From Acidimicrobiia bacterium (GTDB lineage Bacteria; Actinomycetota; Acidimicrobiia; Spongiisociales; JAHEDJ01), in NCBI GenBank assembly GCA_035471805.1, contig DATIPS010000023.1, positions 124,001-188,000 on the forward strand: a DNA stretch of 64,000 nt. Reading direction: 5' to 3'. The notes under the pieces were generated by a model, which saw nothing but the letters and a program-made list of their open reading frames with translations, was not told the DNA's origin and did no database searches. The translations under genes were made by a program, and so were the position numbers. Below are positions 1-64,000 of this stretch, one piece after another (position 1 is the first letter of the stretch; each line of letters begins with the position of its first letter).

Positions 1-588
1 CTGAGTCTGATCCCAAGGCATGTTCGGGTGATCCCACGCCAGCCAGGCCAGTCGCGACCCGTCCGGGCTGACCCGCGGTGACGCATAGAAGTCGTGGCCC
101 GTGACCAGCACGACCGGTTGCCCGGCCCCTTCCGAGTCCACGAGCACCAGTTCGTTGCGGGCCTCCCCCTCCGCTGTGTGATCTTCGCGCACCGTGATCA
201 GACGGTCGCCGGAGAAGACCGTGTCCGCATACCGCCATGCGCGAGGTCCCGGAGGTTCCGGCGTGATCGGACGCGGCTCTCGACCGTCGAGCCTGTATAT
301 GCGCTGATCCTCGAATGAGGATGCGACGATTCTGCCGCGGTCGACCGCCAGGGAACTCCCGCCGTATTCATGGACGAGGGTCCTGGCATTGAATCCGGGG
401 GCGATCTCGTCGATGCGGCCGTCCCGGCACCGCATCAGCGCAACGCGGCCGGACTCCGAAGCTCGAAACTCTCCCCAATAGACATCAACACCGTCGGAAG
501 TCAGCTCCCAGAACGAAATCTGGCCGCCGGCCAGCATCGCGGGAGTGATCGGGGAGTTCCAGGCGCCGTAGGGAGCTGTAGCAGGCAT
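1..588 (-). CDS. S9-family (acyl-peptidase-like) hydrolase, N-terminal part only
   Basis: This gene starts at an ATG at 588 and runs off the left edge, so only the first 196 codons are present. The visible part reads as a beta-propeller with repeated WD40/TolB-like blades, for example SPRVSPDGSRLAWLAWDHP near the edge, which is the style of the N-terminal propeller of prolyl-oligopeptidase/acylaminoacyl-peptidase (S9) enzymes. The catalytic alpha/beta-hydrolase domain would lie outside the window, so peptidase activity is inferred from family resemblance only. It could instead be a TolB-like propeller protein. A full-length S9 homologue is encoded at 47124-49043. Confidence 0.7.
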   Translation of the reverse strand, partial: MPATAPYGAWNSPITPAMLAGGQISFWELTSDGVDVYWGEFRASESGRVALMRCRDGRIDEIAPGFNARTLVHEYGGSSLAVDRGRIVASSFEDQRIYRLDGREPRPITPEPPGPRAWRYADTVFSGDRLITVREDHTAEGEARNELVLVDSEGAGQPVVLVTGHDFYASPRVSPDGSRLAWLAWDHPNMPWDQTQ

Positions 589-629
589 GGGACAACCCTA
601 CCGGTCGGAAGACGGAAGGGGATCGACAG

Positions 630-1868
630 TCACCGGACCGGCACAACGAGGTAGACGGAATCGCCCGCCGTCACATAGAGCTCGCCGAATCCGTCGGTGC
701 CGAAGGAAGTCACTCCGCCGATGGAACCGACGTCTGCCGTCCAGTCGGTCGGCTCGGTCACCTCGGAGCCATTCCAGGCAAAGCTGCGGAGCCATCCGCC
801 GCAATAGTCCGAGTAGAAGTAGTGACCGTTCAACTCGGGGATCGCATCACCCCGGTAGACGTATCCGCCTGTGATCGAGCAGGCTCCTCCGTCGCCGTGG
901 GCAACCTCCACGACCGGGAGCGTGATGCCGGTCGTGTCACACCCGGTCGGCGGTGAAAAGCAGTGGAGACCTTCGACGATCGGCCACCCGTAGTTCAATC
1001 CCGGTGCCGCGGCAGGAGCCACGTTGATCTCTTCGAAGGAGTTCTGGCCGACGTCGGCGACGTAGATCAGTTCACCGTCGAACGAGAACCGCCACGGATT
1101 GCGAAGACCGTACGACCACACCTCATCGAATGGATTCCCGGGTGCCGGCCCGAATGGATCGGTGGCGAACCTGAGGATCGCTCCGAACACGGTGTCGCTG
1201 CGCTGCCCGTGGCCGAAGGCATCGTTGCCCCGCCCACCGTCGCCGAGGGCCAGGTAGAGGTGTCCGTCCGGACCGAAGGAGAGCATGCCGCCGTTGTGGT
1301 TGGAAGCCGGTTGATCGGCCGTGAACAGTATCCGACCTGAGGATGGGTCGGCGCGGTTCGGGTCGGCGGAGAAGAGGTACGAGGCGAGCACGGTGTCTCC
1401 GCGGATGTCCGAGTAGTGAACGAAGAAGCGGTCTTCCACCGCCGGATCGAACGCGAGGCCCAGCAAACCTTGTTCACCTTCGTTGCGAACGAGATCGGCG
1501 ATGTCGAGAAACGGCTCGTCGAGCACCGGCCCTCCCTCCGAAACCCAGATACGGCCCTCTTTCGAAACGACGAACAGTCGAGAGTCGCCGGTGGGCGCAT
1601 CGACGAACACGGGGAAATCGAGATCACCGGCAATCTTCCGGTAGGCCAGACCAAGGAGCGGATCGAGCGTGACGGTCGTCGTCGTGGTCGTGCTGGTGAC
1701 GGTGGTGGTGGTGGTCGTGGTGGTGGTGGTGGTGGACTGATCGGTCGCGACCGGGTTGGTCGACGGGGAGGTGGAGCTCGTGCCGGACGTGCTCGGAACG
1801 GAAACGGCCTCCTGGACGTTCCCGGAACAAGCGGCGAGCAGGATGATCCAGGCTATCCATCGACGCAT
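630..1868 (-). CDS. PQQ-dependent sugar dehydrogenase (glucose/sorbosone dehydrogenase family) lipoprotein
   Basis: A 412-residue exported lipoprotein. The N terminus MRRWIAWIILLAACSG has a lipobox (LLAAC), followed by a Ser/Thr-rich linker with long Thr runs (about residues 30-75), then a six-bladed propeller of the soluble aldose sugar dehydrogenase (YliI/GSDH) type. Family-style segments include LGDGGRGNDAFGHGQ, WSYGLRNPWRFSFD and GLNYGWPIVEG. Such enzymes oxidise aldoses outside the cytoplasm using PQQ; substrate is unknown here. The ATG at 1868 was chosen because it begins the signal peptide; an in-frame extension to 1964 has no signal character. It stands alone, head to head with the PLP-enzyme gene at 1984. 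Confidence 0.85.
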   Translation of the reverse strand: MRRWIAWIILLAACSGNVQEAVSVPSTSGTSSTSPSTNPVATDQSTTTTTTTTTTTVTSTTTTTTVTLDPLLGLAYRKIAGDLDFPVFVDAPTGDSRLFVVSKEGRIWVSEGGPVLDEPFLDIADLVRNEGEQGLLGLAFDPAVEDRFFVHYSDIRGDTVLASYLFSADPNRADPSSGRILFTADQPASNHNGGMLSFGPDGHLYLALGDGGRGNDAFGHGQRSDTVFGAILRFATDPFGPAPGNPFDEVWSYGLRNPWRFSFDGELIYVADVGQNSFEEINVAPAAAPGLNYGWPIVEGLHCFSPPTGCDTTGITLPVVEVAHGDGGACSITGGYVYRGDAIPELNGHYFYSDYCGGWLRSFAWNGSEVTEPTDWTADVGSIGGVTSFGTDGFGELYVTAGDSVYLVVPVR

Positions 1869-1983
1869 TCTGTAAGGGTAACGACGCTTCGGAGCAAGGG
1901 ACATTTCAGACGCACACTGGAGGCAAAACGGTGGGTTGAGCCGGTAGGCTGGTGGCCGAGCCATCGATCAGGAGCGTCGGTCT

Positions 1984-3258
1984 ATGTGTGCGAAATGGGA
2001 CGATTCGATCGAGGGGAGGCGGCTCCATCCAGAGAGCCTCATGATGAGCTACGGATACAATCCGGCGTGGTCTGAGGGGTCGCTCAAGAGCCCTATCTTC
2101 CAGACCTCCACCTTCGTATTCCAGACTGCCGAGGAGGGCAAAGCGTTCTTCGAGGTCGCCTACGGGTTGCGCGAGGCCAACGAGGGCGAGGGTATCGGGC
2201 TCATCTACAGTCGGCTCAACAACCCTGATCTGGAGATCCTCGAAGACAGGCTGTCGCTGTGGGATGGAGCCGAGTCTGCCGCGGCGTTCAAATCGGGTAT
2301 GGCGGCGATAAGCACAACGCTCTGGGCCTACCTCCGTCCCGGTGACGTTCTCCTCTACAGCCGACCCATCTACGGCGGTACGGATCACCTTGCCAACTAT
2401 GTACTCCCCGAGTTCGACATCACCCCGGTCGCCTTTGACTGTCGAGACACTGTCGAGTCGATCGAGGCGCGACTATCGAACGAGGCCCCGGGGAAGCGCC
2501 TCGGCCTGATCCTCATCGAGACCCCGGCCAACCCGACCAACGACCTGATCGACATAGCAATGGGAGCCGAACTCGCCTCCCGGCATTCGTCGGACGATCA
2601 TCGTGTGCCGGTTGCGGTGGACAACACCTTCCTCGGACCGGTGTTTCAGCGGCCGCTCGATCATGGAGCCGACATCGTTCTCTACTCGGCGACCAAGTTC
2701 ATCGGCGGGCACTCGGATCTGATTGCCGGCGCGGCTCTCGGGTCGGAGAAGATGATGGCGCCGGTCCGGGCAATGCGCACTTTCCTCGGAACGATGGTCG
2801 GCCCCTGGACCGGGTGGCTACTCCTCCGCAGTCTCGAGACCCTCCATCTGCGCATGAACCGCCAGGCCGAAAACGCCATACGGGTAGCTGCCTTCCTTCG
2901 AGAGCACCCGAAGGTCATCAATCTCCGCTACCTCGGCCACCTCGACGCAGGTCATCCGCAGTTCGACCTCTACAAGCGCCAGTGCCTCGGATCCGGTTCG
3001 ATGATCTCCTTCGAAGTTCCCGGCGGCGAAGCCGGAGCGTTCCGCTTTCTCAATGCTCTCAAGATGGTCCATCTCGCCGTGTCGCTCGGCGGCACAGAGT
3101 CACTGGCGGAACACCCGGCCAGCATGACCCATGCAGACGTCGGGCGCGCGGAGAAGGACCGCTTGGGAGTCACCGAAGGTCTGGTACGGGTCTCGATCGG
3201 GGTGGAACACCCTGATGATCTGATCCTGGATCTCGGTCAAGCGTTGAATGCCGTATGA
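1984..3258 (+). CDS. Cys/Met metabolism PLP-dependent enzyme (cystathionine gamma-synthase / methionine gamma-lyase family)
   Basis: A 424-residue fold-type I PLP enzyme. The Schiff-base lysine lies in SATKFIGGHSD; the PLP-contact regions SGMAAISTT, RPIYGGTDH and DNTFLGPVFQRPL match the trans-sulfuration family. It probably performs gamma- or beta-elimination/replacement on homoserine- or cysteine-derived substrates. The sequence alone cannot separate MetB, MetZ, MetC and methionine gamma-lyase, and no methionine-pathway neighbour helps. An insertion around residues 55-70 (YGLREANEGEGIGLIYSRLN) is longer than in E. coli MetB. The transporter at 3338 follows after 79 bp. Confidence 0.85.
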   Translation: MCAKWDDSIEGRRLHPESLMMSYGYNPAWSEGSLKSPIFQTSTFVFQTAEEGKAFFEVAYGLREANEGEGIGLIYSRLNNPDLEILEDRLSLWDGAESAAAFKSGMAAISTTLWAYLRPGDVLLYSRPIYGGTDHLANYVLPEFDITPVAFDCRDTVESIEARLSNEAPGKRLGLILIETPANPTNDLIDIAMGAELASRHSSDDHRVPVAVDNTFLGPVFQRPLDHGADIVLYSATKFIGGHSDLIAGAALGSEKMMAPVRAMRTFLGTMVGPWTGWLLLRSLETLHLRMNRQAENAIRVAAFLREHPKVINLRYLGHLDAGHPQFDLYKRQCLGSGSMISFEVPGGEAGAFRFLNALKMVHLAVSLGGTESLAEHPASMTHADVGRAEKDRLGVTEGLVRVSIGVEHPDDLILDLGQALNAV

Positions 3259-3337
3259 AGCAAGGGGTTGGCTCCAGGTTCCGGGAGGACCGGCGCCGGC
3301 GAAACCCAGCAACTCAGAACCGAAATGTTGAGGAACG

Positions 3338-5512
3338 ATGAGCGCACGACCGATCGATGAGACGACCTACAGAAAGCGCATCCGTGCGTGGACGATGTAC
3401 GACTGGGCGAACTCCGCGTTCGCCACGACGATCCTCGCAGCCGTGCTTCCCGCCTACTACAGCGAGGTTGCGGGGGCCAGTCTCCCGAGCGCGGCCGTCG
3501 CCACCGCCTACTGGACCACCACACTCAGCATCTCATTGATCATTGTCGCCCTCATCTCACCGATCCTCGGCACGATCGCAGATGTGATGCGCGGGAAGAA
3601 GAAACTCCTATCGATCTTCGTGGGAGTCGGTGTTCTCGGCACGGGACTGCTCGTGCTGGTCGGGACCGGCGACTGGCTCCTCGCCTCTGCGTTCTTCATC
3701 GTCGGCCGGGTCGGATTCGCGGCCGGCAACGTTTTCTACGACTCGCTGCTCCCGCACGTCGCGCGCGATCAAGACCAGGACGCGGTCTCGGCGCGCGGTT
3801 ATGCCATCGGGTACCTGGGCGGCGGCCTCTTGCTCGCCGCCAACGTGGTCATGATCTTCGTACTCGGATCCGAGACGGGTGCTCGCCTGTCTTTCCTGTC
3901 TGTGGCGATCTGGTGGGCGGTCTTCTCCATTCCGATACTTCGCCGCGTACCGGAGCCACCCTCGGCCGGCGGCGACCTGCGCCCCGGCAGCACGATCATT
4001 CGTGCCAGCTTCTCGAGACTGGGCGACACCCTCCAGAACATCAGGCAATACAAGGAACTCTTCAAGTACCTGATTGCCTTTCTCATCTACAACGACGGCA
4101 TCGGAACGATCATCGGGGTGGCGGTCATCTACGGCGCCGAACTCGGTTTCGGCACCACCGAATTGATCCTCGCCATTCTCCTGGTCCAGTTCGTCGGGAT
4201 TCCGTTCAGTCTCATCTTCGGTCGGATACCGAAGGGCGACGATGCGAATCGCGCCACCTTCCTCGCCTTCATCGTCTTCAACATCGTCGCCTTGCCGCTG
4301 GTGGGTATCGTCGGTGCTCGAGCGTTGCCCTCAGACTCGGTCGGAGCGGCACCCGACGCCTACACCGCCTCCGGCTCATCGGTCGGTGAGGGCACGTACG
4401 GCATCACCGACGGGGCAGTCGAGTTGTCCGGCCGGTGGGACGTGGTCGGCACGGAAGCAGTCGCCGAGCAGACGACAGGTCTCAGCGATGCCGCAGGGGC
4501 GGTCACTCCGTACTTCCTGGTGACGGCCGTCGTGGGACTGGCGCTGGCCTGGGCGGTGGCGCGCCGCCGGCGGGCCGCCGGAGCGACGACACCCCCTTGG
4601 TCGGTGATCGGCGTCGCCACCGTTGGCCTCGTTGCCCTGCTGATCGCTGCCCTGGGACAGTTGATCGTGCTCACCGCCTCCGACCCTATTCCCTATGCCG
4701 CCACGGCCGACGAGGCGGCCGAAGCCTCCTTCGATTTCAACGGCCGGCAGGTCAAACTCACGCACCGTACCGGACCCGACCACGGCATCTGGTCTGTCGA
4801 GATCGATGGGCAGCCGCTCTTCGAAGATGACGAGTTGGTCGAGATCGATGCCGTCAACGAGACCCTTCGGTACGGTGTTCGCAGCACCATCGATGCCGGC
4901 TCCTCGGGCCTCCACACTCTGACCATACGGTCGACCGGGGGTACGGTCGCCATCGGGGAGTTCGAGGTCCTACCCCCCGTCAGGTCCAGCAATCTAGGGT
5001 TCATTCTCGGCAGCCTGCTGGTCGTCGAACTGGCAGGACTGGCGCTTGCCGTCCTCTTCGGCAAGCGACTATTCGGCGGCGTTGCAGACGCAATGACCAC
5101 CAAGCGGGCGATCATCCTGGCGCTAATCGCCTACGCATTCATCGCCATCTGGGGATTCTTCCTCGATGCTGTGATCGAGTTCTGGTATCTCGCCTGGATG
5201 GTGGCGGTGGTTCAGGGAGGAAGTCAGGCGCTCAGCCGCAGCCTCTATTCATCGATGTCTCCAACCTCGGTGAGCGGCGAGTTCTTCGGGTTCTTTTCGG
5301 TGATGTCGAAGTTCTCGTCGATCCTCGGACCGGTGATCTTCGCCGGCGCGGTAGCCCTATTCGGCAACAGCCGGCCGGCAGTCCTGAGCCTCATCGTCTT
5401 CTTCATAGTGGGTATTGCCCTGCTTCAGCGAGTCGACGTCGATGAGGGGCGCAGGGTTGCAATGGAAGCCGACAGGCGCCTTTTGGGCGAAGACCGGGAG
5501 GACGGGCAGTGA
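3338..5512 (+). CDS. MFS transporter, UMF1/Atg22-like, with a ~280-residue internal insertion
   Basis: A 724-residue membrane protein. The start MYDWANSAFATTILAAVLPAYY (residues 20-41) and the later GGSQALSRSLYSSMSP and SGEFFGFFSVMSKFSSILGP segments are typical of the UMF1 (Atg22-like) branch of the major facilitator superfamily, which may export amino acids or other small metabolites. Usual length is 400-450; here residues about 298-575 are extra. The insert has four hydrophobic segments (about 306-326, 391-408, 421-446, 552-574) and two soluble stretches, the second (447-550) beta-rich. The ATG at 3338 has a GAGGAAC ribosome site. The 3' end overlaps the LapA-like gene by 4 nt (GTGA). Substrate is unknown. 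Confidence 0.85.
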   Translation: MSARPIDETTYRKRIRAWTMYDWANSAFATTILAAVLPAYYSEVAGASLPSAAVATAYWTTTLSISLIIVALISPILGTIADVMRGKKKLLSIFVGVGVLGTGLLVLVGTGDWLLASAFFIVGRVGFAAGNVFYDSLLPHVARDQDQDAVSARGYAIGYLGGGLLLAANVVMIFVLGSETGARLSFLSVAIWWAVFSIPILRRVPEPPSAGGDLRPGSTIIRASFSRLGDTLQNIRQYKELFKYLIAFLIYNDGIGTIIGVAVIYGAELGFGTTELILAILLVQFVGIPFSLIFGRIPKGDDANRATFLAFIVFNIVALPLVGIVGARALPSDSVGAAPDAYTASGSSVGEGTYGITDGAVELSGRWDVVGTEAVAEQTTGLSDAAGAVTPYFLVTAVVGLALAWAVARRRRAAGATTPPWSVIGVATVGLVALLIAALGQLIVLTASDPIPYAATADEAAEASFDFNGRQVKLTHRTGPDHGIWSVEIDGQPLFEDDELVEIDAVNETLRYGVRSTIDAGSSGLHTLTIRSTGGTVAIGEFEVLPPVRSSNLGFILGSLLVVELAGLALAVLFGKRLFGGVADAMTTKRAIILALIAYAFIAIWGFFLDAVIEFWYLAWMVAVVQGGSQALSRSLYSSMSPTSVSGEFFGFFSVMSKFSSILGPVIFAGAVALFGNSRPAVLSLIVFFIVGIALLQRVDVDEGRRVAMEADRRLLGEDREDGQ

Positions 5513-5874
5513 GCAAGAACTCCGATGATTGGGACGACTTCGCAGTTGCCGGCGTGGGTCCGGTCTCCGAACCGGCCTCGGAGCCACCGCGCCAGGTTCA
5601 CGACGACGGGACCGGAGTCCGCTGGAGCCTGATCGCGAGTCTCGTGCTCGTTGCCGCGCTCGCCGTGCTGGCCGCGCAGAACACTCAACGGGTTACCCTC
5701 AACTTTCTGGGCTGGGACGGCAGAGCCCCTTTGATTGCCATCATCCTCGGCACCGCAGTTGTGGCGGTACTCTTCGATGAGGCAGTCGGTTTCATTTGGC
5801 GGCGCCGGCGCCGCAAGACCCTGGCCGAACGGAGGGAACTCGAGCGCCTCCGCGCCGAGCGCCTCTCAGATTGA
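5509..5874 (+). CDS. LapA-like (DUF1049) small membrane protein
   Basis: A 121-residue protein starting at GTG inside the 3' end of the upstream transporter gene (GTGA overlap), so probably translationally coupled. It has an acidic cytoplasmic start (residues 1-40), one clear transmembrane segment (WSLIASLVLVAALAVLAAQN), the short NTQRVTLNFLGWDG motif characteristic of LapA/DUF1049 proteins, a second hydrophobic segment (LIAIILGTAVVAVLFDEAVG), and an Arg-rich cytoplasmic tail. In proteobacteria LapA supports lipopolysaccharide assembly; actinobacterial members have no assigned role, so no function is given. Confidence 0.75.
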   Translation: MSKNSDDWDDFAVAGVGPVSEPASEPPRQVHDDGTGVRWSLIASLVLVAALAVLAAQNTQRVTLNFLGWDGRAPLIAIILGTAVVAVLFDEAVGFIWRRRRRKTLAERRELERLRAERLSD

Positions 5875-5884
5875 GTAGAGCAAC

Positions 5885-7243
5885 ATGCCTGAACGACTGG
5901 TAGTCGTCGGGGGAGATGCAGCGGGGATGTCCGCAGCCAGCCAGGCTCGACGTCGCCGCAGACCCGATGAACTCGAGATCATCGTGCTGGAGAAAGGCGG
6001 CTACGTCAGCTATTCGGCCTGCGGTGAGCCGTACTACGTGTCGGGTGATGTCGAGGACTTCGAGGACCTCAAGGTTCGGACTCCCGAACAGTTCTGGAAG
6101 GTCTCGATCGACGCCCGCCTTCATCACGAGGCCACCGCCATCGACACGGACGCAGGAAAGGTGACCTTCCGGGGGCCTGCCGGTGAGGAGACGATCGGAT
6201 ACGACCACCTCCTGTACGCCACGGGATCCGAGTCGTTGCGCCCCCCGATCGAGGGCGTCGACCTCGAAGGTGTGTACGAGTTGCGAACCCTCGATGACGC
6301 AAAGACGCTGCGGGCGGTGGCAACCGGCGGTGCTCGCAAGGCAGTAGTCGTCGGCGGCGGATACATAGGACTCGAGGTAGCCGAAGCCCTCAACACTCTC
6401 GGGTTGGAGACCACGATCGTCACGATGATGCCGACCGTGTTGGAGCGAACCTTCGACCCGGACATGGGGGCCAGGGTCGGTGACCGCCTGCAGGAGATGG
6501 GCATCGAGTTGATCACCGGGCACAAGGTCGAGTGCCTCGAAGGTCGCGACGGAAAGGTCGTCGGGGCGGGCTGTTTCGACCGGAGCATTCAGGCAGACCT
6601 GGTTGTTCTGGCTCTCGGAAGCCGGCCTGCCACCAGAATCGCCGCCGAGGCGGGCATTCCCCTCGGGGCATCGGGGGGCGTCACCGTGGACGACCATCAA
6701 CGCACATCAGTGGACGGCGTGTGGTCCGCCGGAGACTGTGCTGATGCGTTCCACCGTATCAGCGGATCACCGGTCAACGTTCATCTGGGTACGGTCGCCA
6801 ACAAGGCCGGCCGAGTGGCAGGGATCAACCTCGGTGGGGGCGACGCCACCTTCCCGGGGATCCTCGGGACTGCGATAACCAAGGTGCACGATTTCGAGAT
6901 CGCCCGTACCGGCCTGACCGAATTCGAAGCCGGGTCGGCCGGGTTCGACTGCGTTGCGGCGGAGGTCGGTAGCAGCACCGCCGCCCACTACTGGCCCGGT
7001 TCTTCTCCGATGCGAATCAAGATGGTTGCTGAGAGAGGGACCACCAGGCTCCTCGGAGCCCAGATCATCGGCGGGCCGGGTGCGGGGAAACGCATCGACA
7101 CGGTTGCGAGCGCGTTGTGGAGTGGAATGACGGCGTCGGATCTGGCAATGGTCGATCTGGCCTACTCACCGCCCTTCTCGGGCGTGTGGGACCCGGTGAA
7201 TATAGCGGCGCGGAAGGTGGCCGCGACAGCCGCAAAGGGTTAG
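5885..7243 (+). CDS. FAD-dependent pyridine nucleotide-disulfide oxidoreductase (CoA-disulfide reductase / NADH oxidase-like)
   Basis: A 452-residue flavoprotein of the single-cysteine class. The FAD-binding start is VVVGGDAAGMSAASQARR (residues 6-23). The redox-active Cys46 lies in VSYSACGEPYY, where CoA-disulfide reductases and NADH oxidases have their lone catalytic Cys. The NAD(P)H-binding motif VVVGGGYIGLEVAEALN and the second FAD motif SAGDCADA are both present, followed by the dimerisation domain. Likely reaction: NAD(P)H-dependent reduction of a low-molecular-weight disulfide, persulfide or oxygen. It lies 10 bp after the LapA-like gene, perhaps in one operon from 3338. Confidence 0.85.
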   Translation: MPERLVVVGGDAAGMSAASQARRRRRPDELEIIVLEKGGYVSYSACGEPYYVSGDVEDFEDLKVRTPEQFWKVSIDARLHHEATAIDTDAGKVTFRGPAGEETIGYDHLLYATGSESLRPPIEGVDLEGVYELRTLDDAKTLRAVATGGARKAVVVGGGYIGLEVAEALNTLGLETTIVTMMPTVLERTFDPDMGARVGDRLQEMGIELITGHKVECLEGRDGKVVGAGCFDRSIQADLVVLALGSRPATRIAAEAGIPLGASGGVTVDDHQRTSVDGVWSAGDCADAFHRISGSPVNVHLGTVANKAGRVAGINLGGGDATFPGILGTAITKVHDFEIARTGLTEFEAGSAGFDCVAAEVGSSTAAHYWPGSSPMRIKMVAERGTTRLLGAQIIGGPGAGKRIDTVASALWSGMTASDLAMVDLAYSPPFSGVWDPVNIAARKVAATAAKG

Positions 7244-7279
7244 CGGCAATCGGCCCCGAGGATCTGATTTCGCGCCTCG

Positions 7280-7312
7280 GAACCCAGAACCCAAAACCTA
7301 GAGCCCAGAACT
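7280..7312. repeat. Degenerate heptanucleotide tandem repeat (GAACCCA)
   Basis: Four to five tandem 7-mers: GAACCCA, GAACCCA, AAACCTA, GAGCCCA, then partial GAACTTC. The array lies between the flavoprotein gene and the convergent hydrolase gene and contains the hydrolase stop codon (7298-7300). Similar 7-nt periodicity recurs at 11754 and 40275 with other units. Confidence 0.7.
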
Positions 7313-8074
7313 TCCCCCCGCCTTCCAGAACTCTCGCAGCGCCTCCACCACCGCAGACGGACGCTCCAGGGGCGGAACGTGTCCGGCGCCGGGAACCTCG
7401 ACGAAGCTGGCCCCGGGCACAGCACCGGCCATCCTGCGAGCCCCCTCCGGCGGAGTCAACTCGTCTTCGCTGCCCACCAGTACCAGGACCGGAACGGCGA
7501 TCGACCCGAGGAGGGCCGTTCGGTCGGGTCGGTACGCCATCGCGTGCAGGGCGGCCGCGACACCGGAGCGCGGGGAATCCTCCGCCATGGTGCGTATGCG
7601 TCTCTTCACCCAGGGGGCTGCGGCGGCGGATGGCAATCCTTCGGCCAGCCTGTCCGCCAACCCCCCGACTCCGGAGGCCTCGACCTCCTGGATGAGCGCC
7701 ATCCTCCCGGCACGCCCCTCCTCTGTGTCGGCCTCAGAGCGCGTATCCATCAGAGCAAGTGATCGAACCGTCTGCGGATGGCGTTCGTAGAGAGCCAACT
7801 GCACGTAGCCGCCCATCGACAATCCGACTACGTCTGCTGCTTCTCCGAGTTCCGCGATGAGCGAAGCCACCCGATCTGCAATTTCGTCAATCGAAGAGGC
7901 ACCGTCCATCGAAGATGCGCCACAACCGGGCAGGTCGACCGCAACACACCGTCTCAAGCCGCCCAGGTGGGCAACTACCTGATCCCAGAGCCGATGGTCC
8001 ATCGGGAAGCCGTGCAGAAACACGGCGAGCGGCCCGTTGCCGGTCGAGCGATACGAAAGTGAATCTGTTGACAT
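7298..8074 (-). CDS. Alpha/beta hydrolase
   Basis: A 258-residue alpha/beta-hydrolase-fold enzyme. It contains the oxyanion-region HGFPMDHRLWD (residues 20-30), the nucleophile elbow GLSMGGYVQ (Ser), a late acid region VLVGSEDELTPP (Asp) and the His in GAGHVPPLERP, so the catalytic triad appears complete. This pattern fits esterase, lactonase or 3-oxoadipate-enol-lactonase-like enzymes; the substrate is not predictable. The ATG at 8074 begins family-like sequence (MSTDSLSYRSTGNGPLAVFL); the frame stays open to 8383 but that upstream part overlaps the divergent nuclease gene and is unlike a hydrolase. The 3' end sits in a heptad repeat. Confidence 0.85.
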   Translation of the reverse strand: MSTDSLSYRSTGNGPLAVFLHGFPMDHRLWDQVVAHLGGLRRCVAVDLPGCGASSMDGASSIDEIADRVASLIAELGEAADVVGLSMGGYVQLALYERHPQTVRSLALMDTRSEADTEEGRAGRMALIQEVEASGVGGLADRLAEGLPSAAAAPWVKRRIRTMAEDSPRSGVAAALHAMAYRPDRTALLGSIAVPVLVLVGSEDELTPPEGARRMAGAVPGASFVEVPGAGHVPPLERPSAVVEALREFWKAGGSSGL

Positions 8075-8140
8075 GAGCCGAGCGTAGCCTCGAAGAACCA
8101 AACGGGCGACGCCGGCCGGCGCCACCAATACAATGACCCG

Positions 8141-8968
8141 GTGTTCCGCAGTCTCCTCGTGGCCCTGATTCTGCTCGGTGCCGCGTGCTCGGAATCCGTC
8201 GACGCGGAAGCAGGTAGCGCAGCGTCGGCCGGGCCTCCGGACGGAATACCGGCGCTGGTCGTAGAAGTCGTCGACGGGGACAGCCTGGTCGCCCGGATCG
8301 ACGGTGCCCGGCACAGAATCCGTTTGATCGGTATCAACGCACCGGAAACCGACGAGTGCTTCGGGCCGGAGGCCCGGGAACAACTCGAGTTTCTGACTCT
8401 GAATCAGACGGTAACACTCGTGGAGGACGCCGAACCGCTGGATCAGTACGGGAGGTTGCTGCGGTACCTGTACAGGGGGGACACGCTGGTCAACCTGGAA
8501 CTCGTGGCGGACGGGTTTGCGATGTCACGCCCCTACGAGCCGAACACGTCACTCCTTTCCGACCTCGACCGGGCCCAGGATCTTGCCATTGCGACCGGAA
8601 AGGGAATGTGGGCAGTTGCGGCGTGCACGGTGACGAGCGAACTCAGAATCGATTCGATCCGTGCAGATGCATCCGGACGCGACGACGAGAACCTCAACGA
8701 CGAATGGATCGAGATCGCGAATACCGGCCGGAGGCCGGTCTCGCTCACCGGGTGGTCGATCCGCGACGCTGGGTCCACGCACCGGTACTCATTCCCGTCC
8801 GACTTCACGATCGGCGGCTCAACCACCGTCCGGATCTCCACCGGCTGCGGAACCGACGGAAGGGACCACCTCTACTGGTGCGCCTCGGGGCCCGTTTGGA
8901 ACAACTCCGGCGATGTGGGTTTCCTCGTCGACCCGGAAGGCAGAATCGCCGGCCGCCTCGAATACTGA
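8141..8968 (+). CDS. Exported thermonuclease (SNase) fused to a lamin-tail domain, lipoprotein
   Basis: A 275-residue protein starting at GTG. The signal peptide ends in a lipobox (LLGAACSE, Cys19), so it should be lipid-anchored outside the membrane. Residues about 45-160 form a staphylococcal-nuclease-like domain: VVDGDSLVARIDG, then RIRLIGINAPETDECFG with catalytic Arg and Asp, and DQYGRLLRYLY with a second catalytic Arg. Residues about 165-275 resemble a lamin-tail domain (LNDEWIEIANTGRRPVSLTGW and NNSGDVGFLVDPEGRIAG). The likely role is extracellular nucleic-acid degradation. It diverges from the hydrolase gene at 8074. Confidence 0.85.
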   Translation: MFRSLLVALILLGAACSESVDAEAGSAASAGPPDGIPALVVEVVDGDSLVARIDGARHRIRLIGINAPETDECFGPEAREQLEFLTLNQTVTLVEDAEPLDQYGRLLRYLYRGDTLVNLELVADGFAMSRPYEPNTSLLSDLDRAQDLAIATGKGMWAVAACTVTSELRIDSIRADASGRDDENLNDEWIEIANTGRRPVSLTGWSIRDAGSTHRYSFPSDFTIGGSTTVRISTGCGTDGRDHLYWCASGPVWNNSGDVGFLVDPEGRIAGRLEY

Positions 8969-9042
8969 CCGGGCGCCACAGCGCCGTACCCGGTGTGGTT
9001 CAATAGGGCTGTTCAATCACTCAAAGAGGAAGGCCCCAGAAA

Positions 9043-9354
9043 ATGAGCTTCATGGAAACTCTCAAAGGCTGGTTCGGCAAGGCCAAGGAAACTGCCGGCG
9101 AGGCGATGGACAAGGTCGAGGATCTCGGCGAGAAGGCCGCGCCCGTGGTCGGCAAGGCCAAGGAAGCAGCGGGCGAAGCCTTCGAGAAGGCCAAGGATCT
9201 CGCCGGTGAGATCAAAGACAAGGTCGAGGACAAGATCGATGACATGCGCGGCGAGGGCGACGAACCCGCCGGTGCCGTGGAAGAGGCTGCCGAAGGCGCC
9301 GCCGACTCAGCAGAGGCCAAGGTCGACGAGGTCAAGGACCAACTCGACGGCTGA
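9043..9354 (+). CDS. Small highly charged helical protein (LEA/CsbD/MT0933-like character)
   Basis: A 103-residue protein with almost no aromatic residues after FMETLKGWFGKAKE. It is built from 11- to 15-residue Lys/Glu/Ala repeats of the type KAKETAGEAMDKVEDLGEKA, which predict a long amphipathic helix. Similar composition occurs in late-embryogenesis-abundant and CsbD stress proteins and in the MT0933-type family labelled antitoxins, but the match is compositional and no toxin gene lies beside it. An AGAGGAAGG ribosome site precedes the ATG. It is monocistronic and followed at once by a strong terminator hairpin, suggesting high expression. Confidence 0.7.
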   Translation: MSFMETLKGWFGKAKETAGEAMDKVEDLGEKAAPVVGKAKEAAGEAFEKAKDLAGEIKDKVEDKIDDMRGEGDEPAGAVEEAAEGAADSAEAKVDEVKDQLDG

Positions 9355-9378
9355 CCTGCCTCCGGCATTCGACGCAGT

Positions 9379-9408
9379 TCGAGGGTGCACCTCCGGGTGC
9401 ACCCTCGA
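9379..9408. terminator. Bidirectional terminator hairpin
   Basis: A perfect 12-bp inverted repeat (TCGAGGGTGCAC / GTGCACCCTCGA) with a 6-nt loop lies between the converging genes ending at 9354 and 9416. There is no strong T-run, which is common in high-GC actinobacteria. Confidence 0.75.
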
Positions 9409-9415
9409 TGCAATT

Positions 9416-11026
9416 TCACCAGCGCTCGGCGACGGTCTTCATCTCCATGAACAGTCGTAGATAGTCGGGGCCGCCTGCCTTGGCATTGGAACCGGACATG
9501 TTGAAACCGCCGAACGGCTGAACCGCCACCAAAGCTCCCGTGATCTTCCGGTTTATGTAGAGGTTGCCGACGTGGAAGTTGCGGCGGGCGTACTCGATAC
9601 GATCGCGTCGCCTGGTGAACACGCCGCCGGTCAGGCCGTATTCAGTTCCGTTGGCGATTTCGACGGCATGTTCGAAGTCGCGTGACCGGATCACGGACAG
9701 GACCGGCCCGAAGATCTCGAACTGGGCGAGCCGATGTTCCGGATCGACATCGGCGAAGATCGTCGGTTCGATGTAGTAGCCACCGTCCAACTCGACCGCC
9801 GACCCTCCCAGAACGAGCCTGGCTTCTTGCCTTCCCTTCTCGATCTCCTCGAGAACCGTCCGATGCTGGCCTCCGCTGATGACGGCGGTTACCTGATTGT
9901 TCTCCGTTGCAGGACCGATAGAGAGTTCGGAGGCGTATCGCACAACCTTGTCGAGAACCTCGTCGTGCACCTCGTCGACGACTATCAGCCGGGAACAGGC
10001 AGAGCACTTCTGACCCTGGAACCCGAAGGCGCCTGCTACCGCGGCGCGGGCCGCCGCCTCGAGGTCTGCCGTCTCGTCGACGACCTGCGCATCTTTTCCA
10101 CCCATCTCCATATAGGCACGTTTGAGCCAAATCTGGCCGGGATTCACCTTCGAGGACCGCTCGGCGATGCGCAGGCCCACTTCCTTGGATCCGGTGAAGT
10201 TGATGAAGCGGGTGCGCGGGTGGTCGACCAGCGTGTCCCCGACCAGACTGCCGGCGCCCGGCAGGAAGTTGATGACTCCGGCCGGAAACCCTGCTTCCTC
10301 CACGGCCGTCATGAACTGTGCGGCAATGACCGGAGTCGTCGAGGCGGGCTTGACCACCACTGCGTTGCCGGCGGCAACGGGACCGATGGTCATCCCTGCC
10401 AGTATCGCCAGCGGGAAGTTCCACGGCGGGATGATCACCCCCACGCCGAGCGGAATCAGATGTGACTCGTTCTCCTCATTGGGAAAGGAGGAGACCGCCA
10501 CCGGCCGGGCGAGTGCCAGGGCCTGCCGGGCGTAGTAGTCGACGAAGTCGATGGCTTCGGCAACGTCGGCCTCAGCTTCGGAGTAGTTCTTCGAAGCCTC
10601 GAGAGTCTGCCATGCCGAGAACTCCAGCTTGCGCCTCCGCAGGATGGCCGCCAGCTTCATCACGGTTCTGGCGCGGGCTTCTGCAGTCATCGCCGACCAT
10701 TCGGCGAACCCCTTCCAAGCTGCCTCGATCGCTCGTCCTGCGAGCTCCGGCGTCGCAGCCGCCACAGTACCCACGACCTCCGAAGGCTTGGCGGGGTTGA
10801 CGCTCTCGATGCGATCGTCGGTATCGACAGCCTCACCGCCGATGATCAACGGGTAATGGCCGCCGAGCTCCGCGCGCACACCCTCGATGGCGGCGCGGTA
10901 GGCGGCGGCATTCTCATCGATGGAGAAATCGCTGTACGGCTCATTGGCGAACGGTTCGAACACTTCGGCAACCTCCGGGATCTGCGTCGCTGTGAGCCTA
11001 TTCGATGTCGAGCGGCGCGTCACCAT
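9416..11026 (-). CDS. pruA: L-glutamate gamma-semialdehyde (delta-1-pyrroline-5-carboxylate) dehydrogenase
   Basis: A 536-residue aldehyde dehydrogenase of the P5CDH (RocA/PruA) type, which oxidises glutamate semialdehyde to glutamate in proline and arginine catabolism. The start region FEPFANEPYSDFSIDEN and YPLIIGGEAVDTDDRIESVNP is RocA-like. The general-base Glu is in YMEMGGKDAQVV and the nucleophilic Cys in FGFQGQKCSACSR; the NAD-site IIPPWNFPLAILAG and the end PFGGFNMSGSNAKAGGPDYL are also typical. The ATG at 11026 (MVTRRSTSNRL) is chosen; an ATG at 11059 is possible, and the open frame reaching 11674 would run antisense across the divergent gene at 11087. No proline dehydrogenase gene is nearby. 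Confidence 0.9.
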   Translation of the reverse strand: MVTRRSTSNRLTATQIPEVAEVFEPFANEPYSDFSIDENAAAYRAAIEGVRAELGGHYPLIIGGEAVDTDDRIESVNPAKPSEVVGTVAAATPELAGRAIEAAWKGFAEWSAMTAEARARTVMKLAAILRRRKLEFSAWQTLEASKNYSEAEADVAEAIDFVDYYARQALALARPVAVSSFPNEENESHLIPLGVGVIIPPWNFPLAILAGMTIGPVAAGNAVVVKPASTTPVIAAQFMTAVEEAGFPAGVINFLPGAGSLVGDTLVDHPRTRFINFTGSKEVGLRIAERSSKVNPGQIWLKRAYMEMGGKDAQVVDETADLEAAARAAVAGAFGFQGQKCSACSRLIVVDEVHDEVLDKVVRYASELSIGPATENNQVTAVISGGQHRTVLEEIEKGRQEARLVLGGSAVELDGGYYIEPTIFADVDPEHRLAQFEIFGPVLSVIRSRDFEHAVEIANGTEYGLTGGVFTRRRDRIEYARRNFHVGNLYINRKITGALVAVQPFGGFNMSGSNAKAGGPDYLRLFMEMKTVAERW

Positions 11027-11086
11027 CGTGAGGACTAGGTTGACGCGCGGAGGTGCCATGCACATCGCGAGCCTGGAAGCAACTTC

Positions 11087-11749
11087 ATGAATGGGCCTCT
11101 CGAGCTCCTCAGGGATGCCGCTCAAGACGAGTGGTCCGACCCCGTCGACACGACACTCCGCGCTGCTGAAGGCCTGCTCGAGCTCGTTGAGAAGGACTGG
11201 ATGGAAACCGGTCTCGAAGCCGCCCGGATGCTCCGAACCCGCCGACCCGATCAACCGCTTCTGCTCGCCATCACCGAACGCGCCCTCGATCCGGATCCGA
11301 ACAGGGTACGGAGGGCGCTGCAGCTGGCCATCGCGGAACTCGAGGATGAGACATGGAGCTCGGATCTCGGCCTGCGTGTCGCCCACTACGAGTCGATGGG
11401 TGTCACCTCGCTCGGGAAGTCGACTCTCTCGGTACTGGAAGCCGCCTCGCAGCTCGGCAACTCGCGAGCTCAGTTGTTCACGGACCGGCGCGCGATATCG
11501 AAAGGTCTCGGGTATCTCAACTTCCCGATTTCCGTTGCACCTCCCGAGGAAGCGATGGTGCTGCTCGCTCCGGGCGTGGCCAGCACTAAGTCGCGGTTCT
11601 GGACGACGTCCCGGATCGCCGACTCTGCCCTCAAGGCAAAGGCCGCCGGCCGTACCATCATCGTGATCGTCCATCCGCTGGCAGAGCTGTCACCGCTCAA
11701 CCGTTCGGTGTTTCGCCCACACCGCCTGCTCATCGATGTGGGGATCTAG
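11087..11749 (+). CDS. Divergent eIF2B-like (IF-2B superfamily) protein, function unknown
   Basis: A 220-residue protein with no strong identity that I recognise. Its arrangement parallels the IF-2B-family protein at 18980-19840: an N-terminal helical part with RRPDQPLLLAITERAL (compare SANQQAMAPVTNLRNAV), then GVTSLGKSTLSVLEAA (compare HSASSTVRTVLEMA), LFTDRRAISKG (compare VCTRAMPVGEG) and VLLAPGVAST followed by a helix and a beta strand. The expected GADAI and NK(V/I)GT motifs of the family are absent, so it may bind a different ligand or be regulatory. It is divergent from pruA, 60 bp away. The IF-2B relation is inference from motif order. Confidence 0.55.
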   Translation: MNGPLELLRDAAQDEWSDPVDTTLRAAEGLLELVEKDWMETGLEAARMLRTRRPDQPLLLAITERALDPDPNRVRRALQLAIAELEDETWSSDLGLRVAHYESMGVTSLGKSTLSVLEAASQLGNSRAQLFTDRRAISKGLGYLNFPISVAPPEEAMVLLAPGVASTKSRFWTTSRIADSALKAKAAGRTIIVIVHPLAELSPLNRSVFRPHRLLIDVGI

Positions 11750-11753
11750 TCGC

Positions 11754-11781
11754 GAGTTGTGAGTTGCGAGTTGCGAGTTGC
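11754..11781. repeat. Heptanucleotide tandem repeat (GAGTTGY)
   Basis: Four tandem copies: GAGTTGT once and GAGTTGC three times, in the short gap between the gene ending at 11749 and the converging gene ending at 11784. The repeat unit differs from the one at 7280 but has the same 7-nt period and the same position at gene 3' ends. Confidence 0.75.
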
Positions 11782-11783
11782 GG

Positions 11784-12254
11784 TCAGCGGAGGGCGGCGG
11801 CTGTGATCGCCCAGACCAATACAGCGGTGAAGACCGTACCCATCGTGATGCCGAAGACGGCCTGCGGGGTTCCACCCAACCGGCGGCCGACGCGAGCCTC
11901 CGATCCGAGTATCTCGCGCAGTGCCGTCACGCCGGCCGCCACCGCCAGCGGGGCCGGCAGCAACAGGACGCTGAGCCAACCCAGGTTGGCGGCAACGCCG
12001 GCCCAACGGGAACGCCCGGCGGGCAGGTCGGCAAATCGATCCGGTGACGGTGGAACATGGCCTTGCGGAGCCGGACGTGCCAGCCCTTCGAAAGCATCCA
12101 CCTCGCCCAACGGCGTCCAGGCCGCCATACCGTCGGTCCAGACGAATGACTCCGTGAAGAGGTGCCCGGCGGAAGCCAAACGGCGAACGACCGGTTCTGC
12201 GACCGGCCCCACGGGGCCACTACCGACGAGGTAGAACCAGGTTCGCTCCGTCAT
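11784..12254 (-). CDS. GYF_2-like domain protein with C-terminal membrane segments
   Basis: A 156-residue protein. Residues 4-55 (WFYLVGSGPVGPVAEPVVRR ... FVWTDGMAAWTPLGEV) match the GYF_2 pattern, a short protein-interaction domain often fused to membrane segments in bacteria. Two hydrophobic segments follow (about residues 90-112, LGWLSVLLLPAPLAVAAGV, and 133-152, VFGITMGTVFTAVLVWAIT), flanking a DUF4190-like loop. The ATG at 12254 lies 5 bp after the serC stop codon, so the two are probably co-transcribed. Role unknown. Confidence 0.75.
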   Translation of the reverse strand: MTERTWFYLVGSGPVGPVAEPVVRRLASAGHLFTESFVWTDGMAAWTPLGEVDAFEGLARPAPQGHVPPSPDRFADLPAGRSRWAGVAANLGWLSVLLLPAPLAVAAGVTALREILGSEARVGRRLGGTPQAVFGITMGTVFTAVLVWAITAAALR

Positions 12255-12259
12255 GACGA

Positions 12260-13375
12260 TCAGGAGTCGAGAGCCGAGACGACGTAGCCGATCGAAGCGA
12301 TCAACGCCTCGATGTCTTCGATGGGGATCGAAGGCCACATGCCGATCCGTAGCTGATTCCGACCGAGTTTGCGGTACGGCTCCACATCGACAATGCCGTT
12401 CGAGCGCAGGATCGCGGCCAACGCGAGCGCGTCGACCCCAACGAAATCGATGGTTGCCGTGACCGGTGACCTCTCCGCCGGCTCGGCCACGAAGGGATCG
12501 GCATACGGAACCGATTCGGCCCATCCGTACACGGCAGCTGCGTTCTCCACGGCTCGACCGGCGGACCAGGCCAGCCCGCCTCGCTCGATCATCCACTCAA
12601 TCTGCCCGGCCAGGAGGAACAGGGTGGCGAGAGCCGGGGTGTTCACGGTCTGATCCTTGCGAGAATTGTCGATTGCGGCCGGCAGGTCGAGGAAAGGGGG
12701 CGCATAACGGCCGGAATCATCGATCGACTCGGCCCTGCGGAGCGCGGCAGGGGACATCAGTGCCACCCACAGACCGCCCTCCGAACCAAAGGCCTTCTGC
12801 GGCGAGAAGTAATAGACGTCGAACTCCCCCGCTTCGACCGGCATCGCCCCCGCGGCAGAAGTGGCGTCGACCACGACGATCCCCGGCGCGTCCGGCCGCC
12901 CGACCGGCATCATCACACCCGTAGTCGTCTCGTTGTGAGTTAAGGCATACGTGTCAACCGATGGGTCTGGAGCGACCTGCGGATGGGTGCCCGGAGGCGA
13001 CTCGACGATGAGGGGGTCTCGCAGATGTGGGGCCCTCGCCACCGAGGCCGCGAACTTGCCCGAGAACTCGCCGAACACGAGGTGCTCGCTGCGCTCTTCA
13101 ATCAGCCCGAACACCGCGACATCCCAAAAAGCAGTGGCACCACCGACACCCAGCACTACCTCGTAACCGTCGGGAAGCGAATAGAGCGAACGCAGGCCGG
13201 ACCGGATGCGACCGACGACGTCCTTGACGGCCGGGCGCCTGTGGCTCGTGCCGAGATAGCCGGACCCGACGCTGAGGAGGGATTCGAGTGCCTCGCTCCG
13301 GACCTTCGCAGGCCCCGATCCGAACCGTCCGTCGGCCGGCAGGAGGTCTTGAGGTATCTCGATTTGGCCGGGCAT
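12260..13375 (-). CDS. serC: Phosphoserine aminotransferase
   Basis: A 371-residue aminotransferase converting 3-phosphohydroxypyruvate and glutamate to phosphoserine, step two of serine synthesis. It is clearly of the mycobacterial SerC subtype: [42 protein letters not shown]-like [21 protein letters not shown], and the PLP lysine in [15 protein letters not shown], ending [17 protein letters not shown]. The ATG at 13375 gives [19 protein letters not shown], aligned with known N termini; upstream in-frame ATGs would overlap the divergent promoter region. SerA for the preceding step is at 49707-51293. Confidence 0.93.
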
Positions 13376-13438
13376 CGTCACCACTATTCTTCGATTCAGC
13401 GACATCACAGTCGATTGAAGCAACGAAAGCGAATTCGC

Positions 13439-14632
13439 ATGCACCGCATCTCAGATCGCATCGGTTCGATCGCCGAATCGGCAACGATGGCCGTTACCGC
13501 CAAAGCGAAAGTGCTCAAGGCGCAAGGTATCGACGTGATCGGATTCGGCGCAGGAGAACCGGATTTCCCAACTCCGGAGCACATCGTGGAGGCCGCGGTC
13601 GTTGCCTGCCGCGACCCCAAGATGCACAAGTACGGCCCGGCCGCCGGTATGCCGGAACTCCGGGAAGCGGTGGCAGCCAAGACGCTGCGGGATTCCGGTT
13701 ATGAAGCCTCTCCGGGAAACGTCCTGATCACCAACGGCGGCAAGCACGCCGTCTTCGCGGCGCTTGCCACAATCGTCGACCCGGGCGACGAAGTGTTGCT
13801 CCCGGCTCCCTACTGGGTCACCTATCCGGAGGCGATTGGTCTGGCCGGTGGTGTGCCGATCGTCCTGGCCACCGACGATTCAACCGGTTTCCAGGTGACC
13901 GTAGATCAACTCGAAGCCGCCAGGACGGAGCACACCAAGGCTTTGATCTTCGTATCCCCGTCCAACCCGACCGGGGCCGTCTATCCCCCGGAGGAGATAG
14001 CAGCCATCGGGCGGTGGGCGGCCGAGCATGACGTGTGGGTGATCACGGACGAGATCTACGAGCACCTGGTCTACGGTGAGACCGCCTTCTCATCCATGGC
14101 GGGGCTGGTCCCGGAGCTACAGGATCGCTGCATCATCGTCAACGGTGTGGCAAAGACCTATGCCATGACCGGATGGCGGGTCGGCTGGATGGTGGGGCCC
14201 CCGGACGTCATAAAGGCCGCAGCCAACCTTCAGTCCCACTCGACCTCAAACGTCGCCAACGTTTCACAAGCCGCGGCACTGGCCGCATTGACCGGACCGG
14301 TGGAACCGGTCGAGGAGATGCGAAAGGCGTTCGACCGCCGGCGCCGGAAGATGTACTCGATGCTGAGCGGCATAAACGGGGTAGAAGTGCTCGAACCGCA
14401 GGGGGCTTTCTACGCTTTCCCGTCGTTCGAGGCACTGCTCGGCAACGACATCGGCGGGCATCGTCCGACCTCGACCCTGGAACTCGCCGGGCTGATACTC
14501 GAGGAAGCCCACGTGGCGATCGTTCCCGGCGAGGCGTTCGGTGCCCCCGGGTTCTCCCGCCTTTCGTACGCCCTCGGCGATTCCGACCTGGAGAGAGGGG
14601 TCGGCCGGCTCGCCGATTTCCTGGCTATGTGA
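13439..14632 (+). CDS. Aspartate aminotransferase (class I, subgroup 1b-like)
   Basis: A 397-residue PLP aminotransferase. Key parts are [15 protein letters not shown] near residue 35, [37 protein letters not shown], the Schiff-base lysine in [15 protein letters not shown], and the carboxylate-binding Arg in [12 protein letters not shown]. It most likely exchanges amino groups between aspartate and 2-oxoglutarate; some relatives act on prephenate or alanine. The ATG at 13439 begins family-like sequence [17 protein letters not shown]. It is divergent from serC across 63 bp. The stop overlaps a possible GTG start of the next gene. Confidence 0.88.
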
Positions 14633-14652
14633 CGCCGGTACACTTCCCGACC

Positions 14653-15735
14653 ATGCTGACGGGCACAACTGCCAGAGCGATGTTGCTGGTCGGTCCCGGC
14701 CGGCTCACCCCGACTCGACTTCCGATGGGAAGGATCGAAACCGGCGGCTGGCTGGCCGTCGAGTCGACCGGTATCTCCGGCGTCGAGGTTCACGCATGGA
14801 ACGGAACCAATCGCAGGCTGGACTACCCATTGATCCCCGGACATGAGATCGTCGGGCGCGTCGCAGAGGCGGCGGACGATTCGATTCCGTTTCCGGTCGG
14901 CACCAGGGTCGTTCTCGAGACTTCCATACGATGCGGTGCCTGTCGCAGGTGTACCAACGGTGTTTCGAGCTGCACTTTCCGCCGCCCGATCAACGCATAC
15001 GGCCACCTTTCGTCGAAGGAGCCACCGGCGTTGTGGGGAGGCCTCGCCGAGTACGTGTACCTGGATCCCGGCGCCCGACTCCATGCCCTCTCAGACGACA
15101 TACCGGCAGAGGTCGGAACGTTTGCCCATGCGCTCGCAGCCGGGTTCACCTGGGCGGTCGAACTTCCCCAGCTGCAGTTCAGCGAGAACGTGCTCATCCT
15201 CGGCCCGGGGCCGCGCGGCCTTTCCGCTTTGATCGCAGCTAAGGCCGCAGGTGCCGGATGGGTGGGTGTCGCCGGCCTACCTCACGATACCGATCGGCTC
15301 AAGATGGCCTCCGATCTCGGCGCCGACATGGTGGTGGACATCGAGTCGGGAGATGTGGGCAGCGCCGTGGCCAACTCGCTCGGAGCTCGTCCCGACATCG
15401 TTGTCGACGTCACCAGCGACGACCCGGAGGCGATCTTCATGGGCCTCGACCTGGTGCGCGCCGGGGGCCGGGTCGTGCTGGCATCGACAAAGGGAACCAA
15501 TGCAATCCATCAGCTCTTCTCAGACATCGTGGTGGTGAAGGAACTGACAGTACGGGGTGCATTCGGAGCGAGCTCGGCCGGCTACCACTGGGCGACCCGC
15601 CATTTGGCGACCGACGACAGAATCGACCAGATCGTGACCCATGAGTTCCCACTGGCCGAGGCCGGTCGGGCGATGCAGGCGGCCGGAGGTGTGCTGGGTC
15701 GGGACGAGCTCCTGGCGGTGGCGGTGACCTTCTGA
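14653..15735 (+). CDS. Medium-chain (zinc-type) alcohol dehydrogenase relative lacking the catalytic-zinc cysteine
   Basis: A 360-residue MDR-family protein. The His-Glu of the catalytic site is kept (IPGHEIVGRV, H64/E65) and four cysteines (C94, C97, C100, C107) form the structural-zinc lobe. However the position of the catalytic zinc ligand, normally Cys in a GICGTDxH motif, is Ser here (TGISGVEVH, S42). The Rossmann segment is VLILGPGPRGLSALIAAKAAG. The nearby threonine dehydrogenase (38029) keeps the Cys. The start could be GTG at 14629, overlapping the upstream stop by 4 nt, or ATG at 14653. Substrate unknown; activity may be altered or lost. Confidence 0.75.
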   Translation: MLTGTTARAMLLVGPGRLTPTRLPMGRIETGGWLAVESTGISGVEVHAWNGTNRRLDYPLIPGHEIVGRVAEAADDSIPFPVGTRVVLETSIRCGACRRCTNGVSSCTFRRPINAYGHLSSKEPPALWGGLAEYVYLDPGARLHALSDDIPAEVGTFAHALAAGFTWAVELPQLQFSENVLILGPGPRGLSALIAAKAAGAGWVGVAGLPHDTDRLKMASDLGADMVVDIESGDVGSAVANSLGARPDIVVDVTSDDPEAIFMGLDLVRAGGRVVLASTKGTNAIHQLFSDIVVVKELTVRGAFGASSAGYHWATRHLATDDRIDQIVTHEFPLAEAGRAMQAAGGVLGRDELLAVAVTF

Positions 15736-16976
15736 CGTCTCCCGCCGCCGCTTGGATTCCGCGCCGCTCGAGTATTGCTGCCTGGGCCACCTACGACCTG
15801 GCCAACACGATCTTTGCGCTCGGAGTACAGGGCTTGTACTTCGCGACCTGGGTGACCGACGTTCAGGACCGGCCGGACGAGGTGCTCTCCTATACGATCG
15901 CGGCAGCCATGCTGGTTGTGATCCTCGCCAACCCCTGGATCGGTGCCAGAACCGACCACGCTCCACGCAGGATCCCCTACCTGGCGGTGACGACAGCCGT
16001 GGCGGTGGGCGCTACGGCGCTGCTGGGCTCGTTGTCGGTCGGCTGGTCGCTGGCTCTGTACGGCCTCGCCCTCATCGGATTCAACCTGGGGTCGGTGGTC
16101 TACGACGCCATACTCCCGGACGTTTCCACACCACAGAATCGAGGCCGCATATCGGGGATCGGAATCGGGGTCGGTTACTTCGGATCTTTCGTCGGAGTGA
16201 TCATCGGAAGAACCGTGCTGGACGCTCTCGGCCTCGGATATCCGGCGCTCTTCCGGACCCTGGCAGCAGCGTTCCTGCTCTTCGCCGTTCCGACCTTCCT
16301 GTTCGTCCGAGAACGACCGCGCTCTGCTCCGGCCGATCCACCACCTTCGTGGCGTACCGCCTTCAGACAACTGGCCGTTTCCTGGCGACGGGCATCCCAG
16401 CATCCCGGTCTGACACGGTTCCTGGTCGGACGCTTCCTCTACTCGGACGCGATCAACACCATGATCGGCGGGTTTCTGGCCGTTTTCGTCATCGATGAGA
16501 TCGGCTTCGAGCGTGATGAGATGGAGATACTGCTCGGTGGAGCGATCGTCGGGGCAATGATCGGAGGATTCGGAGGCGGCCGGCTGGTGGACCGGCTCGG
16601 ACCCCGGCGCGTGCTGCACGGCGCGCTGTACATGTGGATGATCGGCATGGGTCTGGGCATCGTCGCCGCGGAAGCCGATGTGCCGGAACTCGGCTGGTCG
16701 CTGGGCATCCTCGGGGGCATTGCCCTCGGCACCACATGGGCAAGCGACCGCGTGTACATGGTTCGCCTGTCTCCGGCCGAATCGATCGGCGAGTTCTACG
16801 GCCTGTACGGCATGGTCGGGCGTTTCGCCACCGTCCTCGGACCCTTGACCTGGGGTCTCATCGTCGACAGGCTGCACCTCGGCCGCAGCGCCGCCGTGGG
16901 TACCCTGATCGCATTCCTCGTCGCCGCCAGGCTGGTGCTGCACAAGGTCGTAGTGCCGGAGGAGAGCAAGGCCTAG
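15732..16976 (+). CDS. MFS transporter, UMF1/Atg22-like, with a probable CTG start
   Basis: A 12-helix transporter of about 414 residues, of normal UMF1 length. TM1 (AAWATYDLANTIFALGVQGL) matches the MYDWANSAF signature of the family; later GFNLGSVVYDAILPDVS and IGEFYGLYGMVGRFATVLGP are typical. The first ordinary start codon in frame is TTG at 15834, but it lies inside TM1. No ATG, GTG or TTG is in frame upstream of that, while CTG at 15732 overlaps the preceding TGA stop by 4 nt (CTGA), mimicking the coupled ATGA/GTGA junctions elsewhere in this genome. ATT at 15756 or 15774 are alternatives. A second UMF1 paralogue is at 3338. Confidence 0.8.
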   Translation: MTSPAAAWIPRRSSIAAWATYDLANTIFALGVQGLYFATWVTDVQDRPDEVLSYTIAAAMLVVILANPWIGARTDHAPRRIPYLAVTTAVAVGATALLGSLSVGWSLALYGLALIGFNLGSVVYDAILPDVSTPQNRGRISGIGIGVGYFGSFVGVIIGRTVLDALGLGYPALFRTLAAAFLLFAVPTFLFVRERPRSAPADPPPSWRTAFRQLAVSWRRASQHPGLTRFLVGRFLYSDAINTMIGGFLAVFVIDEIGFERDEMEILLGGAIVGAMIGGFGGGRLVDRLGPRRVLHGALYMWMIGMGLGIVAAEADVPELGWSLGILGGIALGTTWASDRVYMVRLSPAESIGEFYGLYGMVGRFATVLGPLTWGLIVDRLHLGRSAAVGTLIAFLVAARLVLHKVVVPEESKA

Positions 16977-17030
16977 CGATTGAAACCGCTCAACTGCCGC
17001 GCACCCGCGCAGGCAGATGGCGGAGGTCTC

Positions 17031-17969
17031 TCATCCGTATCCGCCGGGCGGGCCGTGCGACAACCGGTCCTCCACTTCAAAGAGATCGGGAAGGTCGTCG
17101 ACTCGCTTGTTGTGATCCGCCAGGCGCCTGCCCGTCTCGGCGAACCAGGTGTCGTTGGCTACCGAAGAAGGCCACTGCACCAGTCCGACTCTTGCTCCGA
17201 CCATCGCCGAAACGACGATGTCTATATCTCGTCTCCTGAGCAGGGCAACTTCGGGAATCAGCGAGAAAGGATCCTGGCGAAGAGGTGCGCCGACCGCGAT
17301 GGCGGCTACCACCGCCTGGAGGGTCTCGCGTTCCGGTTGAACCAGCTCGACGATAACGCTCGGATCCTCACCCACCCGCGACGAGACATACTTCAACGTG
17401 TCGAGCAGAAGCGTCGCATCGCCGTCGAATGCGGGATCTCCGTCAACCCGGTCCTTCGCCATCTGCCCGACCTCCCAGGCTCCGGCGACCAGATCACGAC
17501 CGTACTGGCCGTGGGAGATACCTGCGATGGTGCCCGCCAGAATCGCGGCGGCGACCGCCGAAGGGCGATCGGTGTGGGTCGAACTCGCCGCTCGCACCGA
17601 GTCTGCAACCAATTCCATGGGATGATTCCGGTGCCAGACGCCGATCGAAACGGCACGCGTAGCCACATCCATGCCGCCGTGAGGTCCGCTTCCGAGTCCT
17701 TTGAGTCCTTCCTGCTCCAGGTAGCTGTGTAGCCAGAGTGGGGCACCACGAACCCGGGAACGGCCCGATCTCCCACCGGTCAGACGACTCAGAGCCTCCC
17801 GGATTCGGACCTGCTCGACGGCGCCGTGGCGGAGTATCTCGTACGCCACGACCATCGCCAGCTGGGTGTGATGCCCGTAGGCGGCGCCGGAACCCTGATC
17901 ACCCGCCGCCAGACCCAGCAGAACCCCTGCTCCGGAATCGCGGCTGATGTTTGTGCTCAATGCGTTCAT
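17031..17969 (-). CDS. ADP-ribosylglycohydrolase-like protein with altered metal-site motifs
   Basis: A 312-residue protein (ATG at 17969; ATGs at 17981 and 17996 are also in frame). The fold signature of ADP-ribosylglycohydrolases (DraG/ARH) is visible: GVLLGLAAGDQGSG near the N terminus, GMDVATRAVSIGVWHRNHP, ASSTHTDRPSAVAAAILAGTIAG, and DIDIVVSAMVGARVG. Canonical members carry TDDTQ and DxDTVA metal-ligand motifs; here these read GHHTQ and DIDIVV, so two Asp residues and a Thr are missing. It may be a pseudo-enzyme or use a different chemistry. It converges with the transporter and diverges from the lipid kinase gene. Confidence 0.75.
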   Translation of the reverse strand: MNALSTNISRDSGAGVLLGLAAGDQGSGAAYGHHTQLAMVVAYEILRHGAVEQVRIREALSRLTGGRSGRSRVRGAPLWLHSYLEQEGLKGLGSGPHGGMDVATRAVSIGVWHRNHPMELVADSVRAASSTHTDRPSAVAAAILAGTIAGISHGQYGRDLVAGAWEVGQMAKDRVDGDPAFDGDATLLLDTLKYVSSRVGEDPSVIVELVQPERETLQAVVAAIAVGAPLRQDPFSLIPEVALLRRRDIDIVVSAMVGARVGLVQWPSSVANDTWFAETGRRLADHNKRVDDLPDLFEVEDRLSHGPPGGYG

Positions 17970-18036
17970 TCCGCCGGACATCCTAACGACGGACATCGGG
18001 TGTCCCGCCCACCGGACGAACGAGTACTCTCAAGAC

Positions 18037-18966
18037 GTGAAGAGACTTCTCCTCGTGGCTAATCCGGCAGCTTCAGGTTTTACCGGTGGGTTGTTCAGGA
18101 CCATCACATCGATGCTGGCGGATTCCTATGAGATCGAGCCTTCCTGGCCCGTGAGTCCCGAGGAAGTCCGTCTCGTATCGGCGAAAGCCGCCGCCGATGG
18201 GTTCGACGTGGTTGTCGGATTCGGCGGTGACGGCGTCGTCCACCATGTGGCAAACGGGCTCACAGGCACCGAGACTTCCCTGGGGATCATTCCGGCCGGA
18301 ACCACCAACGTTCTCGCGCGAATTCTCGACATCCCGAATCGGCCCAGAAAGGCAGCCGAACTGTTGATCGGAGACGTCCACAGGATCTTCGCACCCATGG
18401 CACGTGTCGAACTCGGCGACCCGCCGGCCACATCTCATGCCACCTTTGGAACCGGCATCGGGTATGACGCCGAGGTCGTGGAACGGTCGGAGGCACAGCC
18501 GTACAGGAAGTACTGGTTCGGTTCAGTTCACTATGCGAGAAGTGCGGTCTCCGCGCTGCTGGGCGACTACCGGAGGAGGAAACCGCACCTACACGTCACA
18601 GACGGTGTGCGTAGCCTCGCGGCGGTCACGGTACTGGCACAGGTGCACGCCCCTTACACGTATTTCGGCCAGATGCCGCTCGGAGCGCCTGCGAGTAATG
18701 GCCTGACGGTGATCGTCTTCGAAGGGCTGCCATTGCGCCGAGCGCCGTCGATCTTGATGCGGGCGCTTCGAAACGGCCGGTTGGACAAGGTGCGGGGTGT
18801 TCACGTGTGGCGGGACGTCCAACAGATCACCGTCGAGGCCGACCCGGAAGAAGCGGCTCAGGCCGATGGGGAGATGCTCGGCCGATCTGGGCACATCGTG
18901 ATCACGGCCGAACCGGCGGCTTTGAACGTCATAGTCCCGAGACCCGAATCCACCGGTACCTCCTGA
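18037..18966 (+). CDS. Diacylglycerol kinase family lipid kinase
   Basis: A 309-residue DagK/YegS-type kinase. The start LLLVANPAASGFTGG and the nucleotide-site motifs GFGGDGVVHHVANGL and IIPAGTTNVLARILDIP are diagnostic; a C-terminal beta-sandwich with DGEMLGRSGHIVIT closes the fold. It should phosphorylate diacylglycerol or a related lipid at the cytoplasmic membrane face. The GTG at 18037 begins the family homology; the in-frame sequence back to 17947 covers the divergent intergenic region. It ends 13 bp from the convergent IF-2B-like gene. Confidence 0.85.
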   Translation: MKRLLLVANPAASGFTGGLFRTITSMLADSYEIEPSWPVSPEEVRLVSAKAAADGFDVVVGFGGDGVVHHVANGLTGTETSLGIIPAGTTNVLARILDIPNRPRKAAELLIGDVHRIFAPMARVELGDPPATSHATFGTGIGYDAEVVERSEAQPYRKYWFGSVHYARSAVSALLGDYRRRKPHLHVTDGVRSLAAVTVLAQVHAPYTYFGQMPLGAPASNGLTVIVFEGLPLRRAPSILMRALRNGRLDKVRGVHVWRDVQQITVEADPEEAAQADGEMLGRSGHIVITAEPAALNVIVPRPESTGTS

Positions 18967-18979
18967 GATCTCCCGGCAC

Positions 18980-19840
18980 CTAGTCCGTCAGTTCCTCGGC
19001 CACCGCCAGCGCCCCTGCGTAGCGGGTCACTTCCCCTACGTCCCAGACTCCGATCTCCGTTACCACACCGGAGAAGACATCGAGAGCAATCACTTCGCTC
19101 AGATCCTCACGACCTCGCCGTTGGAGAGAGGCACTGAAGAGCGCCTCGGGAAGGATCTTGTTCGTCGCGGCCATCAGATAGAACGGCACGCCGATTGCCT
19201 TGGCTGCTCCGGCCAGCACCGCCGTTCCGACCTTGTTTATCACCTGGGCCGGCCCGATCGCGTCCGCGCCCGCCAACACAACGTCCATCCCGGGCAACAC
19301 CTCGATAGCGACATCGTCATCTATGAGCTCCACATCGAACCCACCGAGGCGCAGTTCCGCCGCCATCTCCATACCCTCTCCCACCGGCATGGCCCGAGTG
19401 CAGACCACGTCGAAATCCATGTGGGTTCTCGCCATCTCGAGCACCGTACGAACGGTGCTCGAGGCCGAGTGAATGAGAACGGTTCCATCCGGAGGGATCA
19501 CCGACAAACCTGCCTCGGCGATGCCGCGCCAGCTCTCGCGGATGCGACGTTCGAGATCGGAAACTGCCGCGGCCACTGCGCCGGGGCCGCCATCCACGCT
19601 GAGATAGACCGCATTTCGGAGATTGGTCACGGGAGCCATCGCTTGCTGGTTGGCAGACAGCAGATCGACTGCATCTAGCACCGCCGCCGGGAAATCCCCA
19701 GGTGTGACGTTGGAGACCGTCTTCAGCAAGTTCCCGACCGCCCTGGCGGCGTCGGCGCCGACCGTCGCAGCGCTCCCCACCTGGTCGTGCGCGGCGGCAA
19801 CGACATGACGCCATGCGGGCCAGTCACGCCATTCCGTCAC
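18980..19840 (-). CDS. eIF2B alpha/beta/delta-like family protein (sugar-phosphate isomerase/regulatory superfamily)
   Basis: A 286-residue member of the IF-2B superfamily, which includes methylthioribose-1-phosphate isomerase and ribose-1,5-bisphosphate isomerase besides the archaeal/eukaryal 2B factors. Motifs: ILIHSASST-like TVLIHSASSTVRTVLEMA, CTRAMPVGEGMEMA, VVLAGADAIGPAQVINKVGT and GVPFYLMAATNKI. The Asp of GADAI and Asn-Lys of NKVGT are retained, compatible with a phosphorylated-sugar ligand. The GTG start at 19840 is preceded by a strong GGAGGAGG ribosome site. Exact substrate is unknown. A divergent relative is at 11087. Confidence 0.8.
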   Translation of the reverse strand: MTEWRDWPAWRHVVAAAHDQVGSAATVGADAARAVGNLLKTVSNVTPGDFPAAVLDAVDLLSANQQAMAPVTNLRNAVYLSVDGGPGAVAAAVSDLERRIRESWRGIAEAGLSVIPPDGTVLIHSASSTVRTVLEMARTHMDFDVVCTRAMPVGEGMEMAAELRLGGFDVELIDDDVAIEVLPGMDVVLAGADAIGPAQVINKVGTAVLAGAAKAIGVPFYLMAATNKILPEALFSASLQRRGREDLSEVIALDVFSGVVTEIGVWDVGEVTRYAGALAVAEELTD

Positions 19841-19919
19841 AACGCCTCCTCCACACTCACTCCGCCGGAAAGCTTAGCCAGCGAGCCCTCCGCCGACTCC
19901 CGAGCAGGCCCGCCGCCCT

Positions 19920-21506
19920 CTACAGATTCTCTTCCAGTGCTGCGGTGATGATTCCGAGCTCCGTCAAAGCTCCGGCAACTTCCGCCCGGGTCCTCATTCG
20001 CGTCCGGATGGAACTCCCTACTCCTCGATCAAGCCTCGACCGGACGGCGGCCCGGAGGGCGTCGACATGTCGGCGAAGGGCACGACGCCCGGCGCGGTGA
20101 CCGGCGCGAACAACCGCAGCCCGAAGGAGCATTCCCAGTACCAGTGAGCCCGCCGCGAGGAGGAACGGACGGACGTCGCCCCCCGGCCGGAGCGACTCCG
20201 GATCGGCCCACAGCCAGATGACCCCTGCCAGAACGGCGCCCGCCAGGAACCACTGAAGAAAACCGATCGTGCGCCACCACCAGCTCGGCGCGCCGATGCG
20301 GAACTCCCCGACCTCGCGCGAAGCCGCCTCCACGATTCGACCGATTTCCTGCTCGACGGCCTCGGGTACCACTTCCCCACGGAGAGCCCGCCCGAACGAC
20401 CCGCCTATCTCAAAGGACAGATCGGCCACCAGCTCGTTCACGGACGAGACCGCCTGCGTCAGCTGCGCAGAGGCATCCAACCGGACGTCGTCTTCCGGAC
20501 GGGTGCCGCCCGCCGCACGGGCGAACCGGGTGGATCTATACCATCGAGCGAGGGCGGCAATGGGCCCTCCGCCGCTGCCGAGAGCCGCCTGCCGGCCGGC
20601 TTCGCGCGCCGAAGCATCGTCCGCAAGCACAGGGTCTACCAGTATCCCGGCGACACGGTTCGCGGTTGCGTCCCAACGATCGTCGTACGATGTTCCCGCC
20701 CCCACGCCGACCCCGGTCGAACGGGCGATTCCGTCTCGCGCCTCACGGAGGTCGGCGATCAGCTTCGTCATCACCACTTGTTTTGCTTCGAGCCTGCCGT
20801 GCAGGTCGCGGCTCAAGCGGGCGATACCGATCGGCGGCCCCTCGGCGGGATCGGCGGCGGTAGCGAGGAGTTGCGCGTTCTCGATTCCGTCCAGCGCGAG
20901 TGTCCGCCGGAGATCGTCGACCACCTGGTTCTCCTCGGCCGGACTCAGCCGGTCGATCTGGTTGAGGACGAAGATGAACTGCTTCGAGTAGCGGCTGAGT
21001 GGCTGCAACAGATCACGGTGCAGCAGACGGTCGTTGTATTTCTCAGGATCGAGGACCCAGATCACAGCATCCACCCTGGGGAGCAGGTACTCAACGACCT
21101 CCCGATGTGATCGGACCACGCTGTCTGTATCGGGCAGGTCGAGAATCGCGATGTCCCCGAACGAGTCGTGCCCGATCCTGTCATCGATGGCGAGATCGTC
21201 CAGCAGCCGGATGAGGCCGGGTTCGGCGTTGGCCGGGATCCAGGCGAGGGGTCGCTCGGTGGTCGGGCGCACCACGCCCGTGGCGGCGATTTCCTCGCCT
21301 GCCAGGGCGTTCAGGAGGCTCGATTTGCCCGATCCGGTACCGCCCACCAGCGCGACGACGACCGACCGACCCAGGAATCCGATCCTGGCGCGGATGTCTT
21401 TCGCGGCCTGGGCGTGCGGTGTCAGAAGCTCAGGCTCGACGATCTCCGTTGCTCTGCCCACGGCGAGATCGAGGAGGTCGAGAGCGGCGGTTATGTCATA
21501 CGCCAT
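19920..21506 (-). CDS. Dynamin-like / YfjP-type membrane GTPase (second of a pair)
   Basis: A 528-residue GTPase. G1 is VGGTGSGKSSLLN (residues 54-66), G3 is LDLPDTDSVV, G4 is VLNQIDRL. After the GTPase domain comes a long helical region and then a membrane hairpin (FLQWFLAGAVLAGVIWLW and PFLLAAGSLVLGMLLRAAVV) followed by an Arg-rich helical tail. This layout suits bacterial dynamin-like proteins, which remodel or protect membranes. Its ATG overlaps the 3' end of the upstream GTPase gene by 11 nt, so the pair is likely co-translated. The dynamin assignment is inference; a generic G-domain membrane protein is the alternative. Confidence 0.75.
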   Translation of the reverse strand: MAYDITAALDLLDLAVGRATEIVEPELLTPHAQAAKDIRARIGFLGRSVVVALVGGTGSGKSSLLNALAGEEIAATGVVRPTTERPLAWIPANAEPGLIRLLDDLAIDDRIGHDSFGDIAILDLPDTDSVVRSHREVVEYLLPRVDAVIWVLDPEKYNDRLLHRDLLQPLSRYSKQFIFVLNQIDRLSPAEENQVVDDLRRTLALDGIENAQLLATAADPAEGPPIGIARLSRDLHGRLEAKQVVMTKLIADLREARDGIARSTGVGVGAGTSYDDRWDATANRVAGILVDPVLADDASAREAGRQAALGSGGGPIAALARWYRSTRFARAAGGTRPEDDVRLDASAQLTQAVSSVNELVADLSFEIGGSFGRALRGEVVPEAVEQEIGRIVEAASREVGEFRIGAPSWWWRTIGFLQWFLAGAVLAGVIWLWADPESLRPGGDVRPFLLAAGSLVLGMLLRAAVVRAGHRAGRRALRRHVDALRAAVRSRLDRGVGSSIRTRMRTRAEVAGALTELGIITAALEENL

Positions 21507-23190
21507 CCCATGCCTCCACCCGGCGGACCACCCGGTCGTGCGCGGAACTCAAGGATCCCGGTTCCGGCAACTCGTCGGTGTGGTCGTCGAGGAGCTTCCC
21601 GAACCTCGCTCCGTCGTCTGCCAGCACCACGCCGACCGTGTGACTCAGCCGGAGCCTCGCTGTTTCGACGAGCGAGCGGGCGGCAGCCGAACCGAACAGG
21701 TGCTCGAGCAGTTTCTGTTGTGCAGCAGCCGCTCCGGCCGCCACCCCGACCTCGGCACCCGTCAGACCACCGGTCTGCAGGAACACACCGAGAATCACCG
21801 CCACTGCAACACTGTTCACGCCGTAGGAGGCCACCTGCGCGGTCCGCTTCTTGGATGCGCCTGCTTCGGATATCAACTCGGATAGGTCTGTCAGCCAATT
21901 GTCCACCGCCCCGGCCGCGGCCTCCGCAGTCGTATCGGCGTGTCTCCAGAGTGACCTGCCACTGAGTAGCGCAGCCCCGGCCGGATCCAGCTCCCAGGCC
22001 GATGCCGCGGCCGCGGCGGCCAGGTCGGCGCGACGGATCAGCACCTCGCGCAACTCCATGCCGGTATCCGTCCGGACCCGCGTAGCGGACTGGGTGCCAC
22101 CGAACACCCGCCTGGCCCACGAGGAAAGTCGAGAAAATCCTTCGGAGACTGCCTTCGTGAGCTCGCCGGTGCCCAGAAACTCCTGCCATCGCTCGATCAC
22201 TTCGGCCCGGATCAGTTCTCCGGAATCCAGGGATCCGGACACCTCTCCGACCTGACGTTCATATGCGGCAGCGGCAACACGGCGGAGGGCGCCGGCCTCG
22301 GTGAGTTCTTCAGAGACCGCCCGTTCGAGTGCAGCCGTTCGTACGGCGAGATCGCCGACGGCTCCGCGTATCGAGGCCTCGAGCACCGCGGCACGGCCCG
22401 AATCGCTCGCCATCTCCTCCAGCCGGGCGAGGACGTCTCCCACCGCTTTCTCGGGCAGGGCGCCGGTCGTCCGGTCGACGAGTTGCTCGGTGATCTCGAA
22501 GAAGTGCCGCTCGAGGGGGAAACCTCTCTCCTCCAGGAGCCGCCGGTAGTCGCCGATCAGAACGTCGGAAAGGGGTGGAGTACGGTTGGCGATGAACAGC
22601 ACCGGTACCGAGCGCGCCCGCGCCTTGTCCAGGAACTCCCATGGAACGGCATCGGCGTAGCGTTGCGCCGAGGTCACGAACAGGATGACATCACCTACGG
22701 CCAACAGATCGTCTGCCATCCGGCGGTGGTCCTCAACAACCGAGTCGAAGTCCGGGGCGTCGATGACCGTGAGGCCGCGTGGGAGCGAATCATTGCCTTC
22801 AACCACTCGAATCGGCTGCTGCCGGCGTCCGTATCCCGAGAGAAACTCCTCCCGGTAGCGATCGACATTCGCTCCGTGGGCCCACACGACGGGCATGGTC
22901 GTGGTGGGGCGAAGCGCTCCGGCATCGCTGATCGGGAGTTGGGCGAGGCTGTTGAGGATGGTGGACTTGCCGCTTCCGGTTGAGCCGATCAACACCGCGA
23001 CGAGGGGGGCATCGAGGTCACCGAGTCTGGGGAGGAGGTATTCGTTGATGCCCCAGGCGGTCTCCCGCCTCAGAGCGTTGCGAGCCGTTCGAGCGTTGCC
23101 GGGGAGCTTGAAAGTCATGCCGTCGACCAACTCCGCCAGCGCGTGCAGCGCGGCACGAAGATCGGCGGCTCGGGCGATCGGTGCGGGCAT
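21496..23190 (-). CDS. Dynamin-like membrane GTPase (first of a pair)
   Basis: A 564-residue GTPase. G1 is LIGSTGSGKSTILN (residues 68-80); G3 is VIDAPDFDSVV; the usual N/TKxD G4 motif is not evident, with FIANRTPPLSD at that position. A long helical middle is followed near the C terminus by a hydrophobic stretch (NSVAVAVILGVFLQTGGLTG) and an Ala-rich helix. Side-by-side dynamin-like genes are known in actinobacteria (DynA/DynB, IniA/IniC), and this tandem looks similar. The ATG at 23190 is chosen; sequence between it and 23286 overlaps the divergent gene's 5' end. Expressed with the gene at 19920. Confidence 0.75.
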   Translation of the reverse strand: MPAPIARAADLRAALHALAELVDGMTFKLPGNARTARNALRRETAWGINEYLLPRLGDLDAPLVAVLIGSTGSGKSTILNSLAQLPISDAGALRPTTTMPVVWAHGANVDRYREEFLSGYGRRQQPIRVVEGNDSLPRGLTVIDAPDFDSVVEDHRRMADDLLAVGDVILFVTSAQRYADAVPWEFLDKARARSVPVLFIANRTPPLSDVLIGDYRRLLEERGFPLERHFFEITEQLVDRTTGALPEKAVGDVLARLEEMASDSGRAAVLEASIRGAVGDLAVRTAALERAVSEELTEAGALRRVAAAAYERQVGEVSGSLDSGELIRAEVIERWQEFLGTGELTKAVSEGFSRLSSWARRVFGGTQSATRVRTDTGMELREVLIRRADLAAAAAASAWELDPAGAALLSGRSLWRHADTTAEAAAGAVDNWLTDLSELISEAGASKKRTAQVASYGVNSVAVAVILGVFLQTGGLTGAEVGVAAGAAAAQQKLLEHLFGSAAARSLVETARLRLSHTVGVVLADDGARFGKLLDDHTDELPEPGSLSSAHDRVVRRVEAWDGV

Positions 23191-23251
23191 CCGGAGATTG
23201 TCCCACACCCAAATGCGCGTTTCTGTCACCCTTGCCGGATACATTGAACAC

Positions 23252-24514
23252 ATGGCACTGATACGGGTCGAAGGAGACACAGTCACTATCGAGGAGTTCG
23301 AGGTGACCGACCCCGGTCTGGCGCAGTTGCTGACGGCTCAGCCGGAGGACATGCGAGCGGAGGTCCTCACCAGGGCAATAACCGTCGGAGTGAGAGGGCT
23401 CTTGTCGATGGGTCTAGGCATCGACCTCTCGGAGATCGATGATCGAGTCAGGCGTTCCATTCTCGAAGCCACAGCCGAAGCCCGCCGGGAGGTGGAGACG
23501 GTACTCACGGCCGCCGGCCAAGCATTCGAAGCACAGCTGTCCCCAGAGCATCGCAGTTCGACGGTTGCCAGGACTCTCAGCGAGTTCACGGCCTGGCGCG
23601 ACGACTTCCTGGCGCGCATGGATCCGGCCGATGCCGACAGCAACACGGCCGTCTTCTTGAACCAACTCGCGGCGCTGGTGGGCCCCGCAGGTGAGCTCCA
23701 GAGGCGCCTCGAGGAGGCGCTGGACCCGACCGTCGACACGTCGGCGTTCGCCCAACTCGGCCGGTCGATCGAGGATCGAATAGCCGAGTTGCGGGACGCG
23801 GTCATGCACCAGCGGGGCCGGGCCGAAGAGGCCGAGGTCGGCACTCAGAAGGGGTTCGATTTCGAAGAGTCCGTTGAGAACTGGCTTCGAGCAGCGGTCG
23901 CCGGATTCGGCGGATGCGTGGTCGAGCGCACGGGCAGAACGCCCGGCGAGCTCAGCGCCGACGCATTGGTCGGCGACTTCGTCGTCACCCTTGCCGACGG
24001 AGCACGGATCGTCGTAGAAGCCAAGAACACGGCGCGAATCAACCTGGCAGGGAAGGACGGCATTCTCGACGAACTGGACCGGGCAATCGTGAACCGGTCG
24101 GCGGATTTCTCTGTTTGCGTCTCCGCACGCGAGGCTTTCCCGAGAGAGGTCGGTCAGTTCGGTGTTTACGGGCACCGTCTGCTGGTAGTCGATCAAGGAG
24201 ACGGTGCAATGACCTCCGTCGCGGTTCGTTGGGCGATCTCCGCGATGGCCGCCGAGCGTCGGACTCGCGGAGAAATCGACCACGGATTGTTCGAAGACAG
24301 GCTGCAGCGCATACGTCAGCTGGCCCAGCTGATGTCGGGCAGCCGGCGGTCGCTGACCGACATCACGACATCGGTGGAAAGCGTGCGCGGCACACTCGAG
24401 CAGTTGCGAACAGAGCTTCTGGCGGTCGTGGCCGATCTCGATCGAGAAGTGACGAGGGTCGGCCGGCCGGCGGAGGTAGTGAACCTCCGTCCGGCGGTCG
24501 GTTCTGAGGGTTGA
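23252..24514 (+). CDS. Helical protein with a PD-(D/E)XK-like core, function unknown
   Basis: A 420-residue protein I cannot name. Residues 1-190 are largely helical and charged. Residues about 205-310 look like a restriction-endonuclease-like fold: FEESVENWLRAAVAGFG, then ADALVGDFVVTLADGARIVVEAKN, where Asp followed about 17 residues later by Glu-Ala-Lys fits the D...ExK active site. A C-terminal coiled-coil-like part (residues 340-400) follows. It is divergent from the paired dynamin-like GTPases (61 bp between starts), so the three genes may share a promoter region and a process. Nuclease activity is inference. Confidence 0.6.
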   Translation: MALIRVEGDTVTIEEFEVTDPGLAQLLTAQPEDMRAEVLTRAITVGVRGLLSMGLGIDLSEIDDRVRRSILEATAEARREVETVLTAAGQAFEAQLSPEHRSSTVARTLSEFTAWRDDFLARMDPADADSNTAVFLNQLAALVGPAGELQRRLEEALDPTVDTSAFAQLGRSIEDRIAELRDAVMHQRGRAEEAEVGTQKGFDFEESVENWLRAAVAGFGGCVVERTGRTPGELSADALVGDFVVTLADGARIVVEAKNTARINLAGKDGILDELDRAIVNRSADFSVCVSAREAFPREVGQFGVYGHRLLVVDQGDGAMTSVAVRWAISAMAAERRTRGEIDHGLFEDRLQRIRQLAQLMSGSRRSLTDITTSVESVRGTLEQLRTELLAVVADLDREVTRVGRPAEVVNLRPAVGSEG

Positions 24515-24515
24515 T

Positions 24516-25793
24516 TCAATCCGCCAGCGGCAACTCGGCGGTCACAACACTGCCGCCATCCGATCGAATGGACAGCTTCCCACCCGCGTCTGCCACAGTG
24601 CGTCGCACGATGTCCAACCCCAGGCCGGTGGAATCACTCCCCGACCAGCCCCGTTCGAGCGCCTCTTCGCCGAATCCCTCTCCCTGATCTGAGATCGTGA
24701 GCCGAACAAGCCCGGAGTCGTCGGCCACTACCACATCGAAGCCGATCCCTGCCGGCGTGTGTGCCAGGACGTTCGCCAACAACGCATCCACAGCCGCGCC
24801 GAAGTCCACCGCTGCTCCCGCGACCATCCTTGGACCGTCCGGAACACTGAGCGACCACCGTCGTTGCTGTTCATCGGCCAGGGCGCCCCAGAACTGTGCA
24901 CGATCGGTCACCACCGCGACGAGATCGGATATCACTCCCCCACCCTGCCGCATCGGACGCCGGGCCTCCCTGATCACGTAGTCCACCGTGCGCTCGAGTT
25001 CCCCGACATCCTCCCTGAGCCGCTCGGCAATCGCCCCGTCCTCGACCGCGTCGATATCGAGCCGAACGGCCGTCAGCGGAGTCCTGAGCCGGTGCGACAG
25101 GTCGGCGACCGCCTCCCGCTCCACTGCGAGAAGTCCACCTATTCTCCCGGAGAGCCGGTTGAACGCCCTGCCGACTTCCTGCACCTCGCGCGGCCCCGAC
25201 ACCTCGACCTGTGCGTTGAGGTCACCTTCCGCCATGCGGTGAGCCACGTCGGCGAGTTCTCTCACGGGGACCGTTATCGATCGTGCAAGCCGATCCGAAA
25301 CGAGAACTGCGATGCCGACGAGCGTGACACCCAGCAACCCGAGAATGAGGCGGGCCGACGCCACGTTCTCGGTGAGCAGAGCTTCGGGAACGAAGATCCG
25401 GACGAGTGTCGTCCGCCCTCCGCCCTCGCTGATCGGAACGAACAGAGCCTCCCCGCCTTCCATTTCGAAGCGGGTCGTCGCCTGTTTTGCGCGTGCGGAT
25501 TCGACCAGCGAGTCGATCGGCACCGGCGCGCCGGCGACCGAATCGTCGAAGAAGATCACAGAGGTGAGCCGGCCGTCGAATGAGGGCTCGCTGGACAGGA
25601 GCCCCGAGACCTGGCTCCTGTCGTCCGGCACCAGGAGAGCGACTGCACTGGCGAAGAACTGTGCGTCACGCTCGGCGTTGTTCATGGCGCGGTCGTGGGC
25701 CAGTTGGCCGACGAGGCCTGCGAGCGGGATCAGGAATGCAAGCGCCACCATCGAAGTGATCGCCGCAGATACGAGAACGAGCCGCCGGCGCAT
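24516..25793 (-). CDS. Sensor histidine kinase
   Basis: A 425-residue membrane kinase. TM1 is at residues 7-30, an extracytoplasmic sensor part at 31-145, TM2 at about 146-167 and a HAMP segment at about 168-222 (ITVPVRELADVAHRMAEGDL). The phosphoacceptor is His234 in DLSHRLRTPLTA. The ATP-binding domain has an N-box-like DALLANVLAHTPAG, and G-boxes SDQGEGFGEE and STGLGLDIVRR. It phosphorylates the response regulator encoded just upstream; stop and start overlap by one base (TGATG). The stimulus is unknown. Confidence 0.92.
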   Translation of the reverse strand: MRRRLVLVSAAITSMVALAFLIPLAGLVGQLAHDRAMNNAERDAQFFASAVALLVPDDRSQVSGLLSSEPSFDGRLTSVIFFDDSVAGAPVPIDSLVESARAKQATTRFEMEGGEALFVPISEGGGRTTLVRIFVPEALLTENVASARLILGLLGVTLVGIAVLVSDRLARSITVPVRELADVAHRMAEGDLNAQVEVSGPREVQEVGRAFNRLSGRIGGLLAVEREAVADLSHRLRTPLTAVRLDIDAVEDGAIAERLREDVGELERTVDYVIREARRPMRQGGGVISDLVAVVTDRAQFWGALADEQQRRWSLSVPDGPRMVAGAAVDFGAAVDALLANVLAHTPAGIGFDVVVADDSGLVRLTISDQGEGFGEEALERGWSGSDSTGLGLDIVRRTVADAGGKLSIRSDGGSVVTAELPLAD

Positions 25794-26473
25794 CAGTCCG
25801 GGACGACGAGCTTGACGCCGACACCCCGCACCGTGTGCAGATAGCGGGCCTCGGCGGCGTTCTCGCCCAGCTTCTTGCGCAGCCAGGACAAGTGCACGTC
25901 GACCGTCTTGTCACCACCCCCGTACGGTTGCCGCCACACCTCCGCCAGCAGTTCCCTCTTCGAAACCACGTCACCCACGTGATCTGCGAGATAGGCGAGA
26001 AGGTCGAACTCCTTGCGCGTCAGCTCGATCGGCTCACCGGCGAGAGTGACCTCCCGCGCTCGTCCGTCGATGACCAGGTCACCCACCACGACGCTGGCAC
26101 CGGATCCGCTCTGGTCGGTGCGGCGCAGTACGGCGCGCAATCTCGCGTCGATCTGCTCCCCGGAGAAGGGCTTGACCACATAATCGTCTGCCCCGGCGTC
26201 GAGCACCTTGATTATCTCCGTTTCCTCATCGCGGGCCGTCGCAACGATGACCGGCACCTGGGAGACGGCGCGAATCAACTTGAGGATCTCGACACCATCC
26301 AGATCGGGAAGTCCGAGATCGAGGATCACCACATCGGGAGCGTTGGCGATGACGTACTCGAGTCCTTCCATACCCGTTGCCAGGCTGTCGACGTCGTGCC
26401 CGCGGGAAGCCAGAGCTCGTGCGAGCGATTCACGGATCCGGACATCGTCTTCGATCAAGAGCACAGACGGCAT
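25793..26473 (-). CDS. OmpR-family response regulator
   Basis: A 226-residue regulator. The receiver domain has the acidic pair D9/D10 (LIEDD), phosphoacceptor Asp52 (ILDLGLPD), a Thr in VATARDEE and Lys in DYVVKPFSGEQ. The C-terminal winged-helix domain includes ELTRKEFDLLAYLADHVGDVVSKRELL and VDVHLSWLRKKLGE. It is the first gene of the two-component operon and is divergent from the secreted protein gene at 26584, which lies 110 bp away and may be a target. Confidence 0.93.
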   Translation of the reverse strand: MPSVLLIEDDVRIRESLARALASRGHDVDSLATGMEGLEYVIANAPDVVILDLGLPDLDGVEILKLIRAVSQVPVIVATARDEETEIIKVLDAGADDYVVKPFSGEQIDARLRAVLRRTDQSGSGASVVVGDLVIDGRAREVTLAGEPIELTRKEFDLLAYLADHVGDVVSKRELLAEVWRQPYGGGDKTVDVHLSWLRKKLGENAAEARYLHTVRGVGVKLVVPD

Positions 26474-26519
26474 CCGGACACGATACCCACAAGGTCGGCG
26501 TCAGCACGACGGCGCGGGG

Positions 26520-26583
26520 CGTTTTGCCATTCTTTAACCGGCCGTTAGGACTGGTAATACGGTCGAAATGCAAGGATGTATGT
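26520..26583 (+). promoter_or_regulatory. Probable promoter/operator region upstream of the secreted protein gene
   Basis: The AT-richer end of the divergent intergenic region contains a TAATAC -10-like box (26553-26558), an imperfect inverted repeat TAACCGGCCGTTA around 26535, and an AAGGATG ribosome site before the ATG at 26584. Assignment is by eye only. Confidence 0.4.
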
Positions 26584-27183
26584 ATGAAATCGCGCTTGAT
26601 AGCCGCATGGGTTCTCGCCACGGCCGTTGCCGTGACTCTCGCCTATCAGGCCGTCGGCCTGGTCCAGACTCAGGTCACCGAACAGGCTCCGGTGCTGGCC
26701 GCCGTCGAAGAGACCCCCAGCACTATCAAAGCAGGCGACCTCCCTTCGGTGCCCCCGACCGTCACCGTCCCCGAGGATGTCGAAGATCGCGTCGACGCTC
26801 CGCCCACCAGCCAGTCCGGGGACACACTCGGCGAGACGACCGGCGACTCGACCTCCATCCCGGCGACGACCGTGCCGACACCTTCCACCTCATCGACCGT
26901 GCCCGCCGGCAGCCCGACAACCAGCACTCCGTCGACGGTGCCCGAGCAGCAAGCCGACTTCATCATCCTCTCGGACGGAGGCACGGTCACGGTCACATGC
27001 TCGGGAGATGTCATCGGCTTCCAGTCGTCGCTTGCCAGCCCGGGTTTCCAGACAGACATCAGGTCGGAGGGTCCGCAAGAGGTCGACGTTCGTTTCAAGG
27101 ACGTCGACAAGGACCACAGCTTCGAGATCAAGGCAACCTGCGACGACGGGGAAGTTCGCCCCGAGGTGCACGAAGACGACTGA
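26584..27183 (+). CDS. Secreted or membrane-anchored protein with Thr/Pro-rich linker, unknown
   Basis: A 199-residue protein: an N-terminal hydrophobic segment (residues 5-27), which may be a signal anchor, a low-complexity Thr/Ser/Pro/Val linker (about residues 50-122) and a small C-terminal beta-rich domain (about 125-190: FIILSDGGTVTVTCSGD ... VDVRFKDVDKDHSFEIKATC) with two Cys that could form a disulfide. No family is recognised. It is divergent from the two-component operon. Confidence 0.7.
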   Translation: MKSRLIAAWVLATAVAVTLAYQAVGLVQTQVTEQAPVLAAVEETPSTIKAGDLPSVPPTVTVPEDVEDRVDAPPTSQSGDTLGETTGDSTSIPATTVPTPSTSSTVPAGSPTTSTPSTVPEQQADFIILSDGGTVTVTCSGDVIGFQSSLASPGFQTDIRSEGPQEVDVRFKDVDKDHSFEIKATCDDGEVRPEVHEDD

Positions 27184-27223
27184 CGCCGCCGTTGCACCGT
27201 GCGCCGTTCGACCACCGCAGAAG

Positions 27224-27994
27224 TCAGCCTGCGACGTCGACCGCAGCTGCACCTTCCCGGCATCCGTCCAGCACCGGGCAGTAGCTGCACCACGGGCCGC
27301 CGCGCCGCTCCATCTCAGAACCCTCGTGCCAGGATCGGCGGAGCGAGCTGATCATGTTCGAAACCCGCCGGGCGGTGACCTGCACTCCGGTTCTGGTGGG
27401 AACCTCACAAAACCGCTCCCCTGTCGCCACCGAGATGGCTTCGACCATCCCGGGCAGTTCGCCCTTCTCCAGGGCCCACAACATCGCGTAGAAACCGAGC
27501 TGCAGCTCAACCTCTCCCAGTACTCCGGTCTTCCAGTCGACCAGCTTGGCTCCGGAGTCCTCATTGAAGACCGCGTCGACCCGCCCGACGAGAGTCACCC
27601 CGGCAGAGGGTTCGACCACGAACGAGACTTCGGAAGCCTCATAACCCTCGTCCGGCAGTCGTTTGAATCGCTCATAGAGCAGCCCTACCTCTTCGATAAC
27701 GCGAGCGAGGGCGCTGGGTTTGAGACCCAGGGCTGCAACCTTGTAATTGAGGTTCGAGGAACCGATCTCCTCCCGGCAGACCTGTTCGAACCCTGCAGGG
27801 GGAATCTCGCCCCCGTCGAGGTGTCGGGCAAACACCCGGTGGGCGAGACCACCGCTGAACGAAGCCCTGGTGTCCGGGCCGTAGACCCCCCGGTAATGGG
27901 CGGCAGCGCGCTCGGGACATTCACAGAACGACACGAACGATGAAGCACTCACCCGTATGTCCTCGCCGGGTTCCACAGCCGGGAAATCGATCAC
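27224..27994 (-). CDS. RecB/Cas4-like PD-(D/E)XK nuclease with probable Fe-S cluster
   Basis: A 256-residue protein of the RecB-nuclease (AddB/Cas4-like) family. Motifs in order: SASSFVSFCECPERAAAHY (first Cys of the cluster), GGLAHRVFARH (His of motif I), LVGRVDAVF and KLVDWKTG (Asp and Asp-x-Lys of the active site), VELQLGFYAML (QxxxY motif), and a C-terminal WCSYCPVLDGC Cys triad. Together these predict a single-strand or end-processing DNA nuclease with a 4Fe-4S clamp. No CRISPR array or cas gene is near, so it is a stand-alone DNA-repair-type enzyme. The ATG at 27994 is 69 bp from the divergent VanW gene. Confidence 0.85.
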   Translation of the reverse strand: MIDFPAVEPGEDIRVSASSFVSFCECPERAAAHYRGVYGPDTRASFSGGLAHRVFARHLDGGEIPPAGFEQVCREEIGSSNLNYKVAALGLKPSALARVIEEVGLLYERFKRLPDEGYEASEVSFVVEPSAGVTLVGRVDAVFNEDSGAKLVDWKTGVLGEVELQLGFYAMLWALEKGELPGMVEAISVATGERFCEVPTRTGVQVTARRVSNMISSLRRSWHEGSEMERRGGPWCSYCPVLDGCREGAAAVDVAG

Positions 27995-28063
27995 GGTGCT
28001 GATGGTATCGACGACCGGGGACGAAATCGCTGCAACTACACTTGCTGGCCTCCGGGGGTTTTC

Positions 28064-29932
28064 GTGACATCCTCATTTCGCCGCTTGCTGATCATCGCCG
28101 CCGTGTCTGCGACAGGGCTGTTCCTCTTCGTTGTTACTGCCTTCGGCGTGGACAGATTCGTGCATTCCGGAGAGGCCCTTCGAAACGTCACGGTGGCGGG
28201 CGTCGACCTGTCGGGTCTCGATGAAGACGGCGCAGTCCGGGCCCTCTCCGAATATGAAGGTCTCCTCCTGGACCAGACCGCGCCGTTCACGGTCGCCGGA
28301 GTCACCGTGGATCTCGACCCTGCTTCGGTCGGATTCGATCTGAACGAGGCGGCAGCAGTCCGGGCTGCCATGGAGACCGGACGCACAGGAAGTGTCTTCA
28401 GTCAGTTCGGATGGTGGCTGCGACACCTGTCGGCGACGGTCGAGTTGCCGATCGAGGGAGGGATCGATGATGCTGCGCTCGATCAGGTTCTCGCCGATTG
28501 GGACACGACGCTCATCGCCGAACTGCCCTACCCCGGTGATGTGATCCTCATCGACGGGATACCGGTGGCCGACTATCCGACTGCCGGTACCGTTCTCGAT
28601 CGAGAACAGTCCGCCGGGGTGATCGTTGCCTCACTTCTCTCGACTCCGCGGGAAACGCAGCCGCTGCCGACCGTCCACGTTGACGCCCCGCTCACCGGCA
28701 CCGACATCGACGCCGCTGCGGCACTTGCCGCACGGATGCTGTCCGCCGGAGTCACCTTGAGACGAGACAACCCGCCCGTCGAGGTCGTCTTCAGCACGTC
28801 CGACCTGGCCGAAGCATTCGAGACGGAGTTTGTGTCGGAGCCGCGCCCCGCGCTGCTGGTCCGCTTCTCGGCCGAGAAGGTCGCCGTGATACTCGAACCG
28901 CTGCGAGCACAGCTGGAGGTTCCTCCCGTCGACGCGACATTCGAGTTCGGAGAAGACGACAGCATCACCGTCGTACCGGGTCGATCGGGAACGATCATCG
29001 ATCCGGCACTCGCGGCAACAGCCCTGGAAGAGGCGGCGATGACCGTCAGCCGCATCGGGGTCATGCCCTTCGAAGACGGTGCCGAACCGCAAGTCACCAC
29101 CGAATACCTCGAATCGCTCGGGATCACAGGCCTCGTCTCGAAAGCGAGTACCAACCATCCCTGTTGTCAGCTGCGGGTCGACAACATCCATCTCTTCGCC
29201 GACATCGTGGACGGCGCGATCGTGCTGCCCGGCGAAACATTCTCCCTGAACGAACACGTCGGGCAACGCACGACCGATCGTGGATTCAAACCTGCTCCAA
29301 CCATCATCGGCGGAAAGATCGTGGATACCGTCGGCGGCGGTGTCAGCCAGTTCGCAACCACCTTCTACAACGCGGTGTTCTGGGGCGGCTACGAAGACGT
29401 TACCCATACCCCGCACAGCTATTACTTCTCCCGGTATCCGGAAGGCATAGAGGCGACGATCTCGTGGCCGCTCCCGAATCTCGTATTCCGCAACGACACC
29501 GCAGCAGCCGTGCTCATCAAGACCGAATACGACGACACGACCATCACGGTGAAGTTCTACGGGGACAGCGGCGGTCGCAAAGTCGAGGGAAGCACGTCCG
29601 GACGATTCGACTTCACAGAGCCACCCACCGAATACATAGCCAACGACGAACTCGTGCCGGAAGAAGAGCTCGTCAACGTCGAAGGCCGGGAAGGCTGGTC
29701 TGTGACCGTCACGCGGGTAATCACCGAGTCAGATGGAACGGTGCGGGAGGAATCCTGGTTGGTCCGGTACAAGGCCCAGCCCCGGGAGATCGAGGTGCAC
29801 TCGTGCATGATCCCGGAAGAAGAGGAGGGCTACACAGGCGAAGAGTGCCCGATACCGGAAACGACCACCACCTCGGAACCGCCGCCGACAACTTCGACCA
29901 CCGGCCTCACCACTACCACCACGGTCCCCTAG
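28064..29932 (+). CDS. VanW-family protein with peptidoglycan-binding repeats
   Basis: A 622-residue surface protein starting at GTG. One N-terminal membrane anchor (residues 7-29) is followed by two putative peptidoglycan-binding-4-like repeats (VTVAGVDLSGLDEDGAVRAL and the related region near residue 190-340), then the VanW domain: SKASTNHPCCQLRVDNIHL, LPGETFSLNEHVGQRT, GGGVSQFATTFYNAVFWGG, and RNDTAAAVLIKTEY. A Thr/Pro-rich tail ends the protein. VanW proteins are cell-wall-associated with unclear biochemistry. The gene is single, between divergent nuclease and convergent Nfu-N-like genes. Confidence 0.88.
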   Translation: MTSSFRRLLIIAAVSATGLFLFVVTAFGVDRFVHSGEALRNVTVAGVDLSGLDEDGAVRALSEYEGLLLDQTAPFTVAGVTVDLDPASVGFDLNEAAAVRAAMETGRTGSVFSQFGWWLRHLSATVELPIEGGIDDAALDQVLADWDTTLIAELPYPGDVILIDGIPVADYPTAGTVLDREQSAGVIVASLLSTPRETQPLPTVHVDAPLTGTDIDAAAALAARMLSAGVTLRRDNPPVEVVFSTSDLAEAFETEFVSEPRPALLVRFSAEKVAVILEPLRAQLEVPPVDATFEFGEDDSITVVPGRSGTIIDPALAATALEEAAMTVSRIGVMPFEDGAEPQVTTEYLESLGITGLVSKASTNHPCCQLRVDNIHLFADIVDGAIVLPGETFSLNEHVGQRTTDRGFKPAPTIIGGKIVDTVGGGVSQFATTFYNAVFWGGYEDVTHTPHSYYFSRYPEGIEATISWPLPNLVFRNDTAAAVLIKTEYDDTTITVKFYGDSGGRKVEGSTSGRFDFTEPPTEYIANDELVPEEELVNVEGREGWSVTVTRVITESDGTVREESWLVRYKAQPREIEVHSCMIPEEEEGYTGEECPIPETTTTSEPPPTTSTTGLTTTTTVP

Positions 29933-29950
29933 CGGACGTCGCCGGAATCG

Positions 29951-30244
29951 CTAGTAGAACAAGAAGAAGTCGCTGATGAGCCTTCCGGCTTCGGTGATCG
30001 ACTCCTCGTCCCAACCGCCCCGTCGTTCGATCGTTACGACGTTCGAGGTGATGTACACGCTCTGCACTGCACCGTCGCCCGACAGGATGGCCCTGGCGAC
30101 ACCGGCCGGATAGGTTGTCCGTCCTTCCGTCTCATCCAGGGACCGATAGCGCTCGCCGTCCTGACCGCTCAGCGTGCGGTCGGTGTCGAACACGGCTACG
30201 TCGCCGATGGTCGTAGAACTCGCAATCTCGATCTTCTGGCCCAA
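29951..30244 (-). CDS. Nfu N-terminal-domain-like small protein
   Basis: A 97-residue protein. Its second half, YPAGVARAILSGDGAVQSVY followed by ITSNVVTIERRGGWDEESIT, follows the pattern of the Nfu_N domain (PLAxALFxIxGVxxVFxxxxFITVTK...W), found at the N terminus of Fe-S scaffold proteins. No NifU-C CxxC domain is attached, so it may be a stand-alone module or a remote resemblance. The TTG start at 30244 is favoured by a GAGGAG ribosome site at the right distance. It follows pyruvate kinase's end on the same strand (35 bp). Confidence 0.6.
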   Translation of the reverse strand: MGQKIEIASSTTIGDVAVFDTDRTLSGQDGERYRSLDETEGRTTYPAGVARAILSGDGAVQSVYITSNVVTIERRGGWDEESITEAGRLISDFFLFY

Positions 30245-30279
30245 ACGAATGCTCCTCGGAAAGGTGGGGCAGTCTAACG

Positions 30280-31749
30280 CTAACGTTCCCGGCGTCTATG
30301 CCGATCGCCGATCACGTGCAGCTTCATGAGGTTGGTCGACGCCTGCTGGTTCGGCGGAGTTCCCGCCACGACGACGACGCCCTCCCCCTCTTCGCACAAA
30401 CCGGACCGTTCGAGGCGTTTCTCCGCCCAGGCGATCATCAGGTCGGTGGAGTCGCGACGATCGGATGCCATCGGAGTCACGCCCCACATCAACGCCATCC
30501 GCGACAGTGTCGCCGGCTCGGGCGAGAAGGCGATGATCCGGGCGTGGGGCCTGTACTTGCTGAGCAACAAGGCGGTATTGCCGGATTCTGTGAAGGCCGC
30601 GATCGTCTTGATCTTGAGGTTGGCGGCCGTGTCGACGGCCGCTTTGGCGGTCGCGCTGGGAAAAGTCGGCTGGCTTTCGAGGAATGCTATGTCGACGACG
30701 CCCTCCGACTCGCGCAAGCCGGCCTCCACCTCGCGACAAATCGCATCCATCATCTGAACTGCGCGCACCGGATAGCGTCCGACGGCGGTCTCGGCCGAGA
30801 GCATCACCGCGTCGGTGCCACCGATTATCGCCGATGCCACATCTGTCACCTCTGCGCGCGTCGGTCGAGGTGACTCGGTCATCGATTCGAGCATCTCGGT
30901 AGCGGTGATCGAGATGATTCCGGCCCTGTTGGCGCGCCGGAGGATGTCCTGCTGAATCAACGGGACCCTCTGCAAAGGGAGTTGCACTCCGAGGTCACCC
31001 CTGGCGACCAGCGCTCCGTCGGCTGCTTTCAGGATCTCGTCGAGATTGGACAGAGCAGCTGCCAGTTCGATCTTGGCGATGATCGGAGTGCCGGGTTCGA
31101 CCAGGGAGGCCACCTCGGCGACATCAGCAGCAGAGCGGACGAAAGAGGCCGCTACGAAGTCGACACCCAGTTCGCGCCCGAAGAGAAGATCTGCACGATC
31201 CTTTTCGGTGACCGCCGGCACCTGGAGCTGCGTGTCGGGGAAGGCAACACCCTTCTGACCGAACAGAACGCCACCCTCGATCACCCGGGACCGCAGCCCG
31301 TCCGGCATTCGCTCGACGACCTCGAGGCGAATCAATCCGTCGGCCAGCAGCACCGGTTCACCGACCTCCACGTCGTTGAGCAGGTACGGGTAGTCGATCG
31401 GGATAGTCCCCGGAGTCGCCTCCTTGTCGGCTGAGACCAAGACGACTTCGGATCCGGTCGGGAGATCACACGATCCGCCGGGAAAGCTGCCGACACGCAG
31501 TTTGGGTCCCTGTATGTCCTGCAAGATGGCAACGGGGCGGCTGTGCTCGGCGGCGGCGGCCCTCACCCACTCGACGAATCTCCGGTGATTCTCGTGGTTT
31601 CCGTGCGAGAAGTTGAGCCGGGCCACATTCATCCCGGCTCCTACCAGTGCCGAGATCGCTTCGCCCGAGGCTACGGCGGGCCCGAGCGTTGCAATGATCT
31701 TGGTCTGGCGTATGGGACTGATCTCTTCCGGGCTCGCGCTGGTGGTCAT
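30280..31749 (-). CDS. pyk: Pyruvate kinase
   Basis: A 489-residue pyruvate kinase converting phosphoenolpyruvate and ADP to pyruvate and ATP. Signature parts: TKIIATLGPAV, ARLNFSHGNHE, ILQDIQGPKLRVG, IIAKIELAAA with the catalytic Lys, LVARGDLGVQLPLQ, and ITATEMLESMTESPRPTRAE. The C-terminal regulatory domain is complete. The ATG at 31749 is preceded by AAGGAGAGCA; a longer frame to 31800 has no ribosome site. Confidence 0.96.
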   Translation of the reverse strand: MTTSASPEEISPIRQTKIIATLGPAVASGEAISALVGAGMNVARLNFSHGNHENHRRFVEWVRAAAAEHSRPVAILQDIQGPKLRVGSFPGGSCDLPTGSEVVLVSADKEATPGTIPIDYPYLLNDVEVGEPVLLADGLIRLEVVERMPDGLRSRVIEGGVLFGQKGVAFPDTQLQVPAVTEKDRADLLFGRELGVDFVAASFVRSAADVAEVASLVEPGTPIIAKIELAAALSNLDEILKAADGALVARGDLGVQLPLQRVPLIQQDILRRANRAGIISITATEMLESMTESPRPTRAEVTDVASAIIGGTDAVMLSAETAVGRYPVRAVQMMDAICREVEAGLRESEGVVDIAFLESQPTFPSATAKAAVDTAANLKIKTIAAFTESGNTALLLSKYRPHARIIAFSPEPATLSRMALMWGVTPMASDRRDSTDLMIAWAEKRLERSGLCEEGEGVVVVAGTPPNQQASTNLMKLHVIGDRHRRRER

Positions 31750-31834
31750 TGCTCTCCTTCTCACTGTGAAGCGTAGGGCAGGACCGCACAAAGACGGCAT
31801 CGGGGCGCGGCAGCTTACCTGCCACTCCCTGAGT

Positions 31835-32113
31835 TCAGGCTTGGACCGAGACGCCCCTCCAGAAGGCGACGGAGTCGCGGATTGGGCCGGCCGCCGGCTT
31901 CGGATCCGGGTAGAACCATGCAGCTCGGGGGTTCACCCGTCCGTCCACAATCAAGTCGTAGTAGCTCGCCGTGCCTTCCCACGAAGTATGCACGTCCGAC
32001 TTACGAAAGTACTCCAGGTTGAGCGACCCGGGAGGGAAGTATTGATTGCCTTCCACAGTGATCGTCATTTCGCTCTCCGCCGGTACTGCACCGTTCCACG
32101 AGGCCCCGGCCAT
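31835..32113 (-). CDS. DUF427 family protein
   Basis: A 92-residue protein matching the DUF427 pattern closely: ASWNGAVPAESEMTITVEGN, QYFPPGSLNLEYFRKSD, HTSWEGTASYYDLIVDG, AAWFYPDPKPAAGPI and DSVAFWRGVSV. Function of the family is not established. The ATG at 32113 matches the usual length and start; the open frame extends to 32509 but only antisense to fbiD. It is divergent from fbiD (105 bp between starts). Confidence 0.88.
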   Translation of the reverse strand: MAGASWNGAVPAESEMTITVEGNQYFPPGSLNLEYFRKSDVHTSWEGTASYYDLIVDGRVNPRAAWFYPDPKPAAGPIRDSVAFWRGVSVQA

Positions 32114-32218
32114 CGATGATCCTCCCGTCGGGTTCGGAACCAGCCAACACCGGGGGCGGCCCGAATAGTCCCGACCTGCATGAACGGCGACGACCCGGTT
32201 CGCTCTAGCCTCCGGGTC

Positions 32219-32812
32219 ATGGAGATTGCGGCAGTTCCCCTCAAACAGTTCGACCTCGCCAAGGCGAGGATGGCTGTGGGCTTCGATGCGACGCAGCGAG
32301 AGAAGCTGGGCCGGGCCGTCGCGGCTCATACGCTGGATGTGGTAGCAGGGGCCCTGGGTGCAGTATGGGTCGTCACGAGCGACGCGGCGGTGGCCGATTG
32401 GGCCGGAGAGCGCGGTGCCCGGATCATCCTCGAACGGCGGACCGGCCTCAATGCTGCGGCGAGTCGGGTAATCGAACTCGCCGGAGCGGGACGATGGATG
32501 ATTCTGCATTCCGATCTCCCGCTGCTCACGTCCGAGGACGTGAGCTCAGCCTGGAACGGAGTACCCCGGGACGGGTTTCTGCTGGCTCCGTCGCGCGACG
32601 GAGGCACCAGCGTCTTCGCAGGGGAAGCGCCCGCCCCGTCGCTTGCCTACGGCCCCGGCTCTTTTCATCGTCATCTCGCCGGTGTCCGGCGATACCCGGT
32701 GCAAGTCATCACCAGGACCGGCTTCCTCCTCGACGTCGATGCTCCCTCGGACTACGCGGCGGCAGCCCGCCATCCGCGCGGATCCTGGCTCGACAGGGCA
32801 ATCGGCCGGTAG
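32219..32812 (+). CDS. fbiD: Phosphoenolpyruvate/2-phospho-L-lactate guanylyltransferase (coenzyme F420 synthesis)
   Basis: A 197-residue CofC/FbiD nucleotidyltransferase, which attaches GMP to phosphoenolpyruvate or 2-phospholactate in F420 biosynthesis. The sequence shows VPLKQFDLAKARMA at the start, the GLNAAASRVIELA region, MILHSDLPLLTSEDV, LAPSRDGGTSVFA and YGPGSFHRHLAG, all in the order of the family. The ATG at 32219 begins this homology; an upstream in-frame ATG at 32180 adds 13 residues. The PIG-L-like gene follows after 9 bp. No other F420 gene is in the window. Confidence 0.88.
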   Translation: MEIAAVPLKQFDLAKARMAVGFDATQREKLGRAVAAHTLDVVAGALGAVWVVTSDAAVADWAGERGARIILERRTGLNAAASRVIELAGAGRWMILHSDLPLLTSEDVSSAWNGVPRDGFLLAPSRDGGTSVFAGEAPAPSLAYGPGSFHRHLAGVRRYPVQVITRTGFLLDVDAPSDYAAAARHPRGSWLDRAIGR

Positions 32813-32821
32813 GCTCCCGGC

Positions 32822-33580
32822 ATGAGAAGCGGTATCCATCCCGACGCCCGTGATGATCATCGACCCGAAGGCATCCCGGCGCGAGCCCTGACCATCGGTG
32901 CCCACCCCGACGACGCCGAGTTCGGAGCGGGAGGAACCCTGGCGGGCTGGGCCGCCGCCGGGTGCGAGATCACCATGCTCGTCGTTACCGACGGTTCGAA
33001 AGGTTCCTGGAATCCCGATACCGACCACCGGACACTCGTCGATCAGCGCCGCGACGAACAACACGCCGCCGCGGCAGCTCTGGGAGCGACCACCTCGATA
33101 ATGCTCGGCCACACCGACGGCGAACTCGAATACTCGATGGCACTGCGACGAGAGATGTGCCTGTGGGTCAGGAGAATCCGGCCCGACGTCGTGCTGACAC
33201 ACGACCCCTGGCAGAGATATCAGCTGCACCCGGATCACCGCATCACCGGAATCGCCGCCATCGACGGGGTCGTGGCGGCGCGCGACCATTTGTTTTTTCC
33301 CGATCAACTCGTCGATGGCGTAGAGAAACACCGGCCCGATTGGATCTATCTGTGGGGCGCGGACGAAGCAGACCATTGGATAGACATCGCCGACACATTC
33401 GACATCAAGCTCGAGGCACTGCTCGCCCACTCGTCCCAGGGGACGACCACTATGGGGGATGCGCACAGGGGACGGGCGGAACGAGAAGCATTCAGGTCCC
33501 GCATGGAGGCCCGGGCTCGCCGGCTGGCACAGCCTGCCGGACTCGACCTCGCCGAGTCGTTCAAGGTGTTGAGCCCGTAG
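32822..33580 (+). CDS. PIG-L / LmbE family deacetylase
   Basis: A 252-residue zinc deacetylase of the PIG-L family. The zinc and catalytic residues are visible in IGAHPDDAEFGAGG (His, Asp, Asp) and QLHPDHRITG (His). Actinobacterial relatives act in mycothiol synthesis (MshB) or as mycothiol-S-conjugate amidases (Mca), or remove N-acetyl groups from sugar-containing metabolites; specificity cannot be chosen here. It is 9 bp after fbiD and probably co-transcribed, ending 3 bp from the converging ABC ATPase gene. Confidence 0.85.
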   Translation: MRSGIHPDARDDHRPEGIPARALTIGAHPDDAEFGAGGTLAGWAAAGCEITMLVVTDGSKGSWNPDTDHRTLVDQRRDEQHAAAAALGATTSIMLGHTDGELEYSMALRREMCLWVRRIRPDVVLTHDPWQRYQLHPDHRITGIAAIDGVVAARDHLFFPDQLVDGVEKHRPDWIYLWGADEADHWIDIADTFDIKLEALLAHSSQGTTTMGDAHRGRAEREAFRSRMEARARRLAQPAGLDLAESFKVLSP

Positions 33581-33583
33581 GAC

Positions 33584-34792
33584 CTACCAGATGGCGGAGC
33601 CGGTCTCCTTGTCGAAGAAGTGGAGTTTCGTCGTATCGACGAGCAACTCGGCCCGCTCGCCCGTCTTCGGGGCGAAATCGGGGTTGATGCGCGCCGTGAA
33701 TGCGGTGGTGTGGCCGAGGGTCGAAGCATCTGCGCCTTGATCTGCAAGCAGTTCCTGAATGTCGGGTGTGATCACCGGCGGGAGCGGTTGCTCGAAATGG
33801 ATGAATGCTTCGGAGCCCAACTGCTCCACGAGATCGACGTTCACCGTCATCACGCGTTGAGCGTCGAACTCACCCGTCACCGCGGCCTTCGCCTCGAAAC
33901 CCTCGGGACGCAAGCCGACCACGATCTCCTTGCCGGAATAGCCGGCCAAACCAGGACGGGCATCGAGGGTCGATCGGTCGACCCGTAGTTTCGTGTCGGC
34001 CCATGTCACATAGGTCGAATCGCCGTCCGCCACCACGGTCCCGAGGACGAAGTTCATCGAAGGCGATCCGATGAAACCTGCCACGAAGAGGTTGTCCGGA
34101 CGATCGTAAAGAGTGCGAGGGGTATCGACCTGCATCAAGTTCGGGATCTCTTTGCCGGAGATGGACTTGAGCACTGCGACACGGTCGCCCATCGTCATCG
34201 CTTCGACCTGATCGTGGGTCACGTACAGGGTCGTCGTCTTCAGCCGGCTGTGGAGAATCCCCAACTCGGAACGCATCTGCACACGCAATTTGGCATCGAG
34301 GTTGGAGAGCGGCTCATCCATTAGAAAGGCGGCCGGCTCACGGACAATCGCTCGACCCATCGCCACCCGCTGCCGTTGACCTCCGGACAGAGCTTTGGGT
34401 TTGCGGTCCAGAAACTCGGTTATCTCGAGAATCGCAGCAGCCTCTCCAACCCGCCGGTTGATTTCCTCTTTGGGCATCTTGCGCAGCTTGAGACCGAACG
34501 CCATGTTGTCGAACACACTCATGTGCGGATAGAGCGCGTAGTTCTGAAAGACCATCGCGATATTGCGGTCTTTGGGCGGCACCTCGTTGACCACCTGATC
34601 ACCGATGGTGATCTCACCTTCGGTGATGTCTTCGAGACCGGCGACCATTCTCAACAACGTCGATTTGCCGCAGCCGGAGGGACCCACCAGAACAACGAAC
34701 TCACCGTCCCCGATCTCGAGATCAACGTCGTATATGGCACGTGTCCCACCCGGATAGACCTTGCCCACCGACCTCATTGTGATGGCAGCCAT
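33584..34792 (-). CDS. Sugar ABC transporter ATP-binding protein, UgpC/MalK type
   Basis: A 402-residue ATPase. Walker A is [10 protein letters not shown], the signature [19 protein letters not shown], Walker [14 protein letters not shown], with the Q-loop [11 protein letters not shown] and H-loop YVTHD; a MalK-like C-terminal domain (TOBE/regulatory) fills residues 240-400. Such subunits energise uptake of maltose, glycerol-3-phosphate or oligosaccharides. No permease or binding-protein gene is adjacent, so it may serve several importers, as MsmX does. The ATG is preceded by AGGAGGCACCA. Confidence 0.92.
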
Positions 34793-34868
34793 TGGTGCCT
34801 CCTCGTTGCTCGTGATGACCCGCTCGAATGTACCACAGAGCGCCTATGCTTGCCGCCAAGGAGGTTCG

Positions 34869-35579
34869 ATGACCGATCAGCGTGTTGCAGTGCTAACGGG
34901 GGGAACCGGCGGTTTGGGAACGGCTCTCGCCAGACGCCTTGCTGCCCAGGGCCACCGCCTGGCCGTTACCTATGTGCGCCCCGAGGAGTCAACGGCTTTC
35001 GAGTCGGTCCTGGACCTCGATGAGGAGCAACTGCTCCTGAGGCGCGTCGACGCCTCGAACCCGGAAGAGATGGAAGCTTTCCTCAACGAAGCCAAAGAGC
35101 GTTTCGGGTCGGTCGACATCGTCTGCTCACTCGTCGGCGGTTGGGCGGGTGGACGCGACATCGAAGAGACATCGGACGTCCGGTTCGAACGAATGCTCGA
35201 CCTCAATCTGGTGTCGGCCTTCAACACCCTGCGCGCATCCATACCTCATCTGCGCTCTTCCGAAGCCGGTCGCGTGGTCCTCGTGGGAAGTCGCGCCGCG
35301 ATCGACACCCCGGCCGGTCAGGCAGCCTTCAACGTGGCCAAAGCCGGCGTGGTGGCTTTGGCGAAGTCGGCGTCGGTGGAACTCGACGACACAAACATCA
35401 CCGTCAACGTCGTCATGCCCTCCGTCATCGACACTCCCGCCACCCGCGAGGCCCTGCCTTTTGCCGACTACGTCCACTGGCCGACTCCCGACGAGATCGC
35501 CAAGGTGATCGAGTTCCTGGTATCGCCCGAGTCGGAAGTGGTCTCGGGCGGCGTGATCCCCGTGTACGGGAAGACCTGA
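34869..35579 (+). CDS. Short-chain dehydrogenase/reductase with Phe in place of the catalytic Tyr
   Basis: A 236-residue SDR. The cofactor loop is TGGTGGLGTAL (residues 10-20) and the active-site region is VVLVGSRAAIDTPAGQAAFN with catalytic Ser141 and Lys158 (AFNVAKAG). The residue that should be Tyr in YxxxK is Phe154, at the normal 13-residue spacing from Ser141. Without the Tyr hydroxyl, ordinary alcohol/ketone chemistry is doubtful. The ATG at 34869 follows AGGAGGTTCG. It is divergent from the ABC ATPase gene. Confidence 0.82.
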   Translation: MTDQRVAVLTGGTGGLGTALARRLAAQGHRLAVTYVRPEESTAFESVLDLDEEQLLLRRVDASNPEEMEAFLNEAKERFGSVDIVCSLVGGWAGGRDIEETSDVRFERMLDLNLVSAFNTLRASIPHLRSSEAGRVVLVGSRAAIDTPAGQAAFNVAKAGVVALAKSASVELDDTNITVNVVMPSVIDTPATREALPFADYVHWPTPDEIAKVIEFLVSPESEVVSGGVIPVYGKT

Positions 35580-35725
35580 CAGTCCGCCGCCGAGACTCCG
35601 TTCGTCCTTACACAGGCCGGGCTTTCTCCGGCCACGCTCCCCGAAACAGCCCCGACCAGGCGTGCCGGCTCACGCCGGCACAATGCAGAACACTCCATGC
35701 TCTGCGATCCGTTCAAACCAAACCA

Positions 35726-35758
35726 ACAAGAAACCCGCCCACAGGGCGGGTTTCTTGT
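35726..35758 (-). terminator. Terminator hairpin after the tRNA pair
   Basis: A 15-bp perfect stem with an ACA loop (ACAAGAAACCCGCCC pairing with its complement). It lies just 3' of tRNA-Glu(CTC) on the minus strand, and could also end transcription from the SDR gene on the plus strand. Confidence 0.85.
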
Positions 35759-35761
35759 CGG

Positions 35762-35834
35762 CAGCCCCGACCAGATTCGAACTGGCGTTACCGGCTTGAG
35801 AGGCCGGCGTCCTAGGCCGCTAGACGACGGGGCC
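35762..35834 (-). tRNA. tRNA-Glu (anticodon CTC)
   Basis: A 73-nt cloverleaf: acceptor GGCCCCG/CGGGGCU, D arm starting GTCTAG, anticodon loop CTCTCAA with CTC, and T arm GCCAG-TTCGAAT-CTGGT, discriminator G. CCA is not encoded. It follows tRNA-Gln on the same strand with 23 nt between them. Confidence 0.95.
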
Positions 35835-35857
35835 GTTATTGCCCGTTACCGGGCTCG

Positions 35858-35929
35858 CTCGGGGGGAAGGACTCGAACCCTCAATGACAGGACCAGAACC
35901 TGCTGTGTTGCCAATTACACCACCCCCGA
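35858..35929 (-). tRNA. tRNA-Gln (anticodon CTG)
   Basis: A 72-nt cloverleaf: acceptor TCGGGGG/CCCCCGA, D arm with GGTGTAATTGGCAACAC, anticodon loop TTCTGGT carrying CTG, T arm GAGGG-TTCGAGT-CCTTC, discriminator G, no encoded CCA. It starts a two-tRNA transcript with tRNA-Glu(CTC). Confidence 0.95.
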
Positions 35930-35996
35930 ATGGGCGCGCTGGCCCGACGGGCGGACGGCATCATACCGCACCGCATGTTGAATCCTGCAAGCGAGC

Positions 35997-36617
35997 TCAG
36001 GCGCCGGCCGCCAGTGCCACGAGTTCCTCGAACTGCTCAACGGTAATGCCGCTGGCGACCCGTTGAACGACCACGTTGTCGCTACCCACGACGACCCACG
36101 CAGGGACATTTGGCATTCCCAGCGCAGAATGAATCGAATCGGTCCGATCGTCCACGATCACCGGCGGTGTCCACCCTTCCCGCTCGAACCAGGCGCCGGG
36201 CGGATAGTTGACCCTGGAAGGCTCGACGAGGATCGACGTCGAGTAGAGGTCGACTTCTGTCGGCAGACCGTTTTCATCGAAGTACCGCTGCAAGTCCGAG
36301 ACCTCGGACTGGCAGACGGGTCACCAATGCGCCAGGTTGAGAATCAGCTTGGGTCTACCGTCGGCGGAGATCGCGATGGGATTGCCGTCGAAATCAGCAC
36401 CCTCGATCGTCGGAAGTGCGAGACCTATCGCAGCATCCGGAGCACCGGGAACGAACGCCGGCAACTCCTCGCCCCGCACCGTGACATCACCGTAGACCGA
36501 GGCCTCGTCCGTGCTCAGCATCGTGGCAACAACCGCGAGCAGAGCGAAAGCCCCAACCGCACCCAGGACCAGCGGCAGCATGCTCTGCTTGCGCTTGCGC
36601 GACTTGTACTTCGCCAT
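35997..36617 (-). CDS. Membrane-anchored thioredoxin/TlpA-like selenoprotein (UxxC)
   Basis: A 206-residue thioredoxin-fold protein read through an in-frame TGA (36321-36323) as selenocysteine at residue 99. Residues 13-34 form a membrane anchor. The redox motif is LNLAHW-U-PVCQSEVSDLQ; in TlpA/ResA-like proteins this position is the first Cys of CPxC. After it come RYFDENGLPTEVDL, a cis-Pro region MPNVPAWVVV and a typical C-terminal helix, all in frame and family-like. A GAGGAAC ribosome site precedes the ATG. A paralogue at 36674 has its TGA at the same place. Simple pseudogene status is unlikely because downstream coding is intact. It should act outside the membrane in thiol-disulfide exchange. 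Confidence 0.85.
36294..36323 (-). promoter_or_regulatory. Sec TGA codon and SECIS-like hairpin of the minus-strand selenoprotein gene
   Basis: The TGA (36321-36323) is followed after 17 nt by GGTCT in the apical loop of a hairpin GTCCG-AGGTCT-CGGAC (36294-36309). Bacterial SECIS elements lie directly 3' of the UGA with a G-rich apical loop recognised by SelB; the E. coli fdhF loop, as I recall it, also reads AGGUCU at nearly this spacing. Confidence 0.75.
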
Positions 36618-36673
36618 CAGTTCCTCGTTTCGCACAGTCACACGTACAATCTGCCCGCATACATTAGGGGAAC
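36618..36673. promoter_or_regulatory. Divergent promoter region between the two selenoprotein genes
   Basis: The 56-bp gap separates two divergent starts. A TACAAT box at 36645-36650 would suit a plus-strand -10 element, and an AGGGGAAC ribosome site precedes the ATG at 36674. The shared gap suggests coordinated expression. No operator is identified. Confidence 0.45.
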
Positions 36674-37342
36674 ATGACGGACCAGAACACCTCAAGAACT
36701 CGATCTCTGCTCATCTTCGGAGTTGCAGGCGCTCTAGTGCTGCTGCTCGGGGTAGCCGCCGTGCTGCTGACGGGCTCCGAAGACCCCGGGATCGTGTCCG
36801 ACGGCGGACCCGGAGAAGATGCCACCGCGGTGGCATCTATCAGTGAGACCCGCCCGGTGACGGTCGTCGGGAGTGGCCTTGTGCCGATGCCCGAGCAGGG
36901 CGCGGACACGGCCCTCGGCTTGCCGATGCCGGAGTTGACCGGTCAGTCGTTCGACGGAACACCGGTGGAGATCAAGAACGACGGCAGACCGAAGATCATC
37001 ATCTTCCTAACCCACTGGTGACCGCACTGCCGGTCCGAGGTCTCGGACTTGCAGAGTTACTGGTCCAGCAACGAACTGCCGACAGATATCGATATCGTCA
37101 GCGTCTCGGGCAGCAATAGGCCCACCGAAACCGGGTACCCACCCAGCGAATGGCTCGCCGATTGGCCGATTCCAGTGCTGGTCGACGATGAGAACGGAAC
37201 GGCGATGAAGAGTTACGGTCTCGTCTACTTCCCGTTCTCCGTCATCGTCGACGGATCCGGCAAGGTCGTTACCCGCCATGTCGGAGCGTTGACGGGTGCA
37301 GACCTCGAAAACGCATTCGGTTTCTTGCGAGGTGCGGGCTGA
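36674..37342 (+). CDS. Membrane-anchored thioredoxin/TlpA-like selenoprotein (UxxC)
   Basis: A 222-residue protein with TGA (37019-37021) read as selenocysteine at residue 116. Residues 12-33 are a membrane anchor, then an Asp/Glu/Gly-rich linker. The motif IIIFLTHW-U-PHCRSEVSDLQ places U exactly at the first Cys of CPxC. The rest of the thioredoxin fold follows in frame: YWSSNELPTDIDIVSVS, WPIPVLVDDENG, cis-Pro in LVYFPFSVIVDGSG, and a final helix. It is a diverged paralogue of the minus-strand protein (shared HWUPxCxSEVSDLQ core). Other genes here stop at TGA normally, so the code is not globally changed. It converges on dsbB. Confidence 0.85.
37019..37048 (+). promoter_or_regulatory. Sec TGA codon and SECIS-like hairpin of the plus-strand selenoprotein gene
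   Basis: The TGA at 37019-37021 is followed after 17 nt by GGTCT in the loop of GTCCG-AGGTCT-CGGAC (37033-37048). Sequence, loop and distance are identical to the hairpin in the paralogous minus-strand gene. Confidence 0.75.
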
Positions 37343-37369
37343 GGCACCCGGGTTCTGCGCCGTGGGTTT

Positions 37370-37966
37370 CTAATCGATACCGGGAACCGGCGAACCCGAT
37401 TCTTCTGCCGGCTCCCGCGCCTCCGTGCCCGCGACGTAGAGCAGCACGAAGATCAGCGCGAATCCGACCAGCGACATGAACGGGAACGAGATGAACCCGA
37501 ACTGCCAGATGTAGCGCTCGGTGCACGAAGCATCGACCCCGCAGAAACCCGACTCGAGGCCGGGCCTCAACTGCAGCACGTACTGATACAGGGCGATAAC
37601 CGCACCGACAACCACCAGGGGGTATGAGTAGCGGCGAACCCCAAGGTCCTTGCGATACGCGGCGATCGCCAGGATGATCGCCAGCGGATACATGGCGATC
37701 CGCTGATACCAGCACAAATCGCACGGGGCGAAGTCGGCCACCTCCGAGTAATAGAGGCTCCCAGCCATGGAAACCGCCGCGACGAACGAACCCAGCCACA
37801 GAGCGGCCGGCGACACGAGTTCAATGGCGGAGTCTCGGAAACGGGCCACAGCCGGCGACCAGCGCGCCGCAAGCATTACCACAAGCACACCTATCACACC
37901 GGCCATCGCGGCGAGCGTGAGAAGGGCGAAGAACTTGGAAACGGTTTCGATACTCATTCCGGTCAT
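37370..37966 (-). CDS. dsbB: Disulfide bond formation protein B (DsbB/BdbC-like)
   Basis: A 198-residue four-helix membrane oxidase. The first redox pair is CxxC in FAPCDLCWYQRIAMYPLAI, the hallmark of DsbB; the second pair is in SGFCGVDASCTERYI. TM segments at the start, around LWLGSFVAAVSMAGSLYY, after the CxxC, and near the C terminus fit the fold. It passes electrons from exported thiol oxidoreductases to the quinone pool. ATG at 37966 or 37957. Its neighbours are the two membrane-anchored UxxC thioredoxin-like genes, suggesting a shared periplasm-side pathway. Confidence 0.88.
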   Translation of the reverse strand: MTGMSIETVSKFFALLTLAAMAGVIGVLVVMLAARWSPAVARFRDSAIELVSPAALWLGSFVAAVSMAGSLYYSEVADFAPCDLCWYQRIAMYPLAIILAIAAYRKDLGVRRYSYPLVVVGAVIALYQYVLQLRPGLESGFCGVDASCTERYIWQFGFISFPFMSLVGFALIFVLLYVAGTEAREPAEESGSPVPGID

Positions 37967-38028
37967 TCTTCCACAGCCCCGGGCCCGGGATGACATCCGA
38001 CCTCTGCAGGTCAGTTAGCCTGAGATCG

Positions 38029-39087
38029 ATGCGAGCGGTCGTCAAAACTTCATCCGGTCCTGGACTTGACATGATCGATATGCCGATGCCGGAACTCGGA
38101 CCGGATGAGGTTCTCCTTCAGGTAAAGGCCACGTCCATCTGCGGCACCGACCTGCACATTCGCAACTGGGACCCCTGGGCTCAAACACACGTTGTTCCCC
38201 CCATCGTCGTCGGACACGAGATGTGCGGAGTCGTTGTCGACAAGGGCCCGAAGGCGGACGGGCCGGAGATCGGGCAACTCGTTTCAGTCGAATCGCACGT
38301 CGTGTGCAATCGCTGTGCGTTCTGCCGCACAGGCAAGGGCCATCTCTGCGAGAACACGAAGATCCTCGGAGTCGGCAGGGACGGTGTCTACGCCGAGTTC
38401 GTTGCGGTTCCCGCGGTGAACGCCTGGCCGGATCCGCCCGACATGCCCTATTCAATCGCTTCGCTTCAGGAGAACTTCGGTAACGCCGTGCACACCGCCT
38501 CGGTTCCGCTGGTGTCGGGCCGGAAGGTGCTGGTCACCGGTTGCGGGCCGGTGGGCGTGATGGCGGTTGCCGTTGCACGCGCACTTGGAGCGCGACTGAT
38601 CATTGCTAGCGACGTGAGCGACTACCGGCTCGGAATGGCGAAGCAAATGGGTGCCGATATCACGGTCAATCCGAGCAAAGAGAATGTGATCGACACGATC
38701 ATGGACGTAAGCGAAGGTGAGGGCATCGATGTCCTGCTCGAGATGTCGGGCGCGCCTTCGGCAATCAACGAGGGATTCTCTTCTCTCAAATCCGGCGGCG
38801 AGGCTGCGTTGCTCGGCCTGACCTCTGCGCCACTCGAGCTGAACCTGGACGACCACGTCATCTTCAAAGGCGCCAGCGTCTACGGCATAGTGGGACGCCG
38901 GCTTTGGATAGATTGGTATCAGATGAGGGGACTACTGCGATCGGGCGCAGTCGATCTATCGCCCGTCGTCACTCACCGGTTTGCCCTCGATGACTTCGAT
39001 CGAGCTTTCGAGACTATGGCTTCCGGTGAGTGCGGCAAGGTCATCATGTTCCCGGACCCCGACGACGCCGACGGACCTCTGGAGTGA
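38029..39087 (+). CDS. tdh: L-threonine 3-dehydrogenase (zinc MDR)
   Basis: A 352-residue zinc dehydrogenase oxidising threonine to 2-amino-3-oxobutyrate. It keeps the catalytic Cys ([17 protein letters not shown], Tdh-like), His-Glu (VGHEMCGVV) and the four structural Cys ([15 protein letters not shown]). The Rossmann motif is [20 protein letters not shown]. The RNWDPWA stretch after CGTDLH and adjacency to kbl support Tdh over other MDR enzymes. ATG at 38029. The 3' end overlaps the kbl start by 4 nt (GTGA). Confidence 0.92.
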
Positions 39088-40277
39088 CGGTGGACAAGGT
39101 CGAATACCTGCGTGAGCAACTCGTCGAGTTGGAAACGGCGGGACTCAAGAATCAGATCCGCCACATCGACGGACCACAGGGGGCGTGGATCGAAGTCGAC
39201 GGCCGGAGAGTCCTGAACTTCTGCTCGAACAACTACCTCGGCCTGGCCGACGATGAGAGACTGATCGCCGCCGCCAAGGCAGCTCTCGACCGGTACGGCA
39301 TCGGTCCGGGTGCTGTTCGCACCATCGCGGGCACGATGACCATCCACGACGAGCTCGAACGAAAGCTCGCCGACTTCAAAGGCGTTGAGGCCGCCATCTC
39401 CTTCCAGGCCGGGTTCGTCGCCAATGCAGGCGCCATACCGGCGCTGGTGGACGCAGGCGACGTAATCGTGACCGACGAGCTGAACCATGCATCGATAATC
39501 GACGGGGTGCGACTGGCCAAGGCGAGCAGGAAGATCTACAGACACGCGGATGTCGGCGATCTGGACGCCCAGCTCGCGGCAGCCAGGGCGGAGGGAGCGA
39601 GGAGAATCCTCGTCATCACCGACGGCGTGTTCTCGATGGACGGCGACGTTGCCCCTCTCGACGAAATCGTGGATACAGCCGATCACTATGAGGCGATGGT
39701 GATGGTCGACGACGCCCACGGCGAAGGCGTGCTCGGCCGCGGAGGCAGGGGCATCGTCGATCACTTCGGACTCGGCGGGCGGGTCGAAGTGGAGGTTGGA
39801 ACGATGTCGAAGGCGTTCGGAGTCGTCGGAGGCTATGTCGCCGGGCCTCAACCGGTCGTCGACTGGCTCCGCCAGCGCGCTCGCCCGTTTCTCTTCTCAT
39901 CGGCGGCTACTCCACCCGACGTCGCCGCCTGTATCGCGTCGGTGGAGATCCTCTCCGCATCGACGGAGCTGGTCGATCGCCTCTGGATGAATGCCCGTCG
40001 CTTTCGTGAGGGTATGCAGAGCCTGGGATTCGATACGGGTTTCACGCAGACGCCGATCACACCGGTGATGCTGGGCGATGAGAAGGTTGCCCGAGAGTTG
40101 TCACAGCGCCTATTCGAGGTTCACCGGGTGTTCGCACAGGCAATCGCCTATCCGACCGTGCCGATGGGAAAAGCCCGTATCCGGGTGATGATATCCGCAG
40201 CACATGACGGCGATGACCTGGATCACGGACTCGAAGCTTTCGCCGCGGCCGGCAGGGAGATGGGGATAATCGAATAA
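39084..40277 (+). CDS. kbl: 2-amino-3-ketobutyrate CoA ligase
   Basis: A 397-residue alpha-oxoamine synthase cleaving aminoketobutyrate with CoA to glycine and acetyl-CoA. Features: [69 protein letters not shown], and the PLP lysine in [16 protein letters not shown]. The GTG at 39084 overlaps the tdh stop; a second GTG at 39090 is possible. With tdh this is the standard threonine-to-glycine operon. The stop codon is part of a TAACGCG duplication. Confidence 0.93.
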
Positions 40278-40288
40278 CGCGTAACGCG
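40275..40288. repeat. Short heptanucleotide duplication (TAACGCG)
   Basis: Two perfect tandem copies of TAACGCG begin with the TAA stop of kbl, followed by a related ACTCGCC. It is the third 7-nt-period tract at a gene 3' end in this window, though only two copies long. Confidence 0.45.
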
Positions 40289-40335
40289 ACTCGCCGGCGG
40301 GGGATCGAAAGGCCACTGAAGCAAGGAAGTGCAGA

Positions 40336-42642
40336 ATGAGCGACGGTAAAGGATTCAGCGAAGCCCTCGACTACCACTCACGGGGCCGGCCGGGCAAGAT
40401 CGAAGTCCGCCCGACGAAACCAACGGCCACTCAAGCCGACCTGAGCCTCGCCTATACCCCGGGCGTAGCGGAGCCCTGCCTGGCGATCCATGAGGACCCG
40501 GCCAACGCGTTCGAGTACACGAACAAAGGCAACCTGGTGGCCGTCGTCAGCAACGGGTCGGCCGTACTGGGTCTCGGGAACATCGGCCCGCTGGCCGGCA
40601 AGCCGGTGATGGAAGGCAAGGGCGTCCTGTTCAAGCGATTCGCCGACATCGACGTGTTCGACCTGGAGATCGCGGCCGAGGATCCCGACGACATCGTGCG
40701 ATTCTGCGAGATGCTCGAACCGACGGTCGGAGGTATCAACCTCGAAGACATCAAGGCCCCCGAGTGCTTCTACATCGAAGAGACCCTGCGTGAGCGCCTC
40801 GACATCCCGGTGTTCCATGATGACCAGCACGGCACGGCGATCATCGCCGGAGCCGGGTTCCTCAACGCCCTCGACATCACCGGACGCTCGATCGAGGAGA
40901 CCACGGTCGTTTTCAACGGGGCCGGCGCGGCCGGAATCGCCTGTGCTCGATTCTTCAAGGAACTCGGCGTCAAACACGAGAACATACTCCTGTGCGACTC
41001 GCGGGGGGTCGTATACCAGGGCCGCGACGAGAAACCCACCAAAGAGAAGGCCGAGTTCGCCCAGGTCACCGACAAGCGGACCTTGGCGGATGCCCTGGCA
41101 GGTGCAGACACCTTCGTCGGAGTGTCGGTCGCAGATGCCGTGACACAAGACATGGTGCGGTCGATGGCCGACCAGCCGATCATCTTCGCCCTGGCCAACC
41201 CGAACCCGGAAATCACCTACGACGCGGCCAGGGAAGCACGGCCGGATGCCATCGTCGCGACCGGACGAAGCGACTTCCCGAATCAGGTCAACAACGTGCT
41301 CGGATTCCCGTTCATCTTTCGCGGGGCGCTCGACGTACGCGCCTCGGGGGTATCGGAGAAGATGAAGGTCGCCGCCGCGCATGCCTTGGCCGACCTGGCC
41401 AGAGAACCGGTGAGCGAGGTCGTCCTCAAGGCGTACAGCCTCGATCACCTCACGTTCGGTCCGGACTACATCATTCCCAAACCGTTCGACCCGCGCGTTC
41501 TCTGGTATGTGGCGCCGGCGGTGGCTGCAACTGCCTGTGAGGAAGGACTCGCCAAGGCGCCGTGCGAAGACATGGAACAGTACGCCGAGGAGTTGCGTTC
41601 CAAGTTCCAATCCACCTACGGCCTGATGCAAACGATCACGGTCAAGGCGAAAGAACGCGCGATGCGAGTCGTCTACCCCCAGGGTGCCGACCCTCGCATC
41701 ATTCGGGCGGCCCGCCGGGTCGCCGATGACGGCATAGCCACACCCACGATCCTGGGGAACCTGGTTGCCATCGAGAAAACCGCCGCCGAGTTGGAGATTC
41801 CGCTCGAAGGGATCGACTTGCTCGACCCGCGCAGCGCGGATGAGCACCGCGCCCGTTACGCGCAGCGCCTCTTCGAAACACGACAACGGAAGGGCATGGC
41901 GCTGGACGACGCTACCAAAGCGATCTTCGAGCCCAACCTCTTCGCGGCGATGATGCTCAAGATGGACGATTCCGACGCGATGCTCGGGGGTCTGACTACC
42001 TACTACGCGGACACGCTCCGCCCGGCGCTCCAGGTGCTGCCGCTGGAACACGGCCGCAGCATCGTCAGCGCGCTCTACATCGTCATGATCAAAGGCAGGC
42101 CGTACTTCTTCGCGGATTGCGCCGTGAACATCCACCCGACGGCCGAGCAACTCGCCGAGATCGCTTTGTCGGCGGCCGCCACCGCCCTCCACGATTTCGA
42201 TGTTTCGCCCCGGGTTGCGATGGTCAGCTACTCGAACTTCGGTAGTGCGGGCGGAGAGGAGCCCGAACGAGTCCGGAAGGCGGTGCGCATCTGCAACGAG
42301 AAAGCACCGGACCTGCCGCTCGACGGCGAGATGCATGCGGACACTGCGGTCAGGGCAGACCTCCTGGCGCGCAGGCACCCGTTCAACAAGCTCGGTGGCC
42401 CGGCCAACGTGCTCGTCTTCCCGGATCTGGCCGCCGCCAACGCCGCGTATCAACTGCTCCACCATCTTGCCGATGCCCAGGTGATCGGACCCATCCTCAC
42501 CGGCGTCTCGAAATCGGTGCACGTGGTACAACGCGATGCCGAGGTGGGCGACATCGTCAACCTCACCGCAATCGCGGTGCTCGATGCTCAGCGCAAGAGC
42601 CGCAACTCTGCTTTGGCCGCGGAGATAGAAAGGAGTTTCTGA
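40336..42642 (+). CDS. maeB: NADP-dependent malic enzyme with phosphotransacetylase-like domain
   Basis: A 768-residue MaeB-type enzyme converting malate to pyruvate and CO2. Residues about 1-430 are the malic enzyme ([56 protein letters not shown], and the NADP-site [15 protein letters not shown]). Residues about 440-768 resemble phosphate acetyltransferase, presumed regulatory ([18 protein letters not shown], ending in the [11 protein letters not shown] region). ATG at 40336 with AGGAAGTGCAGA upstream. Following tdh-kbl, it may help balance acetyl-CoA and pyruvate. Confidence 0.94.
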
Positions 42643-42649
42643 GCGGCAA

Positions 42650-42686
42650 CCGGTCTCACACAACCGGCCGCGGCCGGTCAGACCGG
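42650..42686. terminator. Nested inverted repeat after maeB
   Basis: A perfect 16-bp palindrome ACCGGCCGCGGCCGGT (42663-42678) is nested within a 7-bp outer repeat CCGGTCT (42650-42656) / AGACCGG (42680-42686), 8 bp after the maeB stop. It may end maeB transcription or bind a protein. Confidence 0.5.
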
Positions 42687-42701
42687 CGACCCGGCAGTAC
42701 G

Positions 42702-42731
42702 ACGAGGCCCCCACGTTGGTGGGGGCCTCGT
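42702..42731. terminator. Strong terminator hairpin between maeB and tRNA-Glu(TTC)
   Basis: A 13-bp perfect GC-rich stem (ACGAGGCCCCCAC with its complement) and GTTG loop. It sits just 3' of the minus-strand tRNA and downstream of maeB, so it can stop both. Confidence 0.85.
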
Positions 42732-42736
42732 TCTGG

Positions 42737-42809
42737 CAGCCCCGACGGGATTCGAACCCGCGTTACCGGCTTGAAAGGCCAGCGTCCTAGGCCGCTGGAC
42801 GACGGGGCC
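42737..42809 (-). tRNA. tRNA-Glu (anticodon TTC)
   Basis: A 73-nt cloverleaf nearly identical in its acceptor and D arms to the tRNA-Glu at 35762. Anticodon loop CTTTCAA carries TTC; T arm GCGGG-TTCGAAT-CCCGT; discriminator G; no CCA. It lies upstream of the terminator at 42702 and downstream of gltX, which is on the same strand. Confidence 0.95.
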
Positions 42810-42946
42810 GGGTGTGCGGCTAGATCTTAGGCGAAGAAGCGCGGCTCGAAATCGGGGTGGACGGCTCTTCCCCCGGAAAGACGGGAGCCGGAGCCGCGAG
42901 CGACATCGGAGCCTCTCCAGTTTCCGCAATCGGTCGAGCCCTGCGC

Positions 42947-44383
42947 CTACATCTCCGGTTCTTCCCCCAGGAGACTCAATGCACGCGAGAGGCGGCGCAG
43001 CGTGCTCCCCCTGCCCAGTGCCGCCATAGACTCAAACAGCGGGGGCGACACTTGCGACCCGGTGACGGCCACCCGCAGAGGCTGCCAGCCCTTGCGAGGA
43101 TTGAGTTCGGTCTCTTCCAGAACTGCACGCAAGGCCGCCTCGATAGCCGCAACCGTCCAATCTCCGAGGTCCGTCAAGTGCCGGATCGCAGCCGACAGCG
43201 CCAATGCGGATGTCTCACCGCTCATCACCTTTGACCACGACTGCTCATCGAAGTCGACATCATCGACGAACAGGAACCGGCTCATCTCCCCTACCTCGGT
43301 GATGAGCCTAACTCGTTCCTGGAGGAGCGGCGACATCTCGCGAAACAGCGACCATTCGCTCTCGCTGGGCGGGTGTCCGAGCTCGGCTTCGACCAGCGGC
43401 CTGGCTCGCTGCGCGAAATCCTCGGCCGGAATGGCGCGGATGTACTCGCCGTTCATCCATTGCAGCTTGTCGACATCGAAGACCGCCGGATTCTTGGACA
43501 CTCCGTCGAGATCGAACCGCTCGACCGCCTGGCTCACGGAAAAGATCGTGGTCTCGGAGTCGTACGACCACCCGAGGAGGCTCAGGTAGTTGAACATCGC
43601 CTCGGGCAGGTAACCGCCGGCACGATAAGCCTTGAGAGACGTGTCACCATGACGTTTCGACAGTTTCTTCCCGTCCGGTCCGAAAAGCAGCGGCAGATGT
43701 GCATACGTAGCCGGATCGGCGCCCATCGCCCGGGTCAGGAGAATGTGTTTCGGGGTCGAAGAGAGGAGGTCTTCTCCCCTGATCACATGGCTGATCTCGT
43801 AGTCGACATCATCGACGACGGACGCGAGGTGGTAGGTCGGAGTGCCGTTCGACCGAAGGATCACGAAGTCATCGACGACCCCCGCCTCGAAACGCATTTC
43901 GTCGCGCACCAGGTCCAGGAACTGGATCGGTGCGTTCTGTGGAACCGAGAAGCGAACAACACCTGAGGTGGCTTCGGATTCGGGACGACGAATGTAGACG
44001 TTGGGGTGTTTGCCTTCTTTCTGCGCCTTGTTGCGGAGTTCGTCGAGGAGTTCGGGCGGACGGTCGTCGTAGTAGGCGTGGCCGGCACCGATCAAGTCAT
44101 CGACTACTGCGCGATACCGATCGAACCGATCCGACTGGCGGTAGCTGCCGTGCGGTCCTCCAGCGTCAACACCTTCGTCCCAATCGAGGCCCAGCCACCG
44201 CAATCCGGTCTTGATGTCGTCCTCGTATTGCTGCTCGCTCCTATCGACGTCTGTGTCATCGATTCGCAGCAAGAACTTGCCGTTGTGATGGCGAGCGAAC
44301 AGCCAGTTGAACAGGGCCGAACGGACGTTGCCGACGTGCAGGAACCCCGTCGGCGAGGGAGCAATCCGAACTCGGACGGTCAT
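42947..44383 (-). CDS. gltX: Glutamyl-tRNA synthetase
   Basis: A 478-residue class I synthetase. The HIGH-type motif is PSPTGFLHVGNVRSALFNW and the KMSKS-type loop is GKKLSKRHGDTS; the DVDRSEQQYEDDI and YEISHVIRGEDLL segments are GluRS-typical. Together with gatCAB and tRNA-Gln in this window, it is likely non-discriminating, charging tRNA-Gln with Glu for later amidation (inference). Its ATG overlaps the upstream FAH-family stop by 4 nt, in a chain with the genes at 44380, 45138 and 45683. Confidence 0.95.
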   Translation of the reverse strand: MTVRVRIAPSPTGFLHVGNVRSALFNWLFARHHNGKFLLRIDDTDVDRSEQQYEDDIKTGLRWLGLDWDEGVDAGGPHGSYRQSDRFDRYRAVVDDLIGAGHAYYDDRPPELLDELRNKAQKEGKHPNVYIRRPESEATSGVVRFSVPQNAPIQFLDLVRDEMRFEAGVVDDFVILRSNGTPTYHLASVVDDVDYEISHVIRGEDLLSSTPKHILLTRAMGADPATYAHLPLLFGPDGKKLSKRHGDTSLKAYRAGGYLPEAMFNYLSLLGWSYDSETTIFSVSQAVERFDLDGVSKNPAVFDVDKLQWMNGEYIRAIPAEDFAQRARPLVEAELGHPPSESEWSLFREMSPLLQERVRLITEVGEMSRFLFVDDVDFDEQSWSKVMSGETSALALSAAIRHLTDLGDWTVAAIEAALRAVLEETELNPRKGWQPLRVAVTGSQVSPPLFESMAALGRGSTLRRLSRALSLLGEEPEM

Positions 44384-45141
44384 GCTCTCACCACCGGATT
44401 GGTGAGCACCCCGATCGACTCGACTTCGACCTCAACCACATCTCCATCGACGATCGGTCCCACCCCCGACGGCGTCCCGGTGAGAATCACATCACCCGGC
44501 AGCAGCGTCATGACCCTCGATACATACTCGATCAGCTCCGCGACCCCGAAAACCATGTCGGTCGTCGGCCCGGATTGCCTGATTTCACCGTTGACGCGAC
44601 AGATGACTTCGGCACCCTCGAGCGGATCGAATTCGGTCTCGATGGCCGGCCCGAGCGGGCAGAACGTGTCGTAACCCTTGCCCCTGGTCCATTGGCCGTC
44701 CGCACGCTGGATGTCACGCGCCGTCACGTCGTTGGCCGCCGTGTACCCGAGAATGACGGAGGCGGCATCCTCGGCAGCTATGTTCCGCGCCACGCTGCCG
44801 ATGACCACGGCCACTTCTGCCTCGTGATGGACTTCCTTCGAGTCCGGCGGGATGACGATCGGCGCTCCGGGGCCGATGACAGATGTCGCAGGTTTCAGAA
44901 AGAGAATCGGTGCATCGGGGATGCCGGATCCCATTTCGGCGGCGTGGTCGGCATAGTTCCTGCCGACCGCAACCACCTTCGTCGGAAAGACCGGCGCGAG
45001 GAGTTGAACCGAGTCGAAGGGCGCAACGACCTCCGTCGACTCCCACTCGAACAGCGGAGAACCCCTGTACAAACGGATGCCTTCGGGTTCGACTGCCCCG
45101 TAGACGATGCCCTCGTCGTTTCGCACACGTACGATTCTCAT
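44380..45141 (-). CDS. Fumarylacetoacetate hydrolase family protein
   Basis: A 253-residue FAH-fold protein. The metal ligands are in HHEAEVAVVIG (Glu-x-Glu) with Asp in GYTAANDVTARDIQRADGQW; AVGRNYADHAAEMG and GDVILTGTPSGVGPI are family signatures. Members hydrolyse or decarboxylate/isomerise diketo acids, including oxaloacetate; the substrate is not determined. It overlaps gltX downstream and the thioesterase gene upstream by 4 nt each. Confidence 0.88.
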   Translation of the reverse strand: MRIVRVRNDEGIVYGAVEPEGIRLYRGSPLFEWESTEVVAPFDSVQLLAPVFPTKVVAVGRNYADHAAEMGSGIPDAPILFLKPATSVIGPGAPIVIPPDSKEVHHEAEVAVVIGSVARNIAAEDAASVILGYTAANDVTARDIQRADGQWTRGKGYDTFCPLGPAIETEFDPLEGAEVICRVNGEIRQSGPTTDMVFGVAELIEYVSRVMTLLPGDVILTGTPSGVGPIVDGDVVEVEVESIGVLTNPVVRA

Positions 45142-45683
45142 GGGTAGTACTCGTCTCTCTCGTACCTGGAGAGCTTGGCAGCGTGCCCCGGGTCCATGTA
45201 TTTCATCGTGTCCGCGAAGTGCTCCGCCATCACCGGCAAGAACAGCGCCTTCGCTTCTACATAGCGTTTGCCTTGTTCGTCCTCACCGACCGCCTCTGCC
45301 CACATCTTGCGGCCCTCCTGATCCGACAACCAGGCTTGCCCGCGCAACGTGACGCCGAGGGGGATCGGCCTGAGGAAATTAGTCTCCAGCCTGGCCGTCA
45401 CGGCCGGCCGCTGATGCGCCATCATGACAAATCCCATCAGATCGTCAAAGAAAGCGGAGACCGCACCGCCGTGAACCAGACCCGGTCCTCCCTGAAATCG
45501 GGGAGCGAACCGGATCTCGGCCTCTACGCGATCATCGACGAACCGGGGGCGCAAGCCGAGCCCTTCGCGGTTGTCGGGGCCGCAACCGAAGCACCAGGGA
45601 AGATGCATGGTCGGAACTTGCAGGAGCGCCTCGCGATCGGGCACGGGGAGCACGGTCCCCGTGATGTAACGATACGGTTCCAT
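45138..45683 (-). CDS. Hotdog-fold (PaaI-like) thioesterase
   Basis: A 181-residue protein. The central GGPGLVHGGAVSAFFDDLMG segment is the hotdog helix and turn of PaaI/YbgC-like acyl-CoA thioesterases, followed by TARLETNFLRPIPLG. A Cys pair near residue 31-34 (WCFGCGPDN) is a known feature of one actinobacterial subgroup. It likely hydrolyses an acyl-CoA. It overlaps the FAH gene (4 nt) and touches the hypothetical gene upstream. Confidence 0.8.
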   Translation of the reverse strand: MEPYRYITGTVLPVPDREALLQVPTMHLPWCFGCGPDNREGLGLRPRFVDDRVEAEIRFAPRFQGGPGLVHGGAVSAFFDDLMGFVMMAHQRPAVTARLETNFLRPIPLGVTLRGQAWLSDQEGRKMWAEAVGEDEQGKRYVEAKALFLPVMAEHFADTMKYMDPGHAAKLSRYERDEYYP

Positions 45684-46180
45684 CAGGCGGCTTGTTCGAC
45701 TATTCCACGGCGTATCTCGTCGAGGGACCGATGCAAGAACTCCCGGTCGATATCGTCGAGGACCGACCGGCCCGGCACGACTTCATGAGGAACCTTGCCG
45801 AGCCAGGTCGACCGCCGACGGGCCAGAAGCTCCTGTGTTTCGGCGGGCATTCCTTCGGTACGCAATCCGAGAACGATCAGCGCGGCCTCAACGTCATCCG
45901 GAACGGGACCGCGCCCGAACACCGAAGCGCGGACGGAGGCGATCGTGGCTACCACGCTGTTCAGCGCGTTCGACGAACGATCGAAATCAGCCTGCTCGAC
46001 GAGTTTGACCACCCACCCCGTATCGGGGCTGGGATTGCCGAAAACGCCTCCGGTCGGCATGTCGTCCGGCGAGGTGATCTCTCCGGGCCGGTTCGGTCTC
46101 CATCCGCGGGCGGCACCGGGTTCGGGCGAGGGCCGGGGAGAACGGTCGGCGTCGAGTTCGATATTGGGCTGTTGACCCAT
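45683..46180 (-). CDS. Conserved hypothetical protein
   Basis: A 165-residue protein with no motif I recognise. Residues 1-50 are polar and disordered (Pro/Asp/Arg-rich); residues 55-165 are helical with WVVKLVEQADFDRSSN and ALIVLGLRTEGMPAETQELL. An AGGAGACC ribosome site precedes the ATG at 46180. It shares one base with the thioesterase start and follows ilvE by 10 bp, so it is within the ilvE-to-gltX transcript. Confidence 0.65.
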   Translation of the reverse strand: MGQQPNIELDADRSPRPSPEPGAARGWRPNRPGEITSPDDMPTGGVFGNPSPDTGWVVKLVEQADFDRSSNALNSVVATIASVRASVFGRGPVPDDVEAALIVLGLRTEGMPAETQELLARRRSTWLGKVPHEVVPGRSVLDDIDREFLHRSLDEIRRGIVEQAA

Positions 46181-46190
46181 TTGTGGTCTC

Positions 46191-47105
46191 CTAGACGAAA
46201 TCAAGCCAGTTCAGGTACGCGTCGAGTTTGCCGGTAACCGCCTGCCGGAACAAGTCCTGGGCGCGCAGAGTGATCGGGCCCGGGTGCCCGTTCCCGACTT
46301 GTCGATGGTCGACCGACCGGATGGGAGTCACCTCTGCGGCGGTCCCGGTCAAGAACATCTCGTCTGCGTAGTAGAGGTCGCTACGCGATAGCGAGGCTTC
46401 CTTGACTTCGATGCCGTCATCTGAAAGAAGTCGCATAATCGAACGCCTGGTGATCCCGTCCAGAATCCCTGCCGTCACAGGCGGAGTCAGGACGGCGCCG
46501 TCGCGAACCAGGAACAGGTTCTCACCGCTGCCCTCGGCAACGAGTCCGTCGGTGTTCAACATGATCGCCTCGTCGAAACCGGCGCGCAGAGCTTCGAGCT
46601 TCGCCTGCACCGAGTTCAAGTATCCGCCCGTTCCCTTGGCGTTTGCGATCAGCGTGGACTCGGAGAAGCGCCTCCAGGAGGAAACACCCACGGTGATACC
46701 GTTCTTGACCCCTTCGTCGCCGAGGTACGCACCCCACTGCCAGGCGGCGATGACCGTAACCGTGGAACAGGTCCTCGGATCCAGGCTCAGCGAACCCGTT
46801 CCGAGCGACACCAGCGGCCTTATGTATGCCGAGGGAAGAGCGTTGACCCCCACCAACTCCCTTGTCGCCTCGACCAGTTGTCCAACCGACCATTGGAGTG
46901 GAATGCCGTAGGCGCCCGCCGACCGATGAAGCCGTTCCATGTGCTCGGTCAGGCGGAACACACCGGGGCCGCCGGCCGTCTCGTAGGCGCGGATCCCTTC
47001 AAACACCCCGGTGCCGTAGTGGAGTCCGTGACTGAGCGCATGCACTTGCGCGTCATCCCAAGCCACCATCTCCCCGTCCATCCATATGAACCGCGATTTC
47101 TCCAT
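46191..47105 (-). CDS. ilvE: Branched-chain amino acid aminotransferase
   Basis: A 304-residue fold-type IV PLP enzyme. Features: GVFEGIRAYET near residue 35, the PLP lysine in NAKGTGGYLNSVQAKLEA, GFDEAIMLNTDGLVAEGSGE, and LTGTAAEVTPIRSVD. It exchanges amino groups with Leu, Ile and Val keto acids. The ATG at 47105 lies 18 bp from the S9 peptidase stop. It is probably the second gene of a minus-strand run. Confidence 0.9.
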   Translation of the reverse strand: MEKSRFIWMDGEMVAWDDAQVHALSHGLHYGTGVFEGIRAYETAGGPGVFRLTEHMERLHRSAGAYGIPLQWSVGQLVEATRELVGVNALPSAYIRPLVSLGTGSLSLDPRTCSTVTVIAAWQWGAYLGDEGVKNGITVGVSSWRRFSESTLIANAKGTGGYLNSVQAKLEALRAGFDEAIMLNTDGLVAEGSGENLFLVRDGAVLTPPVTAGILDGITRRSIMRLLSDDGIEVKEASLSRSDLYYADEMFLTGTAAEVTPIRSVDHRQVGNGHPGPITLRAQDLFRQAVTGKLDAYLNWLDFV

Positions 47106-47123
47106 CGGCCTATCTTCGCAGGT

Positions 47124-49043
47124 CTATCCGGCGGAGGTCAGTTTGCGCCCGTGCCAGTCGAGGATCGCATCGAATCTCTCCTGCCGGTGTTTCGGCTTGC
47201 CGGAGCGGGACAACTCGTGGCCCTCACCGGGGAAGCGAAGGAACTCGGTTTCGACTTCCTGGCGTTTCAGGATCATGAAAAGCTGCTCCGCCTGCTCGAT
47301 CGGACAGCGGAAGTCGTTCTCGGAGTGGAGGATGAGTGTCGGAGTCTGGATCTGGTCTGCAACCGCCAGCGGGCTCTTCTGCCAGAGAATGTCGGGATCC
47401 TCGACGAGATCGACTCCCGCGTAGGACTTCGGGAACGTGGCACCGATATCGGACGTCCCTGCGAACGATGTGAACGAGAGCAGCGCTCGCTCCACCACTG
47501 CGGAGGCGTAACGATGGTCCCTGGCGATCAACCAGGCGGTGAGAAACCCGCCGTAGGAACCCCCCATCACACCGATCCGCTCCGGGTCGAGGCGCGGGTA
47601 CCTGCGGAGGGCCTCCTCGATCGTGCTGGTGACGTCCTCCACATCGACAACCCCCCACCCGTCTCCCACAACGGCCCTGACATGATCGAGGCCGCGACCC
47701 GTGGATCCTCGTGGGTTGCAGGCAACAACCGCGTACCCGGCGCCTGCATACACCTGAAACTCGTCGAAGAAACCCCATCCGTACTGGCTGGCGGGACCGC
47801 CGTGGATGTTCAGGAGCACCGGGACGCGCTCCTCCCCCGGCGGCACGTAGGCCCATGCATCTACTTCGATACCACCGGAGACGACCTGGAAGTGCTCGGG
47901 GTCGACCATCGGCACCAGCGCACGGAACTCGGCGTTCAGGTCGGTCAGGCAACGCTCCTCGCCGTCTTCCCAGAGATAGACCTCACCCGGATCGGTTGGG
48001 CTGCTGATGATCATGGCGAGGCGCCGACCGGAGCCGTCGACGGTCAAGCCCTTGACCGCTCGGTCGCCGTCGACGAGATGGTCGACCGCCCCATTTTCAT
48101 GGACTCTGACGACACCGACACGCCCGGCGTCCTCGATTACCGAGAAGAACGAGGTGCCGTGCCATTGAGGGCCGCGCGGGGCCACGCCGAGAGTCATCGA
48201 GTAGACGTTACGGTCGAGGTGACCGGTCAGATCCACGGGTTCGGAATCGAATCTCCAGACGGAGATCAAGTGCGGCCAGCTGCCGGGAACCGGATCACCG
48301 ACTGCATGGAGCCTTCCGTCCGGCCTGAAGGTCGGAAAGGCCCAAGAACCTCGATCGGCGATTCTCCTCAGCTCTCCGGTCTTGACATCGACCTCGAACA
48401 GGTCGGAGCCGTCCTCGAACGCTCGGCGCGGAGATCTATCGGTGTAGAAGGCGACGGCAGAGCCATCGGGCCGCCAGGCAATGAACCGTTCATCATGCTC
48501 GCCCTCGGTCAAACAGCGTGGCCCGGTGTCTCCATCGGCACCGACCAACCAGACGTGCCGTCTGCGATCGTGTGTCCAACCCATGTTGTCGAATCGAAAC
48601 GGCACATCGGTCAGCCGGCGAGGCTTGCGGGCGCGCTCTTCGTCGCTCAGATCTGCCCACTCACCGACATACGTGACCCCGACTACCGCAAGTGCGGAAC
48701 CATCGGGGGACCACTCCAACTCCTCACATCCCAGAGGAATTTCGGTGAGTGTCCTGCCCTCGCCGCCCCCGGCCGGCATGACTGCCGCCTGTGGTCGCTG
48801 TTCAGCGGTCTCTCCGCCGCGCAGAAACGCCAGGTACTCACCGTCGGGAGACCAGCGCGGATTGGAATCGGAGGGACCGTGCGTGAACGGTCGGGCCGAT
48901 TCTCCATCCCAGATCCAGATCGATCGGTTGTAGCGATCCTGCTCGAAAGAGGGGCGGGACACCACGAACGCAACCCGAGTGCCGTCCGGACTGATTTGCG
49001 GGTCCGAAGGAACGGCGAGCCGGGCGAGATCAGAAGCCTGCAT
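47124..49043 (-). CDS. S9-family peptidase (acylaminoacyl-peptidase/prolyl-oligopeptidase-like)
   Basis: A 639-residue peptidase. The N-terminal beta-propeller has repeats such as RWSPDGEYLAFLRGGE. The catalytic alpha/beta-hydrolase domain has the serine in MGGSYGGFLTAWLIA, Asp in LILHSENDFRCPIEQ and His in RFPGEGHELSRSG. It cleaves short or N-blocked peptides. No signal peptide, so cytoplasmic. Another S9-like gene starts the window. It is the first gene of a minus-strand run leading into ilvE. Confidence 0.9.
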   Translation of the reverse strand: MQASDLARLAVPSDPQISPDGTRVAFVVSRPSFEQDRYNRSIWIWDGESARPFTHGPSDSNPRWSPDGEYLAFLRGGETAEQRPQAAVMPAGGGEGRTLTEIPLGCEELEWSPDGSALAVVGVTYVGEWADLSDEERARKPRRLTDVPFRFDNMGWTHDRRRHVWLVGADGDTGPRCLTEGEHDERFIAWRPDGSAVAFYTDRSPRRAFEDGSDLFEVDVKTGELRRIADRGSWAFPTFRPDGRLHAVGDPVPGSWPHLISVWRFDSEPVDLTGHLDRNVYSMTLGVAPRGPQWHGTSFFSVIEDAGRVGVVRVHENGAVDHLVDGDRAVKGLTVDGSGRRLAMIISSPTDPGEVYLWEDGEERCLTDLNAEFRALVPMVDPEHFQVVSGGIEVDAWAYVPPGEERVPVLLNIHGGPASQYGWGFFDEFQVYAGAGYAVVACNPRGSTGRGLDHVRAVVGDGWGVVDVEDVTSTIEEALRRYPRLDPERIGVMGGSYGGFLTAWLIARDHRYASAVVERALLSFTSFAGTSDIGATFPKSYAGVDLVEDPDILWQKSPLAVADQIQTPTLILHSENDFRCPIEQAEQLFMILKRQEVETEFLRFPGEGHELSRSGKPKHRQERFDAILDWHGRKLTSAG

Positions 49044-49228
49044 GATGTCCTTTCGAGTTTCTGCATCCGGGAATCTAGTGGCAGGCGGGGGCGGAGCCGA
49101 TCTGTGTAGTCCGGCGCTGCCGGTCTGCAGCTTTGCCCGGCCGCAGCCGGACCGATTGATTGCACTTGGCGGGGCGATGCGCGCACACGGTCCCAGGCCG
49201 CCGACTGATGGCGATTAGCCTCCCGCCC

Positions 49229-49675
49229 ATGCCACGACTAATCGCCTCATGGTTCGGATCCGGTCTGCTATTGCGGGCAATGCGTGGTTCCGACACAGGA
49301 TCCGGCACCGTCGGCGCCGCATTGGCGCTGGTGATGTCCGTCGGTCTCGGTCTGATGGGATGGTGGGTCCAGGCGCTGGCTGCGGTCACCGTGGCGGCAG
49401 TGTCGGTCTGGGCTGCCGGCCATTTCACCGAAGAGGGCGATCCGGCCTGGGTGGTCGTGGACGAAGCCGCAGGCATGTTCCTTGCCACCATCGGGCTGAT
49501 CGGTTGGTCCGCGGCCGTCGCCTTCGTCGTCTTTCGCATCGCCGACATCTTCAAGCAAACCCCCGGCGTCGGTGTAGCGGAGCGATTCCACGGCGGCTGG
49601 GGGGTCACGGCGGACGACCTGGTCGCCGGCCTCTACGGGCTGGCTGCGGGATGGGCCTTCCAGATACTCGCGTAG
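49229..49675 (+). CDS. pgpA: Phosphatidylglycerophosphatase A family protein
   Basis: A membrane protein of about 148 residues (ATG at 49229, or 49208 adding 7). It matches PgpA: GDPAWVVVDEAAGMFLATIG, FVVFRIADIFKQTPGVG, and GGWGVTADDLVAGLYGL, where the acidic residues hold the active site. The expected KPxP motif reads KQTPG. PgpA dephosphorylates phosphatidylglycerophosphate to phosphatidylglycerol. It stands alone between convergent and divergent genes. Confidence 0.8.
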   Translation: MPRLIASWFGSGLLLRAMRGSDTGSGTVGAALALVMSVGLGLMGWWVQALAAVTVAAVSVWAAGHFTEEGDPAWVVVDEAAGMFLATIGLIGWSAAVAFVVFRIADIFKQTPGVGVAERFHGGWGVTADDLVAGLYGLAAGWAFQILA

Positions 49676-49706
49676 CAAGTGGAACGACCGGCGGCTACAT
49701 GCGTCG

Positions 49707-51293
49707 CTAGATGGGGAGTTCCACCTGCTGCGCCTCTTCGACACCTTCGAGCGCTCTGAGCCCAGCCATCTGCTCTTCATCGAGTGCCTTGTCGAGGCTG
49801 AGGCCCATCATCGCCGCGCTACCCGTCTCGGGTGACTGGCCGACTGCCATGTTGGCGATGTTTACGTGAATGTCGCCCAGATAGGTACCGACCCGTCCGA
49901 TCACGCCCGGCACGTCCGAGTTGCGGATCAGCAACATGTGGCGAGACATCAGCAGCTCGACGTCGTGTCCGAAGATCGATACCAGGTGCGGACCTTTTCG
50001 CCCCATCGTCCCCGCGATCGACACCGCCCGGCCGGCAACGACACCTGAGAGGCGCAGCAACGAAACGAACTCATCGGATTCCGTCGATGCCTCTTCCTCC
50101 ACTGCCAGGCCGCTCTCGGCAGCCAGGGATTCGACGTTCACGAACGAGACGGGTGCCGAGCTGATGACGTTGAACGCACCTTTCAGCGCCGACATCCGCA
50201 ACGGCCTGATCGGGAACCCTGCGATCCGGCCCTCGGTTCGCACCACCAGGCGGTCGGGAAGACCGTGGGCAACCCGACAGAAGATCGCCCCCAGGTACTC
50301 GGCGACACCGAGAAACTCGCGGGTCTCGTCCGCCACGTTCCGACCGAGATCCACGTTGACGGCGGAGAGGACGAGTTCGCCCCGCAAGGCGGCGCCTACC
50401 GCATCCGCCACATCTACCCCTGCTTTGTCCTGCGCTTCGACCGTCGACGCCCCCAGATGGGGAGTCAGGACGATCTCGGGGACGTCCCGCAAAGGGCTGT
50501 CGGCCAGAGGTTCCCGGTGGAACACGTCCAGACCGGCGCCCGCCACCTTGCCGGACAGCACGGCGTCCACCAGGGCCTGCTCGTCGACGATGCCACCGCG
50601 CGAGGTGTTGATGATTCGCACACCGTCTTTCATCTTGGCGATGCTCTCGCTCCCGATCAGCCCGAGGGTCTGCTTGTTCAGCGGAAGATGGACGGTGATG
50701 AAGTCGGCCTCCGCCAACAAATCGTCCAGGTGCCCGGCGACTTCGACGCCGAGCCGGCGACCGCGTTCCGACGAAACATACGGATCGAAGGCGATGATGC
50801 GCATACCGAACGACAGTGCCCGTTGGGCAACAAGCGACCCGATCCGGCCGAGACCGACCACACCGAGTATCTTGCCGTGCAGTTCGATGCCCTGGTACTT
50901 CTCCCGATCCCAGCGGCCCGCCCGCATGCTGGCATCTGCCGGCGCCACGTTGCGAGCCTGGGCGAGCAGCAGTGCCATCGTGTGCTCTGCGGCGCTGATT
51001 ATGTTGGCCTGAGGAGCGTTCACCACCAGGATTCCGGCGGCCGTCGCAGCTCGCAGATCGATGTTGTCGACCCCCACCCCGGCTCGGCCCACCACACGGA
51101 GGATCGGAGCAGCTCGAATCAACTCGGCATCGACATTCGTTTCCGACCTGACTATCAAACCGTTGGCGTCTGCCACGCTCTCCAGCAAGTCGGCCCGGGA
51201 AACCCCGGCCGCCACGTGCACGTCACAGTGCTCACCGAGAGCATCGATTCCGGTCTGCGAGATGGTCTCGGCAATCACAACTTTGGGCCGCAT
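49707..51293 (-). CDS. serA: D-3-phosphoglycerate dehydrogenase
   Basis: A 528-residue enzyme, the same length as M. tuberculosis SerA, oxidising 3-phosphoglycerate in serine synthesis. It has the substrate part, NAD-site GVVGLGRIGSLVAQRA, catalytic Arg (INTSRGGIVDE), Glu and His (LTPHLGASTVEAQ), an ASB domain and a C-terminal ACT domain (LLIRNSDVPGVIGRVG) for serine feedback. The ATG at 51293 has AGGAGGTGGAG upstream; the longer frame up to 51632 overlaps the usp gene. Step two, serC, is at 12260. Confidence 0.95.
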   Translation of the reverse strand: MRPKVVIAETISQTGIDALGEHCDVHVAAGVSRADLLESVADANGLIVRSETNVDAELIRAAPILRVVGRAGVGVDNIDLRAATAAGILVVNAPQANIISAAEHTMALLLAQARNVAPADASMRAGRWDREKYQGIELHGKILGVVGLGRIGSLVAQRALSFGMRIIAFDPYVSSERGRRLGVEVAGHLDDLLAEADFITVHLPLNKQTLGLIGSESIAKMKDGVRIINTSRGGIVDEQALVDAVLSGKVAGAGLDVFHREPLADSPLRDVPEIVLTPHLGASTVEAQDKAGVDVADAVGAALRGELVLSAVNVDLGRNVADETREFLGVAEYLGAIFCRVAHGLPDRLVVRTEGRIAGFPIRPLRMSALKGAFNVISSAPVSFVNVESLAAESGLAVEEEASTESDEFVSLLRLSGVVAGRAVSIAGTMGRKGPHLVSIFGHDVELLMSRHMLLIRNSDVPGVIGRVGTYLGDIHVNIANMAVGQSPETGSAAMMGLSLDKALDEEQMAGLRALEGVEEAQQVELPI

Positions 51294-51402
51294 GGGCTCC
51301 ACCTCCTGCACGGACATTCTTGCCCCGCAGTGCGACGCATACCAAACCCGCCGATCGAGGCCGGCACGACGTAGAGTGATAGAGGTAGATAGGAGGTCGA
51401 AG

Positions 51403-51843
51403 ATGGTCTGGGCACCGAATGTGATCGTAGCCGCGGTCGATGGTTCGGACCGCAGCATCGAAGCCACCCGCCTGGCAGCAGAAATCGCCAGACGCAACGG
51501 ATCCAAGCTGCACATCATCACAGTGGTGCGCCCACCTGAGGGCTGGTGGGGCATCGGTGGAGCGCCACCGCCCGCCAGAGCATTGTCGGAATCGTTGGTC
51601 GAAGCACAGAAAGAGGTTCTCGACCGCACCATCGCCGAAGTCGACCTCCAGGGTATCGACTACCAGGTGAGCGAGGAACTGGGCGATCCGGCCGGAGCAA
51701 TCGTGCACTTCTGCGACGAGGTGGACGCCGACCTGCTCGTCATCGGCCGGCGCGGCGCCGGGTTGATAGAGCGCTTCGTCATGGGATCCGTTGCCGACCG
51801 ACTCGTCCATTACTCCAACTGTCCTGTGGTAGTGGTCCCCTAG
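51403..51843 (+). CDS. Universal stress protein (ATP-binding type)
   Basis: A 146-residue Usp-fold protein. The ATP-binding signature is present as GRRGAGLIERFVMGSVADRL (G-x2-G-x9-GS). The N terminus VIVAAVDGSDRSIEATRLAA is typical. The ATG has a TAGGAGGTCGAAG ribosome site. It is immediately followed by the thioesterase gene (no gap) and is divergent from serA. Confidence 0.9.
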   Translation: MVWAPNVIVAAVDGSDRSIEATRLAAEIARRNGSKLHIITVVRPPEGWWGIGGAPPPARALSESLVEAQKEVLDRTIAEVDLQGIDYQVSEELGDPAGAIVHFCDEVDADLLVIGRRGAGLIERFVMGSVADRLVHYSNCPVVVVP

Positions 51844-52641
51844 GTGACGTTCGAGTTCGATCGCGATACGGCGGTGACGTCGCTGGGCGACGGCGCCTGG
51901 TCGGCCGTTATTTCGCCCGGGTGGAACATTGGAACCATCCCCAACGGCGGCTATCTCTCTGCGCTCGCTCTGGCGGCGGTCGGCCGGGAGCTGCCTCATC
52001 CCGATCCGCTGACGGTCACGAGCCATTACCTCGGGCGCGTCGGTTCGGGAGCGCCGGCCACCGTCGAGGTAGAAGTCCTGAGGCGCGGCCGGACCCTGTC
52101 GACCGCCTCCGCACGATTGCTCCAGGATGGTCGCGAGAGACTCAGAATGCTGGCCACTTTCGGAGACCTCGATGCTTCGGAGGGACCCACCTTCGTGACC
52201 GCGGCACCTCCTCCCATGCCGCCTCCGGACGCCTGCGTTCGAAACGAAGACGGCCCGGCAGCACTCGAGCTTCACAACCGCCTGGACGCCCGGCTCGAGC
52301 CGAGCGTTGCCGGCGGAGCAGTCGGCGAACCCGTGGGGCGTCCCGAGATCGGAGGATGGATTCGTTTCGCAGATGGACGCCCGCCCGACCTCCTTTCGCT
52401 TGCCCTGTTCGCCGATGCCTTCCCCCCTACTGTTCTCAACCTCGATCGGTATGGCTGGGTCCCTACAATCGAACTAACGATCCACTTTCGTGCGAAGCCG
52501 GCACCTGGTTGGCTGCGTGCATGGTTCGTCTCCCGCTTCCTGGTCGAGAGTCATGTCGAGGAAGACGGCGAAATCTGGGATTCAGAGGGAAACCTGGTCG
52601 CGTTGAGCCGACAACTGGCGCGCATACTCCCGAGGAGCTGA
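51844..52641 (+). CDS. TesB-like acyl-CoA thioesterase
   Basis: A 265-residue double-hotdog protein starting at GTG directly after the usp stop. The segments PGWNIGTIPNGGYLSALALA and HYLGRVGSGAPATVEVEVLR belong to the N-terminal hotdog, and VPTIELTIHFRAKPAPGWLR to the C-terminal one, as in the PF13622-type thioesterase-like superfamily. It probably hydrolyses acyl-CoA; chain length is unknown. Confidence 0.8.
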   Translation: MTFEFDRDTAVTSLGDGAWSAVISPGWNIGTIPNGGYLSALALAAVGRELPHPDPLTVTSHYLGRVGSGAPATVEVEVLRRGRTLSTASARLLQDGRERLRMLATFGDLDASEGPTFVTAAPPPMPPPDACVRNEDGPAALELHNRLDARLEPSVAGGAVGEPVGRPEIGGWIRFADGRPPDLLSLALFADAFPPTVLNLDRYGWVPTIELTIHFRAKPAPGWLRAWFVSRFLVESHVEEDGEIWDSEGNLVALSRQLARILPRS

Positions 52642-52676
52642 GCCGGCCGCCGCCCGCGCGCTATTAGTGTGCCGGC

Positions 52677-53285
52677 GTGCCTCGGGAAATCATCATTGCC
52701 GGAATCGTCGGGAGCCTGCGGGAGGACAGCAAGACTCGAGTTGCAGTAATGGCCGCTCTGGAGGGAGCTGCGGAGTCGGGGGCGGAAACCCGGCTCGTGG
52801 ACCTGCGTGAATACGATCTCCCGTTCTGCAACGAAGACGACACGAACTCTCCGCCCGATGTTGTCCGCCTCCGCGCGGATGTGGGAACGGCACATGGGCT
52901 GATCATCGGCACCCCCGAATATCACGGCGGATACAGCGGCCTCTTGAAGAACGCCATCGACCTGATGGGATTCGACGAGTTCGAAGGCAAGATCGTCGGA
53001 CTGGTCGGTGTGTCGGGCGGCTCGACGGGAGCGTCCCATGCCCTCCAGGGTCTGCGTGCGATCGGCCGGGCACTTCACGCGTGGGTGATCCCCCAGCAGG
53101 CCGCCGTTCCGGATGCTTCGACCGCCCTCGCCGCCGATTCTCCGACCCGTACTCGCCACCTCGAACGCCTTCGTGATATTGGAGTTCAGGTCGCCCGCTT
53201 CGCAGCTCTGCACAATTCCCCAGAAGCAGCCGCGTTCCTTCGTGCCTGGGAGGAAGCACCCAGCAACCCCGGCGCCGGGACTTGA
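52677..53285 (+). CDS. NAD(P)H-dependent FMN reductase family protein
   Basis: A 202-residue flavodoxin-like reductase starting at GTG. The phosphate-binding loop is GIVGSLREDSKTR and the flavin-contact segment is TPEYHGGYSGLLKNAIDLMG, both typical of the FMN_red family (SsuE, chromate reductase and azoreductase relatives). It may supply reduced FMN or reduce quinones. It follows the thioesterase by 35 bp and converges with tupA. Confidence 0.88.
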   Translation: MPREIIIAGIVGSLREDSKTRVAVMAALEGAAESGAETRLVDLREYDLPFCNEDDTNSPPDVVRLRADVGTAHGLIIGTPEYHGGYSGLLKNAIDLMGFDEFEGKIVGLVGVSGGSTGASHALQGLRAIGRALHAWVIPQQAAVPDASTALAADSPTRTRHLERLRDIGVQVARFAALHNSPEAAAFLRAWEEAPSNPGAGT

Positions 53286-53344
53286 GCCCGTCCGTTCTCG
53301 CCCAGGGATCGACGTCGGTTGCCGGGCGATTGGGGGAGGCTCGA

Positions 53345-54121
53345 TCAACCGGCGGGCTCGTAGACGACACGATCGAAGAGCTCGAGGTTCACCCGTCTGA
53401 TTGCTTCCCGGCCGTCCGGCCCGAGTAGCCAGTCGAGAAACAGCTCGCCCGCCGCCCGTACCGGCGAGGTCGCCACCACGATGAGGTGATACGGATTCTG
53501 CGGGAGGTCGCTGACCTCGACCGGTTCGAGGGAGAGGGAACCCGAGGCTGCCAGGAACGTCCCCAACTCGCTCAGCGTGTACGCCTTCCGCTGGTCGGCG
53601 ACCTGCAGAGTCAGGCCCATCCCCTGCCCGGTTTCGAGATACCAAGGTTGTCCGTCCGGCTCGATACCGGCCGCCGCCCACAGAAGGCGCTCCACCTCGT
53701 AGGTTCCGCTTCCATCGGCGCGACTCACGAACGGAGACCCACTTGCGGCCAGAGCACCGAGCACGTCCGAGGCGGCTCCGAAAGGAGCCTCACCCGGCGG
53801 GCCGACCAACACGAACGTACTGGACAGAACCAGCTCGTAGCGAGCCGCCAGACCATCTTCGACGAACTCCGCTTCCAGTTCCGGGGCATGGACGATCATC
53901 ACATCAGCGGCGCCGCGCCTCCCCAGTTCGAGGACCTGGGCGGTAGCCTCCCCGACAACACTCAGGTCGATGTCGGGATGCTGGGTTTCGAAGATTCTTG
54001 CGGCTGCATCGAGCAGGCCGCTGTCGACCAGAGTGGTCCCGGCGGCGACTATCACGCGCTCATCCCCGCCGCCGGAACAGGCCGCCAGCACCAGGAACAG
54101 GGCCGCCAGAAACCGCTTCAT
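53345..54121 (-). CDS. tupA: Tungstate ABC transporter substrate-binding lipoprotein
   Basis: A 258-residue lipoprotein (VLAACSG lipobox). It follows TupA closely: GTTLVDSGLLDAAARIFE, RRGAADVMIVHAPELEAEFV, FVSRADGSGTYEVERLLW, ETGQGMGLTLQVADQRKAYT, and the Ser/Arg oxyanion contacts these imply. TupA binds tungstate with high preference over molybdate. Its start overlaps the tupC stop (ATGA). Confidence 0.9.
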   Translation of the reverse strand: MKRFLAALFLVLAACSGGGDERVIVAAGTTLVDSGLLDAAARIFETQHPDIDLSVVGEATAQVLELGRRGAADVMIVHAPELEAEFVEDGLAARYELVLSSTFVLVGPPGEAPFGAASDVLGALAASGSPFVSRADGSGTYEVERLLWAAAGIEPDGQPWYLETGQGMGLTLQVADQRKAYTLSELGTFLAASGSLSLEPVEVSDLPQNPYHLIVVATSPVRAAGELFLDWLLGPDGREAIRRVNLELFDRVVYEPAG

Positions 54122-55107
54122 CTCAGATTGACTCTCACTGCGGTCGCTTTCACCGTCAAAGTGACGTCGGCCCCGGGCCCGAGCTGAAGCACCTCTTGTG
54201 AACCGGGCGTGACCAGAGCGACGACCCGGCTGCCTGCGTCGATGACAACCTCCACCAACCTGCCGAGATCACGGAACTCGGTCACCGTGCCGATCCACCG
54301 GTTGCGTGCACTGCCCGCCGCTCCGTCACGGCCCCGGAACAGGGTCACAGCTTCCGCCCCGAACACGGCCCGCGCGGTTCGTCCCGGCTCAACGTCGCCG
54401 ACCCCCCAGATGGTCATTTCCCCTGCTCGCAGTGAGGCCAACGGGCCGTCGGTGTCTACGGCCTCGCCGTCGATGACGTTGCCGATGCCGACGGCTGCGG
54501 CGACCTCGTCGCCGGCCGGAAGCGAGAACACCTCGCCCACCGGTCCCTCCTGCAGCACTCGCCCGCCGACCAGCACCGCCATCCGATTGCCGAGGAAGGC
54601 TGCTTCCTGTCGATCGTGGGTGATGATCACCGCCCCCCTGTCGCCGATCTCGCCGATTATCAGAGCGGCAACTTCAAATCGGTCTCGCTCGTCCTGCGCC
54701 GACAGGGGCTCGTCGAGCAACACCCAGGGCCGGCGTCTCGCCAGGACCCTGGCAATGGTCAGGCGCTGCGCTTCGCCACCGCTCAGCGAGGAAGCTTCGA
54801 ACCCAAGAAGGTCGCCCACGCCGATCCGATCGGCCAAATGGCGAGCCCGCACTGCCTCTTCGGCCGTCAGGCCCAAACCCATGTTGAACCCGGCACTTCC
54901 CCGAAACAGATACGGATGCTGCGGCAGGTAGGTCGAGTCGAGGGCGGGACCTCCGGGGAGTGTCCCGGCCATGAGCCGGAGCAGCGTCGACTTCCCCGAA
55001 CCATTGGGTCCAAAGACGACCAATCGATCGCCCTGCCGCACCTCGAGGCCCTCGACTGACACAACGGAGCCGTCCGCCGGATAACGGAGGTCCAGCTTCT
55101 CATGCAC
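54118..55107 (-). CDS. tupC: Tungstate ABC transporter ATP-binding protein
   Basis: A 329-residue ATPase with Walker A FGPNGSGKSTLLRL, signature SSLSGGEAQRLTIARVLARR, Walker B WVLLDEPLSAQD and H-loop ITHDRQE. Residues about 260-325 form a Mop/TOBE-like domain (VTEFRDLGRLVEVVIDAG), common in molybdate/tungstate ATPases. It overlaps tupB by 8 nt at its start and tupA by 4 nt at its end. Confidence 0.88.
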   Translation of the reverse strand: MHEKLDLRYPADGSVVSVEGLEVRQGDRLVVFGPNGSGKSTLLRLMAGTLPGGPALDSTYLPQHPYLFRGSAGFNMGLGLTAEEAVRARHLADRIGVGDLLGFEASSLSGGEAQRLTIARVLARRRPWVLLDEPLSAQDERDRFEVAALIIGEIGDRGAVIITHDRQEAAFLGNRMAVLVGGRVLQEGPVGEVFSLPAGDEVAAAVGIGNVIDGEAVDTDGPLASLRAGEMTIWGVGDVEPGRTARAVFGAEAVTLFRGRDGAAGSARNRWIGTVTEFRDLGRLVEVVIDAGSRVVALVTPGSQEVLQLGPGADVTLTVKATAVRVNLR

Positions 55108-55801
55108 GGCGCGCCTCCCTGATCTGCATCCAGGTGAGGAATCCGTTGACGACGGCCGCCAGCAGGATCAATACCGCGGCGAGAGCCAGTGCTTCTCCGA
55201 AGTTGGCCTGGCGGGTCTCCTGGACGATCGCAGTCGTGAGAACTCGCGTCTCTCCGACAATATTGCCACCGACGACCAGCACTGCCCCCACCTCGGAAGA
55301 GACACGGCCGAAGGCGGCGGCCACGGCAGCCAGAACGCCGGGCCAGACCTCCACGAGGACGACGCGCCCGCGCTGCCACCCGGGCAGGGACAGCGCAGCC
55401 AGTTGCTCGGAAGCCGACGGCGGGAGTCCCTTTATCGCACCGGCGGTAACGCCCGCCGCGATGGGAATTGCCAGCAGCGTCTGCGCGGCCACCATCGCAG
55501 TGGGGGTGAACAGCAGATCGAGTCCGCCCAGGGGTCCGGTATCCCAGATCACCAAGAGCAGTGCCAGGCCGGCCACAACCGGCGGCATGCCCATGCCGAT
55601 ATTCACCGCGATCAACCACGCGGTTCGAACCCGGGTCCGACCCAAACCGATCCACGCGCCGAGCGGGACACCGATGGTCACACCCATCGCCGTCGCGAGC
55701 AGCGACACGATCAGGGTCAGCCCGATTACTCGCCGGAGTTCGACTCCGAAACCGGCAAGCGAGCTCAGCGCGTCGCCGACGACCTCAAAGAGGAAGTCCA
55801 T
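55100..55801 (-). CDS. tupB: Tungstate ABC transporter permease
   Basis: A 233-residue permease of the ModB/TupB type with about five membrane helices. The EAA-like loop is seen in AGAIKGLPPSASEQLAALSLP, and FGRVSSEVGAVLVVGGNI is typical of TupB. It starts the tupBCA operon; a 45-residue membrane gene lies 9 bp upstream. Confidence 0.88.
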   Translation of the reverse strand: MDFLFEVVGDALSSLAGFGVELRRVIGLTLIVSLLATAMGVTIGVPLGAWIGLGRTRVRTAWLIAVNIGMGMPPVVAGLALLLVIWDTGPLGGLDLLFTPTAMVAAQTLLAIPIAAGVTAGAIKGLPPSASEQLAALSLPGWQRGRVVLVEVWPGVLAAVAAAFGRVSSEVGAVLVVGGNIVGETRVLTTAIVQETRQANFGEALALAAVLILLAAVVNGFLTWMQIREARRA

Positions 55802-55810
55802 ACGATCCGA

Positions 55811-55948
55811 TCAAGACTGGAAATAGAAGTACCAGGCAGCGACGCCGACGATCCCGGCATAGAGCGCCAGCTTGAAGAGCTTCTTGAAGATCCACCACCC
55901 GACGAGAGCAGCCGCCGCGATGCCGATGTACAGCGAGAGGTTTTCCAT
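55811..55948 (-). CDS. Small membrane protein (45 residues), unknown
   Basis: A 45-codon open frame starting at ATG 55948: two hydrophobic segments (LYIGIAAAALVGWWIF and LALYAGIVGVAAWYFYF) joined by a KKLFK positive loop. It is 9 bp before tupB on the same strand, so it could be a small accessory membrane protein. No clear ribosome site was seen, so it might be chance, although its length and composition look deliberate. Confidence 0.5.
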   Translation of the reverse strand: MENLSLYIGIAAAALVGWWIFKKLFKLALYAGIVGVAAWYFYFQS

Positions 55949-56108
55949 GCGGGGAGGTTAGCGCCACCCGGGCCGAGAGCGCGAGAAGCAAGCAGGAGAC
56001 ATCAGGCAGCAGCAGCCGAGGCCCCATGGGGCTCCACCCGGGAGCCACTCGACCAATGCCCGACTCGGCTCACCGCCTACGGCCCGGTGCCCATCGCCTG
56101 TCGGCACC
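55949..56108. other. Intergenic gap with weak hairpins
   Basis: This 160-bp region between the small membrane gene and the HAD gene has a 12-bp palindrome GCCCCATGGGGC at 56021-56032 and a 6-bp stem GGTGCC/GGCACC (56086-56108) just after the HAD stop, possibly a weak terminator. Nothing else is seen. Confidence 0.4.
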
Positions 56109-56738
56109 CTACATGAGCGCGGCAGGGGTGAGCCGGGGGACGATCAGGTCTGCCTCGCCCAACTGGTCGGGGGCGTACCCGCCCCGCAACACCGCTACCA
56201 CCCTCATTCCGGCGGCCTTTCCGGCGGATATCCCGGCGGGAGCGTCCTCCACCGCCACGCATTCGCCGGGCTCAACACCGAGTCCGGCCGCGGCAGCCAG
56301 ATAGATGTCGGGCGCCGGTTTGCCGTTCACCACCTCATCACCGGCGACTACAACGTCGAAGAAGCGGTCCAATCCGGTCGACCGCAACGACAGATCGAGT
56401 CGCTCCCTCGGACTGCTCGATGCCACCGCGATCGAGCGACCCTGCGCGTGGAGGACCTCCAGCGTGTCTGCGGCATCCTCGAATGCCTCCAGGTACTGCT
56501 CGAACAGCGTGCGCACACGATCGGCCAGAAGCGGCCAGAACTCCTCATAGGGAGGCAGGTCGCCCCGCCCGGAGAAGTGGCGGAAGGCGTCCTGTTCGGT
56601 CCGGCCCGAAAGGAAAGCAACCTCTTCATCGAGTATCTCTATGCCGTGCGGGGCGAGCGCCTCCCGCCAGGCCGACCAGGCGAGCTCCTCGGAATCCACC
56701 AGCACGCCGTCACAGTCGAAGATGATCGGGCGGCTCAT
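56109..56738 (-). CDS. HAD-superfamily phosphatase (beta-phosphoglucomutase-like)
   Basis: A 209-residue HAD protein. Motif I is IIFDCDGVLVDSE, motif II AVASSSPRE, motif III Lys in NGKPAPDIYL, and motif IV VEDAPAGISAG. A helical cap (residues 15-85) defines subfamily I. It likely dephosphorylates a small metabolite. It is the last gene of the gatCAB run, overlapping gatB by 4 nt. Confidence 0.88.
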   Translation of the reverse strand: MSRPIIFDCDGVLVDSEELAWSAWREALAPHGIEILDEEVAFLSGRTEQDAFRHFSGRGDLPPYEEFWPLLADRVRTLFEQYLEAFEDAADTLEVLHAQGRSIAVASSSPRERLDLSLRSTGLDRFFDVVVAGDEVVNGKPAPDIYLAAAAGLGVEPGECVAVEDAPAGISAGKAAGMRVVAVLRGGYAPDQLGEADLIVPRLTPAALM

Positions 56739-58189
56739 CGGGCCGCCCGCTCTCGCAGGATCTCGTTGACGACCTTCGGGTCGGCTTTACCCCCGGTGGC
56801 GCGCATGACTTGCCCCACCAGGAACCCGAACGGCTTCATGTCGCCTCCACGCAGCTTCTCCAGAGCATCCGGATTCGACGCCAGCACGCCGTCGACCGCA
56901 GACTCGATGGCACCGGTGTCCGACATCTGGATGAGGTCTCTGTCGGCCGCCACTTCCTCCGGCGATCCATCGCCCTCGAGCACACCGGCCAGTACCTCCT
57001 TGGCGGCTGATGACGACAGCCTTCCCTCGGTCAACATTCCCGTCATCTGCACCAGGTGAGCGGCGGTCAGGGCAGTCCGGTCGATCGTTGTCTCCTGTTT
57101 GCGCAGGTAGGCGGTCGTTTCACCGGTCAACCAGTTGGCAACCTGTTTCGGATCGGCACCGTTGTGGACGGCTTCCTCGAAGAGGGCTCCCAATCCCATC
57201 TCCCCCGACACCAGCACGGACGCCGCGTGCGAGTCCAGCCCGGACTCGATGTACCTGGCGATACGCTGATGGGGCAGCTCGGGCAGTGTGGCGCGTATCT
57301 GCTCGCGCCTCTCCTCCGAGATGACGATTGGAACCAGGTCGGGCTCGGCGAAGTAGCGGTAGTCCGAGGAAACTTCCTTCGAACGCATACTCTGAGTGAC
57401 CCCGGCCGCTTCATCCCAGTGGCGTGTCTCCTGGGGAACTTCCCGACCGGATTCGAGTACTTCGGTCTGGCGATCGATCTCATAGGCCAGAGCCCGTTCG
57501 AGCGATCGGAAAGAGTTCATGTTCTTCACCTCGACCTTCGCTCCCAGCTCCTCTTCGCCGGCCGGTTTGATCGAAACGTTGGCGTCGAACCTCATGGAGC
57601 CTTCCTCGAGCTTCGCATCGGAGACGCCGAGGCTCTCCACCAGAGAACGCAGCTGCTGGGCATAGGCGCGAGCTTGTGCAGGGCTGTGGATATCGGGTTC
57701 GCTGACGATCTCGACCAACGGCACCCCTGCTCGATTGAAGTCGAGCAAAGTCGCCTCGGCGGAGTGAATGCGGCCCCCTCCACCCACGTGGATGCTCTTG
57801 CCGGTGTCCTCTTCCTGGTGCACGCGGTTGATCGCCACCCGGGCCGTCTCACCGTCCAGATCGACGTCGAGATACCCTGCGGTGCAAACCGGGAGGTCGT
57901 ACTGCGAGATCTGGTAGTTCTTCGGCAGATCCGCGTAGAAGTAGTTCTTCCGATGGAAGATGCTCTCCGGCGCAATCGTGCAGTTCAGTGCGAGGCCGAT
58001 CCGCACGATCCACTCGATTGCCTGCTCGTTCGGGACCGGCAGCGCTCCCGGCAAAGCCAGGCAAACCGGGCAGATGTTCGTGTTGGGGGCTGCGCCGAAA
58101 TCGGCACGACACCCGCAGAACATCTTCGAGTCGGTCTTCAGTTCGACATGGACCTCGATCCCGATCACCGGTTCCCAACTCATGCCCAT
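56735..58189 (-). CDS. gatB: Asp/Glu-tRNA amidotransferase subunit B
   Basis: A 484-residue tRNA-binding and kinase-like subunit of GatCAB. Features: EPVIGIEVHVELKTDSKMFC, two Cys-x-Cys/Cys-x2-Cys zinc ligands (CGCRADF and ICPVCLALPG), FDFNRAGVPLVEIV-like LLDFNRAGVPLVEIVSEPD, and a C-terminal YqeY-like domain. It converts misacylated Glu-tRNA-Gln (and Asp-tRNA-Asn) with GatA and GatC. It overlaps gatA by 10 nt. Confidence 0.95.
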   Translation of the reverse strand: MGMSWEPVIGIEVHVELKTDSKMFCGCRADFGAAPNTNICPVCLALPGALPVPNEQAIEWIVRIGLALNCTIAPESIFHRKNYFYADLPKNYQISQYDLPVCTAGYLDVDLDGETARVAINRVHQEEDTGKSIHVGGGGRIHSAEATLLDFNRAGVPLVEIVSEPDIHSPAQARAYAQQLRSLVESLGVSDAKLEEGSMRFDANVSIKPAGEEELGAKVEVKNMNSFRSLERALAYEIDRQTEVLESGREVPQETRHWDEAAGVTQSMRSKEVSSDYRYFAEPDLVPIVISEERREQIRATLPELPHQRIARYIESGLDSHAASVLVSGEMGLGALFEEAVHNGADPKQVANWLTGETTAYLRKQETTIDRTALTAAHLVQMTGMLTEGRLSSSAAKEVLAGVLEGDGSPEEVAADRDLIQMSDTGAIESAVDGVLASNPDALEKLRGGDMKPFGFLVGQVMRATGGKADPKVVNEILRERAAR

Positions 58190-59643
58190 GCCTCCAGCAT
58201 CGGGGGGCGATGTTCGAAGCCGGCCAACTGCTCCACGGTGTGAGCAACACGGAACATGACGGCCTCGCCCAGGGCCGGCGCCATGATCTGGAATCCGATC
58301 GGCAAGCCGTCCCCGTCCCGACCGACCGGCACCGAGATCGCAGGATCGCCGGCCAAGTTGGATGGGATCGTACAGACATCGGACAAGTACATCGAGAGCG
58401 GGTCCTGGGTCTTGGAACCGATCTCAAAAGCCGTGGTGGGGGTGGTCGGCGACACCAGAGCATCGACCCGGCGGTAGGCGGACTCGAAGTCACGGATGAC
58501 CAGAGTTCGGACCTTCTGCGCCTGGCCGTAGAAGGCGTCGTAGTAGCCGGCCGACAACGCGTAGGTGCCGAGCAGAATCCGGCGTATGACCTCCTGACCG
58601 AACCCGTCGGCCCTGGTTGCCGTCATCATCTCTTCGACCGTTGCGCCGTCGTGGCGCGACCCGTATCGGACACCGTCGAACCGGGCGAGGTTGGCCGAGC
58701 ACTCGGCCGGGGCGATGAGGTAGTAGGCACTCAGCGAAGTCTCCATCGACGGCAGCGAGACCTCGACTATCTCGGCACCAGCCTCACTCAACAGATCGAC
58801 GGTACGGCGGAAGGCAGCCTCCACATCCGCGTCGAAACCCTCACCGCTCAACTCGCGCACGACGCCGATTCGCAGCCCTCCCACACCACCGTCGAGTCCC
58901 GTCCGAAAGTCCGGCAGGTCACCCCGATAGGAAGTCGCATCCAGCGGATCGTGGCCGGCCAACGACTCGAGCGCGGTCACAGAATCCTCCACCGTCCTGG
59001 TGAAAGGACCGATCTGATCGAGTGATGAGGCAAAGGCGATCAGCCCGTACCGGCTCACCAGGCCGTAAGTTGGCTTCATTCCGACCACACCGCACAGGGC
59101 CGCCGGTTGCCGGATCGAGCCGCCTGTGTCGGATCCCAGTCCGACGATCGCAGACCCGGCCGCCACCGCGATTGCCGAACCCCCCGACGATCCTCCGGGA
59201 ACCCGATCGGTGTGCCAGGGGTTGCGGCTCGAACCGAACGCGGAGTTCTCGGTGGATGAGCCCATCGCGAACTCGTCCATGTTGGTCTTGCCGACGATCA
59301 CCGCGTTCTGTTCCTTGAGCCTCGCCACGGCTGTGGCATCGTAGGGCGGGACGTAGCCTGCGAGAATTTGTGACGCAGCGGTCGTCTCGATGCCCCGGGT
59401 CACCATGTTGTCTTTGACGGCTACCGGAATGCCCTGCAGAGGCCCGGCATCGCGACCCGCCGCGAACTCTGCGTCGGCGGCGTCGGCCGCCCGGCGGGCA
59501 CCATCGTGATCCAGCGTCAGAAAGGCATGGAGTTCGGCCTCGGTCTTCGCTGCTCTGTCCAGTGCGGCATCGGTCAACTCGCGGGCCGAGACCGACCCGT
59601 CGCGAAGGGCCGTCCGGGCCCCTGAGAGCGTGTATTCGCTCAT
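58180..59643 (-). CDS. gatA: Asp/Glu-tRNA amidotransferase subunit A
   Basis: A 487-residue amidase. The Ser-cisSer-Lys triad lies in PVAVKDNM (Lys), GGSSGGSAIAVAAGSA (Ser) and GSDTGGSIRQPA (Ser). It releases ammonia from glutamine for transamidation. It overlaps gatC (4 nt) and gatB (10 nt). Confidence 0.95.
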   Translation of the reverse strand: MSEYTLSGARTALRDGSVSARELTDAALDRAAKTEAELHAFLTLDHDGARRAADAADAEFAAGRDAGPLQGIPVAVKDNMVTRGIETTAASQILAGYVPPYDATAVARLKEQNAVIVGKTNMDEFAMGSSTENSAFGSSRNPWHTDRVPGGSSGGSAIAVAAGSAIVGLGSDTGGSIRQPAALCGVVGMKPTYGLVSRYGLIAFASSLDQIGPFTRTVEDSVTALESLAGHDPLDATSYRGDLPDFRTGLDGGVGGLRIGVVRELSGEGFDADVEAAFRRTVDLLSEAGAEIVEVSLPSMETSLSAYYLIAPAECSANLARFDGVRYGSRHDGATVEEMMTATRADGFGQEVIRRILLGTYALSAGYYDAFYGQAQKVRTLVIRDFESAYRRVDALVSPTTPTTAFEIGSKTQDPLSMYLSDVCTIPSNLAGDPAISVPVGRDGDGLPIGFQIMAPALGEAVMFRVAHTVEQLAGFEHRPPMLEAWA

Positions 59644-59930
59644 TGCGTCTCCAGGTGGGGCGGAACCCGGAAGTAGCCGTCCTCGTGCTCCGGGGCCTGC
59701 TCGAGGACCTCGGTCCGGTCCAGGGACGGCCGGACTTCGTCCCTCCGAAAGGCGTTCACCATCGACAGGGGATGCGCGGTCGGCTTGACACCTTGGGTAT
59801 CGATTTCCTGAACGCGCGCGGCATGATCGAGGATCACGGCAAGCTGGGCCTGGTAGTGGGACAACTCTTCGTCGCTCAACCCGAGTCGGGCAAGCCGCGC
59901 AACATGGGCTATGTCAATATCGATGGGCAT
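59640..59930 (-). CDS. gatC: Asp/Glu-tRNA amidotransferase subunit C
   Basis: A 96-residue helical wrap subunit: DIAHVARLARLGLSDEEL and LSMVNAFRRDEVRPSLDR are typical of GatC. The ATG at 59930 gives the usual length; an upstream in-frame extension to 59978 overlaps the divergent promoter region of the GH57 gene. First gene of gatCAB-HAD. Confidence 0.9.
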   Translation of the reverse strand: MPIDIDIAHVARLARLGLSDEELSHYQAQLAVILDHAARVQEIDTQGVKPTAHPLSMVNAFRRDEVRPSLDRTEVLEQAPEHEDGYFRVPPHLETQ

Positions 59931-60013
59931 CCACTGAGTGTAGGGGCGTTGCCGGCACGGTCGTAGGCTCCGGGTCACCCGGCTAGCTTTGGCTACGAGA
60001 GAGGAGCGAGACC

Positions 60014-61894
60014 GTGCAGCTCATATTCGCAGTTCACTGCCACCAGCCGTTCGGACAGCTGGAAACCGTTCTCGATCAAGCTATCGATCGTGCCTACCTG
60101 CCCTTCCTCGACGTCCTTCAACGCCACCCGGGCATCTCGGTCAACGTGCACTATTCGGGAACGCTTCTCGAACAACTCGAGACAAGTGGACCCCGTTTGC
60201 TCGAGGTTCTCACCGGGTCGGGTGAGCAAATCGAATGGATGGGCGGAGCGATGTATGAACCGATCCTTCCGGCGATTCCTCCGCGTGATCGGATCGAACA
60301 CCTGAAACGGATGCGCAGTGCAATCAACGAGCGCTTCTCCCAAGATCCAGTCACAGCCTGGGTTCCCGAGCGGGTCTGGGAGCCGTCCCTGGTCGAGACC
60401 TTCGCTGAATCCGGCTACGACGCGATACCGCTCGACGACGTCCACTTCGAACGAGCAGGCCTCGAGCACCTCGACCGCAACTATCTGGTCCACTACCTCG
60501 ACCGGCTCATAACCGCATATCCGATCTCCGTCGATCTTCGGTACGCCGCCCCCCGGGAAGATCCCGAGACACTGGTTGAGAGCCTGCGTCACCTTCATGA
60601 GGCAAACCCCGACGCGGTCGCGGTGCTGGTCGACGACGGCGAGAAGTACGGGCTGTGGCCGGGCGGCAGTCAACGGGCGTACGGCCCGGACGGCTGGCTC
60701 GATCGATTCTTCACCGCCGCGGAAGCCGCCGACTGGGTCGATCTGACCACTTTCGAACGGCACCTGGCCGACCACCCGGCGACCGAGCGAACTTCGCTGC
60801 CTCCCGGTTCCTATCAGGAGATGACCGACTGGTCCGACGGGCGCTGGGAGCACTTCCTGGATCGGTACCCGGAAGCCGACGTCCTCTACCGCAAGATGTT
60901 GAACGCATCCAAGCGGGCAAGCCGCGACAAAGCACCAGCCGAGGCGCTCACAGAGGTGCTGCGCGGACAGGGCAACGACTCCTACTGGCACGGAGTGTTC
61001 GGGGGGCTGTACCTGCCACACCTGCGTGCCGAGACACACCGACGGTTGCTTGCCTCCAGGATGGCAGTCGACGAGGCGAAGAGGTCGGGTCGATCGTGGG
61101 CGAAACTCGAAGTTCTCGACTGGGACGCCGACGGACGCGACGAAATCCACGTCGAGCTGCCCGACCAGTCGTGGGTGCTCGACCTCGACGACGGCGCACT
61201 CGCCTACTACGACGACAAGCCCTCGATGTGGATGGTCCCGGACGTAGTGGCGGCCCGTGCCGTGGGTTACGACACCGATCAAAGTCCGGTCAGGACTCAT
61301 CGGTGGATGACGACCAGGACACTCCCCCTCGATGCCTCACCCGGTTCCCTGGCGTCGATGGATCCCGACCAGCTCTCCCAGTACCCCCTCGAAACAGGAG
61401 AGTTCGAAAAGGGCAAAGGCTGGGTCAGTGTCGGTTCGACTTCCCACCACGGACGGGTCCGCCGGTTGCTGCGCGCAGAGAACCGCTCGTTCGACATCAC
61501 CTATGAGATCGACGACCTCCCGGAGTGTCGATTCGGCCCTGAGTTCCCGATCGCCGTGTGGCGAGAAGCAGGATCCCTGCGGGTCGACGGCGGTGCTTGG
61601 CAGGCTATCGACAAGCCGAAGGCCGTTTCGGGCCATCGATTCAGATTCCGCCACGAGCACAGGATGAGGGAGATCCTGATCGCTCTCCGCCAGCCCGGTG
61701 AGTTGTTCGTCCTCCCCCTCACGACCACTATTCGCAACGAAACAGGAGAAGAAGACTTGCAACAGGGAATACTGTTGTGGCCCCATTGGATACGTCCGAG
61801 GTCGGGGCTCTATCGACTGACGGTCGAGGTTCTCGATGTGGCTCAAGAGCCGCCGGTCGAACCACCAACCGCCCTCGAGGCCGGTCTGGAATGA
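60014..61894 (+). CDS. GH57 4-alpha-glucanotransferase/alpha-amylase-like enzyme
   Basis: A 626-residue GH57 protein. The N terminus FAVHCHQPFGQLETV is GH57 motif 1; the nucleophile Glu lies in AWVPERVWEPSL, and the acid/base Asp in VLVDDGEKYGLW. The C-terminal part (residues 340-620) matches the DUF1925/1926 beta-sandwich of 4-alpha-glucanotransferases. It remodels alpha-1,4-glucans or maltodextrins. GTG at 60014 with GGAG upstream. It overlaps glgA by 4 nt, and so is presumably part of glycogen metabolism. Confidence 0.88.
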   Translation: MQLIFAVHCHQPFGQLETVLDQAIDRAYLPFLDVLQRHPGISVNVHYSGTLLEQLETSGPRLLEVLTGSGEQIEWMGGAMYEPILPAIPPRDRIEHLKRMRSAINERFSQDPVTAWVPERVWEPSLVETFAESGYDAIPLDDVHFERAGLEHLDRNYLVHYLDRLITAYPISVDLRYAAPREDPETLVESLRHLHEANPDAVAVLVDDGEKYGLWPGGSQRAYGPDGWLDRFFTAAEAADWVDLTTFERHLADHPATERTSLPPGSYQEMTDWSDGRWEHFLDRYPEADVLYRKMLNASKRASRDKAPAEALTEVLRGQGNDSYWHGVFGGLYLPHLRAETHRRLLASRMAVDEAKRSGRSWAKLEVLDWDADGRDEIHVELPDQSWVLDLDDGALAYYDDKPSMWMVPDVVAARAVGYDTDQSPVRTHRWMTTRTLPLDASPGSLASMDPDQLSQYPLETGEFEKGKGWVSVGSTSHHGRVRRLLRAENRSFDITYEIDDLPECRFGPEFPIAVWREAGSLRVDGGAWQAIDKPKAVSGHRFRFRHEHRMREILIALRQPGELFVLPLTTTIRNETGEEDLQQGILLWPHWIRPRSGLYRLTVEVLDVAQEPPVEPPTALEAGLE

Positions 61895-63279
61895 GAATCC
61901 TGCTCGCCGCGTCCGAATTCTCGCCGCTGGTCCGGACCGGTGGTCTTGGTGAAGCAGTCGCCGGCATTGCCGGAGCTCTGGCCGCAGCCGGGCACGATGT
62001 GTCTGTGGCGCTCCCCCGTTATCGCCACCTGACGGCCCTCGGGGTCGAAGGCGAACCGGCCGGTCCGGCCCGTGCAACCTACCGGCACGAGGCCGGCGGT
62101 ATCGAAGTGATCCTCGTAGATGATCCTTCTGCTTTCGACCGCGCCGGCATCTATGGCGACTCCCACGGCGAAGGTTACGAAGACCAGTGGCTGCGCTTCG
62201 GCGGTTTCTCGGCTGCGGTGCGAGCCATCTCCCACGATTACGACCTGGTCCACCTGCACGATGCCCACGCCGGCCCGGCAGCCCTCGACAACCCGACTCC
62301 AACGGTATTCACCATTCACAACTCGGCCTACGGCATCTTCGGCCCTCTGGTGGAGACCGCAGCCGTGGTTGGAGTCGATGTCCGCCACACGGCGCCCGGG
62401 GCCGATCTGGAGTGGTGGGGCCAGGCCAACTTCTTGAAGGCCGGAATCGCCGCCTCCGACCGGGTAACGACGGTGAGCCCTTCCTTCGCCAGGCAGCTGA
62501 CAGAGGACGCCTCCATCTCCGGAGGCCTCGACGGAGTCCTCCGCTCGCTCCCCCATCCGGTGGCCGGGATCGTCAACGGTCTCAATCCGGACGAGTGGAA
62601 CCCCCGAACCGACACCGCCGTGACAGCCCCGTTCACGCCAAACCGGCCGTACCCGCGCAAAGCCACTCGCCAGGCCCTCCTGGCCGAAGCAGGGCTGGCC
62701 GACGGAATCGTGTTCGGCAATGTGGGCCGCATGGCAGAGCAGAAGGGCCTTCACCTGCTCGACCCGGCAATCGACCTGCTGGTCGGTGAGGGTCTGCGCC
62801 TCGTGCTGGTGGGAGACGGCGAATTGAACCCGATGGTCGACGGCTGGGTAGAACGTCATCCTCATGCGATCTGGCACGCCCCTTACGAGGAACGACTGTC
62901 CAGAGTTGTCTCGGCCGGGGCGGATTTCTACTTGATGCCTTCGCGTTTCGAACCGTGCGGGATCGGCCAGATATACGCGATGCGCTACGGAGCGCCGCCG
63001 GTTGTGCGCCTCACAGGAGGCTTGAACGACACCGTCATCGACCTCGACGAGAGCCCGGCCGACGCCACAGGATTCGGGTTCCGCGATTTCAGGCACGAGG
63101 AGCTGATCAAGACGGTTCGCAGGGCAATGCGGATCTTCAGGCAGTCGAGAGGCGAATACCGGAGACTGCAGCGCAACGGCATGCTGACCGACTTCTCCTG
63201 GGGAGCGGCGGCGCAGCACTACCTGGTCGCCTACGAACAGGCGATGCTCTACCGTCGGGAACGATCGAGCGGCGGATGA
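61891..63279 (+). CDS. glgA: Glycogen synthase (GT5)
   Basis: A 462-residue GT5 synthase. The ADP-glucose loop is VRTGGLGEAVAGIAGAL, with Arg in place of the Lys of KTGGL. Other motifs: VFTIHNSAYGIFG, GQANFLKAGIAASDRVTTVS, GNVGRMAEQKGLHLL, and PSRFEPCGIGQIYAMRYGAP then TGGLNDTV. It extends alpha-1,4-glucan from an activated glucose donor. ATG overlaps the GH57 stop (ATGA). Confidence 0.92.
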   Translation: MRILLAASEFSPLVRTGGLGEAVAGIAGALAAAGHDVSVALPRYRHLTALGVEGEPAGPARATYRHEAGGIEVILVDDPSAFDRAGIYGDSHGEGYEDQWLRFGGFSAAVRAISHDYDLVHLHDAHAGPAALDNPTPTVFTIHNSAYGIFGPLVETAAVVGVDVRHTAPGADLEWWGQANFLKAGIAASDRVTTVSPSFARQLTEDASISGGLDGVLRSLPHPVAGIVNGLNPDEWNPRTDTAVTAPFTPNRPYPRKATRQALLAEAGLADGIVFGNVGRMAEQKGLHLLDPAIDLLVGEGLRLVLVGDGELNPMVDGWVERHPHAIWHAPYEERLSRVVSAGADFYLMPSRFEPCGIGQIYAMRYGAPPVVRLTGGLNDTVIDLDESPADATGFGFRDFRHEELIKTVRRAMRIFRQSRGEYRRLQRNGMLTDFSWGAAAQHYLVAYEQAMLYRRERSSGG

Positions 63280-63292
63280 CGTATTTCAGGTC

Positions 63293-64000
63293 ATGAGGAA
63301 GGTCGCGTTCTACATAGCCATCGTCGTCGCCGCGAGCGCTTGCTCAACCGGTGGAACGACGACCACGGTTCGGTCCACCACCACCGATACTCGACCACCG
63401 TCACAGACGACGACCACAACCCCGCAGACCACATCGACAACGCCCGCGGTTCGATTGGATGTGTCCTTGATAGTTTCGCGCCTCGGAGGAGTGACCCTGC
63501 TCGATGACGGACCGACGCGGGACCTTCCCGGCGACGCCGACTATGCGATTGCGGTCGCTTTCGACGACCTCTCCGGGGGCCTCGTCTACCAGTACCAGAC
63601 CACTCCCGAGCAGTTCCCACCGCACAGCGTGCTCCGCATCGCCGCCGGTGGTTCGACACCCGAGGTGGTTCTCTTCGCGGATCCGGGCCGGGAGATCCGA
63701 CTGCTGGACGTCGAAGAGGTCGACGGCCGAACGACTCTGCTGTTCCTCGAAGGAGCAGAGGGAACGGAGTCTGACACGCTCCTCATAGCCGATATCGCCG
63801 GTGGCGCCCCGAAGCCGATCGTGCACACCGATGCGAGCGCCGCTCCGGGTGCCGCCGGGGTGAACCCGACGGTCATTCTGGGAGGCTCGCTATCCGGCAA
63901 CTCCGCGGCGGTCGTGTGGGGGTACGGAGATCTCGAGACGCAGTGCAGCTACGTCGAGGTCGTGAGCTTCGAGGGTGCCACGGTCTTCGGACCGATCCCC
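63293..64000 (+). CDS. Lipoprotein with Thr-rich linker, partial
   Basis: The first 236 codons of a gene that runs off the right edge. A signal peptide with lipobox VVAASAC (Cys17) is followed by a Thr/Ser/Pro linker (residues 18-50, many Thr runs) and a beta-rich domain with repeated strands resembling a propeller (LDVSLIVSRLGGVTLLDDG, TTLLFLEGAEGTESDTLLI). Domain family is not certain. It is 13 bp after glgA. Confidence 0.75.
   Translation, partial: MRKVAFYIAIVVAASACSTGGTTTTVRSTTTDTRPPSQTTTTTPQTTSTTPAVRLDVSLIVSRLGGVTLLDDGPTRDLPGDADYAIAVAFDDLSGGLVYQYQTTPEQFPPHSVLRIAAGGSTPEVVLFADPGREIRLLDVEEVDGRTTLLFLEGAEGTESDTLLIADIAGGAPKPIVHTDASAAPGAAGVNPTVILGGSLSGNSAAVVWGYGDLETQCSYVEVVSFEGATVFGPIP

Follow-up and report, generated by a model that had tools for sequence, protein, structure and literature searches.

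A divergent pair of TlpA-like selenoprotein genes beside a DsbB-family gene in an Acidimicrobiia bacterium

Two divergent genes in the window (the whole 64,000-nucleotide stretch of Acidimicrobiia bacterium DNA analysed here) each contained one internal TGA, located where a TlpA-like domain has its first redox residue, and both are almost certainly real selenoprotein genes. Their products probably work with the neighbouring DsbB as DsbA-like oxidants, judging from gene linkage and sequence motifs. The features of the pair, in window coordinates, were as follows.

36617..35997, minus strand: TlpA/redoxin-like selenoprotein gene (HW-U-PVC), 206 residues; TGA-bearing orthologues in genomes G001, G002 and G003
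36617, minus strand: start codon ATG of the minus gene
36323..36321, minus strand: in-frame TGA read as Sec, codon 99 (LNLAHW-U-PVCQSEVSDLQ); Cys in homologues
35999..35997, minus strand: stop codon TGA of the minus gene
36674..37342, plus strand: TlpA/redoxin-like selenoprotein gene (HW-U-PHC), 222 residues
36674, plus strand: start codon ATG of the plus gene
37019..37021, plus strand: in-frame TGA read as Sec, codon 116 (IFLTHW-U-PHCRSEVSDLQ); Cys in homologues
37340..37342, plus strand: stop codon TGA of the plus gene

Internal TGA codons and the selenocysteine machinery

The starts of the two genes were separated by 56 bases, with the full pair occupying 35997..37342 and the span from TGA to TGA occupying 36321..37021. 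The frames were paralogous (37% identity). Both also terminated in TGA, such that the same codon would have two readings per message, and translation with table 11 split each gene into two open frames, which is how standard-code annotation would break them and what the initial annotation had anticipated in the absence of recoding. Directly 3' of the minus gene, on the same strand, were genes for tRNA-Glu (ctc) and tRNA-Gln (ctg) (window 35760-35834 and 35857-35929); this Gln-Glu tRNA pair also adjoined the counterpart of the minus gene in G001, G002 and G003.

Homologues were sought in 99 genomes, including the window's own (G000), and matches were obtained in all 99. Thirty loci among the matches listed were read at the residue level, giving 41 motif rows, of which two (L052 minus 1365 and L056 minus 855) were out of frame and without homology and were excluded. 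Of the 39 remaining sites in these 30 loci, 11 had TGA and 28 had a codon for Cys in the equivalent motif position, which bears out the initial assignment of TGA to the first redox Cys of two divergent genes (HW-U-PVCQSE and HW-U-PHCRSE) and shows the Cys expected at the U position of homologues. The TGA sites were distributed as two each in G000, G001, G002 and G003 and one each in G060, G047 and G092, which belong to three other families. Of the four congeners, three carried both genes, in divergent orientation and with one TGA apiece; in the remaining one (G004), a 56% complete genome, all matches were weak. The plus orthologue in G003 ended in TAG and retained the internal TGA. Across 25 aligned members, the H, the W, the U/C site, the second C and a proline at the cis-Pro place were invariant (C116, C119 and P187 in plus-gene numbering, with TGA read as C), in agreement with the cis-Pro region described in the initial annotation; the cis state of P187 is inferred. 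Of three weak homologues listed with an inner TGA, two (L070 and L071) were Cys proteins in which TGA was the ordinary end, and the third (L072) was a further selenoprotein candidate; another (G060:C237) was listed with an inner TAG.

If the genes were pseudogenes or the product of sequencing errors, the internal TGA would truly terminate translation and the downstream halves would be remnants, which is compatible with the two open frames per gene obtained under table 11. However, four genomes had the TGA at an identical codon position in both paralogues, and three further families had it there in one gene; the hairpin described below was conserved, and the genome encodes the full Sec machinery. 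Omega was 0.07-0.20 in 23 of 24 within-genus comparisons, on both sides of the TGA (segments of about 80 codons 5' and all codons 3'), with the remaining comparison giving 0.41 at a dS of 0.13. We therefore consider this explanation very improbable, being ruled out by conservation in four congeneric genomes together with omega on either side of the TGA. The claim that the two TGAs were not chance errors was upheld by the paralogy, the congeners and these omega values, and the degraded downstream frame that would have spoken for decay was absent, since the frame after TGA was intact and evolved under purifying selection within the genus. A different genetic code, with TGA as a sense codon everywhere, was also rejected, as both genes terminate in TGA and one orthologue in TAG. 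A codon-usage scan of the window did not by itself single out the two TGAs, which ranked 4 and 9 among 281 candidates; the genes are distinguished by homology and the hairpin. A scan for promoters and terminators gave no signal exceeding that of shuffles.

The window's genome (2.85 Mb in 70 contigs, 97% complete) contained a complete Sec set, and each component that the initial annotation proposed to look for scored above its family cut-off.

C49:35102-36415: selA, 430.8 bits, above family cut-off; adjoins selB
C49:33309-35090: selB, 341 bits, above family cut-off
C31:62529-63458: selD, 401.4 bits, above family cut-off
C31:104049-104139: tRNA-Sec, 75.2 bits, above family cut-off; ARAGORN anticodon tca

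SelD of this genome (G000:C31:62529-63458) was itself a selenoprotein candidate, having a TGA within GSGUACKLG and a hairpin of its own after it, which supports the decoding of UGA as Sec in this genome. Within the order, selA scored above cut-off in 84 of the 99 sampled genomes, the window's genome counted, so that some genomes with Cys forms would also be able to make Sec. Six of the seven TGA-bearing genomes had selA above cut-off, and the seventh, G047, had a selA fragment at a contig end.

A common SECIS-like hairpin and the history of the Sec state

A SECIS-like hairpin common to both genes, which is new beyond the initial annotation, followed each internal TGA.

36293..36310, minus strand: SECIS-like hairpin AGTCCGA-GGTC-TCGGACT, loop 17 nt after TGA
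37032..37049, plus strand: SECIS-like hairpin GGTCCGA-GGTC-TCGGACT, loop 17 nt after TGA

As RNA, the two window copies have the form (A/G)GUCCGA-GGUC-UCGGACU, with a 7-bp stem and a GGUC loop 17 nt from UGA. The hairpin was nearly identical at all 11 TGA sites, every one of which forms 7 of 7 pairs; the maximum among the 28 Cys sites was 4. Rules for bSECIS elements given in the part of a prokaryotic selenoprotein catalogue used here call for a loop of 3-9 nt with G in the first two positions, an upper stem of 4-16 bp, a distance of 16-37 nt from UGA and an MFE of -7.5 or lower (PMC13188914), and the hairpin agreed with all of these in loop, stem, G, spacing and energy. The core of the minus-gene hairpin had an energy of -9.2 kcal/mol, and the 48-nt stretches had -22.3 and -22.4 kcal/mol. 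Relative to synonymous recodings, the 48-nt energies were clearly lower in some genes only (z -0.34 to -3.29), a weak contrast that arises because the amino acids of the hairpin itself (SEVSD) already favour a stem; 4.2% of synonymous codings of QSEVSDL retain all 7 pairs. Same-residue pairs had the same codon in 110 of 110 cases in codons +4 to +9 vs 140 of 226 elsewhere (a descriptive count over 7 representatives of the 11 TGA genes, since the pairs are not independent), and the two serines in the hairpin codons were fixed as TCC and TCG, respectively. Variation within the hairpin preserved pairing, with one pair altered on both sides; covariation was slight, its score being reached by 38 of 500 shuffles.

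In a set of 84,980 species genomes, the exact pattern of TGA plus hairpin was limited to five stretches (seven matches), which were contigs of G001, G003, G047, G060 and G092. G000 and G002 were absent from these matches; that set may lack the window's genome and others close to it. When 395 genomes of the class were searched with a covariance model of the hairpin, the 11 TGA sites scored 58-70 bits, while all other matches in that search, which used strict filters and scored 15 candidates per genome, were weak (≤27.7 bits). Stretches of 48 bases were inspected at 23 of these weaker loci (L102-L124), irrespective of strand or of the precise match position. In one of them (L116, position 1501; G171:C102:1624-1671), a TGA preceded bases that, by eye, read PFCRRHLSQLRDDFE, similar to a UxxC redoxin-type selenoprotein. 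The sequence and comparative evidence supports decoding of UGA by SelB and the hairpin, in which SelB would bring Sec-tRNA to UGA by way of a small GGUC-loop stem-loop situated 17 nt downstream within the coding sequence.

A tree built without the motif columns (U to +12) rejected a single Sec clade (AU p 1.4e-4) and contained five state changes, two of them forced by well supported branches; with the motif columns included there were four changes, three of which were forced. G018, a Cys genome, was the supported sister of the Sec genome G060 within the same genus and retained selA (407.8 bits). After its TGC codon (L037 near position 1815, G018:C101), the 5' part of the hairpin, GGTCCGAGGT, was retained and the 3' arm was lost, which looks like a recent change from Sec to Cys. 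Because the hairpin is nearly identical in all TGA genes, common descent of Sec is favoured, and the simplest account suggested by this unrooted tree is that Sec was inherited in common and then lost to Cys several times; motif transfer or conversion remains as an alternative. Accordingly, the description of the two TGAs as independent in the initial annotation is doubtful, since paralogues with a common hairpin probably inherited Sec rather than gaining it twice, and two independent gains are the less likely history. The Sec form was probably ancestral in part of the order and replaced by Cys in several lineages. A nearly frozen hairpin in two paralogues and four families, beside a Cys sister (G018) with half a hairpin, provides a natural Sec-to-Cys series.

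Protein family, the DsbB neighbour and possible function

Both proteins had a hydrophobic N-terminal stretch (Kyte-Doolittle mean over 19 residues: minus protein 2.53, plus protein 2.78), which probably serves as their only membrane anchor and leaves the redox domain outside. The best Pfam families were Redoxin/AhpC-TSA, with Redoxin PF08534 the top match at 39.9 bits (plus) and 25.8 bits (minus) relative to a gathering cut-off of 26.6. AlphaFold modelling of the plus gene product, with Cys in place of Sec, gave a confident thioredoxin-type domain (block means of 94-98 pLDDT over residues 61-220), and the first 50 solved structures matched to this model by Foldseek included Etrx2, ResA, StoA, TlpA, CcmG and M. 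tuberculosis DsbF. Structure matches included 1lu4 and 3ios (M. tuberculosis DsbE and DsbF), and the title of PDB entry 3c71 describes a ResA variant with a 'DsbA-like active site motif (CPHC)'. The thioredoxin fold and redox motif are assigned from the AlphaFold model and Foldseek for the plus gene and by alignment for the minus gene. None of the NCBIfam models for StoA, ResA, TlpA, DsbE and WAxxUGC_long was matched above its cut-off (best 56.9 vs 210), and neither protein matched the DsbA domains PF01323 and PF13462 at E 0.1; thus, they are not DsbA by family.

A further redox gene followed the pair at a distance of 27 bases from the plus gene.

37370..37996, minus strand: DsbB-family gene, PF02600 4.1e-13, convergent with the plus gene

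Its score with the NCBIfam disulfide oxidoreductase model (118.3) was just below the cut-off of 124. This was the sole PF02600 match in the window's genome, and one DsbB per genome was found in six of six genomes. In 14 of 17 contexts that we selected from the genomes of the searched relatives, matches to DsbB and to TlpA-like proteins were 6-298 bases apart, and the two genes were co-stranded in 12 of these 14, the exceptions being the plus gene in two congeners; within the genus, DsbB runs opposite to the plus gene. The three contexts without a match comprised short contigs of G002 and G060 (3.3 and 4.2 kb) and L081 of G018, where no DsbB was found within the 14 kb examined. Two genomes of one family (G007 and G014; L079 and L080), both with Cys genes, had the order TlpA-DsbB-TlpA.

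Taken together, the products would be thioredoxin-fold domains of the TlpA/ResA type held behind one hydrophobic N-terminal anchor, with the UPxC site presumably facing the outside of the membrane. Their task would most likely be thiol-disulfide exchange with envelope proteins, and the adjacent DsbB would re-oxidise them and pass the electrons to quinone. Proteins of TlpA fold would then take on a role like that of DsbA, Sec being the residue that attacks, as suggested by gene linkage and by the CPHC motif of relatives.

The principal alternative is that the selenoproteins are reductants or isomerases held reduced by a CcdA/DsbD-type protein, with roles like those of ResA/TlpA in cytochrome c or copper-site maturation or in the repair of wrong disulfides, and that DsbB is a chance or regulatory neighbour. 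The ResA, StoA, TlpA and DsbE families are known as reductants, Sec suits a nucleophilic reductant, and a selenenylsulfide (Se-S) is hard to reduce and hence a poor, weak oxidant. Consistent with this alternative, fold and family scores were closest to StoA/ResA/TlpA/DsbE, and the genome encodes a DsbD_TM protein of the CcdA/DsbD type (C4:73396-73995), which could reduce TlpA-like proteins. Other DsbA-like frames that DsbB could serve, the opposite orientation of DsbB and the plus gene in the genus and the G018 context lacking a DsbB match also count against an oxidant role. The DsbA-like frames were on C33 and at C23:66678-67193, and C33 carried a 489-residue open frame (L128, G000:C33:48595-49671) with two tandem Thioredoxin_4 (DsbA-like) matches; similar double matches occurred in G001, G002 and G003, and PF01323 was matched in 16 of 21 genomes. 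An absence of DsbA could therefore not be used here as an argument for pairing with DsbB. In opposition to the reductant role, DsbB was a conserved neighbour in the contexts above (which were searched for DsbB, not for CcdA). The motif form of ResA/TlpA is CxPC, which was found in none of the 28 Cys homologues, whereas most members had U/CPxC (CPxC in 16 of 28), and the DsbA-type CPHC was the commonest Cys motif (11 of 28). The DsbB linkage, the CPHC motif and the oxidising M. tuberculosis DsbE and DsbF, which supported oxidative folding of hirudin in vitro according to the part of PMC3853704 used here, lead us to favour the DsbB-coupled, DsbA-like role and to regard the reductant role as less likely.

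Membership of the redoxin superfamily also raises the question of peroxidase- or sulfoxide-repair-type selenoenzymes. Redoxin/AhpC-TSA were the best Pfam families, all 25 aligned members matched an MsrA/MsrB fusion model at E 0.01, and the window proteins matched the N-terminal part of that model. Their scores of 28.2 and 27.3 were nevertheless far from the NCBIfam cut-off of 522, and the site is UxxC, in contrast to the TxxU noted for peroxiredoxin in the catalogue (PMC13188914, in part), making a peroxidase or repair function improbable. Beyond the DsbB-coupled role for the pair itself, a broader and more tentative proposal is selenium-based oxidative folding in this actinobacterial order, in which DsbB would re-oxidise anchored TlpA-fold U/CPHC selenoproteins that do the extracellular work of DsbA, with Sec ancestral in the pair, one nearly frozen SECIS, repeated loss to Cys and decaying SECIS remnants.

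Relation to known systems

The strongly reducing pair of Sec gives no expected help to an oxidase, and a link between Sec and a DsbB gene outside the cytoplasm would allow the reason for using Sec to be tested directly. Relative to StoA/ResA/TlpA oxidoreductases, the window family shares the type of thioredoxin fold and gave its best sequence and fold matches there, but differs in having Sec or Cys, mostly as U/CPxC and never as CxPC, in the DsbB neighbour of the window genes and in scores below every NCBIfam cut-off. The E. coli type DsbA/DsbB system resembles it in the CPHC-type motif of relatives and in a DsbB partner (by linkage), although the window proteins lack PF01323 or PF13462 matches. 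M. tuberculosis DsbE (MPT53) and DsbF provide a TlpA-like fold in an actinobacterium with oxidising activity in vitro, but these are Cys enzymes with a DsbD-type protein or Rv2877c as the proposed partner, as opposed to DsbB by linkage here (PMC3853704, in part).

UxxC Trx-like and Prx-like selenoprotein families have been described (PMC2398784, in the part used), and the sections used of the 2026 prokaryotic catalogue include UxxC redoxin (PF08534), thiol:disulfide interchange, cd02966 thiol-disulfide isomerase-like and DsbA-like selenoproteins (PMC13188914). By description, its UxxC 'Redoxin family protein' (PF08534) and 'thiol-disulfide isomerase-like protein' (cd02966) are like the window proteins in domain family, UxxC motif and one Sec per protein. 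The Sec trait is also in print for other Actinobacteria (PMC5029168, in part). The statement that such proteins are rarely described therefore holds at most for their setting: UxxC redoxin/TlpA selenoproteins are already catalogued, and it is the pairing, common RNA signal, evolution and DsbB neighbour that are informative. Words starting with 'Actino', 'Acidimicrob' or 'DsbB' are absent from the main text of PMC13188914, and a divergent pair of this kind was not found in its Table 1 and sections 5 and 9. In open-licence literature, titles and the starts of abstracts yielded no bacterial DsbB-linked selenoprotein, titles among the matches listed yielded no actinobacterial TlpA-type selenoproteins, and records on Acidimicrobiia with selenocysteine were limited to sponge microbiome work. 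Elsewhere in the order, L072 (G036:C37:34800-37300) encoded FWAEW-U-PACRREL in a TlpA-like frame, with a hairpin unlike that of the window genes right after the TGA, and is a candidate for a second selenoprotein.
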